Below are positions 1 through 64,000 of a DNA stretch of 64,000 bases, one piece after another. The stretch covers positions 52,597 to 116,596 of the forward strand of contig PBYU01000021.1 of assembly GCA_002730035.1 (NCBI GenBank). The letters run 5' to 3'. The notes beneath the pieces are model-generated. The model had not been told where the DNA came from. It searched no databases and saw nothing but the letters and a program-made list of their open reading frames with translations. Position 1 is the stretch's first letter. Each line of letters begins with the position of its first letter. This stretch comes from Gammaproteobacteria bacterium. Its GTDB lineage: Bacteria > Pseudomonadota > Gammaproteobacteria > Pseudomonadales > Pseudohongiellaceae. Position numbers and translations under genes: made by a program.

Positions 1-7
1 GGCTTGC

Positions 8-247
8 ATGATAGAGAAGAAATCTGGTTTCGCTAAATACTCCAAAATCCTCTGCTGGCTTGTATCATTTATTGCCTTGCTGCTGGCGATTTTCTCCTTC
101 ATCGGTGAAGGAGAAAGCGCAATGCTCAGTGGCTTTCTCTGGCTGGCGCTTGCCTTCGCCTTTGCACTCTCGGCCATGTTTCTATCCAGAGACAGCCAGG
201 CACGACCCGTTAGCGAGGCTGCTGACAATTCGGAGAGCGGCAAGTAG
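8..247 (+). CDS. small two-helix membrane protein, function unknown
   Basis: This 79-residue protein has two hydrophobic stretches (about residues 15-33 and 38-60) separated by a short acidic turn, and a polar C-terminal tail. That is the layout of a small inner-membrane hairpin protein. No conserved motif was recognised. The gene precedes mpl by 166 bases on the same strand and may belong to an upstream operon cut by the window edge. The start ATG at 8 has little upstream sequence to judge, so it could be longer. Confidence 0.55.
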   Translation: MIEKKSGFAKYSKILCWLVSFIALLLAIFSFIGEGESAMLSGFLWLALAFAFALSAMFLSRDSQARPVSEAADNSESGK

Positions 248-340
248 GTCGGTGAGTAGATCCAATTCCGCTTATGCGAAGTGCATTGATTCGATCGTCT
301 CTTCAATCGATAATCTTAGTGTTTTTATTCTGATATTTTG

Positions 341-363
341 ACCTGTAGTGCTTGCCTACAGGT
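341..363. repeat. hairpin upstream of mpl
   Basis: ACCTGTAG (341-348) and CTACAGGT (356-363) form a perfect 8-bp inverted repeat around a 7-base loop. No T-run follows on the plus strand, so a simple intrinsic terminator is unlikely. It could be an operator or leader hairpin of mpl, whose start lies 50 bases downstream. The role is unknown. Confidence 0.4.
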
Positions 364-413
364 AGTTATCAATACTGTTCCGTGCTGCACGTGTCAGCGA
401 AATTGAGGTACCG

Positions 414-1871
414 ATGCATATCCACATTTTAGGTGTTTGTGGAACCTTCATGGGCAGTCTTGCTGTGCTTGCCAAACAGTTGGGATATCGTGTCAGCGGC
501 AGTGATGCAAACGTATATCCTCCCATGAGTACTCAACTCCAGGAACAGGGGATCGACTTACAGGAAGGCTTTCGCCCGGAGCATCTGCAGCCGGCTCCTG
601 ACCTGGTCATCATCGGCAATGCCCTGTCCCGGGGAAATCCGGCTGTTGAACACGTGCTAAACGAAGGTCTTAATTTTACCTCTGGTCCGCAGTGGCTTGC
701 CCAGTTTGTATTGCATGACAAGTGGGTGCTGGGGGTTGCCGGAACGCACGGTAAAACCAGCACCAGTGCGATGTTGGCCTGGATACTGGAATACGCTGAA
801 GTGAATCCCGGTTACCTTATTGGTGGAGTGGCCAATAATTTTTCACAATCGGCAAGCTTGGGCGATTCGCCATTTTTCGTTGTCGAAGCCGATGAGTATG
901 ACAGCGCATTCTTCGATAAGCGCTCGAAGTTTGTTCACTACGTGCCACGAACGACAATTCTCAACAACCTTGAATTCGATCATGCCGACATATTCAACAA
1001 TATCGAGGAGATCGAGAGGCAGTTCCACCACCTGGTGAGAACGGTACCCGGCAACGGGCTCATTATTTATCCCCATGATGAGTCAGCCATCGAAGGCGTG
1101 TTGCGCAAGGGTTGCTGGTCCAATCGGCAGCAATTTGGCATATCTGTTCCAAATGAAGTTTGCAAAAAACTTGCTGCCAATGGTGGTGTGTTCTGGAATG
1201 CTCTAATGACAGATGAGCAAGGCAGTGAATTTGAGTTAATTAAGTATGGGCAGGGATCAACCGGTGAAGTGATGAATCGCGCTGCAGTGAGCTGGGAATT
1301 GACCGGCATACATAATGTAAAAAACGCAATTGCCGCTGTGGCGGCGGCTCATCATGTAGGGATTGAAGTTGCTACGGCCCGGGAAGCGCTGCTTGAATAC
1401 AAAGGTGTAAAACGGCGTATGGAGCTACGCGGCTCCGTGGAAGGTGTCAAGGTATATGATGATTTTGCCCATCATCCGACTGCTATCGAACTAACCCTGC
1501 AGGGTATAGCGGCCAAGCTACGAGCGGATGGTCGCGACTCACGATTGATTGCCGTCATCGAACCGCGCTCCAACACCATGATGAGTGGCGTGCACCAACA
1601 TGAGCTTAATATCGCCAGCCAGGCTGCTGACATGGTTATCTGGTTCAAACCAGAAGATGCGAAAATCAATTTTTCAAAACTACTTGCCGAAAGCAAAGTG
1701 CCAGGTTATGCGTTTTCCGATGTCGATCAGATAGTTACTTTTCTAGAAGAAAATAGTGTCCCTGGAGATCATATTGTAATAATGAGCAATGGAGGTTTCG
1801 GTGGTATTCATGAAAAGTTGCTACAAGCGCTTCAGCATGGCCCATCACTACTGAATTCAGAGGGTCCCTAG
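414..1871 (+). CDS. mpl: UDP-N-acetylmuramate:L-alanyl-gamma-D-glutamyl-meso-diaminopimelate ligase
   Basis: Mpl is the murein-recycling ligase that joins recovered tripeptide to UDP-MurNAc in the cytoplasm. The 485-residue protein starts with the Mur-ligase Rossmann segment (MHIHILGVCGTFMGSLA), has the ATP-binding P-loop GVAGTHGKTS at residues 107-116, then the central and C-terminal Mur domains, including the DDFAHHPTAI stretch typical of Mpl. GAGG lies a few bases before ATG 414. Its length is slightly above the E. coli protein. The TAG stop lies inside a 14-bp sequence that recurs twice elsewhere in the window. The identification is firm because Mpl differs from MurC in its N-terminus and in the HHP motif context. 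Confidence 0.95.
   Translation: MHIHILGVCGTFMGSLAVLAKQLGYRVSGSDANVYPPMSTQLQEQGIDLQEGFRPEHLQPAPDLVIIGNALSRGNPAVEHVLNEGLNFTSGPQWLAQFVLHDKWVLGVAGTHGKTSTSAMLAWILEYAEVNPGYLIGGVANNFSQSASLGDSPFFVVEADEYDSAFFDKRSKFVHYVPRTTILNNLEFDHADIFNNIEEIERQFHHLVRTVPGNGLIIYPHDESAIEGVLRKGCWSNRQQFGISVPNEVCKKLAANGGVFWNALMTDEQGSEFELIKYGQGSTGEVMNRAAVSWELTGIHNVKNAIAAVAAAHHVGIEVATAREALLEYKGVKRRMELRGSVEGVKVYDDFAHHPTAIELTLQGIAAKLRADGRDSRLIAVIEPRSNTMMSGVHQHELNIASQAADMVIWFKPEDAKINFSKLLAESKVPGYAFSDVDQIVTFLEENSVPGDHIVIMSNGGFGGIHEKLLQALQHGPSLLNSEGP
1858..1871. repeat. 14-bp repeat CAGAGGGTCCCTAG, copy 1
   Basis: The sequence CAGAGGGTCCCTAG covers the last codons and the TAG stop of mpl. Identical copies lie at about 3719-3732 and 11095-11108. 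The core AGGGTCCCT is an odd-length palindrome. Confidence 0.6.
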
Positions 1872-1975
1872 AACCCTTGGTGCTCGATTGTTTTAACGAC
1901 ATCGTGACATGGCGCACTTCAGAGCACACCGAGGAGCAAATCAATAAGCCTCAGCTGCAAATTGATTATCATGCA

Positions 1976-2590
1976 ATGACTGACATGCAAGAAATTCCTA
2001 TCTTTCCACTGCGCGTCGTGATGTTTCCCGGGGGCAGGCTGGACCTGCAGATATTTGAACGACGTTATCTCGATCTAGTCAGCCACTGCATGCGAAATGA
2101 TAACGGATTTGGTATTTGCTTGTTAAAGGAAGGCGAAGAGACCATAAAGGAAGGGACTAAACAAACCATTCATCGCACGGGTACCTATGTCAGTATCGTG
2201 GACTGGGATCAATTGGAGAACACACTGTTGGGAATTACCGTAGAGGGCTCGTCCAAGTTTAGAGTTGAAGAGTGCTGGCAGGCCGACAGCGGTGTCTTGC
2301 ACGCCAAGGTGACGTTTAGTGATACCGATAGCGTGGGCAAGGAGATGATACTTCTCGATGATCAATTTGCGGCGCTGGCGGACCTGCTACAGAACCTTGA
2401 GAACCATCCCCTGGTCGAGCAGAAGAAGCTGACAATAGACTACAATAATCTGTGGGACCTCGGTTGGCGGCTTAGTGAGCTTATTCCTATCGAGGTCGAG
2501 CAGCAACAACAGCTACTGGAAATGGATGATCCCTGGGAACGCATCGAGAACATAGAGCAGCTGGTGTCTGATCTCGCCAATGAAGTCTGA
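1976..2590 (+). CDS. LON peptidase substrate-binding domain protein
   Basis: The protein matches the stand-alone LON N-terminal (substrate-binding) domain family: EIPIFPLRVVMFPGGRLDLQ near the start, then IFERRYLDLV and GFGICLLKEG, the canonical opening of LON_substr_bdg proteins. There is no AAA+ or protease domain. The family's biochemical role is not settled; some members are linked to protein quality control. ATG 1976 or ATG 1985 is the likely start because the conserved domain begins immediately after; an open frame extends back to a TTG at 1877, and no start has a strong ribosome site. It follows mpl on the same strand and may be cotranscribed. Confidence 0.85.
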   Translation: MTDMQEIPIFPLRVVMFPGGRLDLQIFERRYLDLVSHCMRNDNGFGICLLKEGEETIKEGTKQTIHRTGTYVSIVDWDQLENTLLGITVEGSSKFRVEECWQADSGVLHAKVTFSDTDSVGKEMILLDDQFAALADLLQNLENHPLVEQKKLTIDYNNLWDLGWRLSELIPIEVEQQQQLLEMDDPWERIENIEQLVSDLANEV

Positions 2591-2689
2591 TTCGACAAAC
2601 CGGCACCGTACTGGTAATAGCCGTAGTTAATGACGCATAATGGCCGACCCTGGCCATAGCCGTCACCATCCCTGACAAAGAGAAATAGC

Positions 2690-2896
2690 GTGCTCTCAGA
2701 GTTGATCGATGTATCAGGCTGGACTCATGAACAGTGGCTCGCAGCCACTATTCTGGCATTCATTATCGTAACTGTGTTGGTGGTGCTACACCGCATTGTG
2801 AAATTGTTTCGGATGACCAGGAGGCAGCGTTATCAACCTAATCTGCGCCCACTGCGTCGTCGAAAACTTCACCACTCTAAGGAACAGAAACAATGA
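2690..2896 (+). CDS. small single-pass membrane protein, function unknown
   Basis: A GTG start at 2690 follows an AAAGAGAAA purine run. The 68-residue product has one hydrophobic helix (about residues 18-36) and a strongly basic C-terminal tail rich in Arg, Lys and His, suggesting N-out/C-in topology with the tail facing cytoplasmic nucleic acid or lipid head groups. Its TGA stop overlaps the ATG of the next gene (ATGA), so the two are probably translationally coupled. No family was recognised. Confidence 0.55.
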   Translation: MLSELIDVSGWTHEQWLAATILAFIIVTVLVVLHRIVKLFRMTRRQRYQPNLRPLRRRKLHHSKEQKQ

Positions 2897-3705
2897 TTTT
2901 GAAAACAAAATTGTTTTTGCTTGGAGTATTGCTATCGTCCTTTAGTAGCCAGGCCATCATCATCAGGCACGATGTCGCACCCAGCCGCTACGAAATCAGG
3001 TCAACCCAGTTTCCAGCAGTATTTTTTTTGGAGAGGCAAGGAAACAGGAAGGTCTGCGTAGCAACAGTCATTCACCGGCGCTGGGCAGTAACGGCAGCAC
3101 ATTGTGCGGAGGAGACTACCCTGGCGAATACTATAGAGAATGGCCGTCGCTTCGGTGTTCAGGTCGGAGGTCAGACTCGAGAGATAGACGCACTGATCGT
3201 CCATCCGGACTATGATCAGGATTCCGCCACAGACGTAGACATGGCGCTGCTGCGGTTTCGTGAAGAGTCCAGTGTGCCTCGCCCGCTGCCCTTGCAACTG
3301 AATGAAGATGAGCAGGGTGAGGCGGTCACCCTGCTTGGCTGGGGATTCTTCGGGCTTGGTACTACCGGGCGGCAGTATGATGATGGCAGGTTGCGCCGGG
3401 CACACAATAGGATCTCTTCGACAACTCGCCGGTTGCATATTCGCTTCGATGATCCGCGGGATCACTCTGGTGATTCCCTGGATCTGGAAGGAATTCCAGG
3501 CTTGGGAGACAGCGGAGGCCCAGCACTGCTGGAAACCGAACTCGGCTTTCGATTGGCAGGTATAGCGGTTGGTGAAGTGGAAGGCGATAACTTTTCTGAG
3601 GAAACCCAGGGCAAATATGGGTCCGTGGCAATTTACGAGCGTGTCTCACAACATATAGACTGGATTGAGACTGTCATAGGAAGCAAGGCGCCATTTGACA
3701 GTTAG
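2893..3705 (+). CDS. secreted trypsin-like serine protease (S1 family)
   Basis: The 270-residue protein has a signal peptide (about residues 1-21) and then a chymotrypsin-fold domain. All three catalytic residues are visible: His70 in TAAHC, Asp116 in DMALL and Ser207 in GDSGGP. It is predicted to be an exported periplasmic or extracellular endopeptidase. No propeptide is obvious and the mature N-terminus is not the usual IVGG, so zymogen activation of the classic type cannot be confirmed. Its ATG overlaps the stop of the preceding small membrane protein gene, implying coupled translation. The S1 assignment is firm; the substrate is unknown. Confidence 0.92.
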   Translation: MILKTKLFLLGVLLSSFSSQAIIIRHDVAPSRYEIRSTQFPAVFFLERQGNRKVCVATVIHRRWAVTAAHCAEETTLANTIENGRRFGVQVGGQTREIDALIVHPDYDQDSATDVDMALLRFREESSVPRPLPLQLNEDEQGEAVTLLGWGFFGLGTTGRQYDDGRLRRAHNRISSTTRRLHIRFDDPRDHSGDSLDLEGIPGLGDSGGPALLETELGFRLAGIAVGEVEGDNFSEETQGKYGSVAIYERVSQHIDWIETVIGSKAPFDS

Positions 3706-3718
3706 GCCTGTAGCTACC

Positions 3719-3732
3719 CAGAGGGTCCCTAG
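3719..3732. repeat. 14-bp repeat CAGAGGGTCCCTAG, copy 2
   Basis: Second exact copy, lying just after the stop of the serine protease gene and before the AsmA-like gene. It is not part of any coding region seen here. Confidence 0.6.
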
Positions 3733-3761
3733 CAAGATAAAGTCGACATGAACGCGGTGAG

Positions 3762-4514
3762 ATGAACATGATAAAGAAAGTGATAATTTCGTTTGTGTTG
3801 GTAGTATTGCTAATCGCTGGAGTCGGGGTTTTCTACTTCGACAGCATCGTCAAGAACGGCATAGAAGTGGTTGGTTCCCGGCTTCTGGGGACAAGTGTCA
3901 CAGTTAATTCAGTATCACTATCACCACTAAATGGCAGCGGTACCATCCGTGGATTGAGTATAGAAAACCCGCAAGGATTCAATTCGGGTTATGCCATCCA
4001 ATTGGATGAGCTGTCGGTTAATCTGAATGCAAGCTCAGTGTTTTCCGATGTGGTGGAGATCGAATCAGTGCGGGTAGTTCAACCTCAGATTACCTATGAG
4101 ACGCGCATAACCAACGACAATATTCGAGCACTCATCGCCAATCTCTCATCCGACTCGACCGGTGAGACAGAAAATGGGGCTTCAGTAGCTCAGTCCGAAG
4201 CTGGAAAACGGATAATCATTCGCCGCTTAACTCTAGTAGATCCACAGCTGAATCTGGTTGCGGCCATAGTGACTGCACCGATTCCTCTGCCGGATATTGA
4301 GCTTAACGATATCGGTGCCGAAGATGATTCCACGACAGTGGCCGATGCGCTTCAATTGGTGATGTCTACGCTCAGCTCTACCATCCTCAGTGCCAGTCTG
4401 CCAAACCTCGAAGATTTACGTGAAGGAGTTCAAGACCGTTTGCAGGATGGCGTAGAACAGGTGGAAGATGTGGTAGAGGAACTTGGTGGCCGCCTGCGAA
4501 GTATTCTGAATTAG
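3762..4514 (+). CDS. AsmA-like envelope protein
   Basis: The 250-residue protein has one N-terminal transmembrane helix (about residues 5-25) followed by a periplasmic region that resembles the opening of AsmA/DUF748-type proteins: GTSVTVNSVSLSPLNGSGTIRGLSIENP, then repeated beta-strand-like segments with hydrophobic alternation. Such proteins are linked to outer-membrane lipid homeostasis, but this one is much shorter than AsmA or YhdP. The C-terminus is helical and acidic (EDLREGVQDRLQDGVEQVEDVVEEL), a possible amphipathic or coiled-coil tail. The start could be ATG 3762 or the second Met two codons later. It ends 17 bases from the convergent YdcF-like gene. Confidence 0.7.
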   Translation: MNMIKKVIISFVLVVLLIAGVGVFYFDSIVKNGIEVVGSRLLGTSVTVNSVSLSPLNGSGTIRGLSIENPQGFNSGYAIQLDELSVNLNASSVFSDVVEIESVRVVQPQITYETRITNDNIRALIANLSSDSTGETENGASVAQSEAGKRIIIRRLTLVDPQLNLVAAIVTAPIPLPDIELNDIGAEDDSTTVADALQLVMSTLSSTILSASLPNLEDLREGVQDRLQDGVEQVEDVVEELGGRLRSILN

Positions 4515-4530
4515 GATTCTTAGTGTTCGT

Positions 4531-5370
4531 TCAAGCGGATTCGTTCTCAGTGATTCCGCATTGATTACCGTCTCCCGGCAGGAATTGATCGGTCCTGCCG
4601 GTGACGCGATAGGCAATGAGCCCGATCCATTCTTTCACTGCGGTTCCAAGCAATGACAGATTGCCAGCAAAATTGAAGTCGATGCGCAACAGATTTCTCT
4701 TTTTCGAATAATGGTCCACCGGGTACGGCGTCACCACCCACTCGTGCTGACAAAACACTCCTACAGAACGAGGCATGTGAAAAGCCGAGGTGATTAATAT
4801 CCAGTTCTGTTGCTCAGACGGACTCAGTAATTTCTTTGAGTTCTGGGCATTCTCGAATGTGTTTCGTGATTCACTCTCGTAAATGATGGCCTGCTCAGTA
4901 ACGCCCAGTTGTTCGAACAGGAACTGAGCAAATTCCGCCTCCTTGAATTGCTGCTGGGTTACTGACTCGCTGCCACCCGTGAACACCAGTTGCGCCGTTG
5001 GGTATAGCTTGGCCAGGTAAAGGAAATTGGTAAGTCGGTCAGCAGCAGATCCAAGTTCAACCTGGTTCCAGATCTGTGAATGGGTCGGGGAGATCGCACC
5101 GCCCAGTACAATAATGCCATCGGTTTCAGCGGGTAGGGCCGTGTTGGCTGCGAAGCGGTTTTCCAGAGGCGCAATTAGCCACTCACCGAGAGGCACAAAT
5201 CCCACCAGCAATAACAACAGAGCGCACACGGAGAGAAGCCGCCTCGACAATTTCTGCCAGCCGAACATCAGGCTCAACCAGGCGCCGATTCCCAGCAGCA
5301 CAATTAGACTGTCAGGGGAGATAACTGCCCAAATTAGTTTCGAAGCGACAAAGAAAACATTGTCCATCAT
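4531..5370 (-). CDS. YdcF/ElyC family protein (DUF218)
   Basis: Two or three N-terminal membrane helices (within residues 1-65) are followed by a soluble DUF218 domain containing DGIIVLGG, LVFTGG, ESESRNTFENA and ILITSAFHMPRS, the hallmark motifs of ElyC/SanA/YdcF proteins. In E. coli ElyC supports peptidoglycan precursor metabolism at the envelope; other members' reactions are unknown. Length (279 residues) and N-terminal helices fit ElyC better than the soluble YdcF. It is convergent with the AsmA-like gene and divergent from the peroxiredoxin gene. Confidence 0.85.
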   Translation of the reverse strand: MMDNVFFVASKLIWAVISPDSLIVLLGIGAWLSLMFGWQKLSRRLLSVCALLLLLVGFVPLGEWLIAPLENRFAANTALPAETDGIIVLGGAISPTHSQIWNQVELGSAADRLTNFLYLAKLYPTAQLVFTGGSESVTQQQFKEAEFAQFLFEQLGVTEQAIIYESESRNTFENAQNSKKLLSPSEQQNWILITSAFHMPRSVGVFCQHEWVVTPYPVDHYSKKRNLLRIDFNFAGNLSLLGTAVKEWIGLIAYRVTGRTDQFLPGDGNQCGITENESA

Positions 5371-5464
5371 ACCGGTGTTCCGTGAAAAAGCTTTTTGGTA
5401 TCAAAGAATTAGAGGGGGTCAGGGTCAGTTGATTCACTGATCCCTTTATTAACATCGGCAAATC

Positions 5465-5495
5465 TTGACGAATATGTCGATGAATTTGCTAATAT
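5465..5495 (+). promoter_or_regulatory. possible sigma-70 promoter of the Prx5-type peroxiredoxin
   Basis: TTGACG (5465-5470) is followed by an AT-rich region with TAATAT at 5490-5495 (19-base spacer) or the overlapping GCTAAT (17-base spacer). It lies about 40 bases upstream of the ATG at 5532. The match is by eye only. Confidence 0.3.
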
Positions 5496-5531
5496 CAGCT
5501 GACATTAATAATACCAATAAGGAGTAGTAGC

Positions 5532-6011
5532 ATGACTATCCAGGTAGGGGACAAGGTTCCCTCGATAAATTTCAAAGTGATGACTGAGGAAGGCCCCAAA
5601 GATCATAGTAGTGATGAGGTCTTTGCTGGAAAGAAAGTCGTATTCTTCGCCGTGCCCGGAGCCTTCACACCCGGTTGTTCCATGACCCATTTGCCAGGAT
5701 TTGTCGTCAATGCTGATGCCATCAAGGCCAAGGGTGTGGATACGATAGCCTGTATGGCTGTAAATGACGCCTTTGTCATGGGCGCCTGGGGTAAGGTTCA
5801 GAATGCGGAAGAGATCCTTATGTTGGCAGATGGTAATGGTGAATTTACCAGTGCGATCGGATTGCAACTGGATGCCAGTGGATTTGGTATGGGATCCCGG
5901 GCGCAACGGTTTGGCATGATTGTCGACGGTGGCACGGTCACCTATCTTGGTATTGAAGCACCTGGCGAGATAAAGGTCAGTTCGGCCGAAGCCATGCTGG
6001 AGACTTTGTAA
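5532..6011 (+). CDS. Prx5-type peroxiredoxin
   Basis: This 159-residue cytoplasmic thiol peroxidase carries the Prx5 signature GAFTPGCSMTHLPGFV with the peroxidatic Cys49. It has the usual length and the GTRAQRF-like active-site arginine region (GSRAQRFGMI). Members reduce hydrogen peroxide or alkyl hydroperoxides with glutathione/glutaredoxin or thioredoxin. A clear AAGGAG ribosome site precedes the ATG. A second, exported peroxiredoxin with selenocysteine lies at 32983, so the genome carries at least two distinct peroxiredoxin types. Confidence 0.93.
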   Translation: MTIQVGDKVPSINFKVMTEEGPKDHSSDEVFAGKKVVFFAVPGAFTPGCSMTHLPGFVVNADAIKAKGVDTIACMAVNDAFVMGAWGKVQNAEEILMLADGNGEFTSAIGLQLDASGFGMGSRAQRFGMIVDGGTVTYLGIEAPGEIKVSSAEAMLETL

Positions 6012-6032
6012 AGAGGCCTGTAGAGAGTTTTT

Positions 6033-7094
6033 ATGCGCAGGCGAATTTACCGACACATCTGCTTAATCATTCTGTTGTTGTCTGTAGCCTGCGCAACTCC
6101 TGTCACTCCTCGTCCTGAAATCGAAGGGCGTGCGCTTATTGAGGAGCGCAATATCCAGCGCGCTATCGCTCTCGAGCAAAATGTGCTGGATACCAGTCGC
6201 ATACAGAACGTGAGCTTCCCCTTGCTGGAGGCTGCAGCTCCCCTGTGCGATGGCAACACGGTGCTTAGCATTGGTCTCGATGTAGCCACAGGCTATGATT
6301 TCGATGAGACTTTCCAGCGAGCTGCCCGCGAAGCACTGGGATTAAGTGTTGAGGTTGCGGTGCTTAATGCAGTCGCGGGCGGACCCGCCGAGAGAGCCGG
6401 CCTGCAGAAGGGAGATATCTTAACTGCTGTAAATGACAATCCACTGGTCGAAGGTCCCAATGCCAGCACCATCTTTGACAATCTCTTACAGGAAGAAATA
6501 GCCAGTGACGCAACAATTAATCTGTCGGTTCGCCGAGACGAGGCGCGGATGGATTTCGAAGTCACAGCTATCGCAGTCTGTAACTACCAGGTAACACTGG
6601 TACTCATGGATGAACTCAATGCCTATGCTGATGGTGATAACGTCTTCATAACACGGCGTATGCTGCGCTTCACCGAAGATGATAAAGAGTTGGCTCTCGT
6701 TGTTGCCCACGAGTTGGCCCACAATATCATGGACCACATACCCAAGCGTCAGCAGAATTTCTGGATTGGTGCGGTCATCGATATTGCCGCTACCACGCAG
6801 GGAATAGATACCGATGGCTTATTTGGTGATCTGACCGGTCGCGCCTATTCACAGGAATTTGAGGCAGAAGCAGATTATGTTGGCATGTACGTGCTGGCCC
6901 GCACTGGGACTGACCTCGACGGTGCAAGTTTTTTCTGGCGCCGCATGGCAGTGGAGAATCCGGGTAATATAGACAGCCATTCTCTAACCCATCCGGCTAC
7001 AGCGGAACGATTCCTGGCATTAGAAGCGGCAGTTACGGAAATAAATGGAAAGAAGGCGGCAGGTGTCCCGCTTAATCCAGAACAGCTTAGATAG
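6033..7094 (+). CDS. M48 family metallopeptidase with PDZ domain, lipoprotein
   Basis: The 353-residue protein has a lipoprotein signal peptide with Cys20 (LLSVAC), a PDZ-like domain at about residues 98-170 (GGPAERAGLQKGDIL), and an M48 zinc protease domain with HELAH at residues 226-230 and the downstream EFEAEAD element near residues 275-281 that supplies the third zinc ligand. The likely location is a periplasmic membrane leaflet. PDZ plus M48 in one lipoprotein suggests regulated proteolysis of envelope substrates; the actual substrate is unknown. It follows the peroxiredoxin gene by 21 bases and may share its transcript. Confidence 0.9.
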   Translation: MRRRIYRHICLIILLLSVACATPVTPRPEIEGRALIEERNIQRAIALEQNVLDTSRIQNVSFPLLEAAAPLCDGNTVLSIGLDVATGYDFDETFQRAAREALGLSVEVAVLNAVAGGPAERAGLQKGDILTAVNDNPLVEGPNASTIFDNLLQEEIASDATINLSVRRDEARMDFEVTAIAVCNYQVTLVLMDELNAYADGDNVFITRRMLRFTEDDKELALVVAHELAHNIMDHIPKRQQNFWIGAVIDIAATTQGIDTDGLFGDLTGRAYSQEFEAEADYVGMYVLARTGTDLDGASFFWRRMAVENPGNIDSHSLTHPATAERFLALEAAVTEINGKKAAGVPLNPEQLR

Positions 7095-7122
7095 CCAACT
7101 GGGAACAAAACAGGAAAATGTA

Positions 7123-7833
7123 ATGATTACACAGAATAAGGATTACAACGACGGCGAAACAGTATTGGAAGCCTATGTCGCTTACCAGGAAACTGATATA
7201 CAGAAACCTCTTGTGCTGATATCTCACGACTGGGCCGGCAGAAGAGAATTTGCCTGCAAGGCTGCAGAACGAATCGCCGAGATGGGCTTTGTGGGTTTCG
7301 CTCTGGACATGTATGGTAAAGGGATTTACGGCGCCGATGGCGACGTGGAGTTGAATTCTTCGCTGATGAATCCACTGGCTTCGGATCGAGCCAGGCTACG
7401 CCAACGAATCAAGGCGGCTCTGGTCGCCGGACGTAATGTTCCCCAGGTGGATGCGACACGAGTCGCTGCTATGGGCTATTGCTTCGGGGGTATGTGTGTA
7501 CTCGAACTGGCTCGCTCAGGTGCGGACATATTGGGTGTCGTCAGCATTCACGGAATCTTCGCTCCAGGGGATGTCGCAAATGAAGCGATCAAAGCCAAGG
7601 TGTTGTGTCTGCATGGTCATGACGATCCCATGGCTCCTCCAGAACAGGTGTCGGACTTCGAGACTGAAATGTCCGCAGCTGGCGCGGATTGGCAAATCCA
7701 TGCTTATGGTGGCACTATGCACGCTTTCACCAACCCGGCGGCAAACGACCCGGATTCTGGAATAGTATATAGTGAAGTGGCAGAGCGACGTGCTTACCAA
7801 GCACTGGCAAATTTTCTAGACGAGATCTTCTAG
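7123..7833 (+). CDS. dienelactone hydrolase family protein
   Basis: The 236-residue alpha/beta hydrolase carries the dienelactone hydrolase triad: Cys120 in GYCFGG, an Asp in HGHDDP (residues 167-168) and His200 in MHAFTNP. Family members hydrolyse lactones or esters; the natural substrate is not deducible. The start at ATG 7123 is chosen because it has an AGGA ribosome site and begins the conserved N-terminus; the open frame extends back into the preceding protease gene. It is close to both the M48 gene and the transporter gene, suggesting one operon. Confidence 0.88.
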   Translation: MITQNKDYNDGETVLEAYVAYQETDIQKPLVLISHDWAGRREFACKAAERIAEMGFVGFALDMYGKGIYGADGDVELNSSLMNPLASDRARLRQRIKAALVAGRNVPQVDATRVAAMGYCFGGMCVLELARSGADILGVVSIHGIFAPGDVANEAIKAKVLCLHGHDDPMAPPEQVSDFETEMSAAGADWQIHAYGGTMHAFTNPAANDPDSGIVYSEVAERRAYQALANFLDEIF

Positions 7834-7864
7834 ACCATCGATCAGTAGTAATGAAAGGCATCCT

Positions 7865-9562
7865 ATGACAAGCCCTCCTGAATCGACTGCGATTGATTCT
7901 ATCGTTGTGTCTCCCCGAAGCAGCATTGGCCTGTGGCTCGGTCCATTGGTATTTCTGTGCATGTTGCTATTTGTTGACCTGGACCCGGGTAATCCTGAGG
8001 TAACCAGGATGGCAGCCATTATCGTGTTGATGGCAATCTGGTGGATCACCGAAGCTATCCCGCTAGCCGCCACGGCATTGCTACCGATTGTGTTATTTCC
8101 ATTGATGGGAATCATGCGTGGGCGGGAATTGCCGGCTGCTGGCAGAATCGATCTCGACACGGCGACTTTTAGCGAGGGATTTTCAGCCAGCGACTTCGAT
8201 ATTATTTTTCCCAATGTAGCCAATCAATACATGGACTGGATTATCCTGTTGTTCCTTGGTGGCTTCATCATTGCCGTCGCCGTCGAGAAATGGAACCTCC
8301 ACAAACGCATAGCACTGAATATACTCAGGATAATCGGTGGTCAGCCGCATCGGTTGGTATTGGGATTTATGGTTGCCACGGGTTTTCTTTCCATGTGGTT
8401 ATCCAATACAGCCACCGCCTTGATGATGATGCCGATGGGTATGTCGCTGGTTCTTCTCTATGAGGAACTCAATCGAAAGATCGAAGCCGAAGGTGGATTG
8501 GTCGATGACAGGACCAGCAATTTCTCGCTTACCTTACTTCTTGGTATTGCCTACGGCGCCTCTATTGGAGGCTTCGCTACCTTGATCGGCACGCCACCGA
8601 ACGGTGTGTTAATTACACAGATGTCACAGCTTTTTCCTGAAGCGCCCGAGATCACATTTTCAAGCTGGATGCTCTTCGCACTGCCCATGAGTGCATTTTA
8701 TATGGTGGTAGCCTGGTTTGTGTTGACACGCTTTATTTTTCCCTTACCACCTACAACACCATTTAGCGGTCGCGACTTTATCCATAACGAGATCCAGAAA
8801 CTCGGGCCAATGTCCACAGAAGAAAAACGCGTCGCATTCGTGTTTGCGACGTTTGCATTACTCTTAATGACCCGCAAGGAAAGACTGTTTGCAGCCGATG
8901 TAGATATTTTCGGGTGGAGTCACTACCTGGATTCCTTCCTGGTTTCGATGAGTTCCTCACCGGTTGGTTATTTGATCGATGATGGAACTGTTTCCATTGC
9001 TATGGCGCTGACGCTTTTCATGATACCCGCCAGCAAGCAGATCGGTGGGCGCCTGATGGATTGGGATGATGCTAAGAAGGTGCCATGGGGCATCTTATTG
9101 TTATTTGGCGGTGGGCTGGCAATAGCGAAGGGATTTAGCACTTCGGGATTATCGAACTACATAGCGGCTCAGCTTCAGCTGTTGCTGGGCGATGCTAATC
9201 CGTTGGTAATCGTAGTCAGTACGGTGACGTTTATTACTGCTTTGACAGAAGTAGCTTCAAATACCGCAACGATTTCACTGTCTTTGCCCATCATGGCGAG
9301 CCTGTCACAGGCCATAGGAGCGCACCCGTTATTACTTCTTATTCCTACAACATTGGCGGCATCCTGCGCATTTATGTTGCCTGTCTCCACGCCTCCCAAC
9401 GCGATAGTGTACGGATCAGGCAGAGTGCCGATAATGAAGATGGTTATTGCTGGGATTTGGCTTGATTTACTGTCCGTCGTGTTGTTGACAGTATTCGTGT
9501 ATACCTTGGGCCATCTTACCTTCAATGTACTTGGCGAGATTCCAGCTTGGGCAACGCCCTAA
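7865..9562 (+). CDS. DASS/SLC13 family sodium:anion symporter
   Basis: The 565-residue protein is a polytopic membrane transporter with about a dozen hydrophobic segments. It shows the DASS hallmarks: AIWWITEAIPLAATALLPIVLFP near the N-terminus, the SNTATALMMMPM motif of the first half, GTPPNGV, and the second-half SNTATISLSLPIM and PVSTPPNAIVYGSG motifs. These SNT motifs bind sodium and the carboxylate or sulfate substrate. The likely substrate is a dicarboxylate (succinate, malate) or sulfate; the sequence alone does not decide. AAGG lies upstream of ATG 7865. Confidence 0.9.
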   Translation: MTSPPESTAIDSIVVSPRSSIGLWLGPLVFLCMLLFVDLDPGNPEVTRMAAIIVLMAIWWITEAIPLAATALLPIVLFPLMGIMRGRELPAAGRIDLDTATFSEGFSASDFDIIFPNVANQYMDWIILLFLGGFIIAVAVEKWNLHKRIALNILRIIGGQPHRLVLGFMVATGFLSMWLSNTATALMMMPMGMSLVLLYEELNRKIEAEGGLVDDRTSNFSLTLLLGIAYGASIGGFATLIGTPPNGVLITQMSQLFPEAPEITFSSWMLFALPMSAFYMVVAWFVLTRFIFPLPPTTPFSGRDFIHNEIQKLGPMSTEEKRVAFVFATFALLLMTRKERLFAADVDIFGWSHYLDSFLVSMSSSPVGYLIDDGTVSIAMALTLFMIPASKQIGGRLMDWDDAKKVPWGILLLFGGGLAIAKGFSTSGLSNYIAAQLQLLLGDANPLVIVVSTVTFITALTEVASNTATISLSLPIMASLSQAIGAHPLLLLIPTTLAASCAFMLPVSTPPNAIVYGSGRVPIMKMVIAGIWLDLLSVVLLTVFVYTLGHLTFNVLGEIPAWATP

Positions 9563-9632
9563 GTCGTTGATTTATTGAATTATGGGCTAGCTCTCAAAAA
9601 CCAGGCGAAATTATTTTTGCTGCTCCGGCTTT

Positions 9633-9649
9633 GTGCTAATGTTTAGCAC
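9633..9649. promoter_or_regulatory. operator-like palindrome upstream of the GGDEF gene
   Basis: GTGCTAA-TGT-TTAGCAC is a perfect 7-bp inverted repeat with a 3-base centre, 80 bases upstream of the diguanylate cyclase start. The size and spacing fit a dimeric regulator site. No T-run follows. The regulator is unknown. Confidence 0.4.
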
Positions 9650-9729
9650 TAGGTATTGAGATGGGCTTAAAAAGCTAAAAACATCGTATTTTCAATAAGT
9701 TACCTTCTAGGAATAAGACGTCAATTCGT

Positions 9730-10404
9730 ATGAATGACCCTAAATCAGCAGTAGATCTGGAGACTGACCCCTGTCCCGCAGGCGATGATAAGTGTCCCAA
9801 CCTGTCCGAAGTAAAACGTCTAACTGAGGAAATAAAGCAGTTAGCCGCGCTGGTACAAACTGATGAGTTAACCGGCCTGAACAATTTCCGCTATTTTACC
9901 CAGGGGCTGAGCCTGGAAATGGAACGAACCCGTCGTTCTGGTCAGCCCACTTGCCTGATCATGTGTGATCTGGACCATTTCAAAGAGATTAATGACCTGC
10001 ATGGTCACGAAGTGGGTAATGTGGTGCTTAACCATGTCGCAGGCTTGATCGAGAAAACTATTCGTCGCCTGGATATTCCTTGTCGTTATGGTGGTGAAGA
10101 GTTTGCCCTGATCCTGCCGGATACTACATTGCAACAAGGCGCCAGGTTTGCCAATCGACTCAGACTCATCATTGGGAATTCGCCGATCAAAGCAGGTGAT
10201 TTGCTACTGGGAATCGAAGCCAGCTTCGGTGTCGATGTTTACAGTCGCGGTGATCAACTCACTGAAAAGGAATTTGTAGAGAAAGTGGATGCTTATCTGT
10301 ACATGGCGAAACAGAAGGGACGAAACCGGGTCTGTCACAAGAAATTCAACAAACGAGAAGAAGCCGACGCCGAAGCCAACGTCAAAATTGGAAAAAAAGC
10401 GTAA
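9730..10404 (+). CDS. GGDEF domain diguanylate cyclase
   Basis: The 224-residue protein has a short N-terminal region (about 40 residues with CPxxxxKCP-like cysteines at 15 and 22) and then one GGDEF domain: TDELTGLNN, DLDHFKEIND and the active-site loop GGEEF at residues 121-125. An RxxD inhibitory site (residues 112-115) lies exactly five residues before GGEEF, predicting product feedback by c-di-GMP. No PAS, REC or membrane segment is present, so any sensory input must come through the short N-terminus or a partner. It ends two bases before the convergent Nudix gene. Confidence 0.92.
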   Translation: MNDPKSAVDLETDPCPAGDDKCPNLSEVKRLTEEIKQLAALVQTDELTGLNNFRYFTQGLSLEMERTRRSGQPTCLIMCDLDHFKEINDLHGHEVGNVVLNHVAGLIEKTIRRLDIPCRYGGEEFALILPDTTLQQGARFANRLRLIIGNSPIKAGDLLLGIEASFGVDVYSRGDQLTEKEFVEKVDAYLYMAKQKGRNRVCHKKFNKREEADAEANVKIGKKA

Positions 10405-10406
10405 GC

Positions 10407-11084
10407 TCAACTCTCGCCCGTGCTCGCTTTCACATCTCCCACAGTGTTACTGATCTCTCTTGCAAGATGGTAAAGAATTGCCGCTGTAGCTCCCCAGATC
10501 CGATAGTCCTCATAGTGTAACTCGAGTATCTTGCGTGGCTTGTTATTAAAAGTCATAGTCGAATGAGAATAGGCTGTCATATCGAGTACGAGCTTCAGTG
10601 GCACCTGAAAAATATCTGCAACTTCGACAGGAGAAGGAGTAAATGAAAGATTGGATTCGATTACTCCAACAATTGGAGTTACGTGAAAACCAGATGGAAG
10701 CGGCAGGTCTCCCAGCCTTCCAATGACTTCAACATGATGTGCTTGTAAACCAATTTCTTCTTCGGTTTCCCGTAAAGCCGTGGCCACTTCGTCCTGATCT
10801 TGCTGTTCCTGAGTGCCTCCAGGTAGGCTGATCTGACCGGCATGACTGTTCAGGTTCTCGGAACGTACCGTTAAAACCAGGCGACTCTCGTAGTCTGCCT
10901 GGTGTCGCGTAATGGGGAGTAAGACGGCAGCCCTACGTAGCGTGTGTTCGCTCTCGCGAGCAATTTCGTTGATTTCCTCGTCCAGGTGGGCGATGGGCTC
11001 GAGTGTCGAGGATTCGCTGAGAGAAAAATATTTCAGCAAGGACTCATAGCCCGATGCGCTGGTGGTTTCGTCTTTGTTTACCAT
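10407..11084 (-). CDS. Nudix hydrolase, CoA pyrophosphatase (NudL/YeaB)-like
   Basis: The Nudix box runs from about residue 90 to 112 (GG...ATALRETEEEIGL, with the RETEEE catalytic helix). It is preceded by HAGQISLPGG, the UPF0035 signature found in NudL/NUDT7-type CoA pyrophosphatases. The expected reaction is cleavage of CoA or acyl-CoA to phosphopantetheine and 3',5'-ADP. The 225-residue protein carries an N-terminal extension of about 45 residues compared with E. coli NudL. It is downstream of the TonB receptor gene but separated from it by an intrinsic terminator. Confidence 0.87.
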   Translation of the reverse strand: MVNKDETTSASGYESLLKYFSLSESSTLEPIAHLDEEINEIARESEHTLRRAAVLLPITRHQADYESRLVLTVRSENLNSHAGQISLPGGTQEQQDQDEVATALRETEEEIGLQAHHVEVIGRLGDLPLPSGFHVTPIVGVIESNLSFTPSPVEVADIFQVPLKLVLDMTAYSHSTMTFNNKPRKILELHYEDYRIWGATAAILYHLAREISNTVGDVKASTGES

Positions 11085-11094
11085 AAGCTTTGCT

Positions 11095-11108
11095 CAGAGG
11101 GTCCCTAG
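11095..11108. repeat. 14-bp repeat CAGAGGGTCCCTAG, copy 3
   Basis: Third exact copy, located about 10 bases upstream of the Nudix start codon (which lies on the opposite strand) and before the terminator of the TonB receptor gene. Confidence 0.6.
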
Positions 11109-11132
11109 GAGAAATCTGCAATAAAATCAAAT

Positions 11133-11161
11133 AAAAATGCCGACCCTTGGTCGGCATTTTT
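11133..11161 (-). terminator. intrinsic terminator of the TonB receptor gene
   Basis: AAAAATGCCGACC (11133-11145) and GGTCGGCATTTTT (11149-11161) form a perfect 13-bp stem with a 3-base loop. On the minus strand the stem is followed by an extended T-rich run. It lies 22 bases beyond the receptor stop codon. Confidence 0.88.
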
Positions 11162-11183
11162 ACCGGGCCTGAAAACCTGTCGG

Positions 11184-13262
11184 CTACTTATATTTCCAGT
11201 TTACTGAGATGAAGGCTCGTAAGGGTTGGCCTGTGAAGTAGCGGTCACCGGTGAAGGTAGTCCAGTCGGCTCGCTCCGCATATTCCTCATTGGCTAGATT
11301 CAGGACGTTCAGCGAGACAGTAAGATCATCGCTTACTTCGTATTGGGCACGTAGATTCAGTAGATCGTGACCATCATAGGAAGCGGTATTCTCCGGGTTC
11401 GTGTAGTAATCACCCATGTTGACGTATTCCAGCTCCGCCAACAGTCGTGAAGAAGGCCGATAGGTCAGGCGCAGATTGCCGAAGGTATTGGGAGCCGAGT
11501 CCACGTCTTTACCATCTATATTGGTGCCGCCAGAGATGATCTCGTTTTCATATTCATGTTTAGCCAGGTTCAGCGTGCCTCTAAGTGACCACTCGCTGCT
11601 AAGGTCAAAGCCAACGCCAACCTCAAGTCCCTGATGCTCAGTTTCACCGCCGTTGAGATTCTCTCTTGCACTGTTGGTGATGATGTCGTCTTCCTTGTCC
11701 ATGAAATATAGACTGACTGTGTAGTCCCAGTTGTCGCCGGCTCCGATGAATCCAATTTCGTAGCTGTCCAGTTCTACCGAATCCAGATCGGCAATGGTCT
11801 GTGCATTCTGTAATCGATACAGTTCGGTAGCCTGCGGCGCCCGGATGCCTCTCTGAGCTCTAAGCTGTATGCTGTGATTGTCATTTAGTGCTCGGCTCAG
11901 GCCAAACTTGGGAGACAGATCAGTGAATTCATCATCGCTATCTGCTGGTCGGTTATAGCGGCAGCCAAATCGACAGGCAACACCGTTCTGGTCGGTACGC
12001 CCATCGATCATCATATTGTCATAATCGTATTTCACTTGTTCCAGGCGCAGACCCAGGGAAAGCTCCCAGCCGCTATCGAAAGATTGCTCGTAACTCAAAA
12101 AGCCAGCGAATTGTTGCGCCTCTACTTCGTAGTCATAGTGCATGCCCTGAGGAATGGAATTACGCAGGAAGAATGAACCGGTAGTGGGATTTGGCTGAAA
12201 TTGCTTGAGCTTACCATCGGTATCTTCGGCGTCGAAGCCCCAGGCCAGGTTAGCGCCGTTGCTCAGCTGGCGGTAAGCTGCAAGCTGGATTCCAACACTG
12301 CGGTGTTCGGTGTCTTCGATTGGTTTGCCGGGTAAAAAGTGCTGCATGAACGTCATGTTGACTTCGCGGAAGTAAGGGGTTGCCACGACTTCCCAGTCTC
12401 CAAATTGTCTTGTCAGCGATGTCCAGACTCGGGCATTGATGTTGTCACGAAACGCTTCAGGATTCGGGTTAGTATCCCTGAGGTTGCTGTCTTCGTACGC
12501 ATCTTTGCCTACGACATAACCTGCTGTTTCCTGGTTTAGATTGCTGACTGTAAAACCACCGTCCAATTGTGCGTCGCCCATATCATATGAATAGAGCCAG
12601 GAAACTTTCTGCTGATCATAATTGCTGTTGTCGTGATAGCCTTCTTCACTAATTCCGTTCAGCAGCAGAATATTCTTGAAGGCGCCCTGATCATAACCGA
12701 TAGCTGCCTGACCGCGGTAGGTTCCCCTTGGTCCTTGTTCGAGTGTAATCTCACCAGCTTCACCGGGTTCGGGAAGCACTACATTGATCAGGCCATGTAA
12801 TGCGTTGGATCCCCAGAAGGCGCTGCCGGGGCCGCGAATGACTTCGATTCGCTCAGCGTTCTCGGCATGTGCATCGAACATTTCATTAACGTTACAAAAA
12901 CCGTGTGAGCGGACCGGGATACCGTTCTCGGCAACCATGAAGGCACCGCAGGCACCTGCGCCGGTTAATACTGCTGATCGAATCGAAGTCAGGCTTTCCT
13001 GGCCGTTGCCGCGATTTATATTGACTCCGGGAAGGCGGTTGAGTGCTTCCTGGTGGTGGGTGTGGCCTATCAGATCGAGTTCTTCTTCGCCGATTACTGA
13101 CACTGCAGCATTGACATCGGCCAACCCCTGGGAACGTCGGTTCGTGGATGTAACTTCGATTTCCTGAATTACGGCTTGACCACTCTGGATCTGCGCAACA
13201 GCAGGCAGCGCTGCAAAAGCGGTAGTAGCGGCTATACTGGAAACCAGTAGTTTACGTATCAT
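11184..13262 (-). CDS. TonB-dependent outer-membrane receptor
   Basis: The chosen start at 13262 gives 692 residues with a signal peptide (MIRKLLVSSIAATTAFAALPAVAQ) and a GGAGAG ribosome site; the frame continues upstream without such signals. A TonB-box-like EIEVTST segment, a plug domain with EALNRLPGVNINRGNGQE and IEVIRGPGSAFWGSNALHGLINVV, and a large beta-barrel ending in an aromatic WKYK terminus are all visible. Two plug cysteines (CGAF...FCNV) probably form a disulfide. The cargo is not evident; siderophores, vitamins and nutrients are all possible. An intrinsic terminator follows. Confidence 0.93.
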   Translation of the reverse strand: MIRKLLVSSIAATTAFAALPAVAQIQSGQAVIQEIEVTSTNRRSQGLADVNAAVSVIGEEELDLIGHTHHQEALNRLPGVNINRGNGQESLTSIRSAVLTGAGACGAFMVAENGIPVRSHGFCNVNEMFDAHAENAERIEVIRGPGSAFWGSNALHGLINVVLPEPGEAGEITLEQGPRGTYRGQAAIGYDQGAFKNILLLNGISEEGYHDNSNYDQQKVSWLYSYDMGDAQLDGGFTVSNLNQETAGYVVGKDAYEDSNLRDTNPNPEAFRDNINARVWTSLTRQFGDWEVVATPYFREVNMTFMQHFLPGKPIEDTEHRSVGIQLAAYRQLSNGANLAWGFDAEDTDGKLKQFQPNPTTGSFFLRNSIPQGMHYDYEVEAQQFAGFLSYEQSFDSGWELSLGLRLEQVKYDYDNMMIDGRTDQNGVACRFGCRYNRPADSDDEFTDLSPKFGLSRALNDNHSIQLRAQRGIRAPQATELYRLQNAQTIADLDSVELDSYEIGFIGAGDNWDYTVSLYFMDKEDDIITNSARENLNGGETEHQGLEVGVGFDLSSEWSLRGTLNLAKHEYENEIISGGTNIDGKDVDSAPNTFGNLRLTYRPSSRLLAELEYVNMGDYYTNPENTASYDGHDLLNLRAQYEVSDDLTVSLNVLNLANEEYAERADWTTFTGDRYFTGQPLRAFISVNWKYK

Positions 13263-13560
13263 TTTTCTCTCCGAGTATGTTGTAGAGTATCCAACAATCT
13301 CGCTCTGTGGTGAGTCGTGTTGGTAGTCGTGCAGCTCATTTAGACCGACTTTATAGCTGAGATCTTCCAGGCCCCAGAATCGTCTGTGAGCCCCATTTAT
13401 AGCGGCAGATAGTGCTGAAAGTTCGCAAATATAGCATAGAAAACCTGATAATTCCCCAGTCTTTACAGCTGTGACAAAGACCACGTAAACTAGCCATCCA
13501 TTTTCGTGAAGCCACAGTTTAAGCGGCCTTGCCGGTAGCCAAGAGGGAGAATAGATTCAA

Positions 13561-14538
13561 ATGCAAACCAGAGTTACTGAAATGCTGGGCATCCAGCACC
13601 CGGTCGTACAAGGGGGCATGCAATGGGTAGGCCTGGCAGAGTTGGCCTCGGCAGTGTCCAATGCCGGTGGGCTTGGCACTATCACGGGTCTAACGCAACC
13701 TACCCCTGAAGAGCTGGTCAAGGAAATCGAGCGCTGTCGAAGCATGACGGATAAGCCTTTCGCGGTGAACCTGACCATTCTCCCCACCATCAAGCCCGTG
13801 CCCTATGAAGAATACGCGCAGGCCATAGTCGATTCAGGGATCAAGATAGTCGAAACCGCCGGGCGCAATCCTGAGCCGTTTCTGCCTCTGTTCAAGTCTG
13901 CAGGGATAAAAGTCATCCATAAATGTACATCTCTTCGTCACTCATTGAAGGCGGAAAGTATTGGTTGTGACATGGTGAGCGTTGACGGTTTTGAGTGCGC
14001 TGGCCATCCGGGAGAGGATGATGTGACCAACATGATCCTGCTGCCACTTGCCGCACGACGTCTGAAGATTCCCTTCCTCGCCTCGGGTGGAATTGGCGAC
14101 GGCCGGGGACTGGCCGCCGCATTGGCGATGGGGGCCGATGGAATTAATATGGGCACTCGCTTCATGGTGACAAAGGAAGCGCCGATTCATGAGAAAGTGA
14201 AGCAGAAGATGGTCGATGCATCGGAATTGGACACGTCTTTAATCTATCGCAGCCTGCGTAACACGGCTCGTGTATTTAAGAACAGTGTTGCCGAGCAGGT
14301 ACTGGAAATAGAAGCACAACCTGGAGAAACCAAATTCGAAGATATTCAATCGCTGGTGCAGGGTGTTAAGGGGCGCGAGCTTTTCGAAGACGGTGATGTG
14401 GAGACGGGAATCTGGTCGGCTGGAATGATAGTGGGGCTAATCGATGACATCCCAAGCTGTGAAGAATTGATAACCCGCATGGTCGATGAGGCAGAAGCGA
14501 TCATTCATGAGCGGCTCGACAAGCTCGCTTCAGCTTAG
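13561..14538 (+). CDS. nitronate monooxygenase / NAD(P)H:flavin oxidoreductase family
   Basis: The 325-residue TIM-barrel FMN enzyme shows [12 protein letters not shown] at the N-terminus, ECAGHPGE in the active-site region and the FMN phosphate motif [28 protein letters not shown]. The family includes nitronate monooxygenases and NADH:quinone reductases; the exact substrate cannot be fixed by reading. GAGGGAG lies upstream of ATG 13561. The next gene, an SDR, begins 22 bases after this stop, indicating a shared transcript. Confidence 0.9.
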
Positions 14539-14560
14539 CGAAAAAATTGGAATCCCGGGT

Positions 14561-15367
14561 ATGTTAATAAAGGACAAAGTGGTCGTCGTTACAGGTGGAG
14601 CCAGCGGTATTGGTAAGGCTCTCTGCGAGCGATTTGCCAGAGAAGGCGCCAGGGTAGTAGTGGTCTCCGATATAGATCAGTCCGGTATCGACGCTACTGT
14701 CGGTGACATAGCCGCGCAGACCACAGCGCTTGGTATTCGCTGCAATGTGGGCGATGAAAATGAAGTGACTGATCTGGTAAGGCAGACACTGGATCAATTC
14801 GGCCACATCGACCTGTTCTGTTCCAACGCCGGAATCTTTACGGCGGGTGGAGAAACCGTACCCACCGATGACTGGCAGAAAATCTGGGATATCAATGTGA
14901 TGGCACACATATTCGCTGCCAGGACTGTGTTGCCATCCATGCTGGAGCGTGGTGAAGGGTATCTGCTGAACACATCTTCTGCTGCAGGGTTGTTGAGCCA
15001 GGTTGGATCTGCGCCATATTCCGTGACTAAACACGCCGCCATCGGCTTCGCCGAATGGCTATCTATTACCTATGGTACGCGTGGTATCAATGTCTCGGTA
15101 CTCTGCCCCCAGGCGGTACGCACCAATATGACTGCCGGTGGTGATGGTGGCGTGGCAGGCCTCGATGGTATGCTGGAACCGGACAAGTTAGCCGACACGG
15201 TGATCGAAACCCTCGGTGAAGAACGTTTTCTGGTGTTGCCCCACCCGGAGGTGCTAACGTATATGCGCCGTAAGACCGATGATTACGATCGCTGGCTAGG
15301 TGGCATGCGACGCCTGCATGAGCGTTTTGCCGAAGTCTACAAGAATCGGGAACAATCTTCGGATTGA
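14561..15367 (+). CDS. short-chain dehydrogenase/reductase
   Basis: The 268-residue Rossmann enzyme has TGGASGIG at residues 11-18 for NAD(P) binding, SNAG near residue 88, and the Tyr153-x3-Lys157 catalytic pair ([10 protein letters not shown]). Acidic residues after beta-2 (SDID) favour NAD over NADP. The start at ATG 14561 gives the canonical N-terminus; an in-frame ATG lies upstream inside the previous gene. The partner gene upstream and the hydrolase downstream suggest a small catabolic operon, substrate unknown. Confidence 0.9.
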
Positions 15368-15394
15368 GCTCTGCTAAGCCAGCAAGAGGACATA

Positions 15395-16069
15395 ATGAAA
15401 AGAACAAGTTTGCTGCTAAGTCTGTTGCTGCTATTGCTCCCCGCTATGACTAATGCCCAGGAACGCATCGATCTCGCCGATGGATCACGCTTGAACGTGT
15501 TCATGGTGCAAGCTGCAGAGACGACAGATCAGCCAGCACCATTGTTAATTCTGATGGGAGGTGGGCCCGGCAATGCCTCCATTTCAAGAGACACCTCCAT
15601 GTGGCTCGGGGGCGGTTTTGCACAGCGTGGCTGGACAGTCGCGGTGCCAATCTCACCGAACAACCGCGCGTTTCGTGGCGAGGAAAACAACGGCAAGGTA
15701 GAACAGCTGATAGTGGAACTGCAAAAAAGAGACAGCATCGCCACAGGCAAAGTGTTGCTCGCTGGAATTTCCAATGGTGGCATGTCTGCCCTGGAAATCG
15801 CGCGTCGCAATCCGGAAAACTACAAGGGTGTAGTCGCCGTTCCCGCGCTTGCTACGTCCGTAGTCGATAACCGCCCCTTAAACGGCTTTCCAATCTACCT
15901 GCGCATCGGCGGTGCCGACCAACTGGGCTGGGCAGATCGCTTCGACGAAACAGTCGGTGCTCTCACCCAGGCGGGTGTTGATCTGGATGCCGCTATTCTG
16001 GATAGTGCCCCGCATATGTTTCGCATGAATTGGGAGTCCCTGGACCCCTGGTTAGATAAAGTTAAATAA
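15395..16069 (+). CDS. exported alpha/beta hydrolase
   Basis: A signal peptide (residues 1-21, cleavage near TNAQ) precedes a compact alpha/beta hydrolase of about 200 residues. The nucleophile elbow GISNGG carries Ser126, an oxyanion-type LMGGGPGN loop lies near residue 54, and APHMF near the C-terminus supplies a candidate catalytic His. It is probably a periplasmic esterase or peptidase-like enzyme. An AGAGGA ribosome site precedes the ATG. It may be cotranscribed with the SDR upstream (27-base gap) and the DUF6265 gene downstream (36-base gap). Confidence 0.8.
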   Translation: MKRTSLLLSLLLLLLPAMTNAQERIDLADGSRLNVFMVQAAETTDQPAPLLILMGGGPGNASISRDTSMWLGGGFAQRGWTVAVPISPNNRAFRGEENNGKVEQLIVELQKRDSIATGKVLLAGISNGGMSALEIARRNPENYKGVVAVPALATSVVDNRPLNGFPIYLRIGGADQLGWADRFDETVGALTQAGVDLDAAILDSAPHMFRMNWESLDPWLDKVK

Positions 16070-16105
16070 TTCACAAAAGATTCCACCAAACGGAGTAACC
16101 ACTAA

Positions 16106-16609
16106 ATGAAGAAATTAACATCAATAGTCTTATTTGCCCTGCTGAGCAGTACAACATTCGCCGCCGGTCCGGCAGCCACCATAGAACAGCTGGACTGGAT
16201 GACCGGCAACTGGGCAGGCAACCTGGGACCGAATCAATTGGAAGAAAACTGGATTGCCACAGAAGGAAATTCGCTGATGGCAGCCGTGCGCATGACCGGT
16301 AACGATGCCACCAGCATGTTCGAAATGATTACCATCGAAGAAGTAGACGGATCATTAGTTCTGCATATTCAGCAGTGGGATCCAGGTATGGAACCGCGCA
16401 CCGAATCTGCTCAGGAAATGGAACTGGCAGAAATCACTTCCAATAGCGTCAAGTTTGTCGACGTGTCCGGATTCGGTATGCCTACTTTAGGTTACAGCCA
16501 TCCTGATGCAGACACTTTTATCATCCATGTCGGCCAGGACGGTGGTGGTACCTTCGATATCGAACTAGCCTCGAGAGTTATCTTCAATACCCCCCCTAAC
16601 CCCCACTAA
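16106..16609 (+). CDS. exported DUF6265-like protein
   Basis: The 167-residue protein has a signal peptide (to about residue 20, TFAAG) and then IEQLDWMTGNWAG, the recurrent opening of DUF6265-type proteins, which probably form a small lipocalin-like or calycin-like beta barrel. It contains the typical EENWxATEGNSLM and FEMITIEEVDGSLVLHIQQ segments. The function of the family is unknown. GGAG precedes ATG 16106. Confidence 0.8.
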   Translation: MKKLTSIVLFALLSSTTFAAGPAATIEQLDWMTGNWAGNLGPNQLEENWIATEGNSLMAAVRMTGNDATSMFEMITIEEVDGSLVLHIQQWDPGMEPRTESAQEMELAEITSNSVKFVDVSGFGMPTLGYSHPDADTFIIHVGQDGGGTFDIELASRVIFNTPPNPH

Positions 16610-16654
16610 GCTGCACGAAATCAGATGAGGGGTTCCCAGTGAATTCCTCGTCTA

Positions 16655-16695
16655 GGTTTCACCGGGCTGATGCTCGGAACCTTTTTTGGTGAAAC
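16655..16695. repeat. inverted repeat between convergent genes
   Basis: GTTTCACC (16656-16663) and GGTGAAAC (16688-16695) form an 8-bp inverted repeat with a 24-base loop containing six T residues. It sits between the convergent DUF6265 and DUF2207 genes and might act as a weak terminator. Confidence 0.3.
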
Positions 16696-16818
16696 TGCAA
16701 TAGCATTGATAGCTGCTTGCATTGAGATACCGCGTGGGAGCTTTTATATTCTTCTTCTCTGGTGTCCCTCGCCAGCCTACAGGCTGACAAAAACATCAGT
16801 ATTGCTGGGTCAGCTGGG

Positions 16819-17628
16819 CTACCAGCCACCGCCACCGCCAGCCCCGGAACTGGAGCCCGGAGGTGTCGATGCGCTGGATATGACTGAACTCATCGAGCTG
16901 GAGACATCGGATGAGAAATCGTTCATGTGCTGGATGTCGAAATGACCGCGATACCAGTAAGGATGATAGGCCACCCCGGTTTGTGATTGCAGTTTTAAAA
17001 AAACTGCCGTGAACTTCTCAGACCAAGCTTCGGCGACTCCCAGCGCTATCGCATAGGGCAGCATTTGTTCGAATAGTTCCGGTGTCTTGTCTGGCGGATG
17101 TCGCAAATTCAGATCGTCCTCCTCTGCGACTTCCAGATAAAGCTTGAATCCTTCCAGTTTGTCTATTAACACGCGGCCCCGCACCGAAGAAGCCTTTAAC
17201 AGATAGGCGAACAAACCATGCAATCCGGCAATTACACCGAAGATTATCGATACTGCGATGGTTAGGGCATCCAGTACGGCGATAACTCCCACCATCACAA
17301 GTGCCCCCAACGCAGAAGGAATTAGAAAGCTGGAATTTTTAGCGAAGTAGACACCCAGATAATCCCGCCGCAATGCCTTACGGTGTCCCTTGATCGCACT
17401 CATCACGATCTTGTGATTTTCCTCGTTCAGTTCCACTACCTCGTTTTCAGAAAACAGCTTGTCGATAATTACCTGCTCACCAGCAGCCAGGTGAGTTTTG
17501 GAAAAGGTTTTACTCAGTACATAGTCTTTCTGTCCTTTGGTGATCTGCAGGTAACCCTTGACCGCGAGATTGATAACAGCCGCCGTGAACACCTGCATGT
17601 CATAACGCATCTTCGATATGTAACGGGC
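16819..17628 (-). pseudogene. C-terminal part of DUF2207 protein, beyond an in-frame amber codon
   Basis: This is the same reading frame as the upstream DUF2207 gene, continuing directly after a single TAG codon. The residues after the stop (ARYISKMRYDMQVFTAA...NLAVKGYLQI) are the conserved cytoplasmic part of DUF2207 proteins; two membrane helices lie around residues 95-140 of the fragment, and the C-terminus is the Gly/Ser-rich tail ending GGGGGW that closes full-length family members. An internal ATG (17608-17610) could start translation but has no good ribosome site. No further stop or frameshift is present, so the lesion is either recent, suppressed, or an artefact. Confidence 0.75.
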
Positions 17629-18483
17629 CTAGGCAGGTGAATAGCCTTTGGGCGGAGTGTAATGTGGGAAGATAGTGCCGGTCTGCGGGTCGCGCTCCAC
17701 TCGTGACCAGGCCAGGTACAGATAAGTCGTTGCTGCCAGCAAGGTCAGTAATGCAATCAGCAGTCCCCTGTTATCCACTAGCAAGTAGGAGAATCTTTCT
17801 ACGGCAGTGGGCTCAACAATCACTCCTTTCGGCCAGGTCATAGCCAGCGTAAGGCCGGCTCCTCCCGGTAGTGTCGCAGTGGTCTGGATAGACGCGGAAC
17901 CGTCCTGGACTGATGCGATGTAGGCCTGGCCAGATGCTCCGAAGCGGCCGGTGTAGCCTTCCATGGTCAGGTCTGTGGCTGCAATATTGCGCGGCAGAGT
18001 GACAGTTGCACTGGCCTGCAAAATTTGAAAAGCCCAGCCATTGCCAGTGACGTTCCAATAGAGTTCGTCATGGTCTGCAAAATAGCCGATCTGCTGGTTG
18101 GTTCGATAACTGATGGCATAGCTGTATTCACCGGGTTGGAGAAATACATCTGCATTACCCAGATAGATGCGCACGCCGTTGCTGATATTTTCAACGCGCC
18201 AGGTTTCCAGTACACCATCACGGCTTGCCGTGAACATTTCGAAATCGACAACAATGTTATTCCCGAAACGATCGTTATAACGAGTTGGGAAATCGCGAAA
18301 TATACCGCGCTGTATCTGTTGGCCTTCGGCGCGTACTCGAATAGTCTCGGTGACAAGCATGCTGGCATCCGTCTGGATCCGGATCTCGCTGTGAAAGGAG
18401 AGTATCTGTTCCTGACCGAGAGCCAGGCCGCTGCAAAATATCCAGCAGCCAAGGCAGAGTACCGATTGAATGAGGCGCTTCAT
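17629..18483 (-). CDS. DUF2207 membrane protein, N-terminal part ending at an amber codon
   Basis: The gene starts immediately after the lemA stop codon. It encodes a signal peptide (to about residue 23), the periplasmic DUF2207 domain (IRVRAEGQQIQRGIFRDFPTRY and the VFLQPGEYSYAISYRT segment) and one transmembrane helix near residues 243-261. It ends at TAG 17629-17631 right after PPKGYSPA, where the family normally continues into a cytoplasmic half. DUF2207 proteins often accompany LemA; their role is poorly defined, probably in the envelope. Confidence 0.85.
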   Translation of the reverse strand: MKRLIQSVLCLGCWIFCSGLALGQEQILSFHSEIRIQTDASMLVTETIRVRAEGQQIQRGIFRDFPTRYNDRFGNNIVVDFEMFTASRDGVLETWRVENISNGVRIYLGNADVFLQPGEYSYAISYRTNQQIGYFADHDELYWNVTGNGWAFQILQASATVTLPRNIAATDLTMEGYTGRFGASGQAYIASVQDGSASIQTTATLPGGAGLTLAMTWPKGVIVEPTAVERFSYLLVDNRGLLIALLTLLAATTYLYLAWSRVERDPQTGTIFPHYTPPKGYSPA

Positions 18484-19032
18484 TTAGTCGATCTCCACCG
18501 TAGGATTCTGTCGTTCTGTAGTCTGTTGCACTTCGAAAAACTCCGCTTCAGAAAAGCGCTGGGCCCTGGCAATCAAATTATTGGGAAAGCTCTGTATACG
18601 GGTGTTGAAGACGCGCACCGCGCCATTATAGAAACGCCGTGCATACTGAATATGATCTTCTATCTCGGTAAGCTCCGATTGCAGTTGGCGGAAATTCGTA
18701 TCCGCTTGCAAGTCGGGATAGTCTTCCGCCAGTATCACCAGCTTGCCAATCGCAGAAACCATCTGATCTTCTACTGCAGCTTTCTCCGCCAGGTGAGGTG
18801 CAGCTTCACTGCGGCTACGCAATTCAGTTACCGCGGTCAGGGTGGCCTGCTCGAAATCGGCATAGGCCTTTACCGTGGTCACCAGCTGGGGGATAAGGTC
18901 ATGGCGGCGTTTGAGTTGCACGTCGATATCACTCCAGGCCGCGAGTACCTGGTTCCTGTCCTTCACCAACAGGTTGAACACCCAGATGATGAATGCCAGG
19001 ACTACAATGCCTACAAGCAGGAACGTGGACAT
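18484..19032 (-). CDS. lemA: LemA family protein
   Basis: The 182-residue protein has an N-terminal membrane helix (residues 4-22) and a helical-bundle LemA domain with the signature VLAAWSDIDVQLKRRHDLIPQLVTTVKAYADFE and, near the C-terminus, RRFYNGAVRVFNTRIQSFPNNLIA. LemA proteins are membrane anchored with mostly cytoplasmic or periplasmic helices; function is uncertain. It forms a tight operon with the downstream DUF2207 gene, with no intervening base. Confidence 0.93.
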   Translation of the reverse strand: MSTFLLVGIVVLAFIIWVFNLLVKDRNQVLAAWSDIDVQLKRRHDLIPQLVTTVKAYADFEQATLTAVTELRSRSEAAPHLAEKAAVEDQMVSAIGKLVILAEDYPDLQADTNFRQLQSELTEIEDHIQYARRFYNGAVRVFNTRIQSFPNNLIARAQRFSEAEFFEVQQTTERQNPTVEID

Positions 19033-19073
19033 AAACAGGATTATTGGTGATTAAACCGTGCAGTGCAATGTAA

Positions 19074-19382
19074 TCATCGCGCTTCAGGCGGGATATCCCT
19101 GAGCGTAGCTGAGATTTCTTCAATTTCAGCTGTGTTGAATGGACACTGTTTACGGTTCTTCGACGCCGGCTGCTGCTCCAGGCTGACACCTTCTCTGTGG
19201 GGATTAGCAGGACGAATGGGACGAGCGCTGAATCCGCCACCACAATTGGGGCAGACATTATGCAGCACATTGTCCGCGCAACTTGCGCAAAACGTGCATT
19301 CGTAACTGCAAATGCGTGCTTCGCTTGAATTCGGCGGCAGATCTTTGTCACACAGTTCGCAGTTTGGTCGCAGCTCCAGCAT
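19074..19382 (-). CDS. DUF1272 zinc-ribbon-like protein
   Basis: The 102-residue protein begins MLELRPNCELCDKDLPP and has paired cysteines CELC, CSYECTFCASC and CPNCGG, the DUF1272 pattern that should bind one or two zinc ions. The first 60 residues form the domain; the remaining 40 are polar and variable. AGGA precedes the ATG. The function of the family is unknown. It lies upstream of lemA on the same strand. Confidence 0.88.
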   Translation of the reverse strand: MLELRPNCELCDKDLPPNSSEARICSYECTFCASCADNVLHNVCPNCGGGFSARPIRPANPHREGVSLEQQPASKNRKQCPFNTAEIEEISATLRDIPPEAR

Positions 19383-19478
19383 GTCATTCCTATTCGTTCA
19401 AACCTTTTACCAGCTTAAGCAATAATTCCCCAGCTACTCTTGGGCTACTCCACAGATTTTGGTTCTGATGGTGCTTAT

Positions 19479-19802
19479 TCATGAGCTGCCATTTAACTTC
19501 AGGGCAAGATCCAGGTAGTAATCCAGCTCTTCCGGCAGATAGCTTTCGAGTGATATCACCCGCATGCGTTTGGTTTCTCCATGCAGCAAACCGAATTTAT
19601 CCTCCACCATGGCACCCTTGAGGAATCCCATGTCGATTCCATGGGGCATGGTGCGCATGTGGCACAGGGAAGATCCGTTGAAGGAATAAGTGGTGATCTT
19701 GTCCTTCTTGAATTCTTCAATGCCATCGATCGCCAGCAGTTGCTCTCTCACTGCAAGAAAGAGCGCTTTATGGGGCGAGGACAAGTCCCTGTCGAATTGC
19801 AC
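19479..19802 (-). CDS. DUF1801-like (YdhG) protein
   Basis: The 107-residue protein contains KITTYSFNGSSLCHMRTMPHGIDMGFLKGA and a C-terminal amphipathic segment, fitting DUF1801-type proteins of the SRPBCC-independent YdhG fold. The GTG at 19802 follows the VOC gene stop by seven bases, with a weak ribosome site. The biochemical role is unknown. It is probably cotranscribed with the VOC and aldehyde dehydrogenase genes upstream. Confidence 0.7.
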   Translation of the reverse strand: MQFDRDLSSPHKALFLAVREQLLAIDGIEEFKKDKITTYSFNGSSLCHMRTMPHGIDMGFLKGAMVEDKFGLLHGETKRMRVISLESYLPEELDYYLDLALKLNGSS

Positions 19803-19809
19803 TGGCCGG

Positions 19810-20214
19810 CTATCCGTTTTGCAGCAGCTCGACCCAGTTGCCGTCGGGATCTTCCACGATTGCTATAGTGGTGCCTGCACGAATTTCCCTGATGGGCACC
19901 ACGACCTTGTAGCCATCGGCTTCTATCTTCTGCACGCTCTCTACCAGATTATTAACGTGAATCGTCCAGTAGCGATAACCGGTGGCAGCGCGAATGCCCC
20001 CCGGCGCTGCTTCGACACTCGGTTGCGGATCGGTTTCAATCACCTTTACGATGCTGTCACCCACCTTGAAGCGATTCATCACGCCACCGCCGGGCATGTC
20101 GATGACGGCCTCAAGTTCCAGGGCAAGGGTTTCACTGTAGAAACTCAGCATCGCCTCGAGGTTGTTGGTGATGATGCCTATGTCTATGGCATTTTTCTGA
20201 ATATCAGTAGTCAC
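19810..20214 (-). CDS. VOC family (glyoxalase/bleomycin-resistance fold) protein
   Basis: The protein is a single VOC module of about 134 residues: DIGIITNNLEAMLSFYSETLALELE at the start and a C-terminal IVEDPDGNWVELLQ strand with the metal-ligand Glu. GTG 20214 is preferred because GAGGGG lies six bases upstream; an upstream GTG at 20235 is also open. The gene overlaps or abuts the end of the aldehyde dehydrogenase gene and may act on the same pathway, for instance on an alpha-keto or epoxide intermediate; this is inference. Confidence 0.85.
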   Translation of the reverse strand: MTTDIQKNAIDIGIITNNLEAMLSFYSETLALELEAVIDMPGGGVMNRFKVGDSIVKVIETDPQPSVEAAPGGIRAATGYRYWTIHVNNLVESVQKIEADGYKVVVPIREIRAGTTIAIVEDPDGNWVELLQNG

Positions 20215-20224
20215 AGCATTCCCC

Positions 20225-21652
20225 TCATGCAGCACCCATCATGGCCTTGGTTTCCAGGAATTCCTCGAATCCTTCCAGGCCCCATTCGCGCCCGTTACCG
20301 GACTGCTTGTAACCGCCGAAAGGTGCCGAAAAATCCGGACCGGCACCGTTAATGTGCACATTGCCGGTGCGCAGTTGCCGGGCCACGTGTTGTGCATGCT
20401 GTGGATCTCCAGACACATAGCCGGACAGACCATAGTCGGTATCGTTGGCGATTCCAATGGCTTCTGCTTCGTCTTCGTAGCCAAGTATGGAAAGCACTGG
20501 CCCGAAAATTTCTTCCCGGGCGATTGTCATGTCATTGCGAACATTGGCAAAGACTGTCGGTTGGATGTAGTAGCCCTTATCGAGACCTTCCGGCCGACCG
20601 GGGCCGCCGGCGATCAGCTCGGCACCTTCTTCAATGCCTTTTTCGATGAGTCCCTGAATTTTGTTAAATTGCAGTTCGCTGACAACAGGCCCCAGCCGGG
20701 TCGTCTCGGCAGTGGGATCACCTACGGTCGCTTTCGCGGCTGCGGTTTTGGCTACCTCGATCGCTTCCGCCATGCGGGAGTTAGGCACCAGCATTCTCGT
20801 AGGTGCATTACAGGATTGCCCGCTGTTGCCGAAGCAGCCGGCAACTCCTCCGGCTACGGCTCTGCCGAAATCCGCGACGTCATCGAGAATGACATTAGCA
20901 GATTTGCCGCCCAGCTCCTGGGTAACGCGCTTGATGCCTTCGGCTGCTGCCCTGGCGACTTGGCGACCGGCTCGGGTCGAACCGGTAAAGGAGACCAGGT
21001 CAATCTCAGGATGGGCGGAGATAGCCGCACCCACGGTCGGTCCGTCACCATTGACCAGGTTGAACACACCGGCGGGTAGACCCGAATCGGCGATGATCTC
21101 GGCCAGTATATAGCCGCTCACCGGTGCAATTTCACTGGGTTTTAGCACCATGGTGCAACCCGCAGCGATGGCCGGCGCCACTTTGCAGGCGATCTGGTTC
21201 AACGGCCAGTTCCAGGGGGTGATAAAACCACATACCCCGGCTGGTTCTTTCACGATCCTGGTGGTACCGCGAACTTCCTCAAACTCGTAATTATCCAGCA
21301 CACTGAGAATATTCATGAAATGACCCAGACCGCTACCGAGCTGGGCAGTCTTGGCCAGGCCCATCGGTGCGCCCATCTCATTGGAGATAGCCGTCGCCAT
21401 CTCATCGCCTCGCGCCTTCAGGCCTTCGATGATCTTGCCAATGACCGCCTTGCATTCATCGACTGTAGATTGCGACCAGGCAGGAAACGCAGCGCTGGCG
21501 GCCTTGGCAGCGGTATCCACGTCCTCGGCTGTGCCCATGCTGATTGTTGCAAAGGCCTCTTCGGTGGCAGGATTGATGACGTCGAGTGTGTCTCGACCCG
21601 TTGGCTCAATCCATGTACCGTTAATGAAGAACTTGTTATAAGCCGTGGTCAT
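20225..21652 (-). CDS. aldehyde dehydrogenase family protein
   Basis: The 475-residue NAD(P)-dependent enzyme begins MTTAYNKFFINGTWIEP with GAGGAG eight bases upstream. The signature motifs are VTQELGGKSANVI (catalytic-base Glu), GNSGQSCNAPTRMLVP (catalytic Cys), FITPWNWPLN and GREEIFGPVLSI-like REEIFGPVLSI. It oxidises an aldehyde to the acid in the cytoplasm; the substrate is not predictable. It heads an apparent operon with the VOC and DUF1801 genes. Confidence 0.95.
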   Translation of the reverse strand: MTTAYNKFFINGTWIEPTGRDTLDVINPATEEAFATISMGTAEDVDTAAKAASAAFPAWSQSTVDECKAVIGKIIEGLKARGDEMATAISNEMGAPMGLAKTAQLGSGLGHFMNILSVLDNYEFEEVRGTTRIVKEPAGVCGFITPWNWPLNQIACKVAPAIAAGCTMVLKPSEIAPVSGYILAEIIADSGLPAGVFNLVNGDGPTVGAAISAHPEIDLVSFTGSTRAGRQVARAAAEGIKRVTQELGGKSANVILDDVADFGRAVAGGVAGCFGNSGQSCNAPTRMLVPNSRMAEAIEVAKTAAAKATVGDPTAETTRLGPVVSELQFNKIQGLIEKGIEEGAELIAGGPGRPEGLDKGYYIQPTVFANVRNDMTIAREEIFGPVLSILGYEDEAEAIGIANDTDYGLSGYVSGDPQHAQHVARQLRTGNVHINGAGPDFSAPFGGYKQSGNGREWGLEGFEEFLETKAMMGAA

Positions 21653-21843
21653 TGTGTTACTCCTCAATGCGATTCGATTAAACTTAGTGCTACGAAAGCA
21701 GTTTGCTAGTATACCCGAGATTCAAATCTAGAAAGAAGAGGAGTGCAGCAATTCAGTGTCGCTCCAATTTAATAGGAGAAACAGTTTTGCAGCAGAGCGC
21801 ATTCCATTAACAGGGATGCACAATTCGGCTGTAAATAACGCCT

Positions 21844-22620
21844 ATGATCACGACAATTAATCGAGCCATCGGCACCCGACTGGCAAGATTTCTCTCCAAG
21901 ACCTTGCCTGGTTACCAGCGAATAGATACGGTTTCTATCGAGAAGGTGGCGTGCGTCTTGCAAACCGGCGATATTCTGCTCGTGGAAGGTAATACGCGCA
22001 TTAGCACCGCGATCAAGTATCTCACCCAGTCGTCCTGGTCTCACGCCTGCCTGTTTGTCGGGCAGTCGGACGCTGACTGTGCTGAACCAACACTGGTCGA
22101 AGCGGATCTCAAACATGGCGTAAGGTTGGTAAGCCTGCAACATTATGCCGACCTTAACCTGCGCATCTGCCGACCCGTGAGACTCAGTGACGGCGATACC
22201 CAAAGCCTGGTCGAATTCGCCAGGTCCAAGCTGGGTCACAAATATGATCTAAAGAATGTGGTAGATCTCCTACGCTACTTGATCCAGAAACCTGCCGTGC
22301 CTCTCCGTTATCGTAGGGCGATGATCAGTTTTGGTAGTGGCGAACCAACCATGGCTATCTGTTCCACGCTGATAGCGGAATCATTTCAATCTATCGACTA
22401 CCCGATCCTACCTCGTCGCAATGGAGAGCAGGGTAGAAATGGTGAGGTTCCTCAATTTTACAGGCGCCACTTCACACATTTTACGCCGAGAGATTTTGAT
22501 TTATCACCTTACTTTAAGGTGATCAAGCCTACTATAGATGAAGACTTCGATTATCGAGACCTGCAGTGGCAGGGGAGCGGGGAGTCTGAGAAAGAGAACG
22601 GGGTGGAGGTAACTAAATAG
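21844..22620 (+). CDS. YiiX-like permuted papain-fold hydrolase
   Basis: The 258-residue protein resembles the YiiX/YebB (permuted NlpC/P60-like, C92) group: QTGDILLVEGNTRISTAIKYLTQSSWSHACLFVG supplies the catalytic His, and MAICSTLIAESF supplies the nucleophile Cys. There is no evident signal peptide; the N-terminus is basic and amphipathic. Family members cleave amides or esters, possibly lipid- or peptide-linked, but substrates are largely unknown. Its last eight bases overlap the end of the convergent S41-like gene. Confidence 0.8.
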   Translation: MITTINRAIGTRLARFLSKTLPGYQRIDTVSIEKVACVLQTGDILLVEGNTRISTAIKYLTQSSWSHACLFVGQSDADCAEPTLVEADLKHGVRLVSLQHYADLNLRICRPVRLSDGDTQSLVEFARSKLGHKYDLKNVVDLLRYLIQKPAVPLRYRRAMISFGSGEPTMAICSTLIAESFQSIDYPILPRRNGEQGRNGEVPQFYRRHFTHFTPRDFDLSPYFKVIKPTIDEDFDYRDLQWQGSGESEKENGVEVTK

Positions 22621-23659
22621 TTCCCATCAATGCATTTACAGCCGCCTCGTACTGCGGGTCGCCCCGTGTAGTCTGCTGGTAGGGATATTCCACCCGGGTA
22701 TCTGGAACAAGGCCTCGCCCTTCGAAGGGCAATGCATCGATCAGTAACTCATTGGCGGGCTGGTAGTGGAGTACCGGTGTGCTGTCGGTTGACTCCATCC
22801 GGTAGTCCCCCAACTGTCCGGCGCTGGCAGTCCCGAGTGTCGTGACCCGGCCCAGCTTGTTCAGCTGATAGGCGAATAATTCCGGTCCGCCTCTGGTGTC
22901 TGCATTTACCAGCACCGCTATGGGCTTTCGATAGGGATCATCAATATTCGAGCCAATGGATGAGGCAAGGGACGTCAGACTACCGCTGGCTCCAGCCATG
23001 TCAAAGTATCGACTCCGGTCCGTGAATACCAGGTCCAGGTGTTGCAAATCCAGATATCCGAAACTGTTTCTCAAGTCAATTATCAGCCCGTCGCAGTGAT
23101 CCAGCTGCGCGATGATGTTGCTAAGACTCAGCAGGTCATTGCTGTTACGGGACAGGCCCCATAGGCGAATATACCCAATGACCTTGTTTCCTACACTGAA
23201 CTCCTGAATGCTATTCAGCGTGGCTGTGCGATAACTGTCATAAAGATTTTCAAATACCGGAAGCAGGGAAAGGACCATGCGATTCTGGCCACGCCGCACC
23301 ACCAGCTCATGTTCTAATGAGTCGGCGCCAAATTCTTCCGCGGCCAGTTCGGGCTCATTAAAGGAATAGACCGGGTGATAGGATTGGTCATCAACCGATT
23401 CGATTATGTCACCCCTATTAATGCCGGCGTCATGTGCTGGGTAGCCTTCCAGTACGGCGGTCACCAGATATCCGGAGACGGATTCTTGTACCTGCACGCC
23501 GATGTGATTAAGTGGCAGGCGTTCTGTTGAAGTGCGTGCCTGAAAGGCCTGGATCAGATAGAAGTCCAGCGCACTGGCATCGAGTGTCGATGGACGTTGA
23601 GCCCAGCTTGCTTGGATGCCTGCCAGAGAAATGAGTAGCAGGAAACAGGTGCGAATCAT
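22613..23659 (-). CDS. exported PDZ/S41-like peptidase homologue, probably inactive
   Basis: A signal peptide (residues 1-20) is followed by a PDZ-like region (about residues 50-125: PAHDAGINRGDIIESVDD) and a C-terminal-processing-protease fold (IGYIRLWGL, CDGLIIDLRNSFG, IAVLVNADTRGGPELFAYQLNKLGRVTTLGT). In active S41 enzymes the stretch after LVN carries the nucleophile serine; here it reads TRGGPE and no serine is present. It is therefore likely a non-catalytic homologue, unless another residue serves. It starts two bases after the GST stop and is probably cotranscribed with it. Confidence 0.78.
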   Translation of the reverse strand: MIRTCFLLLISLAGIQASWAQRPSTLDASALDFYLIQAFQARTSTERLPLNHIGVQVQESVSGYLVTAVLEGYPAHDAGINRGDIIESVDDQSYHPVYSFNEPELAAEEFGADSLEHELVVRRGQNRMVLSLLPVFENLYDSYRTATLNSIQEFSVGNKVIGYIRLWGLSRNSNDLLSLSNIIAQLDHCDGLIIDLRNSFGYLDLQHLDLVFTDRSRYFDMAGASGSLTSLASSIGSNIDDPYRKPIAVLVNADTRGGPELFAYQLNKLGRVTTLGTASAGQLGDYRMESTDSTPVLHYQPANELLIDALPFEGRGLVPDTRVEYPYQQTTRGDPQYEAAVNALMGTI

Positions 23660-23661
23660 CG

Positions 23662-24285
23662 TTATGTAATTACGGCCATGGCTCGTTTTGCTGCGGGTCG
23701 CTCGTAATGTCTGTCACGTAGCTCGACATATTTTTCGGGTACGTCGAACTCGAATCGAATTGCCCAGTTAAATGTCTGGGCTAACAGAATATCCACCAGG
23801 GTGAAGCTGTCTGCTATCGCAAACTTTCCGTCACTTAACAAATGATCCAGGGCATTTATCGCCTTGGAAAATTCGAATTTAGCAGTTTCGAGTAACTGGG
23901 GAATCCGCTGTTCTTCTGGTAATGCAAACGTGTGTTTGCCTTTGCTCCATAAGGGTTGTTCCAACTCCGCCAAAACGAAGCAAACCATTTCATCCAGCTG
24001 TGCATAGACATCCATGCTGGCATTCGGCAGTAATCCAGATTCCGGTGCCAGGCGAGCGATGTAATAGAGTATAGCTACCGATTCTGTGAGAACCAGATCG
24101 CCGTTCACTAGTGTAGGCACTTTGCCTTGTACGTTAACTGCCAGATAGCTGGGGTGCTGTGCACTATCGGGATCTTCCGCGACCGTGCGTAGTTTAACGG
24201 GCACGTACTCATACTCAATGCCCGCTTCCTCCAATGCCCAGAGGCATCGGAAAGACCGCGACTGCTCCATACCGTATAGCTTCAT
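23662..24285 (-). CDS. glutathione S-transferase family protein
   Basis: The 207-residue protein has a thioredoxin-fold N-terminal domain (MKLYGMEQSRSFRCLWALEEAGIEYEYV, then GKVPTLVNGDLVLTESVAILYYIAR with the ES glutathione-binding pair) and an all-helical C-terminal domain including ADSFTLVDILLAQTFNWA. It may conjugate or peroxidatically use glutathione; the substrate is unknown. The window also has a sigma-like GST at 45901, so glutathione metabolism is well represented. Confidence 0.9.
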   Translation of the reverse strand: MKLYGMEQSRSFRCLWALEEAGIEYEYVPVKLRTVAEDPDSAQHPSYLAVNVQGKVPTLVNGDLVLTESVAILYYIARLAPESGLLPNASMDVYAQLDEMVCFVLAELEQPLWSKGKHTFALPEEQRIPQLLETAKFEFSKAINALDHLLSDGKFAIADSFTLVDILLAQTFNWAIRFEFDVPEKYVELRDRHYERPAAKRAMAVIT

Positions 24286-24401
24286 AACACTTCCTACTTT
24301 CGATGTGGCTTAGGATTGTTTCTCGGTAGAGTGTACTTCAGCCCCTAGGGAGTACAGGCATGGTCTTCCGCGTGGCTTACTTCCACTTCTTTTGCATTAA
24401 A

Positions 24402-24430
24402 AAAGGCGTGACTGCAGCAGCCACACCTTT
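24402..24430 (-). terminator. intrinsic terminator of the secreted-protein gene
   Basis: AAAGGCGTG (24402-24410) pairs with CACACCTTT (24422-24430) with one G-T wobble and an 11-base loop. On the minus strand the stem is followed by a T-run. It lies 22 bases past the stop of the 24453-25106 gene. Confidence 0.8.
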
Positions 24431-24452
24431 CCCATTTTATTGCTGATCGAAT

Positions 24453-25106
24453 CTAGTCGATTGCGAAGCAGTAGTAGTAGCCGTTACCGCCGGTGCCGAC
24501 CAGGTCTTCCTGGGAGCAGCCGCGCGAACCGTGTGCGCTGTTCCAGGAAGTTGGGTTCTGACCACCACCGGTTCGGTCGAAGTGACCTACCTGAGCAGTA
24601 CCCTGACCATTTGCCGTCCAGTTGTTACAGGTATGGTTGCTGCCGTCTTCGATGAGACGCCCATCCAGCGTGGAACCCGTCAGGATGTCGTGCTGATTGG
24701 GAGTATCACCACGTCCTTTTACCGTGTCACCGTTTTCAGTCACTGAATTTTCTTTGCTCAGGCCGTTACTTGGACCATGCAGATTATTCACGTTGGATGC
24801 CACTTCGACGCCATTGGCGTTATACCAGGGACCAAAACCGATGCGGTTACGCGCATCAATCGCCGCTGAATTACCGCTGGCATGGGCGCTCAAATAGGCA
24901 CGCCAGGTCTTGCCACGTGAACCTGCGGATTGAGCCAGGTTGGCACAATGCGCGTCGGCGCCCGCCAGTCCCCCCAGATTGGCACCGTCACCGGAACCTA
25001 CACTGGTAATGAAAAAGCTCATTTCATTCTCTTGCGAATTGATTGTTGAAAAAGTTGCCGCTGCAGTGATGAGAGCAGCAGAGGTTAACAGTAGGGTTTT
25101 CTTCAT
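24453..25106 (-). CDS. secreted protein of unknown function, cysteine-paired
   Basis: The 217-residue protein has a signal peptide (residues 1-24) and a mature domain beginning MSFFITSVGSGDGANLGGLAGADAHC. The pattern LGGLAGADAHCANLA...GKTWRAYLS recurs in many predicted secreted bacterial proteins, sometimes described as lectin- or endostatin-like. Four cysteines (about residues 54, 158, 198, 213) suggest two disulfides. GAGGAGT precedes the ATG and a terminator follows, so it is a monocistronic gene. The ligand and role are unknown. Confidence 0.72.
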   Translation of the reverse strand: MKKTLLLTSAALITAAATFSTINSQENEMSFFITSVGSGDGANLGGLAGADAHCANLAQSAGSRGKTWRAYLSAHASGNSAAIDARNRIGFGPWYNANGVEVASNVNNLHGPSNGLSKENSVTENGDTVKGRGDTPNQHDILTGSTLDGRLIEDGSNHTCNNWTANGQGTAQVGHFDRTGGGQNPTSWNSAHGSRGCSQEDLVGTGGNGYYYCFAID

Positions 25107-25149
25107 CGATTGACTCCTCGATTGTTGTTCAATACTTAGTGATATTTTT

Positions 25150-25168
25150 CTAGTCTCTAGTCTGGTAA
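25150..25168 (-). repeat. stop-codon-rich 19-bp motif at the end of the quinoprotein gene
   Basis: On the minus strand the TAG stop is followed seven bases later by another TAG. The 19-base string AGACTAGAGACTAGAAAAA occurs here and, identically, at the end of the DUF4159 gene near 54530 on the plus strand. Confidence 0.5.
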
Positions 25169-27160
25169 AGCCATTGCAGTGAGCGAGCTGCCAGTCTGCA
25201 TTATGACGTACTGCTTGCCATCATGCACCCAGGAGCTCATGCCATAACGGGTCGCTGCCGGCACTTCCACGCGTGCTAATTCCTCACCAGTGGTCTTGTC
25301 TACGGCAAAGAGATGTGGCGTACCATCACTGGTGATATTGCTATAAATCAGCATGTTAGCTGTCACAACCATTTGGCCCACCGCACCTGAACCGGTATTG
25401 CCGATATCGACTCCCGCCAGCGCAGGCAGATTCTGAATGCGCTCCGGGGTATAACCGGCTGGTAGCATCCATAGGTGATCGCCGCTGTTCATGTCGATCG
25501 CCGTAATACGACTATAGGGTGGCTTCCAGAGCGGAATTCCCGCCGGATGCCGTGGCGATGGACCGCCACTGGCAGCTGCATAGCGGGATAGCGTCGCGCC
25601 GGTTGGCGCTTCGTAATAGGTATCCGCTTCCTCGCCCGTGACCAGTCGTCGTGATCCGCAACTGTAGCGGGACATGATGTACATCACTCCGGATGCAGGA
25701 TCGGCCACCGGCGGGTGAGTAATGTTCACCGCGCCTGAGGGACACATCAGTGAGGCCAGCTTGCCCGAAGGGTGATTGGCTTGGATCGGAGGATTGAACA
25801 GGGGGCCCATATTGAACTCGGCCACTGCCTCCAGTGCCTGACGTCGAATCTCTGGAGTGAAATCTGCCAGTAACTCTTCGCTGGAACCGGTGTATTCAAA
25901 CGGTGGCGGCTTGGTCGGTATGGGTTGAGTCGCAGCAAGCTGCTCACCGGGCACAGTGGACGCCGGCATAGGCACTTCTTCGATTGGCCATATGGGCTCA
26001 CCGGTCTCACGATTGAAGGTATAGACAATACCCTGCTTGGTAGCCTGGGCGACGATCGGCGTGATCCCGTTGGGTGTGTTTACATCCAGCAGAATCGGGG
26101 CCGTCGGCGTGTCGAAGTTCCAAATATCATGGTGCACCATCTGGAAATGCCAGGCTCTTTCGCCGGTGCTGGCATTGAGCACAATCAGACTGGTGCCATA
26201 CAGGTTGTCACCAGGGTGGTGACCACCGTAATAGTCGATGGTGACCCCATTGGTGGGGATGTAAACCAGGTCCAGTTCGGGATCAGCGGAGATGGGAGCC
26301 CAGGATGAGATGTCTCCGGTATATTGCCAGGCATCGTTTTCCCAGGTTTCATGACCGTACTCGCCGGGCTGGGGAAGCACGTTGAATTTCCACAGAAATT
26401 CGCCGCTGCGTGCATCGTAGCCGAGAATATCCCCTGGTACGTTTTCGATGCGGGACTGGTGATAGCCCTGCTCGGCGGAATTACCGACGATGATAACGTC
26501 GTTAACTACAATTGGTGGTGAGGAAGAGGTGATATAACCTCGTTCCAGGGGCAGTCCTTCGTAGGGATCGTAGGGATGACCCAGATCTTTCAGCAGATCG
26601 ACTACACCGGTTTCCGGAAATCCTTCGACTGGAACCTTCTCGCCGAAGCCTTCCAGTGGTCGGCCAGTTTCTGCATCGAGTGCCGTTAAGAAGAATCCCG
26701 GTGAAATAATGTAAATGATGTCACGGCCATCGATATTGGCATAGCCCACACCCTTGCCGTAGTCGGCCCGCATAGAATAGTTCCAGCGCGGTGTGTCGGG
26801 CTCACGGTATGACCAGATGGTTGCCCCGGATTTTGGGTCGATTGCCACCACATGACGCCGGGCTCCTGCCACGGTGTAAAGTCGGCCATTAATAAAGCTG
26901 GGAGTGGATCGACCACTCTGTGCTTCGAAGCTGGCGCCGTCCCATTCCCAGGCGACTTTCAGGTCAGCAAAATTTTCAGCCGTAATCTGATTCGCTGTTG
27001 TGGAACGGGTATGTGCGAAATCGTTACCCAGGGTCGTCCACTCAAGCGTGTCCTGCGCCGCGGCACTGAAACCGACGCTTAGAATCATGCTCAGCAGGGC
27101 TGTCTTGATCAGTCTGATGGAGTGATGTGGGGAACGAATGAGCTGACGAGTAATTATCAT
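25157..27160 (-). CDS. PQQ-dependent quinoprotein dehydrogenase
   Basis: The 667-residue exported enzyme has a signal peptide (cleavage near SAAAQD) and an eight-bladed propeller of PQQ-enzyme repeats: WTTLGNDFAHTRST, VAIDPKSGATIWSYR, LTALDAETGRP, VYIPTNG, LIVLNASTGERAWHFQMVHHDIWNFDTP and LWMLPAGYTP. It resembles the periplasmic domain of membrane glucose dehydrogenase rather than methanol dehydrogenase; no heme c motif and no membrane domain are present. It would oxidise a sugar or alcohol in the periplasm, passing electrons to quinone or a cytochrome. AGAGAGG precedes the ATG. Confidence 0.9.
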   Translation of the reverse strand: MIITRQLIRSPHHSIRLIKTALLSMILSVGFSAAAQDTLEWTTLGNDFAHTRSTTANQITAENFADLKVAWEWDGASFEAQSGRSTPSFINGRLYTVAGARRHVVAIDPKSGATIWSYREPDTPRWNYSMRADYGKGVGYANIDGRDIIYIISPGFFLTALDAETGRPLEGFGEKVPVEGFPETGVVDLLKDLGHPYDPYEGLPLERGYITSSSPPIVVNDVIIVGNSAEQGYHQSRIENVPGDILGYDARSGEFLWKFNVLPQPGEYGHETWENDAWQYTGDISSWAPISADPELDLVYIPTNGVTIDYYGGHHPGDNLYGTSLIVLNASTGERAWHFQMVHHDIWNFDTPTAPILLDVNTPNGITPIVAQATKQGIVYTFNRETGEPIWPIEEVPMPASTVPGEQLAATQPIPTKPPPFEYTGSSEELLADFTPEIRRQALEAVAEFNMGPLFNPPIQANHPSGKLASLMCPSGAVNITHPPVADPASGVMYIMSRYSCGSRRLVTGEEADTYYEAPTGATLSRYAAASGGPSPRHPAGIPLWKPPYSRITAIDMNSGDHLWMLPAGYTPERIQNLPALAGVDIGNTGSGAVGQMVVTANMLIYSNITSDGTPHLFAVDKTTGEELARVEVPAATRYGMSSWVHDGKQYVIMQTGSSLTAMALPD

Positions 27161-27596
27161 TATTGGTACCTCTCTATTTTGGGCACATCTTCTCTAATCA
27201 ATAAATTGCAAATGTGGGCAAACAATCCCCGAGAGTAACGCAGCTCGTAGGTTTTGTCATGCTGACAATGTGTCGCGGCGTGTTGCAGTCAGTGGTGGGT
27301 GCCAGCGATTAAGAACAAGCAAGCTTGCGATTCTTCTCTGAAGTCTAATGTCGAACTTCTTGTGCCGCTGCATCTGCACAAGGAAGTGGAATCAGCACAC
27401 AGGTGACAGGCTCCGGAGCCTGTCACCTGTGTGCTTTTTCGCTACATTATCCTGTCATGTGTTTAAGGCTGGCTTGGGATTCGTTCTTCCAGGATTGCTC
27501 TGACCCGATTAATTTCAGATTTCCTGTTTCGGTTTTCCTACCAATTGCCTATGATTCCGGTGCCGAGTCGTTCCGGCCAACAATAAGGGAAACATC
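27161..27596. other. 436-base divergent intergenic region
   Basis: This region separates the divergent quinoprotein and cysteine synthase genes and should contain both promoters. It holds a 42-bp perfect palindrome (listed separately). No open frame with a recognisable product, tRNA or repeat family was seen in the rest. Confidence 0.5.
27394..27435. repeat. 42-bp perfect palindrome followed by a T-run
   Basis: Twenty-one bases (27394-27414, ending GACAGGCTCC) are followed without a loop by their exact reverse complement (27415-27435). Five T residues follow on the plus strand (27435-27439). The form suits an intrinsic terminator, attenuator or small-RNA end, but it lies upstream of cysK rather than after a gene, about 160 bases before its start. 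Confidence 0.85.
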
Positions 27597-28550
27597 ATGA
27601 TCTTTAATAGTATCCTCGAAACAATCGGTAACACTCCCGTCGTAAAGCTGCAGCGCATCGGCCCCGCAAATCAGAATATTTATGCCAAACTGGAAGCGTT
27701 TAATCCCCTTGGTTCGGTGAAAGATCGACTGGCTATTGCCATTATCTTAGACGCCGAAAAAAGTGGCGCACTCAAGCCAGGCCAGACGGTAATCGAGGCG
27801 ACCTCCGGCAACACCGGCATCGCCCTGGCCATGGTGTGTGCTGCCAGGGGTTATCCCTTCGTGGCTACTATGGTTGAAACATTTTCCATCGAGCGGCGCA
27901 AAATCATGAAGGCGCTGGGTGCACGGGTGATCCTGACTCCCGCCGCCGAGCGAGGCACGGGTATGGTTAAACGCGCCGAAGAACTCGCGGCACAACACGG
28001 CTGGTTTCTGGCCCGGCAGTTCGAGAATCCCGCCAACCCGGCCTATCACCGCAACACTACCGGACCTGAGATCCTGCGGGATTTCGCTGGCGCAGAACTG
28101 GATTACTTCGTTACTGGCTGGGGCACCGGCGGCACTCTGACCGGTGCGGGGGAAGTCATCAAACTGGCTCGTCCAGACACCCAGATCATTGCCATCGAAC
28201 CGGAAGCTGCGGCACTGCTGTCTGGCAACGATTGGGCGCCTCACAAGATTCAGGGTTGGGTACCGGATTTCATTCCGGCAGTACTCGATCGATCGGTAGT
28301 CGGCAAAATTGTGCAGGTCACAGATGATGAGGCAATAGGCACCGCCAAGCGCCTCGCTGCTGAAGAGGGTATATTCTGCGGTATCTCAGCCGGTGGCACC
28401 ATGGCAGGTGCGTTCAAGGTAGCCCAGAGTGCGCCAGAGGGGAGCACCTTCCTGGTGATGCTTCCCGATACGGGTGAGCGCTATCTGTCGTCTCCCTTGT
28501 TTGCAGATATCACCGAGGAATCTGATGATGCCTGGCTGGAGTCACTTTAG
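27597..28550 (+). CDS. cysK: cysteine synthase (O-acetylserine sulfhydrylase family)
   Basis: The 317-residue PLP enzyme shows the PLP lysine Lys42 in NPLGSVKDR, the substrate loop TSGNTGIA near residue 69, GTGGTLTGAGEVIK for the PLP phosphate, and the C-terminal MLPDTGERYLSS motif with the PLP-contacting Ser/Thr region. It condenses O-acetylserine with sulfide (or acts as a related beta-replacement enzyme). CysK and CysM types are not cleanly separable by eye; the C-terminus looks CysK-like. The HCCA isomerase gene follows in the same direction. Confidence 0.9.
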   Translation: MIFNSILETIGNTPVVKLQRIGPANQNIYAKLEAFNPLGSVKDRLAIAIILDAEKSGALKPGQTVIEATSGNTGIALAMVCAARGYPFVATMVETFSIERRKIMKALGARVILTPAAERGTGMVKRAEELAAQHGWFLARQFENPANPAYHRNTTGPEILRDFAGAELDYFVTGWGTGGTLTGAGEVIKLARPDTQIIAIEPEAAALLSGNDWAPHKIQGWVPDFIPAVLDRSVVGKIVQVTDDEAIGTAKRLAAEEGIFCGISAGGTMAGAFKVAQSAPEGSTFLVMLPDTGERYLSSPLFADITEESDDAWLESL

Positions 28551-28590
28551 CAGGCCTTTATGAAATCTCCGAAACAGGCACGATAAGTTC

Positions 28591-29232
28591 ATGATGGGAT
28601 CGATCGATGTCTATTTTTCGTTCAGAAGCCCCTATTCCTATCTGGCGACACCCCAGATCTTGCAGCTGCGAGAAGATTACCAGGTAGCAGTTAATCTGCG
28701 TCCCGTCCTGCCTATCGCCGTGCGCGCCCCGGAGTTTTTCGATCCTGCCAATGCCAAGCGGGCGCGCTATATCCAGCTGGACTGGCCACGCCGTGCCGAC
28801 TTTCTCGGTTTGCCGAATCAGTGGCCGAATCCCGATCCGGTCGTGCAGGACATGCAGACATTCGAAATCGCCAAGCAGCAGCCGATTATCTACGAGCTAA
28901 CCAAGCTGGGAGTCGAAGCCCAGCGCCAGGGCAGGGGAGTCGATTTTGCCAAGCAGGTTTCTCACCTGATCTTCGGTGGAACCAGAGACTGGAACAGGGA
29001 TGACATTCTGGGCGCGGCGGTTACAGCAGCGGGGTTGGATCTGACCGAAATGAAATCCCATCTTCCCGAAGGCGATCACCTTGAGGAGATCGAACGCAAT
29101 CAGGCAAATCTGGATCAGGTAGGCCACTGGGGCGTACCTACTTTCGTCTTCGAAGCAGAGCCCTTCTTCGGGCAGGATCGCATCGCGACACTATGCTGGC
29201 GACTCGACCAGCATGGATTGAAACGTGTTTGA
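28591..29232 (+). CDS. 2-hydroxychromene-2-carboxylate isomerase-like DsbA-fold protein
   Basis: The 213-residue protein opens IDVYFSFRSPYSYLA, the HCCA isomerase/DsbA-kappa GST signature with Ser in place of the catalytic cysteines, and ends with VPTFVFEAEPFFGQDRI, containing the cis-Pro (GVPTF) that faces the glutathione site. Enzymes of this group use glutathione to isomerise cis/trans aromatic-pathway intermediates. The true substrate here is unknown. A second in-frame ATG follows the first directly. Confidence 0.87.
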   Translation: MMGSIDVYFSFRSPYSYLATPQILQLREDYQVAVNLRPVLPIAVRAPEFFDPANAKRARYIQLDWPRRADFLGLPNQWPNPDPVVQDMQTFEIAKQQPIIYELTKLGVEAQRQGRGVDFAKQVSHLIFGGTRDWNRDDILGAAVTAAGLDLTEMKSHLPEGDHLEEIERNQANLDQVGHWGVPTFVFEAEPFFGQDRIATLCWRLDQHGLKRV

Positions 29233-29269
29233 TGGGCTAGCTATGAAGGATGCCAGTAGCAGCAGTGGC

Positions 29270-29306
29270 GACCTCAGAAGATCCCCGTTGGGAATTTTCT
29301 GAGGTC
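29270..29306. terminator. hairpin between convergent genes
   Basis: GACCTCAGAA (29270-29279) and TTCTGAGGTC (29297-29306) form a perfect 10-bp stem, with an inner TCCC/GGGA pairing in the loop. It lies between the HCCA isomerase gene and the convergent TonB receptor gene and may end transcription from both sides, although the T-run is poor. Confidence 0.5.
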
Positions 29307-29323
29307 AGCTCTGGAAAATCTAC

Positions 29324-31498
29324 TTACCACTGGAACTGTGCGCGACCGAAAAGATTACGGCCACGACCAAACATGCGACTACCAACCGGCACGGCGCTAT
29401 TTACCACGCGATTAAAACCAGATAAATGATCCACATAATCTTCATCGAACAGATTCTCAGCACCCGCTGAGATTATCCAGTTATTGTCCAATACCCAGGT
29501 TAGAAACACATTGGTCAGTTCATGACTGTCTGTCTTATCCGCTGAGTTATTGCCATTAAAAGGATCGAAAGCATTGGTGAAGGAAATATCGTCCTGCTCG
29601 GCCACCAGTACCTGTTCGATCTTCGCTGTGAAGTTAGCAGTCTCGTAATACAGGGCGAGCCTCAGGTTGTCTGGGTTAACCCGATACAGGTGATCGCTGA
29701 TATCGTCGCGATCACCCTCAACCATTGAGGCGATACCTTCGAGACGCCAGTCGTTGTTCAAACGGGCGCCGAAGCTCAAATCGATACCATCGAATTCCGC
29801 GTCGGTGTTGGCAAACATCAGGGGAGTCGCATCCCCGTTGGCATTTCCGGAAACGGCTATGACCATCATGTTGGTGGCCGGTACACCCTGGATATAGTCG
29901 TCCACTTCGCGGTGATATATGCGGGGTGAGAAATAGTAGTCACCGAAATCCCAGTCAAATCCCAACTCGATCTGCTCCGCTTCTTCCGGGTCCAGTTCCG
30001 GATTTCCGACATAGTTGTTGCCATCGCCGATACCGGCATTCGCTTCCAGCGGTATCCACAGGTAACGCTCCTGGTACATCGGTGAGCGGGTCTTCTGGGC
30101 CAGGCCGAGTTCGACCACCAGATTGTCAGTGGCCTGATAGCGAGTTTTCAGAACCCAGTCCTCGTTAGTGTCCCTCTGACTGCGATCCGCTGTATTGAAG
30201 CCCTGCCGCAACATCCATACAGCGCGAGGGGGAGTGCCCATCGGCCACATCGCCGGGTTCATATCCACCATATCGGCCGGCATGGCATCTACCATGCCAG
30301 CGCTCATATCCACTTCTTCCACTCTGACACCGGCCTCGAAATACCAGCGATCGCTTGCCAACGTGGACCACTGGCCAAAGTAGGAGAGGATCTCCACGTC
30401 GATGTCGTTGAAGTTATTGACGTAGAACGGTGCGAAATCAGGGTCGGTCACTATCACATCGTGTTCTGCATCCTTGCCTTCGATACCGATCACGGCAGTT
30501 CCATTTCCGACGGCCCAGTCCAGTGCTACCTTGAAGCCGAATTCATCACTGTCGGATTCGGCAAAGCGTTTATCGTCACCAACAAATGGGGGTAGCATCA
30601 GGCTGGAGAAGTCCGGAGCGGTTCGTAACAGTGAATTACTCATACCGTGTTCGATTTCGGAACCGTAGACTCGGATCTCGAGCCCGGCGCTACCGAGTTC
30701 AGTTTTGTAGCTCGCATTCCAGACATCGGTCTCAAAAAAGGCGATATCCATGGGTAGGCTGGGAGAACCGGTATCGTCGGTTTCTATGCGATGTACATTA
30801 ATGTCGAATTCATGAACACCGCTGCGAAATCCATAACCCAGGCCATACACATCACGGTCATACTCCGTGCCAGCCACATCGCCCTCGGCCGATTCATAAT
30901 CATCCCCCTCATCGAAGCTGCCCACGGCGTAAATGCGCTGATTTTCCGAAGCAAAACCAATCACCCCAGAAATGCTTGTACCGTCATCGACGGAGCCAAA
31001 GGCGGCCTCTGTGTCACCGGTGAAATCCAAGCCGCTACCACTGGAATAGGATGGGCGTTTCCACAACGCAGTCGCTGCACCCCCGATGCCCGCGCCGGTA
31101 CTAATTGACGGAATGCCCTGTTCGACCACCAGTTCCTCCATCAGACCTGCTGGAATATGATGCAGCGGTGGCGCCATCCAGTTCGGGCCGCCACCATGAA
31201 TCAACATGCCGTCCACGCGCACGTTCATGCGCGGGCCGAACATGCCGCGATATTGAATCATCCCGGTTAATGGACCGTTGTTGTTGGCTGCACCACCGGG
31301 GACCTGGTTCATCAGTTTGGCCGGATCGACATTGGATCCAGTGCGGCGCGCGGTAAATTCCTTCTCGATAAATTCCTGGCGGCCGATGACGGTGATTTCT
31401 TCCACTTGCGCACTGGGCGTTTGAGCAACAACCGTTGTACTTCCTACCAACAGGGAAATCGACAATCCTAGTGAACTCGATAGTGTTTTAGTGCTCAC
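29324..31498 (-). CDS. TonB-dependent receptor, OprC/NosA-like (possible copper receptor)
   Basis: The 724-residue receptor starts at GTG 31498 with GGGAGAG upstream and a signal peptide ending near VVAQ. VEEITVIGR is the TonB-box region. The plug resembles OprC/NosA: NQVPGGAANNNGPLTGMIQYRGMFGPRMNVRVDGMLIHGGGPNWMAPPLHHIPAGLMEELVVEQG. A surface-loop segment near residues 405-430 is unusually Met-rich (several Met spaced two to four apart), consistent with copper binding. The barrel ends in FQW. Cargo as copper is inference from the plug and Met content. Confidence 0.85.
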   Translation of the reverse strand: MSTKTLSSSLGLSISLLVGSTTVVAQTPSAQVEEITVIGRQEFIEKEFTARRTGSNVDPAKLMNQVPGGAANNNGPLTGMIQYRGMFGPRMNVRVDGMLIHGGGPNWMAPPLHHIPAGLMEELVVEQGIPSISTGAGIGGAATALWKRPSYSSGSGLDFTGDTEAAFGSVDDGTSISGVIGFASENQRIYAVGSFDEGDDYESAEGDVAGTEYDRDVYGLGYGFRSGVHEFDINVHRIETDDTGSPSLPMDIAFFETDVWNASYKTELGSAGLEIRVYGSEIEHGMSNSLLRTAPDFSSLMLPPFVGDDKRFAESDSDEFGFKVALDWAVGNGTAVIGIEGKDAEHDVIVTDPDFAPFYVNNFNDIDVEILSYFGQWSTLASDRWYFEAGVRVEEVDMSAGMVDAMPADMVDMNPAMWPMGTPPRAVWMLRQGFNTADRSQRDTNEDWVLKTRYQATDNLVVELGLAQKTRSPMYQERYLWIPLEANAGIGDGNNYVGNPELDPEEAEQIELGFDWDFGDYYFSPRIYHREVDDYIQGVPATNMMVIAVSGNANGDATPLMFANTDAEFDGIDLSFGARLNNDWRLEGIASMVEGDRDDISDHLYRVNPDNLRLALYYETANFTAKIEQVLVAEQDDISFTNAFDPFNGNNSADKTDSHELTNVFLTWVLDNNWIISAGAENLFDEDYVDHLSGFNRVVNSAVPVGSRMFGRGRNLFGRAQFQW

Positions 31499-31691
31499 AC
31501 AGCTCTCCCTAAGCTAATTTTCAGGCAGCGTAATTATAGGCTTGTGGTGTTTTTAGACCCATGTGGCATATTGTCACACCAGCCCTGCTAATAAATGGGG
31601 CTGAATCAAAAAACACTAATTAAAATAGTCTGTTATTCAGGAATTTCGAATAAGATCAGGGCCATTTTCAAGCCAGCGAATTGATTCAATT

Positions 31692-31705
31692 TTGATACAG
31701 GTCAA
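31692..31705 (+). promoter_or_regulatory. possible FNR/Anr box
   Basis: TTGAT-ACAG-GTCAA matches the FNR/Anr/CRP-type consensus TTGAT-N4-ATCAA at nine of ten positions. It lies 77 bases upstream of the TPR gene (31782) and about 190 bases from the divergent OprC/NosA-like receptor start, in their shared 283-base intergenic region. Confidence 0.35.
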
Positions 31706-31781
31706 TATCGGTATAAGGGTTAAAACTTGATACGATTTAGCGTGGCTATGTGATTGCCAGAAAGAGTATTAGACTTCAACA

Positions 31782-32843
31782 ATGCCGACACTGTTAAAAC
31801 CTTTCGATTCGAGATACTTGGGGCTAAGCCTGGCTGTTTGTCTGTGCGTGTTTTCGACAAATCTGGTGCTTGCTCAGCAACCCTCAACATCGAGTGACGA
31901 GCAGGTAGCGGAAGCGACAGGCGTAGCAAATGAAGCCAGGGCACTGGAGATCGGCCGCGAACTGGCAGCCCGCGCAAGTGCCATTGAAAACATGCAAAGT
32001 GAGTTGGGTGTCTATGATGCCGCACTGATCGAAGCCTATGCCGATTTCGCCAACTTCTACCGGCAGCTGGAAGACTATGCCAGTGCCATTAGTCTCTATA
32101 GCGAAGCGTTGCAGATTGCCCGCATCAATACTGGTCTCTACGGCGAACAGCAATTCCCCATCATCGAAGCCTTGATCGAAAACAATGGCAAACTGGAGGA
32201 ATGGAGTGCAGTAGACGATTTGCAACAACTCAACTACCACATCTCCAGCCGGGTGTATGAATTACCCGATTCTCAGTACCTGACAGCGGTCGATGATTTT
32301 GGCGGTTGGAAGCTGCGAGTAATCCGCGAGAACCTGCTGGACCAGTCGGGCCGGGGATTGCTCAACACAGCCGAAGATCTTAGCGACTTTTATGAACGGC
32401 TTATCGAATCTGCAGAACTGCACAGCGATATCAAACCGGAGAGCCTGCTGACGATGATTTATGGCAAGTCACAGGCAGACTTGACCCTGGCCAGGTCCGC
32501 TGCCGCCACTCCCTATACCGCTTTCGAGGGAACTGCCAGTCGCTTCGTGAATCAGACTCGCTGCCAGAACGTGACTAATTCACGAGGCCAGGTAGTGCGC
32601 CAGTGTTATACCGTGCAGGTTGAAAATCCCCGCTATCGGCAATCCCAGCGCGATGCCAAGCGGATGTTTCTAACTCGTTATACCCGACAAATCACCAGCT
32701 CCATTGCGAGACTGCGGCTCATCAAGGATACCAGTAGCGAGCTGAGTAATGGCGAACACCAGCAGCTGGAGAGTCAAATCGCCGAGCTACAGACCGAATC
32801 GGAGCAACTATTGCGAGCCGCCAACCGTATGACCCTGTTCTGA
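31782..32843 (+). CDS. exported TPR-like protein, function unknown
   Basis: The 353-residue protein has a signal peptide (to about residue 31, NLVLAQQ) and one or two tetratricopeptide-like helical pairs: LIEAYADFANFYRQLEDYASAISLYSEALQIARINTG. The second half contains a Cys-pair segment (NQTRCQNVTN...VVRQCYTVQVENPRY) and a long C-terminal coiled-coil-like helix. No enzymatic motif is visible. It precedes the selenoprotein peroxiredoxin gene by 140 bases on the same strand. Confidence 0.75.
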   Translation: MPTLLKPFDSRYLGLSLAVCLCVFSTNLVLAQQPSTSSDEQVAEATGVANEARALEIGRELAARASAIENMQSELGVYDAALIEAYADFANFYRQLEDYASAISLYSEALQIARINTGLYGEQQFPIIEALIENNGKLEEWSAVDDLQQLNYHISSRVYELPDSQYLTAVDDFGGWKLRVIRENLLDQSGRGLLNTAEDLSDFYERLIESAELHSDIKPESLLTMIYGKSQADLTLARSAAATPYTAFEGTASRFVNQTRCQNVTNSRGQVVRQCYTVQVENPRYRQSQRDAKRMFLTRYTRQITSSIARLRLIKDTSSELSNGEHQQLESQIAELQTESEQLLRAANRMTLF

Positions 32844-32982
32844 GGATTCCCAATCATCCTGGCGTTGGAAAAACGCTCTCTCGACCTGTTTTTACTGGAA
32901 TTTTCCAACCACACAGGGTACAAGAGGGATGGTCGGTGGTCTGCCTGCGGGTCGCCGGTCTCTAATAATAAAGGAGAAGATT

Positions 32983-33525
32983 ATGTCTCAATTTGCCAAG
33001 CTGCTAAGTCGAGTCCTGCTGTCGGCTGTAATCGCCACGCTTGCTCTCGCTAGCCAATTTGCTGCAGCACTGGAAGAGGGTGATAAAGCGCCCGATTTCT
33101 TGCTGCAGGCATCAGATGGCAAGACCTATTCCCTGTCCCAATTTCTGGGCGTGCGACCCATGGTCATTGCCTTCTTTCCCAAAGCCTTTACCGGTGGCTG
33201 AACTATGCAATGTAAAGCGCTGCGTGACAGTGCCAGAGAAATTCAGAGTTTCGACGTTGCATACTTCATGACCAGTGTAGATACACTGGAAGACAATACG
33301 GCTTTTGCTAACGAGCATGAAGCCGGGTTTCCAATCCTGTCAGATCCTTCCAAGGAGATGACCGGTGCCTATGAAGTACTATCAGATGCAGGGTTCGCAA
33401 ATCGCTGGACCTATTACATCGATAAGCAAGGTACGATCCTGAAGATCGACAAGCAAACCAATCCGGCAACGGCGGGACGGGATTTAACCCGAACCATGGG
33501 AGAATTGGGTTTTCCCAAAAGCTAG
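32983..33525 (+). CDS. exported peroxiredoxin, selenocysteine-containing (TGA decoded at 33199-33201)
   Basis: The 180-residue protein begins at ATG 32983 with AAGGAG upstream. Residues 1-28 are a signal peptide, so the enzyme should work in the periplasm. The AhpC/TSA domain begins EGDKAPDFLLQASDGKTYSL and continues MVIAFFPKAFTGG-U-TMQCKALRDSA, with in-frame TGA at codon 73, exactly the peroxidatic cysteine position of PrxQ/AhpC-type proteins. The same frame then runs 107 more residues with conserved Prx segments (VDTLEDNTAFANEHEAGFPILSDP, RWTYYIDKQGTILKID). Cys77 (U-x3-C) is a candidate resolving or helper thiol. A SECIS-like hairpin follows the TGA. If no Sec machinery exists, it is a pseudogene; selA-D are not in this window. 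Confidence 0.82.
33217..33233 (+). promoter_or_regulatory. bacterial SECIS-like hairpin
   Basis: GCGCTG (33217-33222), loop CGTGA (33223-33227) and CAGTGC (33228-33233) form a 6-bp stem with one G-U pair. The loop has the GU that SelB recognises, 22-23 bases after the TGA, inside the range known for bacterial SECIS elements. The hairpin is within the coding frame, as in other bacterial selenoprotein genes. Confidence 0.7.
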
Positions 33526-33550
33526 AAACGCGTTTATTCGTTTTTCTCTA

Positions 33551-33584
33551 AAAAACCCGATCACTGAACGGTGATCGGGTTTTT
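33551..33584 (+). terminator. intrinsic terminator after the selenoprotein gene
   Basis: AAAAACCCGATCAC (33551-33564) pairs perfectly with GTGATCGGGTTTTT (33571-33584) around a 6-base loop, followed by more T residues. It lies 26 bases past the TAG of the selenoprotein gene, which confirms that the transcriptional unit extends to that stop rather than ending at the TGA. Confidence 0.92.
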
Positions 33585-33747
33585 TTGTGTTTTTCCACTC
33601 AACTATTAGCTAATGCTGCCAGGCTCCTTGGAATTGTGTTCGAAATATGACAATAGCTGACCCTAAAGTGACGAGCCGGGCTGCCTTGTTGTAGCGGTTC
33701 AGGCGCTGTGACAGAATACTTCACCTCAGCAGGGGTTGGAGCGAACT

Positions 33748-34635
33748 ATGTCTAAGGCCGGGCTTACCATAATTGCCCTCGTGGCGGTATTAACGTTACT
33801 GTCATTGGTGTATTTTGCCATCACCTTCGAAGCTCCAACAGGCACCACCACTGTAGTGATTCAGCCTCCCGCGCTGCAACCGGCTGAACCGGAAGCTGTA
33901 GAGGCAATAACGCCTACGCTTCCTCAGATTCGCATCCAGCCGCAACCGGAACCGGTTACTATCGCCAGTGCCGAGCCAGTTATCGAAGAGCCTCCGGAGG
34001 AAGTGCCCATTCCTGAAGCCGTGGTAGAGGAACCGGTAGATGCGGATGTTATTCAGCTGCCCAGGCTGAATAACAGTGATGATTTCGTCTTCGAAGGATT
34101 GCGCGCCATACAAAATGGTGCAGCGCTGTTGCAACTGCTGGCGGACGACCAGATCGTACGCAAGTTCGTGGTGTTTGTAGAAAACATCAGCCGCGGGGAG
34201 TTCCCACAAACCGGGCTACCCTATAAAGGCGTTCAGCAGGAAATGCCAACGCGTAATATCGATGACAATTTATTTGTGATGGACGACAGCGCTCATGCCC
34301 GCTTCGACCAGGTCGTAGATACTTTTGTCTCCATCGATAGCGACGCGGCTATGGCCTTCTATCGCACGCTGTCACCGCTGTTTCAGCAAGCCTATGCTGA
34401 AATCGGTTTTCGTAACGTGAGTTTCGATGCTACGCTGCGCAGTGCCATCACTACAGTGCTGCGCACCACAGACGTGGAAGGGCCTTATCAGCTAGTGAAA
34501 CCATCAGTTATGCTTCTGTATGCCGATGCCAGCATCGAGAACCTGCAGGAAGTACACAAGCAACTGATTCGAATCGGGCCGGAAAATACAGCAAAGCTGA
34601 AAGACAAGCTGCAGCAGTTTCTACTACAACTTTAG
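33748..34635 (+). CDS. DUF3014 membrane-anchored protein
   Basis: The 295-residue protein has an N-terminal transmembrane helix (about residues 5-25), a long Pro/Glu-rich linker (about 30-100) and a helical DUF3014 domain: DDFVFEGLRAIQNGAALLQLLADDQIVRKFVVFVENISRG, then VDTFVSIDSDAAMAFYRTLSPLFQQAYAEIGF and the C-terminal QKQLIRIGPENTAKLKDKL-like segment. The family function is unknown. ATG 33748 is preferred; an upstream TTG at 33736 is also open. It precedes the sulfurtransferase gene by 15 bases. Confidence 0.85.
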   Translation: MSKAGLTIIALVAVLTLLSLVYFAITFEAPTGTTTVVIQPPALQPAEPEAVEAITPTLPQIRIQPQPEPVTIASAEPVIEEPPEEVPIPEAVVEEPVDADVIQLPRLNNSDDFVFEGLRAIQNGAALLQLLADDQIVRKFVVFVENISRGEFPQTGLPYKGVQQEMPTRNIDDNLFVMDDSAHARFDQVVDTFVSIDSDAAMAFYRTLSPLFQQAYAEIGFRNVSFDATLRSAITTVLRTTDVEGPYQLVKPSVMLLYADASIENLQEVHKQLIRIGPENTAKLKDKLQQFLLQL

Positions 34636-34650
34636 TCGATACTCTCAATC

Positions 34651-35499
34651 ATGATTCAAATAGACTCTCCGCTGGTGAATATTAAATGGCTCGAGCAAAA
34701 CCTGAGCGATGAGCGGCTGGTCGTGCTGGACGCCTCGGTTCCACCGGTTGTGCCAGGCTACCAGTCCATTAATAAGGGCGAATTGTGTCGTGTCATCCCC
34801 GGAGCACGACGCTTCGATTACGATCAGCGGGTCTGTAAACCCAATAGTTCACTGCCCCACATGATGCCCAGCGCCGAATTGTTCGAAGCAGAAGTAGGCA
34901 AACAGGGGATCAACCAGGACAGCATCATCGTGGTCTATGATGATGTCGGGCTCTACGCCAGCCCCCGCGCCTGGTGGATGTTTCGGGCCATGGGTCATAG
35001 GCAGGTCGCCGTACTCGATGGCGGTTTGCCAGCCTGGATCGAAGCGGGCAATGACATGGCCGACGAATACGCCGACGTTGAACCAGGGTGTTTTCAGGCC
35101 CATCTCGATGAAGCCCTGTTTTGTGATTTCAACGTAGTATTGGCGGCACTGAATGATTCCAATTGCACTGTCCTGGATGCGCGCTCGGCAGGCCGCTTCA
35201 AAGGCTTGGAAGCGGAACCAAGACCAGAGGTAAGAGAGGGGCACATGCCAAATGCCAAAAATCTGCCCTTTCCGATGGTTCTCGATGGCGGCTTTCTGAA
35301 ACCTGCCGATGAGCTACAGCACATATTTACCAACTTCGCCTCGACTGATAAAAAAGTCATTACCTGCTGTGGATCAGGCATTACGGCGTGCATCCTCACC
35401 CTGGCAGCCAATGTCGCCGGTTATGAGAATCTGTCGGTATACGATGGTTCCTGGGCGGAATGGGGACTCCCCGGCAAACTACCAGTAGTTACCAGCTAG
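34651..35499 (+). CDS. sseA: 3-mercaptopyruvate/thiosulfate sulfurtransferase (two rhodanese domains)
   Basis: The 282-residue cytoplasmic enzyme has an inactive N-terminal rhodanese domain (VVLDASVPPV, ASPRAWWMFRAMGHRQVAVLDGGLPAW) and a catalytic C-terminal one with Cys240 in the loop CGSGIT, which matches the mercaptopyruvate sulfurtransferase type rather than classic rhodanese. It moves sulfane sulfur from mercaptopyruvate or thiosulfate to thiol or cyanide acceptors. Location downstream of DUF3014 suggests cotranscription. Assigning the preferred donor is inference from the loop. Confidence 0.88.
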   Translation: MIQIDSPLVNIKWLEQNLSDERLVVLDASVPPVVPGYQSINKGELCRVIPGARRFDYDQRVCKPNSSLPHMMPSAELFEAEVGKQGINQDSIIVVYDDVGLYASPRAWWMFRAMGHRQVAVLDGGLPAWIEAGNDMADEYADVEPGCFQAHLDEALFCDFNVVLAALNDSNCTVLDARSAGRFKGLEAEPRPEVREGHMPNAKNLPFPMVLDGGFLKPADELQHIFTNFASTDKKVITCCGSGITACILTLAANVAGYENLSVYDGSWAEWGLPGKLPVVTS

Positions 35500-35585
35500 G
35501 CAGTAGAACTCCCACTCCTATTCTCGAACACGAGGACAGGAGTGGTGGCGATTTTGTCTTGGAGTAAAGTCCAGGCGTTACGACA

Positions 35586-36050
35586 TTAATTCTGCGGTAT
35601 AGATGTGGTGACGACGGGGCCCATACCCATAATCTGCACAGTCACGGCTTCATCCTTGGCCATGTCGTAGTGATGCCCTTCCGGTGGCTGGTAGATAAAA
35701 GTGCCTTCCTTGACCGCTATCATGTTGTCCGGATCGTAAACATCCGACTCGGGACCCCAGGAGGTATACCAGGTGCCTTTGATGACGGTGATATAACGTG
35801 CCGTGCTGTGATAGTGCGGTCGGCTGCCTGCGCCCGGTGGAAACGTAATGCGCATGACATATAGACCGGGTTTGCTCGGGTTGCCATAGATAAGCACGCT
35901 GCGGGCACCATCGGCTGGCAGCAGATCTTCAGGCTGGCCGATGATGAAACCCAGCTCGTCCGGCTCGACGTTTTGGGCTATGGCTTGTATGCCCAGTAGT
36001 GCCGCTGCAGTCAAACAAATAGCCCACAGTGCCTTTTTAGTAATTCTCAT
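35586..36050 (-). CDS. exported cupin-domain protein
   Basis: The 154-residue protein has a signal peptide (cleavage near AIAQN) and a single cupin barrel with metal-binding motifs PHYHSTARYITVIKGTWYTSWG (HxH...E-like region) and YQPPEGHHYD. It resembles small periplasmic cupins of unknown substrate. The ATG at 36050 follows AGGAAAATGC, giving a fair ribosome site. It is divergent from the sulfurtransferase and lies downstream of the cytochrome c gene on the same strand, 176 bases away. Confidence 0.82.
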   Translation of the reverse strand: MRITKKALWAICLTAAALLGIQAIAQNVEPDELGFIIGQPEDLLPADGARSVLIYGNPSKPGLYVMRITFPPGAGSRPHYHSTARYITVIKGTWYTSWGPESDVYDPDNMIAVKEGTFIYQPPEGHHYDMAKDEAVTVQIMGMGPVVTTSIPQN

Positions 36051-36226
36051 TGCATTTTCCTCTGGATTTTATTGTTGTATGTGATACGCCAATTGTCAGT
36101 CATATTCTGGGTAAATCTCAACCATTAATGCGTAACAGCTGCCAATTAGCGATGATATCAACCCGTCGCGCCATTCAAAATTCCTCGGCTATAGCTCAAT
36201 ACTCATTTAGTCATCGTACATTCAGA

Positions 36227-36625
36227 TCATGGCGCTACAATATTGATCTCGTCCATGCCATCGTTCGGATCGAGCACCGACTCTCCCGAGGGAAAACCCA
36301 TCTCCGAGAGTATATTTGCGACAATATTTGTGTACTCTGTATCCAATAAAAATCCAGGATTATCTGCAGGCATTTCTGCAACAATTATGTACCAAAAGTT
36401 CAATAGAGGCTTGTCTATCCAGCCTTTCCATATATCCCTATAAAATTTTATGTCATGGCACGCATTACAGTTGGCTTCGTACGCATTTTGACCAGCTGCA
36501 AGCTGTGCTTCGGTATACACACCATCCTTAATGGTTTTTGTCTGAGCATAGGACGTCGAGACGAACCAGATCGGCAGAATTAGTGCTAACGCAAATACAT
36601 TTTTTGAATTTTTTAACACCTGCAT
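36227..36625 (-). CDS. small exported cytochrome c, possible integron-cassette gene
   Basis: The 132-residue protein has a signal peptide (to about residue 27, SYAQ) and one c-type heme site CNACH, with Met candidates for the distal ligand in AEMPADNPG. It is a monoheme periplasmic cytochrome. Upstream (to the right) an attC-like element at 36658-36716 stands 33 bases before its ATG, the position of a preceding cassette's recombination site. No clear attC was found after its stop codon. Confidence 0.8.
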   Translation of the reverse strand: MQVLKNSKNVFALALILPIWFVSTSYAQTKTIKDGVYTEAQLAAGQNAYEANCNACHDIKFYRDIWKGWIDKPLLNFWYIIVAEMPADNPGFLLDTEYTNIVANILSEMGFPSGESVLDPNDGMDEINIVAP

Positions 36626-36657
36626 TTTCTTCTCATCTGTGTTGTCGAATTATCCAG

Positions 36658-36716
36658 TTAGATAACGCTGTTAGTAATGAGCGCCGCTTGCGGCATCTCC
36701 TTGATTTGATTGTATG
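36658..36716 (-). repeat. attC-like element B
   Basis: The plus-strand segment begins GTTAGATAACGC, has a central GCGCCGC/GCGGC hairpin and ends TTGATTTGATTGTATGG. The 13-base string TTGATTTGATTGT and the flanking arrangement match element A at 39081-39141. Its outer ends are complementary to each other, as in integron attC sites read toward the left. Confidence 0.55.
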
Positions 36717-36831
36717 GTCAAATCGGCCCATTTCTTATTCTATATTCTTTGGTTTAAAGTGAAGCCCGTAACCAGTTACCAGCTAGTTACCGATCCAGTA
36801 GCCCGATGATTTTAAGGTCCGCAAAGACCGT

Positions 36832-37902
<1,071 letters not shown>

Positions 37903-37915
37903 TGTGCTGAAATTT

Positions 37916-37987
37916 CACATAATTCATAAGTATTAGAAAAAGAACTAAGCACCGCGAAGGTCTGTCTCAATTGCTATTGTTAGGTGC
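37916..37987 (-). repeat. possible attC-like element C at the end of the GTPase gene
   Basis: On the minus strand the GTPase stop region reads GCACCTAACAATAGC, which contains the RYYYAAC inverse-core form ACCTAAC and resembles the arm of elements A and B. The other arm is less clear and lies beside the IS110 right end (CACATAATTC). It is weaker than A and B. Confidence 0.35.
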
Positions 37988-39070
37988 ATACCTCGGCTTA
38001 TTCTTCACGGTTGACTTAATAAGCTTCCCAAATTTCTTATCCTTCTTTCTCTTTTCTGAATAGGATAATTGGTTGAATTCGGACTCCTTTTTTATCTTTA
38101 AATAGTTTTGATAACGTTGTTCTGACAGATCACCGGTCTTCAATGCAGCTAATATCGCGCAACCGTTTTCATTGGCATGGGAACAGTTAGTAAACTTGCA
38201 GATTTGAGAAAGCTCCAATATTTCTGAGAAGGTCTCTTCTAGGCCATCATCTACGGACATGCTGCCAAGCTCTCTCATTCCTGGAGTATCTATTATCATT
38301 GCCCCACTTTCTAAACGAACTAGTTGACGGCTTGTTGTAGTATGTCGACCCTTGCTTTGTATGCTACTTACTGGCTTGGTTTCAAACTTATCACTACCTA
38401 CGATATTATTAAGTAAAGTAGTTTTACCAACACCAGAAGAACCCAACAAGCAATAAGAAGATTCGCTCTTTAATGAGGTAATAATTGAATCAATATCATC
38501 TCGGTTCAAATTGCTAAACTCCATTACGGTAGTTTGAGGAGCAATACTGGAAACATTTTCCCTAATTTCGCTAACGTCATTTTCGGGTATAAGATCGCAT
38601 TTACTAAGTAGAATAATAGGTTCAATTCCATTTTCATTAACCATAACTAAATAGCGCTCCAACCTTCGCAGATTAAAATTATCATTCAAAGATTGAATAA
38701 TGAACGCAACGTCAATATTTGCAGCTATCAGCTGGAAATCAACTAGTTTTCCGACCGCCTTTCTCTTCAAGAGTGTCTTTCTTGGGAAGACACCATATAT
38801 AACCGCATGCGTATCATCATAGAAAATATCAGCATATACCCAGTCACCAGTAGTGGGAAGATCACTAGCAGACTCGGTCCCGTAAAGAAGGTTTCCTGAC
38901 AACTCAGCAAAGATATCCTCCCCTCCTTTTGTGACTGTATAGCTACCTTTATGTACAGAAACTATCCGAGCAACACCATGAGCGGCGATCTTTTCATCGT
39001 CCGCTCGGCTCTTAAACCAGTCGCTATACCCAATGCTATTCAGATCACTCACAACTAAGTTTATGTCCAT
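37967..39070 (-). CDS. RsgA-like circularly permuted GTPase, AT-rich
   Basis: The 367-residue protein has an N-terminal OB-fold, then the permuted G motifs: LLSKCDLI (G4), GSSGVGKTTLLNN (G1) and DTPGMRELG (G3), and a C-terminal zinc site CKFTNCSHANENGC. This is the RsgA (YjeQ) architecture, the late 30S-assembly GTPase. It is visibly more AT-rich and Lys/Asn/Ile-rich than its neighbours and lies between attC-like elements, so it is probably a laterally acquired paralogue and not the housekeeping rsgA. Confidence 0.87.
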   Translation of the reverse strand: MDINLVVSDLNSIGYSDWFKSRADDEKIAAHGVARIVSVHKGSYTVTKGGEDIFAELSGNLLYGTESASDLPTTGDWVYADIFYDDTHAVIYGVFPRKTLLKRKAVGKLVDFQLIAANIDVAFIIQSLNDNFNLRRLERYLVMVNENGIEPIILLSKCDLIPENDVSEIRENVSSIAPQTTVMEFSNLNRDDIDSIITSLKSESSYCLLGSSGVGKTTLLNNIVGSDKFETKPVSSIQSKGRHTTTSRQLVRLESGAMIIDTPGMRELGSMSVDDGLEETFSEILELSQICKFTNCSHANENGCAILAALKTGDLSEQRYQNYLKIKKESEFNQLSYSEKRKKDKKFGKLIKSTVKNKPRYAPNNSN

Positions 39071-39080
39071 TCACTCTACT

Positions 39081-39141
39081 GCACATAATGCCCTGAATAA
39101 TAAGCGCGTTGTGCGCGTCCTTTTTGATTTGATTGTTATGC
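39081..39141 (-). repeat. attC-like element A
   Basis: This 61-base imperfect palindrome runs from GCACATAATGCC to TTGATTTGATTGTTATGC on the plus strand, with a GCGC/GCGC central hairpin. Its ends (GCATAAC and ATTATGTGC on the minus strand) are nearly complementary and approximate the attC inverse core and core. It overlaps the antitoxin stop codon and precedes the GTPase start, the normal place of a cassette junction. Confidence 0.6.
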
Positions 39142-39396
39142 GGCAGATTCATGCTCGATGTCCCAGCCAGGAAATACAATTACTGCGGGATGACAGTGGA
39201 GCGCTCTAGCAAGTACTTTCGCTCGCTCAACACCAAGCTGTACTCTGTCATTTTCTATGGCAGAAATAGTTGATTGGGGGATGCCTGCTAATTCAGCTAA
39301 TTTATTCTGGCTCAGCTCTTGCAGTTCGCGCAGGATCTTTACTGATTCTCCGACGGAAACTTCAATAGAGCGTTTAGCTAATCTGTAATCGTTCAT
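39136..39396 (-). CDS. XRE-family antitoxin-like HTH protein
   Basis: The 86-residue protein has a central HTH (LRELQELSQNKLAELAGIPQSTISAIENDRVQLGVERAKVLARAL, about residues 22-66) of the HigA/RelB-associated XRE type. ATG 39396 follows GGAGG at the right spacing; an open frame extends to 39417. It lies directly downstream of the tail of a RelE-like toxin gene, so it looks like the antitoxin of a toxin-first type II pair whose toxin is truncated. Confidence 0.85.
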   Translation of the reverse strand: MNDYRLAKRSIEVSVGESVKILRELQELSQNKLAELAGIPQSTISAIENDRVQLGVERAKVLARALHCHPAVIVFPGWDIEHESAA

Positions 39397-39397
39397 G

Positions 39398-39499
39398 TTA
39401 CTTCCTCCGATAGTCATGGGGCGTAACGTTTTCTACTTGAACTAAAACTCTGTCTTTTTCGACCTTATATAGGACGCGATATTGGATATTTAGCCACAT
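39398..39499 (-). pseudogene. truncated RelE/HigB-like toxin, C-terminal tail only
   Basis: The minus strand reads a 33-residue open frame, WLNIQYRVLYKVEKDRVLV and then QVENVTPHDYRRK, ending one base before the antitoxin ATG. The strand pattern (YRVLY...VLVQVENVTPHDYRRK) is the C-terminal part of RelE/ParE-superfamily toxins. The N-terminal two thirds are absent and an in-frame stop precedes the fragment. It is too short for a working toxin. Confidence 0.65.
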
Positions 39500-39620
39500 T
39501 TACTCAAGTAACTGATGAAAAGCGAGCCAAACCACAAGTTTCAGCCACAATTATGCAATCCCGCGCCATATTGACTACCTTATATATCTTCTCTTCAAAA
39601 GAATGAGGGGCACCACTGAA

Positions 39621-40337
39621 ATGGCTAGTCAGTTTATAGAAGATGTACGTTCTAATATCCGCATGCGTGGCTACAGCTTGTCTACGGAGAAGACCTATCT
39701 GTTATGGATTCGGCGGTTTATCCATTTCACAGGCAATGAACATCCTGCAACTGTACCCCTTTCTCAAATTAGTGCTTACCTTACCTATCTGGCACTACAG
39801 CGACAGGTGAGTATCAACACACAAAAAACAGCTCTTAATGCCATTGCTTTCATGTTTGAAAAGTACTTAAAGCGTGAGATAGGCGATTTGGGATTCAAGC
39901 TTGCATTGGAAACGCAAATTATTGCTGCTATAGCTGTGCAACGAAAGGACAACAAGCAAGGTGTGGGTAGCTCAATGGCACCTGCATTATCTCGTAAATA
40001 CCCAAGTGCTTTCAAATCCGAGGCCTGGGCCTATATCTTTCCTGCCAGCAAGCTTTGCCATCATCCATTGACTGGTGAGATTTGTCGTCATCACCTACAT
40101 CCCACCGTGGTGAGGAAATTCATAAGCGCAGCGGTCAAGTCGGCGGAGTTGAAACAGAAACGCGTGACGGCGCATACATTTAGGCATTCCTTCGCCACTC
40201 ACATGTTGGCGAGAGGAGCCGACCTACGAACCGTGCAGGAGTTGTTAGGACACAATGACGTGTCGACCACCCAGATCTATACCCATGTGTTAGGGCGGCA
40301 CTACGCGGGGACAAGCAGTCCATTGGACAGTCTCTGA
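39621..40337 (+). pseudogene. intI: integron integrase (IntI-type), internally deleted
   Basis: The N-terminal SAM-like domain is IntI-like ([28 protein letters not shown], then [31 protein letters not shown]). After [10 protein letters not shown] the sequence jumps to [37 protein letters not shown], the integron-specific region, so about 85-95 residues, including the box I arginine, are missing in frame. Box [25 protein letters not shown] with the tyrosine, and the family-typical SPLDSL end remain. The 239-residue product should be inactive. ATG 39603 is an alternative start. Confidence 0.87.
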
Positions 40338-40668
40338 GCTGCAGTTGAGTGAAACGGGATAGATCGCGGGCTGATGGACTTCGAAAATTCATGGCCCGTT
40401 ATGCGAAGTGCTAACTGCAAGAAAAGTGGTGTGCTTCCTGACACATAGGTTACAGATTATCCCGGAGGGTACTGATAAGTTAACTCGCATTAAATGATAA
40501 TTGGCTGATGAAATCATCAATGCTGTACAAAAGGCACCGATTCCCAGCTGAAATTATTTAACATTCAGTGTGGCTTTATCATCGCTTCAATCTTAGCCAT
40601 CGAAAAGTATGAAATGAAGAATAAGGAGAGGTGGGATTGGAATTGACTAAACGCGAGAACCAGCCAGT
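40338..40668. other. 331-base intergenic region after the integrase
   Basis: No coding gene was recognised. The first 80 bases hold nested inverted repeats (listed separately). The remainder is AT-rich and contains no obvious tRNA or terminator. Confidence 0.4.
40341..40418. repeat. nested inverted repeats, possible attC remnant
   Basis: GCAGTT (40341-40346) pairs with AACTGC (40413-40418), and inside them AACGGG (40353-40358) pairs with CCCGTT (40395-40400), which is followed by ATGCG. Two nested short arm pairs around a variable centre is the plan of an attC site, but the core consensus is imperfect. Confidence 0.35.
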
Positions 40669-41706
40669 TTATTGGTTAGCGTCTGCGTCTTCACTGCTGC
40701 TCGCATCATTTACAGCATCCAACCGGCGTGCACCTGCCAAAATAATCGGCAAAGAATAGTTTCCTTCGTGACAGGCGTATTCGTAGATTTGATCTTGCGG
40801 AGCATTGCGGGTAATCGTACGCTCGCCGGTGAAGGGACTGGCATAGACTTGCTCGTCATTTACCGTGAAGGAATAGTGAATCTCATCATCGCTGACCAGC
40901 GTATAGCGCTCGACTACTTCGAAATCTTCTGACAGCTGGATTGACCGGGGAGAGGACTGTTCGGGCCGAAAGTTTTTGCTGTGCACCACCAAGGTGTCGC
41001 CTTCCCACTGACCGACAGAATCGCCCATCCAGGAAGGAATGTTATGATTAAAGTGTTCGCTATTTAAGCGGATAATCCGTGCGTCATGGATCATCTCAGT
41101 CATGACCATGACATAGTCTTTAGTCTGCACGATCTGCATGTTCGGATTCATCATCATCGGAGTGAGCGATGGCACGGCCGCACCGAAGATCAGGCAACGC
41201 CCCGAGAGTGGCTGTCCTTCAGGACCATCGGTATTTCCGAGCCCGGAGGCTCGACGCCTGGCTCCAAAGTCTCGGAATCCATCTCTCAAGGGTATGCGCC
41301 CATCGGGTGGATCGAGGATTACTGAAGTCCTGAATTCTCCACTTACTCTAACCAGCTCGGGTCTTCGGAAGTGGGCCAGAAATGTGTCATCCGCTTCCTG
41401 CCCGATACGGGCGCCCTGTTCCGGTGCTTCTCTGCCAGGGTCGAGATCGGCATCCTGGCGCACCATTGCTTCGCGCATAGTGCGTTCCAAATCGATAACT
41501 TCCTGCTCGGTGTAGGTCTGCTTCATCTCTAATCTTGCGGGACGCTGCAGCGGGGTTCTCGAACCGAAAAGCCAGATACCCTGAAGATCAGGGTGGCCAT
41601 GCTCTGTGCGGGGCATTTGCCAATCCGTAACATCTTCTGATTGAGCTATCAGCTGCATCGAAAATGTAATCGAACATAAAATCACGATGAAACCGAACTT
41701 AGACAC
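40669..41706 (-). CDS. exported conserved protein of unknown function
   Basis: The 345-residue protein starts at GTG 41706 with AGGA upstream and has a signal peptide (cleavage near LIAQS). The mature N-terminus DWQMPRTEHGHPDLQGIWLFGSRTPLQRP and the central CLIFGAAVPSLTPMM and VGQWEGDTLVVHSKNF segments recur in a widespread family of secreted proteins of unknown function. No catalytic motif was recognised. It lies 80 bases beyond the end of the molybdenum hydroxylase gene on the same strand and may be expressed with it. Confidence 0.75.
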   Translation of the reverse strand: MSKFGFIVILCSITFSMQLIAQSEDVTDWQMPRTEHGHPDLQGIWLFGSRTPLQRPARLEMKQTYTEQEVIDLERTMREAMVRQDADLDPGREAPEQGARIGQEADDTFLAHFRRPELVRVSGEFRTSVILDPPDGRIPLRDGFRDFGARRRASGLGNTDGPEGQPLSGRCLIFGAAVPSLTPMMMNPNMQIVQTKDYVMVMTEMIHDARIIRLNSEHFNHNIPSWMGDSVGQWEGDTLVVHSKNFRPEQSSPRSIQLSEDFEVVERYTLVSDDEIHYSFTVNDEQVYASPFTGERTITRNAPQDQIYEYACHEGNYSLPIILAGARRLDAVNDASSSEDADANQ

Positions 41707-41786
41707 AACTGAATCCTGATTCTCAGCGACATGAAACGGAAGAAGGGGACGGTTTAAATAAAACCTCTCCGTCCCCTCGCTGGCAT

Positions 41787-44003
41787 TTACACTCCTGCTA
41801 CGGGTGTAGACCTCGAGAAGTCATGCTTGCTGATCGGCAATTCTCGCACCCGTTGTCCGGTGAGAATATAAATCGCATTGGTGACCGCGGCTGCAATCGC
41901 TGGTGTGGACGGTTCGCCCAGTCCCCCCAGTGCCTCGCCGGACTCGACGATGTGCACATCGATCTCCGGTGCCGTGGCCATGCGTACCATCTCGTAATCC
42001 GGGAAGTTACCGTTAGCGACGCGACCCTTCTCGATGCTGATCTCGCCGTATAACGCAGCAGATAAACCGAAGATGATGCCGCTCTCCACCTGAGCCGCTG
42101 CCGTATCCGGGTTTACTGCCCAGCCACAGTCGATGGCACAGGTAACCTTGTGTACGACGGGTTTATTGTTGGCATCCATCGACACTTCCGCCACTTCGGC
42201 CACGATACTGCCGAAACTTTCCTGCACGGCTATGCCGAGAGCATGACCTTCGGGCAGGTTCTGACCATAGCCGGCGGCCTCTGCCGCCACTTCCAACACC
42301 TTACGGTGCCGTGGATGCGCCTGCAGCAATTCCATGCGGAACTGGTACGGGTTCTTACCGGCACGGTTTGCGACCTCATCGGTGAAGGATTCGGTGAAGA
42401 AGGTCTGCTGCGAATGGTCCACGCTACGCCAGGCCGCGATAGGCACGTGGGTATCGCCATCGACTACCCGAATCGACTGGTTCTCAATTGAGTAGGGGAT
42501 ATGCGCGGCGCCGGGTACCTGGATGGGACCGGTGAAACGGTTATGCCAGGCCAGCACCTTGTCATTTGCATCGAATGCTGCCTTGAAATTACTGCTCACA
42601 GCAGGGCGATAATAATCTTGCTGCATATCGTCTTCGCGGCTGAAGAGTGTTTTCACCGGCACATCGAACTCTTTGGCGATCAGGGTTGCGTGGTCGATCA
42701 TGTTCCAGTTAAACGGCAGGCGTCGACCGAAGCCGCCACCGCAATAGGTCTGATGAAACGTCACAGCGTCTTCGTCCAGCCCCGCGATACTTGCAACTCG
42801 ACCCTTAATGCCAAGCGCATCCTGGGTGCTGGTCCACAGATCTGCCTTGTCGCCTTGAATGTGCACCGTGCAGTTCATCGGTTCCATTGGCGCGTGAGCC
42901 AGGTAGGGAACGCGGTAGTTGCCTTCGATAATGTCGGCGGCGGACTCCAGTGCTGCTTCGGCGTCGCCGCTTTCAAAATCCTTGCTGCCATTGCTCTCGG
43001 CCAGTTCCTGGTCGAAACGTGCCGCAATCTCGGCGCTTGAGACATTGTCGTTATCCGACGGCTCCCATTCTGTGGTGACCAGGGCCAACGCTTTCTTCGC
43101 CCGCCAATAGCTATCTGCTACGACTGCGACAGAATCTTCCAATTCGATAACGTCTTTTACACCCCGTTCGGCAAATGCCGGCAGAGAATCGACCGACACC
43201 AGCTTGGTACCGAATACCGGGGCCAGGCGAATCGCGGCGTAAAGCATGTCTTCGCTATGGGCATCCAATCCGTATTTTGCCGAGCCGTTTACCTTTGCCG
43301 GAATATCGTTACGGGAGATCGCCTTGCCCATGATATTAAACTCAGAACGATCCTTTAATGTTGCGTTCTGCGGGGGTTCCATCACGGCTGCCTGAGAAGC
43401 CAGCTGTCCATAGCTGTAAGAACGACCAGAGGCGTTGTGATGCACATGGCTCAACTCGGTGGTGAGTTCTTCCGGGGGCACACCCCAGCGTGCAGCTGCC
43501 GTTTCCATCAGCAGTTGGCGGGCTGTGGCACCGGCGGTTCGCATGCCATATTCACCGGTGAAGCGCACCGATGAACTGCCACCGGTTGTCTGCAGGTTGC
43601 CGATCTCAGCCACGGCGAAGGCAGTTGCACCCACCAGACCCATGAGAAAGTTTGGCACGCCAAATTCACTGGCGAAGCCCCTGACCAGATCGCCGTTGGC
43701 AAACAGGTCGATGGCAGGCGCCTGTTCGATGTTCACTTCTTCCCAGTTGGCGTCCAGTTCATCGGCGGCCATCATCGATAACGACGTATGAATGCCCTGT
43801 CCCATTTCTGAGTGCGGTACATAGATCGTGATTGCGTTGTCGGGTTCGATCTTGATAAATGAGGTGATGTAGCGTTCATTGCCCTGCACCAGATCGTCAT
43901 TGGCACGCCGATGCCGGCTGGGGCGCGTTGCAGAGTAACCGATGAGTACGCCACCACCTACAGCGGCGCCAGTGAGGATAAATCGTCGTCGGTTCATTTT
44001 CAT
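41787..44003 (-). CDS. molybdopterin-binding subunit of an isoquinoline 1-oxidoreductase/aldehyde oxidase-type enzyme (IorB-like)
   Basis: The 738-residue protein has a Tat-type N-terminus (NRRRFILTG) and the xanthine dehydrogenase family large-subunit architecture. HSEMGQGIHTSLSMMAADEL, QTYCGGGFGRR and the active-site GLGEPSTPAIAAA with the catalytic Glu are typical of IorB-like two-subunit hydroxylases, which hydroxylate N-heterocycles or aldehydes. The 2Fe-2S subunit gene lies 12 bases upstream in the same operon. No FAD subunit is nearby, consistent with the IorAB plan. Tat export places it in the periplasm. Confidence 0.9.
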   Translation of the reverse strand: MKMNRRRFILTGAAVGGGVLIGYSATRPSRHRRANDDLVQGNERYITSFIKIEPDNAITIYVPHSEMGQGIHTSLSMMAADELDANWEEVNIEQAPAIDLFANGDLVRGFASEFGVPNFLMGLVGATAFAVAEIGNLQTTGGSSSVRFTGEYGMRTAGATARQLLMETAAARWGVPPEELTTELSHVHHNASGRSYSYGQLASQAAVMEPPQNATLKDRSEFNIMGKAISRNDIPAKVNGSAKYGLDAHSEDMLYAAIRLAPVFGTKLVSVDSLPAFAERGVKDVIELEDSVAVVADSYWRAKKALALVTTEWEPSDNDNVSSAEIAARFDQELAESNGSKDFESGDAEAALESAADIIEGNYRVPYLAHAPMEPMNCTVHIQGDKADLWTSTQDALGIKGRVASIAGLDEDAVTFHQTYCGGGFGRRLPFNWNMIDHATLIAKEFDVPVKTLFSREDDMQQDYYRPAVSSNFKAAFDANDKVLAWHNRFTGPIQVPGAAHIPYSIENQSIRVVDGDTHVPIAAWRSVDHSQQTFFTESFTDEVANRAGKNPYQFRMELLQAHPRHRKVLEVAAEAAGYGQNLPEGHALGIAVQESFGSIVAEVAEVSMDANNKPVVHKVTCAIDCGWAVNPDTAAAQVESGIIFGLSAALYGEISIEKGRVANGNFPDYEMVRMATAPEIDVHIVESGEALGGLGEPSTPAIAAAVTNAIYILTGQRVRELPISKHDFSRSTPVAGV

Positions 44004-44015
44004 GGTGATTTTCCT

Positions 44016-44489
44016 CTATGCCGTGGCCAGTGAGCGGATGGCTCTGCGTACGCGTGGGTACGAACCACAGCGACAGACATTGGTAATTCCCGCATCGATT
44101 TCTGCATCACTTGGATTGGGGTTGGATGCCAGGAATGCTGAAACAGCCATGACCATGCCGGATTGGCAATAACCACACTGCGGCACCTGATGGTCGATCC
44201 AGGCTTGCTGCACGGCGGATAAATCCGCTGGGGCTGGGTTGCTTCCTGCAGCGGCTACAGCCAGACCTTCAATGGTGGTGATTTCAGCGCCTTCAACCGC
44301 GCTCACGGTCGTCGTACAGCTACGCACCGCATTACCATTGACATGGACTGTGCAGGCACCGCAGTTACCGATGCCACAACCGAACTTGGTACCGGTCATA
44401 CCCAACTCATCCCGGATCGCCCACAACAACGGCATATCCGGCTCGATGTCCAGCGACTGTTCGACGCCATTTACCTTGAAAGTAGCCAT
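44016..44489 (-). CDS. 2Fe-2S subunit of the IorAB-type hydroxylase
   Basis: The 157-residue protein starts at ATG 44489 ([30 protein letters not shown]) and has both expected iron-sulfur sites: CGIGNCGAC...RSC for the plant-type cluster and CGYCQSGM...[13 protein letters not shown] for the second cluster. It passes electrons from the Mo centre of the large subunit encoded downstream. There is no signal peptide of its own, so it is probably co-exported with the Tat-signal-bearing partner. The frame is open further upstream to 44525, but the N-terminus fits the family at 44489. Confidence 0.92.
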
Positions 44490-44659
44490 TCCTAATCCCC
44501 TCAACAGGTACAGAATTATGATCAATCCAGGATATAGCAGGGCGGCCCTGGCATCAATGACATTTTGGTAGTCCCGACAAGCTGTAAGTTAGTTATTCCG
44601 GGGTGTCTGTGGGAAAATGCCTGGTCTGAAATTGCTTGGAATAGTGAGCGCATAAGACT

Positions 44660-45871
44660 GTGGTAGTAAATCCTGACGAATTTAACTACAGCTCACTGGA
44701 TACCGTGATTACCGGTGAGTCAGTACTGTCTGCATTGCCGAGATTGGTGAACAGAATGGGGGTGGAGCGTGTCTTGTTGGTGGCTTCCTCCAGTCTGGCT
44801 GCCCATACCAATCAGTTTGCAGAATTGCAGCAACGGTTGGGCACACGTTGTGCAGGTATCTTCGATCGCATCTCCGCTCATACTCCTCGTGATGAAGTGC
44901 TGGTTGGGCTACAAGCTGCCAGGGAGGTCGATGCCGATCTCTTAGTGTCGCTCGGCGGCGGATCCATCATCGATGCCTGTAAGGTAATTCAACTCGCTAT
45001 CGATCAGGAAATCCATTCCGAAGAGGCCTTGGTAGAATATGCCCAGCGCTCCGATGGCAGTCGGGGATCGAAGGCAGGTGATTATTCGTTGTTTTCTGAA
45101 CATTCCAAAATTAGGCAGATCGCTGTTCCAACGACCTTGTCCGGCGCTGAATTCAGTAACAATGCTGGTGTCTTGGATCGATCCCGCTCGGCTAAAGAGG
45201 GATACCGAGGCACCGATCTGTGTCCGCAATGCATCATCTACGACCCTGAGCTGGCGGTACACACTCCCCAATGGCTATGGCTATCTACTGCCATCCGTTC
45301 TCTGGATCATGCTATCGAAGGATTCTGTTCTCCTGAGACCAATCCGTTTCTCGATGGGCATTTCCTGCACGCCATGAAATTGTTCGCCGAATCACTGCCT
45401 CTGACCAGAGCCGATTCCCATGACCTGCACGCACGCACCCTGAATCAACAGGCAGTTTGGTTGGCTTGCTGTGGTTTGGGAACTTTCGTTCATGGTGCCA
45501 GTCATGGCATCGGATATATCCTCGGCAGTCTTTGTGGTGTGCCTCATGGACATACTTCCTGTGTTATGCTGCCAGCAGTTCTACAATGGAATGCAGAACA
45601 ATTTGCCGACCAACAGGACCCAATTATTCAGGCGCTGGGGAATTCAGGAAACAGGCCAGAACAAGGCTCTGAAACCAGCGCGGGTGCCGCTGTTAAGTCG
45701 CTTGTCGGTAAGCTGGGCCTGCCAACGACTCTCAAACAAGTAGGAGTGAATCCGGATCAGCTCAATGAAATTGCAGACCGAGCAATACAGCACCCGGTGG
45801 TGCGTAGTAATCCTAGGAAATTGGAATCAGCGGAGCAGGTTCGGGAAATACTAGAGTTGGCCTGGAATTGA
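44660..45871 (+). CDS. iron-containing alcohol dehydrogenase, maleylacetate-reductase-like
   Basis: The 403-residue protein shows the Fe-ADH fold: VSLGGGSIIDACKV for NAD binding, PTTLSGAEFSNNAGV, IRSLDHAIEGFCS and SHGIGYILGSLCGVPHGHTSCVMLPAVLQWN, which contain the metal-binding Asp/His set. The SHGIGYxLG...GVPHGHTSCVMLP form is like maleylacetate reductases. It may reduce an alpha,beta-unsaturated dicarboxylate or oxidise an alcohol; unresolved. A GTG start at 44660 is used. It precedes the GST gene in the same direction. Confidence 0.88.
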   Translation: MVVNPDEFNYSSLDTVITGESVLSALPRLVNRMGVERVLLVASSSLAAHTNQFAELQQRLGTRCAGIFDRISAHTPRDEVLVGLQAAREVDADLLVSLGGGSIIDACKVIQLAIDQEIHSEEALVEYAQRSDGSRGSKAGDYSLFSEHSKIRQIAVPTTLSGAEFSNNAGVLDRSRSAKEGYRGTDLCPQCIIYDPELAVHTPQWLWLSTAIRSLDHAIEGFCSPETNPFLDGHFLHAMKLFAESLPLTRADSHDLHARTLNQQAVWLACCGLGTFVHGASHGIGYILGSLCGVPHGHTSCVMLPAVLQWNAEQFADQQDPIIQALGNSGNRPEQGSETSAGAAVKSLVGKLGLPTTLKQVGVNPDQLNEIADRAIQHPVVRSNPRKLESAEQVREILELAWN

Positions 45872-45900
45872 GAGTTGAAGAAAGGATATGGAGTTAAACC

Positions 45901-46578
45901 ATGACAGAGTCGCAAACTGAAGAATCTCTCATTCCGAATGTTACTTACTTCAATGTTCGCGGGCGGGCTGAAGTCATTCGCATCATCCTGGAAGAAAACA
46001 GTACAGCTTATACCGAAAGGCGCATTTCGATTGATGAGTGGCCCGACGTGAAATCAAACTTTACCTTCGGACAGATACCAGTCTATGAAGAAGGCGGGCT
46101 GCTACTCAACCAACCCAATGCGATCTACCGTTACCTCGGCAGAAAGTTCGATATGTATGGCGACTCGATGCTGGAGCATGTGCGATGTGACATGGTGCAG
46201 GAGATTTTTGTCGACGCGCAGAACAACATAGGAGACTTTTACTGGAATCCTGAGTTTGAAAAACTTCGAGATGATTATGAGAAGAACGAGCTGCCTCCGT
46301 TGTTGACCCGAATACAGGATTTACTTGTGACTAATCCAATCGACAGTGGTTTCTGGGTTGGAAGCCGTCTTAGCTTTGTCGATATCATCGCCTGGCATTT
46401 TCTGGACCATGTCCGTCCGTTTTCGATGAAGACCTTGCAACAGTTTGAAAAGCTCTGTCAGTTCAAGGAAATGATCGAGAGCCGACCCCGCATTGCTGCC
46501 TACCTGGACTCGGATCGCCGACCAAAAACCTTAACCGTGAGTCTGTCACCATTCGGCGGTACTCCGGAAACCAGCTGA
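45901..46578 (+). CDS. sigma-like glutathione S-transferase
   Basis: The 225-residue protein opens NVTYFNVRGRAEVIRIILEE, with the catalytic-type Tyr of alpha/mu/pi/sigma GSTs, uncommon in bacteria. The SNAIL-type glutathione site reads LLLNQPNAIYRYLG, with Pro in the position where Ser usually contacts the gamma-glutamyl group. The helical C-domain is WVGSRLSFVDIIAWHFLDHVRPF. It may conjugate electrophiles or act with the upstream dehydrogenase; maleylacetate-type reductases and GSTs can share aromatic pathways, but this pairing is inference. Confidence 0.87.
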   Translation: MTESQTEESLIPNVTYFNVRGRAEVIRIILEENSTAYTERRISIDEWPDVKSNFTFGQIPVYEEGGLLLNQPNAIYRYLGRKFDMYGDSMLEHVRCDMVQEIFVDAQNNIGDFYWNPEFEKLRDDYEKNELPPLLTRIQDLLVTNPIDSGFWVGSRLSFVDIIAWHFLDHVRPFSMKTLQQFEKLCQFKEMIESRPRIAAYLDSDRRPKTLTVSLSPFGGTPETS

Positions 46579-46589
46579 CGTTGTTAACG

Positions 46590-47462
46590 ATGCGATATCT
46601 ACCACCGATACTGGTCGCATTGTTGATTCAGTACTCGGCCTGTGCCGTGGCACAAAACTTCGATGACGCGTCTCAGTTTGTGCGTTTTCAATCCGGTGCC
46701 AATACCTGGGAGGGGGAGTTACAAACGGCGATCACTACCTACGAGAACGATTCCGGAGCGATCGTCGAATTAGTAGGAGCAATTCATATCGCAGACAAGT
46801 CCTATTTCCGGGCATTGAATCAGTACTTTAGTACACGCCATGCGGTGTTATATGAACTGGTAGCCGAATCGAACCAGCGCCCGCAACCGGGGACACAAAC
46901 CGCTGGTGGTTCCTCAGTAAGTTTTATGCAGCGCGCCCTGGCAAATTTTCTGCGGCTGGATTTTCAATTGGAACAGATCGATTACTCACCCCGCAATTTT
47001 CAGCATGCCGATCTAAACCCGCAGCAGCTACAACAGATTATGCTGGCCAAGAATGAAAATTTTTTCTCAATGTTCTTAAGCCTCGCGCTTGCACAAATTG
47101 CAACGGAACAGGCCGCATTGGCAAACGGCACGCAATCCTCATCGTTCAATATGATATCTGTGATGAATGCGTTGGCAGCAGAAGATAAAGCTATCGCCTT
47201 CAAGTTTCTATTTGCTGAGGAGCTTGGGCGCAGTGGTGGAGTAATCATAGGGGCTGAACTGGAGAGCCAGCTCACCCTGCTTGGAGATCGCAATAGTGTG
47301 GCATTGCAGGTTCTCAAAGAAACGCTGGCAGACAACTCGAATCGAGCGATTAGCCTGTTTTATGGCGCCGCCCATATGCCGGGCCTGGAGCGCGAATTAC
47401 TGCAATCCATGGGATTCACTAAAACAGCTCAGCGCTGGTTAACTGCCTGGCAGATTCCCTAA
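46590..47462 (+). CDS. exported TraB-like protein
   Basis: The protein (about 290 residues) has a signal peptide (to ACAVAQ) and IVELVGAIHIADKSYFRALNQYFSTRHAVLYELV, similar to the VGTxHxS opening of TraB/GumN-like proteins. The second half carries NRAISLFYGAAHMPGLERELLQSMGF, the matching C-terminal GxxH motif. Family members are thought to be metalloprotease-like or hydrolases (Tiki/TraB fold), with roles not settled. ATG 46590 is preferred over the TTG at 46581. Confidence 0.8.
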   Translation: MRYLPPILVALLIQYSACAVAQNFDDASQFVRFQSGANTWEGELQTAITTYENDSGAIVELVGAIHIADKSYFRALNQYFSTRHAVLYELVAESNQRPQPGTQTAGGSSVSFMQRALANFLRLDFQLEQIDYSPRNFQHADLNPQQLQQIMLAKNENFFSMFLSLALAQIATEQAALANGTQSSSFNMISVMNALAAEDKAIAFKFLFAEELGRSGGVIIGAELESQLTLLGDRNSVALQVLKETLADNSNRAISLFYGAAHMPGLERELLQSMGFTKTAQRWLTAWQIP

Positions 47463-47692
47463 GGCAATGAGGTGGCTGTTATTTTGGATAGAATGGAGAT
47501 TAGGCGGGGTTATTTTAGTTGACTAGGCCGCCATTAACCGGACAATAGACATTCCGTTTCACAATTGAGGCCACTCCAGATTGAAGGGGGTTGCGGGGTT
47601 GAGTCCAGCAGGAGCTTTACCACACGGTCACTCCAGGCTACCGTTGTAAAACAGTCTAAGCTGTTGAATTTAAAAAAAAGGTGGATATAGAT

Positions 47693-48052
47693 ATGAAAAA
47701 ATTACTAAGTGGATGGTTGGTGTTATCTCTGGCTGTTCTTGTTGGCTGTGCTGCTGCAACTCCCGCTGGAGTAGGTGTGTGGGGCATTGAAATGAATACT
47801 CCAATAGGTGCAGTACCCGCTACTTTAACCTTAAACGCCGATGGCTCTGGCAGTATGTCAGCCGATCAGCTGGGTGACGCACCTATTTCGGGAGTTATCT
47901 TTGACGGTAACAGTATCGCTTTCGAAGCTGCAATTGATGCACAGGGTCAATCTCTGGTACTCGAATTCACCGGTAACGTCGATGGTGATTCATTGGAAGG
48001 TGAATTTGGCAGTGACTTCGGTGCCTTCGGTGTTTCCGGTAACCGGCAATAG
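47693..48052 (+). CDS. small lipoprotein, function unknown
   Basis: From ATG 47693 the 119-residue protein has a lipoprotein signal with the lipobox LVGC (Cys18 or near), followed by a Gly-rich, beta-strand-like domain with repeated segments: TLNADGSGSMSADQLGDAPISGVIFDGNSIAFE and GNVDGDSLEGEFGSDFG. The strand-turn pattern resembles small beta-sandwich lipoproteins. An in-frame ATG at 47681 lies upstream. A strong terminator follows. Confidence 0.72.
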   Translation: MKKLLSGWLVLSLAVLVGCAAATPAGVGVWGIEMNTPIGAVPATLTLNADGSGSMSADQLGDAPISGVIFDGNSIAFEAAIDAQGQSLVLEFTGNVDGDSLEGEFGSDFGAFGVSGNRQ

Positions 48053-48079
48053 TTTAGCTCCAAAAAATCTTTACCTGAC

Positions 48080-48111
48080 AAAAAGGGATCTCTTCACAGA
48101 GACCCCTTTTT
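48080..48111 (+). terminator. intrinsic terminator of the lipoprotein gene
   Basis: AAAAAGGG (48080-48087) pairs with CCCTTTTT (48104-48111), with an inner TCTCT/AGAGA stem and a 4-base loop. More T residues follow. It lies 27 bases after the stop codon. Confidence 0.88.
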
Positions 48112-48163
48112 GTTTTTTCAAATACGCAAAAGTCTTAGAGTCGAACAATTACTTCCTTTCTAG

Positions 48164-48406
48164 CTAACGCTTCTTACGGGACTGGCTAGCCTCCTGACTA
48201 TCACTGATTGCTGTCAGTCGTAGTTTCGATGTCGAGTGGCACGTAGTAAGAATCACCTGCGCTCTCGATTTCAGTACGCAGGGCCCGCCACTCAGGGCCA
48301 ACTGATCCACCCTCTCGTTATGCGGCACCATTGTCGGTTGAGCGACAGCGAAGCTAGTCGAGAAGAGCCCCGCCAGCAACAAACCACAATAGCTGGTTCG
48401 TTTCAT
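48164..48406 (-). pseudogene. small exported protein, possibly frameshifted
   Basis: The open frame (80 residues) has a signal peptide (AGLFSTSFAVAQ) and AGGAAATG at the start. After RVDQLALSGG its composition degrades. In the +2 frame the sequence continues as EWRALRTEIESAGDSYYVP and LDIETTTDSNQ, which looks more protein-like and ends at TGA 48201-48203. This suggests a single-base insertion or deletion near 48285. No family is recognised, so the judgement rests only on composition. Confidence 0.45.
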
Positions 48407-48505
48407 TTCCTGTTACATCTCAAGCAAGGGGGTTGGCAATAAAATGAGAATAGCGCATGTATGCAGCGCCTGGCATTGTGCCAAAAATGCTGAGTTTGAG
48501 TCCTA

Positions 48506-49054
48506 TCAGATTACATTGAGTCGAAGACTCTCAACTACCGACTCCAGGTTCTGTTGCGCATTCGGACTATTGGGATGAACGTCGATTAAATTTTCAAAGG
48601 CTTGTCTGGCCTTACTCAACTCGTCGCGCTGAATATACACCAGACCCAAACCCGACAGCGCTCCAAAATGTCGGGGCTCCAGTTCCAGAGTCTGCTCTAT
48701 GTCGGCAATCGATTTATCGAGGTTGCCAAGCAGGTAATGCAGTGTGGCGCGCTTGTTCCACGCTTCGGCATAATCGGGAAAGTTTTCTATAATCTGATTG
48801 AAGATCAACAAGGCATCGGAATAGCGCTGAAAATTCAAGCGTTGTATGCCCATTTGCATCAGTTGTTCGACATCACTGTTGGCATGTTGCAACCAGATTT
48901 CCCATATCTGGTTCTCCGCAGCGCGGATGGTGCTCAGATCACCACTGACTAACAAATTGGTAAACAGAGGATCGAGTCTGGTATCTGTCTGATCGGCGCG
49001 TGATTGACCAGGCATGAGAACGACAACGCCGAGCAACAGCGAGATAAGTCGCAT
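48506..49054 (-). CDS. exported TPR protein
   Basis: The 182-residue protein has a signal peptide (to QSRADQ) and about three tetratricopeptide repeats: VEQLMQMGIQRLNFQRYSDALLIFNQIIENFPDYAEAWNKRATLHYLLGNLDKSIADIEQTLELEPRHF, then ALSGLGLVYIQRDELSKARQAFENLIDVHPNSPNA. Such proteins scaffold periplasmic or envelope complexes; partners are unknown. It lies downstream of the glutamate-synthase-like gene on the same strand. Confidence 0.87.
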   Translation of the reverse strand: MRLISLLLGVVVLMPGQSRADQTDTRLDPLFTNLLVSGDLSTIRAAENQIWEIWLQHANSDVEQLMQMGIQRLNFQRYSDALLIFNQIIENFPDYAEAWNKRATLHYLLGNLDKSIADIEQTLELEPRHFGALSGLGLVYIQRDELSKARQAFENLIDVHPNSPNAQQNLESVVESLRLNVI

Positions 49055-49108
49055 GGGATCGTCTCCAGAATTGCGTGTTACCAGTATAGCTCTGTGACTG
49101 ACCAGTGC

Positions 49109-50728
49109 CTAGAAGCAATCTGCACTCGCCCGTAACCAATCCATGCGGTAAGAATCGGGGATTGTGTCACTGAGAAGTTGCCGCTCGTCCAAGCGGCAAT
49201 AAATCTGGTCGAAATTTTTCGTGCCGCCCTCACAACGGCTGTACAGATCGGCGGGTGTAAGCTTGCCAGGGTTGTCGAATCCCATCGCTCCGCAGAGTTC
49301 CAGGAAGGCATGCACCGTCGCGTGGTGAAAATTTCTCACGCGATCAGACTTCTCAAAGACATCGACGGCCCGGGCTCGGGATGGGTTCTGTGTGGCGATA
49401 CCAGTGGGGTAATGATTGGTATTGCAACTTTTGGATTGCACGCAACCTAATGCCATCATCATCGCGCGGGCGGCATTGACAGCATCAGCTCCGACGATGA
49501 TTTTCTCCAGCAGATCGAAACCGGTAGCAGTCTGACCCGCAGCGATGAGTTTGATGTGTTGGCGCAGGCCGGCGCCGATCAAAGCCTGATTCACGTAGTA
49601 GGTTGCTTCGAGGCAGGGCATCCCCAGCCGATTGGAGAATTCAACCGGAGCCGCGCCGGTACCACCCTCGGCGCCATCGACAGTAATAAAGTCCGGCAGA
49701 ATATTGCTTTCCAGCATGGCTTTTACGATGGCCAGAAATTCAGTTTTCCTTCCGAGGCAAAGCTTAAACCCGATGGGTTTGCCTTCGCTGAGTTTGCGCA
49801 GGCGAGCGACAAATTGAAGTAGTCCAACCGGCGAATCGAACTCCGGATGAGTCGGGGGTGAGAGGACATCCTTGCCAGCCTCGACCAGGCGAATAGCGGC
49901 GATTTCTTCGGTGACTTTGGCACCGGGCAGCACGCCGCCATGGGAGGGTTTTGCTCCCTGGGAAATTTTAATTTCGATCATCTTCACGACACCGAGACTG
50001 GCTCGCTCGGCGAAGGCTGCATCGTTGAACGAGCCATCGGCGTTGCGGCAACCGAAGTAACCGGTACCTAACTGCCAGATAATATCGCCACCGTGTGCCA
50101 GGTGATGCTCACTGATGCTACCTTCACCGGTGTTATGAGCGAAATCGCCTTTTGTCGCTCCCAGGTTAAGCGCCTCAATCGCCTTGGCACTCAGGGCGCC
50201 GAAACTCATCGCTGAAATATTCAGACGGGAGGCACTATAGGGTTGCTTACAATCCGGCCCTCCAACGGTAATCCGCACATGTTCATCGGCGACTTCCACC
50301 GCCTTAATCAAATGAGCCAGACTGCGATAACCTTCTGAAAGAATTTCCTGCTCGGTGCCGAAAGGCAGTGTATCGTTGGCACCCTTGGCTCTACGATAGA
50401 CAAGATTGCGCCGTTCTCGGCTGAAAGGTTTCTCTTCAACATTATTGGCGATAAAGTATTGGTGAATCTCCGGGCGAATATACTCTAACATGTAACGCAT
50501 GTTAGCCAGCACGGGATAGTTTCGGCGTAAATTGCTGGCTGAGAACATTAGTGCATACGCGCCCACGCCAGTCCATGCCAACAGAATCAAAAAAATCGTG
50601 AGTTGTAAGGGAGCTTCAGAAAGTGCCGTCGGCGACAGATTGAATTCAATGGTCAACACTAGCCGCAGCAGACTCAGTGGCATGAAAATCAGGGCAATTG
50701 CCCAATACATTCGAACGACCGGAGTCAT
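49109..50728 (-). CDS. FMN-binding glutamate synthase family protein
   Basis: The 539-residue protein has two N-terminal membrane helices (about residues 1-65) and a GltB-type FMN TIM barrel: NISAMSFGALSAKAIEALNLGA, KISQGAKPSHGGVLPG, FITVDGAEGGTGAAP, then GADAVNAARAMMMALGC. The iron-sulfur loop reads C429-x5-C435-x4-Tyr440; canonical members have Cys at the last position, so the 3Fe-4S cluster may be lost or altered. No amidotransferase domain or GltD subunit is present. Such proteins are annotated as glutamate synthases, but their true substrates are uncertain. Confidence 0.88.
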   Translation of the reverse strand: MTPVVRMYWAIALIFMPLSLLRLVLTIEFNLSPTALSEAPLQLTIFLILLAWTGVGAYALMFSASNLRRNYPVLANMRYMLEYIRPEIHQYFIANNVEEKPFSRERRNLVYRRAKGANDTLPFGTEQEILSEGYRSLAHLIKAVEVADEHVRITVGGPDCKQPYSASRLNISAMSFGALSAKAIEALNLGATKGDFAHNTGEGSISEHHLAHGGDIIWQLGTGYFGCRNADGSFNDAAFAERASLGVVKMIEIKISQGAKPSHGGVLPGAKVTEEIAAIRLVEAGKDVLSPPTHPEFDSPVGLLQFVARLRKLSEGKPIGFKLCLGRKTEFLAIVKAMLESNILPDFITVDGAEGGTGAAPVEFSNRLGMPCLEATYYVNQALIGAGLRQHIKLIAAGQTATGFDLLEKIIVGADAVNAARAMMMALGCVQSKSCNTNHYPTGIATQNPSRARAVDVFEKSDRVRNFHHATVHAFLELCGAMGFDNPGKLTPADLYSRCEGGTKNFDQIYCRLDERQLLSDTIPDSYRMDWLRASADCF

Positions 50729-50771
50729 TAGCTCACCTCGGTTCTCGCTGTTCCGAGAGCAGACCGGTTCC

Positions 50772-51485
50772 TCAAAAATTCATTACAAACGTAACAGCGG
50801 TTTCAGTATCTGTCTCTTCACGTTCTGGTGGAACATCTGTCTGGTGTTTAATCTTCAGTGAAAAACGCAGCGATAGATTCTCAAGAATCTGGGTTTCGAT
50901 GCTGCTTTCTGATCGATAGATGGTGGAATCGGATCCGTATTCCCTGCTGAGCTCCTGGCTAAATATCGCCGTATTGGAAACATTCCAGCTATAGTCTCCG
51001 GCCAGACGCAGAATCGGCTCATCGAAATCGTCCTCATCCAGCCGTGACCGGCGAATACCGAGACCGGCATTTAATGTTAGCCCCATGTTGGTCCTGTTCT
51101 GTAGAAATCGACTACCGTAGCTGAAGGTGAGGTCAGACTGGCTGTCGAAACCGCTGAAGCGGTCATCTTCATGAGAGAAACGACTCTGAAAGAAGCTGTT
51201 TGCGGATAACTCGTAATTGGCGCTGGCGACACCATACCAGCGCTGGCCTTTTACCTCGTTTTCGCTAGAAGAGTACAGGGCGTCGAGTGAAAAATCGTAA
51301 TTCCACCGACCTAGGTCAAGATTGATAGAACCAGCGAAATTGAGGGATTGTTCCTCAGTATTTCCGGATGTGAACAGGCCACCGAGTTCGATTTCCCGGG
51401 TAATTACATTTTCCTCTTGAGCTATTGCCGATGTGCTCAGTACGGCAATAAAGGCAGCTAGCAATAAGCTGTTAGGTGATTTCAT
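50772..51485 (-). CDS. DUF481 outer-membrane protein
   Basis: From ATG 51485 the 237-residue protein has a signal peptide (to IAQEEN) and a beta-barrel-like sequence ending in MNF. ELGGLFTSGNTEEQSLNFAGSINLDLGRWNYDFSLDALYSSSENEVKGQRWYGVASANYEL is the DUF481 (YdiY-like) N-terminal pattern. It probably inserts in the outer membrane; function unknown. The open frame extends upstream to 51575 without a better start. Confidence 0.85.
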   Translation of the reverse strand: MKSPNSLLLAAFIAVLSTSAIAQEENVITREIELGGLFTSGNTEEQSLNFAGSINLDLGRWNYDFSLDALYSSSENEVKGQRWYGVASANYELSANSFFQSRFSHEDDRFSGFDSQSDLTFSYGSRFLQNRTNMGLTLNAGLGIRRSRLDEDDFDEPILRLAGDYSWNVSNTAIFSQELSREYGSDSTIYRSESSIETQILENLSLRFSLKIKHQTDVPPEREETDTETAVTFVMNF

Positions 51486-51742
51486 GTCCTGATTTTCCTG
51501 GTTGCTACTAGTCGTACTACAGTTTTTCGGCACATTTCGCTGATGGCTTAGCGTTGGAAATACCCAGAGAATCACAGAGTTAGAGCTTCTCAGCCGCTAT
51601 TGCCCTATTGACTGAGTTGGCGCGGACCTATCGTACGAGTTTTCTGGAGTTGGCGATTCTTTTGGGGTATAAGGCAGCAATACCCGTTGAGGCAGTCGAA
51701 ATTGCAGACTTATTTGCCTGGAGCATTGTTTTTCACCCTCTG

Positions 51743-52237
51743 ATGAAAATCCTCTACCTTCTGCGCCACGCCAAATCGAGTTGGGATGATCCAGAGCTGA
51801 AAGATTTTGAACGGCCCCTTGCCAGCCGGGGTATCGATGATGTGCCGGTGATGGCAGCACGCTTTCAGGGCCGGGGCGGGCAGCTAGCGTGTATCATTTG
51901 CAGCCCGGCGAACCGTGCCAAGTCCACGGCCAGGCTATTCGCTAAAAATATTGAGTTTGATGTAGATGACATTATCAGCAATCCAGAGTTGTACTTCGCC
52001 GGTACACCGATGTTCCTGAAGGCAGCCAGTCATGTCGATGAAACCTGTGATTCGGCCATGCTGGTCGGCCACAATCCCGCCATCACCGAGTTTGCCAATG
52101 CAATGGCGAATTGCGATATTGATAACATTCCCACTTGTGGACTGGTTGAGATGAGACTACCCATTGAGCATTGGAACGATATTGATACCGGCACGGCGGA
52201 TCTGCTGGAATTTGACTATCCGAAGAAATCAACATGA
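51743..52237 (+). CDS. sixA: SixA-like phosphohistidine phosphatase
   Basis: From ATG 51743 the 164-residue protein begins MKILYLLRHAKSSWDDP, the RHG-motif of the histidine phosphatase (SixA) branch, with the phospho-acceptor His in LRHAKS. AMLVGHNPAITEFAN supplies the second catalytic His. Similar proteins remove phosphate from histidine-phosphorylated phosphotransfer domains. The ribosome site is weak, and the long open frame upstream is probably non-coding. Its TGA overlaps the ATG of the cytochrome c gene (ATGA). Confidence 0.86.
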   Translation: MKILYLLRHAKSSWDDPELKDFERPLASRGIDDVPVMAARFQGRGGQLACIICSPANRAKSTARLFAKNIEFDVDDIISNPELYFAGTPMFLKAASHVDETCDSAMLVGHNPAITEFANAMANCDIDNIPTCGLVEMRLPIEHWNDIDTGTADLLEFDYPKKST

Positions 52238-52716
52238 AAAGCACACTCGTTAGAATTTTTACCTTCCCAGTCATGCTGGCACTGCCGGTGTTGTTGTTAA
52301 CTGCCTGTTCTGATTCGGGACCGGTGTCGGTTCCGCAGGCTGAGCAAACTGGAACTGCTTCCACATCGAGATGGTATAGCAATGAACAGCTGGCTACCGG
52401 CACCGAGGTATTTGCCCGTAACTGTGCGGCGTGCCATGGCGAAAATGCCCAGGGCACGGTGGGCGATTGGCGGCAGCGCCTGGAAGATGGCTCCCTGCCG
52501 CCACCACCACTGAATGGGACCGCTCACGCCTGGCACCATCCAAACCCAGTATTGTTGCAGGTAATCAATAATGGAGGTGCGGCTTTCGGTGGCAAGATGC
52601 CGGCATTCGCCGAAGTCTTGGATGAGTCCGAGAAACTGGCAGCAATCGCCTATTTTCAGAATTTCTGGAGTGATGAAATCTATGCGCAATGGACGCAGAT
52701 GGGTGGCCCCAATTAG
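52234..52716 (+). CDS. cytochrome c lipoprotein
   Basis: The 160-residue protein has a lipoprotein signal with Cys in LLLTACSDSG, then a class I cytochrome c domain: heme motif CAACH in VFARNCAACHGENAQG and distal Met in GGKMPAFAE. It is membrane anchored and periplasmic. The ATG overlaps the sixA stop. The ChaN-family gene begins within its last codons, giving a compact sixA-cytochrome c-chaN unit. Confidence 0.9.
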   Translation: MKSTLVRIFTFPVMLALPVLLLTACSDSGPVSVPQAEQTGTASTSRWYSNEQLATGTEVFARNCAACHGENAQGTVGDWRQRLEDGSLPPPPLNGTAHAWHHPNPVLLQVINNGGAAFGGKMPAFAEVLDESEKLAAIAYFQNFWSDEIYAQWTQMGGPN

Positions 52717-53647
52717 AGCTTCATTCTCGCTTCTAACTGTACTGCTGGTCTGTTCGAGCCTTCCTGCTGTCGCGCAGCTTGAGCCAGCCCGGGAGTGGGA
52801 TTCGGCGCTTTATACCGATAATCCGCTGGTCGGCCGGATATGGAGCAGTGCATCAGCTGGTTTTATAGACACCCAACAGCTAATTCAAACCATTGAAGCT
52901 GCCAGCTACCTTTTATTGGGCGAGAAACATGACAATCCCGATCACCATGCTCTACAGCTGCTACTGCTGGAGCACGTAATTGGCCAGGGACGTGCCAACA
53001 GTATCGCCTTCGAAATGATGGATAGCGATGCGCAGGAATTGTTGGACAACATCAGCCAGCAAAAACTGGCGACGCTGAGCGACCTCAAGACTTATCTGGG
53101 ATGGGATGAAGAAGCTTGGGACTGGGAATTTTATGGCCCACTGGTCCAGACGGTTTATGCGGCGGATGTGCCACTGACCGCTGCCAACATCACCAATGCC
53201 ACAATGGGTCGCGTCTACAGTGAGGAGACACCAGCAGCGATAGCACGCGTTTTCGATGCGGACACCATGCAGCAGCTGAACCAGGATATCGATGAGAGTC
53301 ACTGTGGGTTGCTGCCGAAATCCCAGTTTCCCTCCATGGTCAGAGTACAGCAGACCAGGGATTACACGATGGCCAACAGCATGGCTATTCCCGAGACTGG
53401 CAAAACAACCCTATTGATCGCAGGCAACTACCATGTGCGTCACGACCTGGGGGTGCCAAATTATTTGCTGGCCAGAGATGCGCAACTGCAGCGCAGCGAC
53501 ATTCTGGCCCTTTCATTCATGGAAGTGCAGCCAGGGGAGGAAGACCCTTCAGCCTATCTTCAGCAATTCAAATCCCAGCCGGCCTTTGACTATATCTGGT
53601 TTACTCCAGCTATCTCCGACGAAGATTACTGCGCGTCACTTCAATAG
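52682..53647 (+). CDS. exported ChaN-family protein
   Basis: The protein (about 320 residues from ATG 52682) has a signal peptide (to LPAVAQL) and the ChaN/PhuW-type core: ASYLLLGEKHDNPDHHALQLLLLEHVI, IAFEMMDSDAQELLD and LLIAGNYHVRHDLGVPNYLL. E. coli ChaN binds heme, and relatives are linked to iron or heme handling. The coding region overlaps the cytochrome c gene by about 35 bases. ATG 52673 is an alternative start. Heme handling beside a cytochrome gene is consistent but unproven. Confidence 0.84.
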   Translation: MRNGRRWVAPIRASFSLLTVLLVCSSLPAVAQLEPAREWDSALYTDNPLVGRIWSSASAGFIDTQQLIQTIEAASYLLLGEKHDNPDHHALQLLLLEHVIGQGRANSIAFEMMDSDAQELLDNISQQKLATLSDLKTYLGWDEEAWDWEFYGPLVQTVYAADVPLTAANITNATMGRVYSEETPAAIARVFDADTMQQLNQDIDESHCGLLPKSQFPSMVRVQQTRDYTMANSMAIPETGKTTLLIAGNYHVRHDLGVPNYLLARDAQLQRSDILALSFMEVQPGEEDPSAYLQQFKSQPAFDYIWFTPAISDEDYCASLQ

Positions 53648-53730
53648 TTGGCGGTAGCCAGCATTATCCAATGCTTGAATAAAGCCTGGATTCCAGAGAA
53701 ACTTGCAACACACAAGTGAATTGCACCCCG

Positions 53731-54525
53731 ATGAGACCGAATCTACAAAACAAGCTGGCCAGCGGCCTGCTGATACTACTGCTGACCGCTCCTGCTCTGG
53801 CGCAGGTTTATCCCCAGATATCCGGCAACCAGGACCCGATCTATGACCTCGGTTATGACGAAGCCGGTGAGTTCAATTTCGTGCGAGTCCAGTTTGATAC
53901 TTATTACGGTCGGGGCTTTGGCTACGGTCCCTGGTCGATAGACTTTCCCGATGCTGATATGAATTTTCTGCGCGGTGTGTCCCGTCTCACTAACATACGT
54001 GTGATGAGCGATCCTATCGTGCTGCGCTTCGATGATGATGCGATCTTCGATTATCCTTTCCTCTACATGCTCGAAGTAGGTCAGGGAGGTGGTCTTATTC
54101 TGAGCCTGGAAGAAATCGAAAATTTGCGAGAATACCTTCTAAGGGGTGGTTTTCTATTGATCGATGATTTCTGGGGGCAACAGCAATACAACAATTTTCT
54201 TGCAGCCTTCAGCCAGGTTTTTCCGGACCGGGAAATCATCGAGCTGAAACCCGATCATGAAGTCTTTCATGTGTATTACGATATTGATGGACCGCAGCTC
54301 ATTCCCGCGCTGTATCGTAGCGATGAATATGGCGAACAGGGAATCGACTACGCCAGCAACCATGCCATACTGGACGACGCTGGCCGGGTGATGGTACTGA
54401 TTAACTGGAATTCAGACATGGGCGATGGCTGGGAGCATACCTACCATCCCGCCTACCCGACTCGCTATGCGAATTCAGCCTACCGTCTTGGAATCAACTA
54501 CCTGATGTATTCCATGACGCACTAG
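53731..54525 (+). CDS. exported DUF4159 protein
   Basis: From ATG 53731 the 264-residue protein has a signal peptide (to LAQVYP) and a DUF4159 domain: FNFVRVQFDT, SIDFPDADMNFLRGVSRLTNIRV, FLYMLEVGQGGGLILSLEEIENLREYLLRGGFLLIDDFWG, and the C-terminal SAYRLGINYLMYSMTH. The family is typically periplasmic and has no settled function. The TAG stop begins a heptad repeat with TAG in all three frames. The secreted VOC gene follows by 45 bases. Confidence 0.87.
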   Translation: MRPNLQNKLASGLLILLLTAPALAQVYPQISGNQDPIYDLGYDEAGEFNFVRVQFDTYYGRGFGYGPWSIDFPDADMNFLRGVSRLTNIRVMSDPIVLRFDDDAIFDYPFLYMLEVGQGGGLILSLEEIENLREYLLRGGFLLIDDFWGQQQYNNFLAAFSQVFPDREIIELKPDHEVFHVYYDIDGPQLIPALYRSDEYGEQGIDYASNHAILDDAGRVMVLINWNSDMGDGWEHTYHPAYPTRYANSAYRLGINYLMYSMTH

Positions 54526-54550
54526 AGACTAGAGACTAGAGACTAGAAAA
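54523..54550 (+). repeat. TAGAGAC heptad repeat, stops in all frames
   Basis: TAG triplets begin at 54523, 54530, 54537 and 54544; the seven-base period places a stop in each reading frame. The first is the stop of the DUF4159 gene. The 19-base string AGACTAGAGACTAGAAAAA is shared with the end of the quinoprotein gene near 25150 on the opposite strand. Confidence 0.7.
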
Positions 54551-54570
54551 AAACAAAACAGGGGCCACCC

Positions 54571-55353
54571 ATGAAAAACTTTACCATTCTTCTTCTTCTT
54601 TTTACTGTGCTGTTTGCTTCTCGCAGTTTTGGCACACCTTATGATCACATTCACTTGACTGCGACTAATGCACTCGACGCGGTGAACTGGTATGTCAAGC
54701 ATTTCGGGGGTGAGGCCGGACGTTTCAATCGTGGGGGTGGTGATGAGGTATACCCCGTCGATCGAGTCTTTTATGACGATATCTCGGTGATATTTTTCGA
54801 ACGCGAACCCACCGGTGGTTCTGTAGGTACCGGTGTGGATCATTTTGGTTTCTCAATGAGCAACGTTGAGGAGGTTGTTGCCGGCGTCGTGGCAGATGGA
54901 GGAACGCAGCTGGGAGATTTTGTCGAATTCAGTGGCATGCAAATCGCCTTCGTTGAAGATCCCTGGGGCACCAAGATCGAGCTCATCAACGACCCATACC
55001 TCAGAGGCATGCACCATCTGCATCTGTCATCGCCGGACCCGGAAGGGACGCTGGCGTGGTATGCAGAAAACTTTGGCGGGGAGAGTGACTCCTTTGCTGG
55101 TGTGCTTCCGGGTCTAGACTATGGAAACATCTGGTTGTTGGTGGCCAGGACTACTGAAACTCCTGCTCCCACCCTGGGTCGTAGTATGGATCATCTGGGT
55201 TGGAGATTTCCGGACCTGACTGCCGCTGCAGAACAGCTGAAGTCGAATGGCGTAGTGTTTTCGATGGATCCCAGACCGTTCCGGGGTATTCGAATTTCCT
55301 TCGTCGAAGGACCCGACGGTGTGCGCATCGAAGTGGTGGAAGTGGCTGACTGA
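54571..55353 (+). CDS. exported two-domain VOC protein
   Basis: The 260-residue protein has a signal peptide (to FASRSFGTP) and two tandem VOC modules: PYDHIHLTATNALDAVNWYVKHFGGEAG...IAFVEDPWGTKIEL and MHHLHLSSPDPEGTLAWYAENFGGES...IRISFVEGPDGVRIEVVE. The His and Glu residues that bind metal in VOC enzymes are present in each module. An exported double VOC is unusual, since most family members are cytoplasmic. The substrate is unknown. Confidence 0.85.
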   Translation: MKNFTILLLLFTVLFASRSFGTPYDHIHLTATNALDAVNWYVKHFGGEAGRFNRGGGDEVYPVDRVFYDDISVIFFEREPTGGSVGTGVDHFGFSMSNVEEVVAGVVADGGTQLGDFVEFSGMQIAFVEDPWGTKIELINDPYLRGMHHLHLSSPDPEGTLAWYAENFGGESDSFAGVLPGLDYGNIWLLVARTTETPAPTLGRSMDHLGWRFPDLTAAAEQLKSNGVVFSMDPRPFRGIRISFVEGPDGVRIEVVEVAD

Positions 55354-55354
55354 T

Positions 55355-58027
55355 TTATCGAAGTGACGGATCCGCTTTTTCCACATCGACATGGAGATTC
55401 TTCAGCTGTTGCTTCAGAGTAGCGGCATCGATTGACTCGTTGCGAAACAAACCTACCAATGCGGCATGGCAGATGTAGTCGGGGCTGATCTCGAAATAGT
55501 CGCGCAAATCTGCTCGTGACTCGCTCAAGCCATAGCCATCAGTTCCAAGTGGCGTAAAGTTTTCCGGCATCCAGCTGGCGATGCTATTGGGCAATGCCTT
55601 CATGTAATCTGACACTGCCACAGTCACACCGCTGGTCTTGGAGAACAGCTGCTTAATGAAGGGAACGCGAGCTTTCTTGAACGGGTGCAGCCGATTGTCC
55701 CGTTCGCATTGTTCCGCTTCACGATACAATTCGTTATAGCTGGTGACACTCCAGATCGACACGCCGTATCCCAGCGCTTCCAGCTTTTCCTTCGCACTCA
55801 AAACCTGCAGCATGATGGAACCGCTGCCGAGCAGATGGACCTGGGACTCCTGTTCGGACTCAGTGGAATAGAAAAGATAAGCCCCGGCGAGTATGCCATC
55901 CTGGACAGACTTCTTCTTCGGTAGTGATGGCATTACGTAGTTTTCATTGTAGGCCGTGATGTAATAGAAAATATTCTCCTGTTCCTCGTACATGCGGCGA
56001 ATACCTTCCCGGACAATCACCACCAATTCGTAGGCAAAGGCAGGATCATAACTCTTCAGGTTGGGGTAGGTATTGGCGACCACCTGCGAGTGCCCATCCT
56101 GGTGTTGAATGCCTTCGCCATTCAGTGTGGTTCTACCGGCGGTACCTCCAAGCAGGAATCCGCGGCACAGGCTGTCTCCGCAGGTCCAGATCATGTCACC
56201 AACCCGTTGGAAGCCGAACATGGAATAGAAGAAGTAAAACGGAATCATCGGCAGGCCGTGAATGGAATAGGCAGTACCGGCGGCCAGGAAGGAAGCCAGG
56301 GCGCCAGTCTCGCAGATTCCTTCCTGCAGAATCTGACCATCTTCGGCTTCCCGATAAGCCACCAGCGTGCCGGCATCCACCGGCGTATAGTGCTGCCCCT
56401 GTAAGGAAAATATCCCGGCAATCTTGAACAAGGCTTCCAGACCGAAAGTGCGCGCCTCATCCGGCACGATGGGAACGATGTACTTGTTCAATGATTTGTC
56501 CCGCAGCAGGACCGAAAGGATGCGTACCAGCGACATGGTGCTGGACTGAGGGCGCGTACTGGATGGATTGATTAACGAGTCGAAGCTGGTAAGCGGCGGA
56601 GGTGCAAGTTTGGCGCATTGACTCTGCCGGGCCGGAATCTGCCCTCCAAGCGACTTACGCCTGGCTTTGAGATACTGGATTTCCTCACTGGATTCGATCG
56701 GTTTGTAAAATTCGGCATTCTTGATGGCCTCATCAGATAGTGGAATGCCAAAATTCTTGGCGATGGCGAGGCGCTGTTTGCCATCCAGATTCTTCTTCTG
56801 GTGTACGGTGTTGCTGCCTTCGGAACCGATAATGCCATCACCCTTCACCGTCTTGACCAGGATCACTGTTGGCTTGCCATTACCGGTAATGGCCTTCTGG
56901 TATGCCGCGAAGATTTTCGCCACATCCTGCCCGCCACGCTTGATCTGCTTGACCTCATCGTCGCTCAGGGCGTTCATCATCTGTTCTAGTTCGGCGTTGC
57001 CATCGACCCAGTGCTCGCGCTGCCTGTCTCCGGGCAATACCGAGTAGCGTTGGTAGTCACCATCGACACATTCTTCCATGCGCCTGCGCAAGGTGCCGTT
57101 GACGTCCCGCGCCAGCAGCTTGTCCCAGCCGCCACCCCAGATCACCTTGATGACGTTCCAGCCAGAGCCTGTGAAGGAGGCTTCCAGTTCCTGGATAATC
57201 TTGCTATTGCCCCGCACCGGTCCGTCCAGCCGTTGCAGGTTGCAATTCACCACTAGAATCAAGTTATCAAGTTTCTCTCGTGCCGCGATGTTGATGCTTC
57301 CCAGCACCTCTGGCTCATCGGTTTCACCATCGCCGATGTAGCACCACACTTTGCCACCCAGTTTGGGTTTTAAACCGCGGTTCTCCAGGTACTTGGCGAA
57401 GTGCGCCTGGTAGATCGCAGTTGGGGTCGACAGGCCCATCGATGCATTGGCAACCTGCCAGTATTCGGGCATTGAGCGTGGGTGAGGGTAGGAGGTGAGA
57501 CCGCCTGCTGGCTGCAATTCGCGGCGGTAATTCTCCAGCAGTTGCTTCTCCAATACACCCTCGAGCCAGGATCGAGCGTACACACCGGGGGAGGTATGGG
57601 GTTGCGGGATTACCAGGTCTCCGCCGTAGGCGTCGGAACGCTTGCGAAAGAAATGATTAAAGCCGACTTCCATCATGGTGGCTGCCGAGGCATAGGTGGC
57701 AATGTGTCCACCGACACCGGAGCCCGAATCCTGTCCCCGTAACACCATGGCCATGGCATTCCAACGCAGGATATTCTCGACGCGGTGTTCGACTTCCTCA
57801 TCGCCGGGATAGGCAGGTTGGTCTGTTAGAGAGATGGTGTTCAGATAGGGAGTATTAACTGCGACATCGCTGCCACCAATGCTGTTCTCGCTGCGCCAGT
57901 GAGAGAGACTACGGAGAATCTGCTGCACCCCACCGGCGCCGTAATTCTCGTAGATGTCTGCGATGGCTTCGAGCCATTCTTTCTTGTCTTCACTAATCCC
58001 AGCGTCTGTGGGCGGCTTGCTGTTCAT
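55355..58027 (-). CDS. aceE: pyruvate dehydrogenase E1 component, homodimeric type
   Basis: The 890-residue protein matches the alpha2-type E1 of pyruvate dehydrogenase: NTPYLNTISLTDQPAYPGDEEVE near the N-terminus, the ThDP motif CYIGDGETDEPEVLGSI with NCNLQRLDGPVRGN (GDG...NCN), and a C-terminal transketolase domain ending LPNSIASWMPENFTPLGTDGYGLSESRADLRDYFE. It decarboxylates pyruvate and reductively acetylates the lipoyl E2. No aceF or lpd gene lies next to it on either side, so the complex genes are split in this genome. It is convergent with the VOC gene, two bases apart. Confidence 0.96.
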   Translation of the reverse strand: MNSKPPTDAGISEDKKEWLEAIADIYENYGAGGVQQILRSLSHWRSENSIGGSDVAVNTPYLNTISLTDQPAYPGDEEVEHRVENILRWNAMAMVLRGQDSGSGVGGHIATYASAATMMEVGFNHFFRKRSDAYGGDLVIPQPHTSPGVYARSWLEGVLEKQLLENYRRELQPAGGLTSYPHPRSMPEYWQVANASMGLSTPTAIYQAHFAKYLENRGLKPKLGGKVWCYIGDGETDEPEVLGSINIAAREKLDNLILVVNCNLQRLDGPVRGNSKIIQELEASFTGSGWNVIKVIWGGGWDKLLARDVNGTLRRRMEECVDGDYQRYSVLPGDRQREHWVDGNAELEQMMNALSDDEVKQIKRGGQDVAKIFAAYQKAITGNGKPTVILVKTVKGDGIIGSEGSNTVHQKKNLDGKQRLAIAKNFGIPLSDEAIKNAEFYKPIESSEEIQYLKARRKSLGGQIPARQSQCAKLAPPPLTSFDSLINPSSTRPQSSTMSLVRILSVLLRDKSLNKYIVPIVPDEARTFGLEALFKIAGIFSLQGQHYTPVDAGTLVAYREAEDGQILQEGICETGALASFLAAGTAYSIHGLPMIPFYFFYSMFGFQRVGDMIWTCGDSLCRGFLLGGTAGRTTLNGEGIQHQDGHSQVVANTYPNLKSYDPAFAYELVVIVREGIRRMYEEQENIFYYITAYNENYVMPSLPKKKSVQDGILAGAYLFYSTESEQESQVHLLGSGSIMLQVLSAKEKLEALGYGVSIWSVTSYNELYREAEQCERDNRLHPFKKARVPFIKQLFSKTSGVTVAVSDYMKALPNSIASWMPENFTPLGTDGYGLSESRADLRDYFEISPDYICHAALVGLFRNESIDAATLKQQLKNLHVDVEKADPSLR

Positions 58028-58308
58028 GCTACCGAGTCTAAAGCGGTCCAGCCATCGAAGCTAGTTTATGGACTCGCTAAAAGGCAGCAAGTTTCCTCCT
58101 GCTCGGTTCTGAGTGTCAGGGCTGGATTGGTGTCAGTGCAACGACGAGAGTGGCTAACTACTTGTACAGAGGATCCTTAGATGCGTAATCTGGCAAAGTG
58201 TTACTCAGATATCGCTGACCACCAGAGTTCAGGCAGTGGCTTTGGAAGATCGTAAGTGAGGAATTGGTGCTGCTACTGCAACCGGGAAGTCCACCCCATT
58301 GTCCCCGG

Positions 58309-58869
58309 TTACTCCGTGTGAAACGGCTTTTGGCTGAATTCCTGTCCATTGGCCAGATAATCCAGAATCAACGCTGCATCGTGTTCCACACAGCTCGCGC
58401 TATTGCGGTACATGTACTCGGCAGCCAGGTGCTGGATATGCCCTGCCATGGCAATCGTGTCTTTGAATGTCTGTATCTCCCTCGGTGGCAGACCGCGATC
58501 GAGATAGAAATCGGTTAACAGGTGTAGCTGTTTCTGGCTCAGGTTGTCGGCGAGGATTCTGGCGATTCCGGGCTGGAATTTTTCCCAGGCATACACATCG
58601 ACGTAGCAGGCTGCAATAGAGTTCTTGATTTGCTCGGGCAGGGTGATTTCGGCCGACATACTGACGATGCTGGCATAGGTTCGCAAGATGTCGCGAGTCT
58701 GTCGCAGGGCCAGCGACTCGAAGTGTTTGCCCATGTTGGTAACCTGCAGCAATCGGTTCGCATCACGAATAGCATCAGCGTTTGCGTAGCTGGAAACGAG
58801 TAACAGACTCGCGATCAGGCAGAAGCTGGCGGATCTAAGAGGATTGCTAATCTTCACAGGTGATTTCAC
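58309..58869 (-). CDS. exported DUF2059-like protein
   Basis: The 186-residue protein starts at GTG 58869 and has a signal peptide (to YANADA). The mature part is helical: RDANRLLQVTNMGKHFESLALRQTRDILRTYASI, then IKNSIAACYVDVYAWEKFQPGIARILADNLSQKQLHLLTDFYLDRG, which resembles the DUF2059 domain. The function is unknown. It precedes aceE by 281 bases on the same strand; that gap contains no recognisable gene. Confidence 0.72.
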   Translation of the reverse strand: MKSPVKISNPLRSASFCLIASLLLVSSYANADAIRDANRLLQVTNMGKHFESLALRQTRDILRTYASIVSMSAEITLPEQIKNSIAACYVDVYAWEKFQPGIARILADNLSQKQLHLLTDFYLDRGLPPREIQTFKDTIAMAGHIQHLAAEYMYRNSASCVEHDAALILDYLANGQEFSQKPFHTE

Positions 58870-59059
58870 AGTCCATGGAAACTGGTGCCGCTATTCTACT
58901 CTAAGATTAGGCACAGGCTCCGTTTTTCTCCTTCTGGGATTGTTTTATTCACTGCCTTGCCAGAAAAATGGGGTCTGCTCCTATTCCTTAGTGACCAATA
59001 TCTGCAGCAGATCAATTGACTGCCGAAATAGACAATGACAACATGCTGGCACAAATCAA

Positions 59060-59518
59060 ATGAGGAGTGAGCGGAGAGTGCATTCTCCCAAACGAATTCT
59101 GTTTCTGGATCTGGTTCTTTCGATCTTTCGTCTCAACGGCCTGTTGATTGCCGAGGGCGACGACATGACGGAAAAGCTCGGGCTAACCCATGCCCGCTGG
59201 AAAGTAATAGGTGCCATTGCCCTGTCAAATGCCGGTCTCACCGTGCCTGGTGTTGCCAGAGTGCTGGGTCAGTCGCGCCAGGCAGTACAACGCATAACTG
59301 ATGTTATGGTGGAAGACGGTCTGCTGACTTACCAGGATAATCCCAGACACAAGCGCTCGGTGCTGGTTACCCTCTCAGAGGAAGGTAACCACGTCTACAA
59401 CAAGCTGCGGGAAGTGCAGGATCCCTGGGCGATCGAAAACACCGAGGATATTCCTTTCGAAGAACTGGATAAGGCTTTGCGTCTGATCCGTCGGCTCATC
59501 AATAAATTCGATAGGTGA
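59060..59518 (+). CDS. MarR-family transcriptional regulator
   Basis: The 152-residue protein has a winged-helix MarR core: ALSNAGLTVPGVARVLGQSRQAVQRITDVMVEDGLLTYQDNPRHKRSVLVTLSEEG, with flanking dimerisation helices. Wing residues RHKRS fit DNA contact. It directly precedes nnr (the stop and the next start are within ten bases), so it may be cotranscribed with the housekeeping cluster or act on it. The effector is unknown. Confidence 0.88.
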   Translation: MRSERRVHSPKRILFLDLVLSIFRLNGLLIAEGDDMTEKLGLTHARWKVIGAIALSNAGLTVPGVARVLGQSRQAVQRITDVMVEDGLLTYQDNPRHKRSVLVTLSEEGNHVYNKLREVQDPWAIENTEDIPFEELDKALRLIRRLINKFDR

Positions 59519-59527
59519 TTGAATATC

Positions 59528-61093
59528 GTGACTGATTTCACTTCAAGACTGCCACGCAATTTATATCGAGCTGACGACGTACGGCAGCTGGACCGTATTG
59601 CCATCGACGAGCTCGGCGTAGCCGGATTTAAATTGATGCAGACAGCCGGCGCCGCTGCCTTCAATGCGTTGTTGGAACAATGGCCTCAGGCGAAATTCTT
59701 ACAGGTGTATGCAGGCAGCGGCAACAATGGCGGCGATGGCTACATCTTGGCAGGACTCGCCAGAGAGATTGGCCTGAGCGTGGAAGTAATTCAGCTAGGT
59801 GATAGCGCAGAGTTGCGCGGTGATGCAAAGCAAGCCATGGATTGGGCGCAACAGCGGCAGGTGGCGATGCTCGGCTGGGCAGATTTTCAGCAGCGGGAAG
59901 AACTGGACCATGCTCATACCGTAATAGTCGATGCACTGTTGGGTACCGGATTGGATCGAGATGTGACAGGCGATTTCCAGCAGGCGATCGACGCAATTAA
60001 CGCCGCGGATTGTCCAGTGCTGGCGATCGACATCCCCTCGGGACTGAACGCCGACACGGGTAACGCCATGGGCAGCACAATCGTGGCCGATGTCACAGTG
60101 ACCTTCATCGGGTTGAAGAGGGGGTTACTGTCAGGCCAGGGCAGGGACTTTGCAGGAACCATTGTGTTCAATAACCTGGATGTTCCCGATCGGGTGTATA
60201 GCAGTGACGCTTCACCACAGCCAATGGCGCGGCGAATCGATATCAACTCTGCTTCTAAGTGCCTGATACCCCGTGCTCAGTCTTCTCATAAGGGCAATCA
60301 TGGCCATGTCCTGATAATAGGTGGCGACCATGGCTATGGCGGCGCGGCGCTGCTGGCGGCAGAAGCTGCCCAGCGCAGTGGTGCCGGTCTGGTCAGCGTA
60401 CTTACCCGTTCGGCACATCGACCGGCGTTGCTGGCGCGCCGACCAGAGATCATGGTGTCGGGCACAGAAGACGAGCATGCAGGCGTTGATGAGTTAGTGG
60501 CCAAGGCGGACGTGATCGTAATTGGTCCCGGGCTGGGTTGCAGCCAGTGGTCTCGTGACTTATTGCAGCTTGCCCTGAGTGCTCAAGTCGCGGCGAACAA
60601 ACCATTGGTGGTGGACGCAGACGGTCTAAACCTGTTGTCTGAACGGGTTGACAGCGGTGCGCCGCTCAGGAGAGACAACTGGATATTGACTCCCCACCCC
60701 GGCGAAGCTGCCAGTCTGCTGGGCAGCTCGGTGGCCGATATTCAGCAGGACAGATTTGCTGCGGTCGTAGAGCTCTATAATCGTTGGGGAGGATGTTGCC
60801 TGCTTAAGGGAAGTGGCAGTCTGATCTATGCCGGCAGCGGAGACAGTGCCGGGCCAATCTATTTGTGTACTGAAGGCAATGCCGGTATGGCAACTGGCGG
60901 TATGGGAGACGTGCTATCGGGGATTACAGCCGCCTTAGTCGCCCAGGGATTGACGCTTGAGCAGAGCCTTTGCTGTGCCGTTTGTATTCACGGCGAGGCA
61001 GCCGATCTCGCCATGGAATCCGGCGGACAACGGGGTATGGTCGCTACCGACCTGTTTCCTTTTATTCGCCAATTGGTCAATCCAACCCTTTAA
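59528..61093 (+). CDS. nnr: bifunctional NAD(P)H-hydrate epimerase/dehydratase
   Basis: The protein of about 521 residues repairs hydrated NAD(P)H. The N-terminal YjeF domain has FLQVYAGSGNNGGDGYILAGLA and PVLAIDIPSGLNADTG; the C-terminal ribokinase-like dehydratase has VLIIGGDHGYGGAALLAAEAAQRSGAGLVSV and the NAGMATGGMGDVLSGITAAL motif with the catalytic Asp. GTG 59528 has AGGTGA upstream; a TTG at 59519 is also open. It heads the conserved nnr-tsaE-amiB-mutL cluster. Confidence 0.94.
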   Translation: MTDFTSRLPRNLYRADDVRQLDRIAIDELGVAGFKLMQTAGAAAFNALLEQWPQAKFLQVYAGSGNNGGDGYILAGLAREIGLSVEVIQLGDSAELRGDAKQAMDWAQQRQVAMLGWADFQQREELDHAHTVIVDALLGTGLDRDVTGDFQQAIDAINAADCPVLAIDIPSGLNADTGNAMGSTIVADVTVTFIGLKRGLLSGQGRDFAGTIVFNNLDVPDRVYSSDASPQPMARRIDINSASKCLIPRAQSSHKGNHGHVLIIGGDHGYGGAALLAAEAAQRSGAGLVSVLTRSAHRPALLARRPEIMVSGTEDEHAGVDELVAKADVIVIGPGLGCSQWSRDLLQLALSAQVAANKPLVVDADGLNLLSERVDSGAPLRRDNWILTPHPGEAASLLGSSVADIQQDRFAAVVELYNRWGGCCLLKGSGSLIYAGSGDSAGPIYLCTEGNAGMATGGMGDVLSGITAALVAQGLTLEQSLCCAVCIHGEAADLAMESGGQRGMVATDLFPFIRQLVNPTL

Positions 61094-61106
61094 CTGCTTA
61101 GTCAAC

Positions 61107-61622
61107 ATGTCTGAATTTCACACACTGCTCACCGATGAGGAAGCCACTATCGACTTCGGTAAACGGCTCGCCGCGGCGACTTTTTGCCCGGGGAGTAATA
61201 GCAAGTTGGCGCCCGAATCTGGTGCGGGCGTACCCTCGACCGGCGGTGTGTTACATCTGCTGGGTGAGCTGGGCGCCGGCAAAACCACTCTCACCCGGGG
61301 AATCATGCGTGGTTATGGCTATACAGGGGCCGTAAAAAGCCCTACCTATACGCTCGTTGAGCCCTATGAGTTTGCGCAATGCCGCATTTACCATTTCGAC
61401 CTGTATCGACTGTCAGATCCGCAAGAAGTCAATTATCTGGGTATCGAAGACTATTTCGATGATTCGAATCTCTGCATTATCGAGTGGGCAGATAAGGGTG
61501 CGCAGCTGATTCCAGCAGCGGATTTGGTTCTGCAACTCGAGACCGAAGGAACGGGACGCCGCTTGAGGTGTCAAACTTTCTCCGACAAAGGCCTGCAGAT
61601 AGCCAAAAGATTGTGGCAATAA
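61107..61622 (+). CDS. tsaE: tRNA N6-threonylcarbamoyladenosine biosynthesis ATPase
   Basis: From ATG 61107 the 171-residue protein has the P-loop GELGAGKTT at residues 53-61, then SPTYTLVEPYE and IYHFDLYRLSDPQEVNYLGIEDYF and IIEWADKG, the TsaE signature. TsaE works with TsaB and TsaD to add threonylcarbamoyl to A37 of ANN-decoding tRNAs. It follows nnr by 13 bases and precedes amiB, as in E. coli. A loop of about 12 residues after FCPGSN is somewhat longer than usual. Confidence 0.94.
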   Translation: MSEFHTLLTDEEATIDFGKRLAAATFCPGSNSKLAPESGAGVPSTGGVLHLLGELGAGKTTLTRGIMRGYGYTGAVKSPTYTLVEPYEFAQCRIYHFDLYRLSDPQEVNYLGIEDYFDDSNLCIIEWADKGAQLIPAADLVLQLETEGTGRRLRCQTFSDKGLQIAKRLWQ

Positions 61623-61707
61623 GGCCGAAATCTATAGACAACGTGGACTGTGGCCGTTGCAACCACAGCCGGGTATAAGTAATCGGAAAGGGAATGCTGC
61701 AAGATTC

Positions 61708-63216
61708 ATGAATTTACGTCATCACAAATCCACATTTATTGCGGTTCTCATGCTGAGCACGATGGCCACGCCTGCTCTGTTTGCGGCGAGCATCGACGAA
61801 ATCAGAATGTGGCGGGCACCGGATCATACCCGGCTCGTGTTCGATCTAAGCGATGGCGTCCAATACAGCCTGTTCACGCTCGATAATCCATATCGGGTGG
61901 TTATCGATATCGCGGATTCTGAATTGAATGATGATTTTTCCGGGTTGGATTTTAGCGATAGCCCAATTAGCGAGTTGCGCAGTGGTATTCGAGAAGGCGA
62001 CGATCTGCGCATTGTGCTGGATCTTACCGCCGAGGTGAATCCATCCAGTTTTACACTGCTGCCTAACAGTGAGTTGGGCGATCGCCTTGTGGTCGATCTT
62101 TATGATCTTGGCGCTCCGGTTTCCAGCACTCCCATTACCCTTACTCCGGCTCCGGATCGCAGTCAGGACAGGCGTGAGATTGTAGTCGCAATCTCTGCCG
62201 GTCATGGAGGAGAGGACCCGGGTAGCATCGGTTACGATGGACATATTAAAGAGAAGAATGTCACGCTGGCAATTTCCAGGGCTTTGTTCAATCGGTTGGA
62301 GAACATACCCGGCTATCGCCCCATCATGATTCGGGAGAGCGACTACTATGTCGAACTGCAGCGTCGTCCTCAAATTGCCCGCGAACATCGTGCCGATTTA
62401 CTGGTGGCGATACATGTAGACTGGTATCGCAATAGCAGAGCGAGCGGCGTAACCATCTATGCCTTGTCCGGTGACCGGGCAGATCGGGAAAACGCGCGGC
62501 GAGTCACCGAGAAAGAGAACAGCTCTGACCTGCTCGGGGGTGTGGGAGGCGATCTGACGCTAGGTGGTCTGGATGACGATGTGGCACTCACGCTGGTGTC
62601 GCTGCAGATGGCCTGGAGCATGGAACAGAGCCTGGTAGCTGGAACCAGTATCCTGGCCACACTCGATGGGGTGACACGACTGCGGCGCGACAAGGTGCAG
62701 CAGGCCTCATTACAGGTGCTTAACTCGCCGGACATCCCTTCGATTCTCATTGAGACGGGTTACCTGACCAACCCGGCTGAGGCACGCAAGCTAAACTCGT
62801 CGAGTTTCCAGAGGCAGATGGCGGCAGCCCTGGCCCAGGGAATCATGAACTACTTCTATGATGCGCCTCCGGTCGGATCGCTGGTAGCCTGGCAGAAAGC
62901 CAACGGCGTCAATCCCGGTTCCTATACGGTCAAGAAGAACGATAACCTGTCTGAGATTGCTGAGCGCTTCGGTATTTCTCTGGCAGAATTAAAGTCGGTT
63001 AACAAGCTACGCTCAAATACTATTCATGTCGGTCAGATTCTCGCGCTACCCGGCGGAAATTCCTTGCCAGTGGAGGAGCACACGATTCGGCGCGGCGAGA
63101 CACTCTCCGAAATAGCCGCTCAGTATCGGGTCAGCCTGTCCAGTCTGAGACAAGCCAACGACATTGCGGACGATCGCATCATGATTGGACAGATATTGAA
63201 AATCCCGACTATCTGA
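61708..63216 (+). CDS. amiB: N-acetylmuramoyl-L-alanine amidase with AMIN and two LysM domains
   Basis: From ATG 61708 the 502-residue protein has a signal peptide (to LFAAS), an AMIN domain (SIDEIRMWRAPDHTRLVFDLSD...DLRIVLDLTAEVNPSSF) that targets the septal envelope, an Amidase_3 catalytic domain with the zinc residues in ISAGHGGEDPGS and LLVAIHVDW and the catalytic Glu in IPSILIETGYLTNPAEA, and two C-terminal LysM repeats (YTVKKNDNLSEIAERFGISLAELKSVN; HTIRRGETLSEIAAQYRVSLSSLRQAN). It splits septal murein in daughter-cell separation, activated by EnvC or NlpD. AmiB rather than AmiC because of gene order and LysM. Confidence 0.94.
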   Translation: MNLRHHKSTFIAVLMLSTMATPALFAASIDEIRMWRAPDHTRLVFDLSDGVQYSLFTLDNPYRVVIDIADSELNDDFSGLDFSDSPISELRSGIREGDDLRIVLDLTAEVNPSSFTLLPNSELGDRLVVDLYDLGAPVSSTPITLTPAPDRSQDRREIVVAISAGHGGEDPGSIGYDGHIKEKNVTLAISRALFNRLENIPGYRPIMIRESDYYVELQRRPQIAREHRADLLVAIHVDWYRNSRASGVTIYALSGDRADRENARRVTEKENSSDLLGGVGGDLTLGGLDDDVALTLVSLQMAWSMEQSLVAGTSILATLDGVTRLRRDKVQQASLQVLNSPDIPSILIETGYLTNPAEARKLNSSSFQRQMAAALAQGIMNYFYDAPPVGSLVAWQKANGVNPGSYTVKKNDNLSEIAERFGISLAELKSVNKLRSNTIHVGQILALPGGNSLPVEEHTIRRGETLSEIAAQYRVSLSSLRQANDIADDRIMIGQILKIPTI

Positions 63217-63325
63217 ACAAAGCCCACGTACTTAGCGACCCTAGCTTTACTCCTAACCGAACAATGGGAATTCATTTCCAGGGTGCTACAATGCTGGATC
63301 AGTTTGTCGTCCTGCATCTCGCCAC

Positions 63326-64000
63326 ATGAACCGAATTAATCGTCTCAGTCAGAGACTCGCCAACCAGATCGCCGCCGGTGAAGTTGTCGAGCGGCCGGCT
63401 TCGGTGATCAAAGAATTACTGGAAAACAGCCTCGATGCCGATGCTACCCGATTGGACATCGATATCGAGCAGGGCGGAGTGAAACTGATACGCGTTAGGG
63501 ACAACGGTGCCGGAATCCACAAGGATGACCTCGCGCTGGCTCTTAGCCGTCATGCCACATCCAAGATCGCGGAGCTCGATGACCTGGAGAACATAAGTAG
63601 TCTCGGGTTCCGCGGCGAAGCGCTGGCCAGTATCAGTTCCGTGTCACGACTGGCCATGGCATCCAAAGCCGAGTCGGATTCCGCTAGCGAAGGCTGGAAA
63701 GTAGAGACCGAGGGCCAGGATATGCAAGCGAGCCTGTCGACCGTAGCCCACCCCCAGGGCACCACTGTGGAAGTACGTGATCTTTTTTTTAACACACCGG
63801 CCCGCAAGAAATTTTTGAGAACCCAGAAGACTGAATTTTCTCGTATCGATGAAGTGATGAAACGCATCGCGCTGAGTCGCTTCGATGTTCAATTTACCCT
63901 GCAACATAATCAGCGCACTATTCACAAATTATTGGCCGCTAATACAAATCAGCAACAACAGCGGCGGGTTGCGCTGGTGTGCGGCCCGGCCTTCATGGAG
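63326..64000 (+). CDS. mutL: DNA mismatch repair protein MutL, N-terminal part
   Basis: The gene runs off the window end; 225 codons are visible. The GHKL ATPase motifs are all present: [41 protein letters not shown] and [15 protein letters not shown]. MutL couples MutS mismatch recognition to MutH or nick-directed excision. It follows amiB in the standard gammaproteobacterial order. Confidence 0.95.

Follow-up and report, generated by a model that had tools for sequence, protein, structure and literature searches.

Within the 64,000-nucleotide stretch of Pseudohongiellaceae DNA analysed here (the window), a gene of the AhpC/TSA family is interrupted by a single TGA in frame with its ATG, with 72 residues encoded before the TGA and 107 between it and a TAG stop codon (Table 1). 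When the TGA was read as Cys, the resulting 180-aa protein matched PF00578 (AhpC-TSA) with 103.4 bits against a cut-off of 26. This single match extends over residues 33-153 and thus spans both halves, in agreement with the claim of a first-pass annotation that the frame stays open past the TGA and continues the domain up to a normal TAG. The same annotation placed a strong terminator 26 bases after the TAG; an intrinsic terminator does follow the gene, but the program counted 24 bases between the TAG and the beginning of its stem. The residues surrounding position 73 read P66-K-A-F-T70-G-G-U73-T-M-Q-C77, in which the PxxxTxxU motif, as quoted in a passage of PMC13188914, appears as P66-KAF-T70-GG-U73. 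The TGA was said to occupy the site of the peroxidatic cysteine, for which an alignment of Cys-containing homologues had been suggested as a check. At this column we found Cys in all the Cys homologues aligned, namely 14 distinct sequences from the family, six from the order and more distant ones. Another AhpC/TSA-family gene of the window, at about 5544-5894, has an ordinary Cys (AFTPGCSMTH).

Table 1. Positions of the features described at the peroxiredoxin locus and of three further TGA-bearing genes of the source genome.
Feature	Sequence	Position	Strand	Remarks
Putative Sec-peroxiredoxin gene	Window	32983..33525	+	180 residues, Sec proposed at position 73, stop TAG (33523-33525)
Predicted signal peptide	Window	32983..33069	+	Residues 1-29, cleavage after A-A-A; from hydropathy, site by eye
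Proposed Sec codon TGA	Window	33199..33201	+	TxxU motif (T70-G-G-U73), peroxidatic position
Codon of Cys77 (TGT)	Window	33211..33213	+	U+4, proposed resolving cysteine
Putative bacterial SECIS hairpin	Window	33217..33233	+	GCGCTG-CGTGA-CAGTGC, 6-bp stem, loop CGTGA
Intrinsic terminator	Window	33550..33585	+	16 pairs, T tail
AhpC/TSA gene (L141)	G000:C45	36903-37367	-	In-frame TGA at UPYC, signal-like N-terminus by eye, DsbD_N (PF11412, 28.1 bits)
AhpC/TSA gene (L142)	G000:C15	79785-80180	+	In-frame TGA at UPFC, signal-like N-terminus by eye
Prx-like frame (L145)	G000:C7	36174-36533	-	TGA at HWUPYC

Were the TGA a real stop, the locus would hold a pseudogene or a 72-aa fragment, perhaps followed by a separate protein starting at the ATG at 33205, and a mechanical list of open reading frames does give two of them here (32929-33201 and 33205-33525). 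We surveyed 137 genomes of Pseudohongiellaceae with a match cut-off of E 1e-30 or better. In 74 of them, the orthologue contains a single in-frame TGA; 73 of the 74 belong to the genus of the source genome and one to genus g48. The codon was read directly in 70 of the 74, including G066 and G176, which were read through the loci L030 and L028 that match them by contig place; for the other four (G170, G177, G178 and G179), the data consist of one TGA inside the match. The interrupting codon was always TGA, occurred once per match and was never TAA or TAG. Among the TGA rows that were read and not cut by a contig end, the length past the TGA was 107 codons, with the exception of one row of 109 (L108). 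We also compared the sequences with that of the window by codon position; the differences at positions 1, 2 and 3 amounted to 0.131, 0.120 and 0.493 before the TGA (78 sequences) and to 0.156, 0.130 and 0.487 after it (79 sequences), the sequences of either set not all being distinct. The equal third-position bias indicates that the frame is under the same constraint before and after the TGA. Given this bias, the retained length, the invariable TGA and the domain match spanning both halves, a true stop at this position is very improbable. The homologues with Cys at the column might also suggest that a TGC or TGT was miscalled as TGA during sequencing or assembly. This explanation, to which we assign a practically negligible probability, is refuted by the recurrence of the in-frame TGA in these 74 family genomes, which represent different species. 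Identical stretches were counted once in the synonymous test, the Cys comparison and the tree presented below, as opposed to the fold and codon-position counts.

We then searched the source genome for selA, selB, selC and selD, as had been advised. All four exceeded their curated cut-offs: SelA with 559.4 bits, SelB with 423.8 bits, SelD with 284.6 bits and tRNA-Sec (selC) with 65.7 bits against a gathering cut-off of 47, its anticodon being TCA by reading. The SelD match (locus L016, G000:C11:45838-46758, minus strand) lies inside a 774-aa open frame, long enough for an Ndh-SelD fusion, for which it is an unconfirmed candidate; such fusions have been reported from GOS data (passage of PMC2398784). 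Across the family, selA was detected in 69 of the 74 genomes carrying the TGA form versus 24 of the 63 others (P = 3e-12, Fisher test, a value that overstates the association since the genomes are related). A tRNA-Sec above cut-off was found in 51 of the 63 TGA genomes searched and was missed in the remaining 12; the search for selA came up empty in five of the 74, and one TGA genome that is 85% complete (G019) yielded neither. In three relatives the tRNA-Sec match lies at most about 130 bases from a contig end (G037:C56:5-95, G049:C87:3-94 and G030:C23:37-128), which makes assembly gaps a likely cause of the missing tRNA-Sec genes. These positions also raise the possibility that selC adjoins repeats or integrated elements.

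A hairpin with a 6-bp stem and a five-base loop lies 16-32 bases past the TGA, exactly as announced, and its predicted fold energy is -7.9 kcal/mol. According to the legend of Fig. 2 of PMC13188914, the model of a bacterial SECIS element (bSECIS) calls for a loop of 3-9 nt, a stem of 4-16 bp, a G among the first two bases of the loop, 16-37 nt between the UGA and the loop, and a minimum free energy (MFE) of at most -7.5. The hairpin described here has a 5-nt loop (CGUGA), 6 bp in its stem, a G within the first two bases of this loop, a distance of 21 nt and an MFE of -7.9. We rejected the hairpin as a proof by itself, since the window contains 2210 TGA trinucleotides, counting both strands, of which 507 (23%) precede a stem of at least 6 bp whose loop has a G as its first or second base, and 965 precede a 42-base stretch that folds at -7.9 kcal/mol or below. 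A narrower motif, combining a stem of at least 5 bp with a CGTGN loop starting 20-27 bases from the first base of the TGA, occurs once in the window, at this very place. A scan of the window against Rfam at gathering thresholds returned no match.

Comparison between the two forms of the gene was more telling than shape. From 73 TGA rows of sufficient length, 61 of them distinct, we retained 56 sequences after dropping one of another length and four containing N, and measured synonymous diversity codon by codon. Codons +6 to +10 (GCG CTG CGT GAC AGT) gave 0, 0, 0, 0 and 0.04, against a mean of 0.50 over the stretch, and the lowest of the 152 windows of seven codons are those over the hairpin. 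In the 14 Cys sequences, the same codons gave 0.78, 0.60, 0.49, 0.44 and 0.14. Nearly fixed single codons also occur outside the hairpin in the TGA sequences (+3, -6 and +12), and the two forms differ in the residues at +7 (Leu in the TGA form, Ile in the Cys form) and +11 (Ala and Ser, respectively). The last 16 bases of the hairpin are identical in 76 TGA rows, not all distinct, except in one row, where a T-to-C change converts the G-U pair into a G-C pair. If the TGA were decoded as Trp, Cys or another residue with no selenium involved, be it through a suppressor tRNA or a variant code, the open frame would look no different. However, selA-selD are present, several orthologues of the same genus (L029 and L079-L086) use TGA as their own terminal stop, and, of the two forms, only that with TGA has a constrained hairpin, all of which leaves this explanation with hardly any probability.

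A search of the source genome with PF00578 revealed four frames containing one TGA, namely the window gene and three others on contigs C45, C15 and C7. The C45 and C15 genes carry 6-bp stems with CGTGG or CGTGC loops downstream of the TGA, the stem being 17 bases from the first base of the TGA compared to 18 in the window gene; when folded in isolation, the C15 stretch favours a different structure. To assess covariation, we aligned five rows, three of the window gene and two of these sister genes, cut at the stem, a choice that favours the structure. All 30 cells (30/30) pair, with changes on both sides at five of the six pairs, and pairing falls to 10-50% in slid controls. A covariance model of 23 positions built from these rows recovered the three genes represented in it, with E values of 2e-4 to 6e-3, and the next five matches had E values of at least 0.95, none of the five having a TGA between long open frames; the search scored 150 of 400 first-look candidates and provides no count of the selenoproteome. 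The identification of the hairpin as a SECIS element is thus borne out by the constraint and by the sister genes and not by its shape, and binding of SelB is predicted from the constraint and the covariation. The C45 and C15 genes likely encode a second and a third selenoprotein, respectively. For the C7 gene, downstream of whose TGA no CGTGN loop was found, a fourth selenoprotein with a different SECIS element is possible. The C45 product resembles a Prx-like U/CxxC protein fused to Pfam11412 that is known from GOS data (passage of PMC9402790).

We conclude, with a probability of roughly 95%, that the TGA is a selenocysteine codon in a probably exported peroxiredoxin in which Sec would be the peroxidatic residue. 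The mechanism that we propose begins with SelB carrying Sec-tRNA(Sec), which would bind the hairpin past the UGA and allow Sec to be inserted at residue 73, after which the ribosome would read on to the TAG. The precursor would be exported, probably via the Sec translocon, and its signal peptide cut after Ala29, leaving a mature part of 151 aa and about 16.7 kDa. Once in the periplasm, U73, located near the start of helix 2, would attack H2O2 or an organic hydroperoxide through its selenolate. Cys77, which lies one helical turn away, would most likely resolve the resulting selenenic acid by forming a Se-S bond, to be opened in turn by a periplasmic thiol reductant.

Export to the periplasm is probable on the basis of hydropathy and the A-A-A cleavage site; a cleavable signal peptide is characterised by a basic n-region, a hydrophobic h-region and an AxA site. 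Of 83 TGA rows, some of them identical, 77 passed a 12-residue hydropathy cut; the six misses are explained by an anchor motif that our script overlooked (five rows) and by truncation at a contig end (one row). The cut was also passed by all 17 Cys rows of the family and by 5 of 6 from the order, compared to 0 of 4 more distant homologues.

An AlphaFold2 model computed from 21 rows has a mean pLDDT of 90, with 93-98 by ten-residue blocks past residue 30. Residue 73, modelled as Cys, is predicted near the start of a helix formed by residues 71-82, and Cys77 lies in the same predicted helix. The best PDB match by both sequence and fold is Bcp1 of Sulfolobus (3drn), and AhpE of Mycobacterium tuberculosis, in which the AFTG motif aligns, is among the best matches, suggesting a peroxidase whose peroxidatic site is occupied by Sec. 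Both proteins differ from the one proposed here. As for PrxQ/Bcp, a thioredoxin-dependent thiol peroxidase, NF006960 is the best NCBIfam match, but its 71.7 bits fall far below the cut-off of 140, and the window protein has its second Cys at +4 and is predicted to be exported. The resolving Cys of PrxQ is at +5 in helix 2, and a +5 Cys was indeed seen in the PrxQ-like rows L035, L037, L040, L041, L112 and L113. AhpE is a cytoplasmic protein, designated 1-Cys in PDB titles, with Cys instead of Sec. The model of PrxU of Eubacterium acidaminophilum (NF040737), itself a Sec peroxiredoxin although from a strict anaerobe, also matches the window protein, yet with 38.1 bits, far under its cut-off of 270.

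The comparison with AhpE bears on the role that we propose for Cys77. Compatible with Sec at the TGA, the selenoprotein may instead be a thiol-disulphide oxidoreductase, or be of the 1-Cys type and depend on an external thiol, with Cys77 not acting as the resolving residue. The high rank of the 1-Cys protein AhpE among both sequence and structure matches points in this direction, as do the position of Cys77 at +4 and not at +5, and the predicted helix shared with U73, which would have to unwind for the two residues to meet. On the other hand, 1-Cys peroxiredoxins of the AhpE type lack a second conserved Cys close to the active site, whereas every distinct sequence of the family that was compared retains Cys77 (56 of 56 for the TGA form, 14 of 14 for the Cys form), as do the six homologues from the order, and the PxxxTxxU motif is peroxidase-type. 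We thus regard a 1-Cys or oxidoreductase function as unlikely, at somewhat less than one chance in three, and retain Cys77 as the proposed resolving residue of a peroxiredoxin.

Judged by its sequence, the gene belongs to the known TxxU Sec-peroxiredoxins of marine metagenomes. Passages of the respective papers report 43 such genes (PF00578, TxxU) in the Sargasso Sea set (PMC1088965) and 253 Sec-Prx genes with TxxU in the GOS set (PMC2398784). A 2006 survey of sequenced genomes counted 12 Prx selenoproteins and five Cys to Sec events (passage of PMC1794560), and a 2026 review lists Sec Prx, citing E. acidaminophilum (its ref. 83; passage of PMC13188914). The window gene shares with the metagenomic proteins the Pfam domain, TxxU, a peroxidatic Sec, a bSECIS past the UGA and widespread Cys homologues; unlike what we propose here, the passages concerned place no member in Pseudohongiellaceae and call none exported. 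The spellings 'signal peptide' and 'gammaproteobacteria' are absent from PMC1088965 and PMC2398784, as is 'periplasm' from PMC2398784. The first-pass annotation had called an exported member in a gammaproteobacterium notable, a judgement that is fair, but the Prx selenoprotein family itself is well known from marine metagenomes. Among the open-licence papers searched, we found none on a Sec-Prx in Pseudohongiellaceae, on its export or on Sec/Cys exchange at one locus, none joining selenocysteine with OM182 or selenoproteins with Pseudohongiella, and none on selenoproteins in Pseudomonadales metagenome-assembled genomes.

The genus to which the source belongs would provide one named host lineage for marine peroxiredoxin selenoproteins. 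Gene callers that treat TGA as a stop would split the enzyme of the window in two. More tentatively, and at clearly less than even odds, we propose that Pseudohongiellaceae (including OM182 BACL3), assumed to be aerobic, keep the Sec machinery largely for exported redox selenoproteins. The peroxiredoxin, with a new spacing of selenolate and thiol (U and Cys at +4 within one helix), and the Prx-like proteins with UxxC, including a fusion to DsbD_N, might constitute a periplasmic selenium-based peroxide/disulphide relay with a shared CGUGN SECIS loop. Some of the Prx selenoproteins in the Sargasso Sea and GOS sets might then come from this lineage.

In the family survey, 15 of the 137 genomes, from genera g49 and g50, have an orthologue without TGA, and the 14 that were fetched all carry TGT or TGC at the codon. 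No orthologue was found at E 1e-30 or better in the other 48, 11 of them from the genus of the source, and at this cut-off the Cys form was not found in any genome of that genus. A scan of named genomes yielded 25 loci, comprising 14 with TGA (L019-L032), three with TGT or TGC (L033, L034 and L042) and eight distant ones with Cys; some of the loci in the first two groups come from the same genomes as the family survey and are not extra species. Among these, OM182 BACL3 (L026) carries the TGA form and is placed in the genus of the source, Pseudohongiella sp. O18 (L034) carries the Cys form and belongs to genus g50, and L023 and L034 are named Pseudohongiellaceae in the tree listing. Cys homologues with 48-52% identity are also present in 6 of 44 genomes from other families of Pseudomonadales.

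The upstream neighbour of the gene (31782-32843, TPR-like but below the Pfam cut-off) is present at 11 of the 13 TGA loci compared, and the downstream neighbour (33736-34635, DUF3014) at 12, the remaining locus ending before reaching it. At the Cys loci L033, L034 and L042, the corresponding neighbours show 27-36% identity upstream and 41-43% downstream. These shared neighbours indicate that the Sec and Cys forms occupy one locus. In a gene tree of 84 rows, the TGA label requires two changes, and a single TGA clade is not rejected (p-AU 0.313). The TGA form probably derives from the Cys form, a direction made likelier by the Cys forms found in two further genera of Pseudohongiellaceae and six further families of Pseudomonadales. 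Since one genus has Sec at this site where others of its family have Cys, the locus offers a clean natural comparison, through which the benefit of selenium to a probable periplasmic peroxidase in seawater could be addressed directly.

Loss of the decoding machinery does not simply account for the Cys form, since selA is present in 11 of the 15 genomes whose orthologue lacks the TGA. Two genomes with the Cys form, Pseudohongiella sp. O18 (L034) and UBA2675 (L042), even keep a high-scoring tRNA-Sec (83.2 bits) and presumably use Sec elsewhere. Finally, one genome (G002) holds two different TGA copies (G002:C60:1483-2019 and G002:C72:4-387), 72% and 79% identical to that of the window; one of them is cut at a contig end, and the pair reflects either a duplication or a mixed bin.
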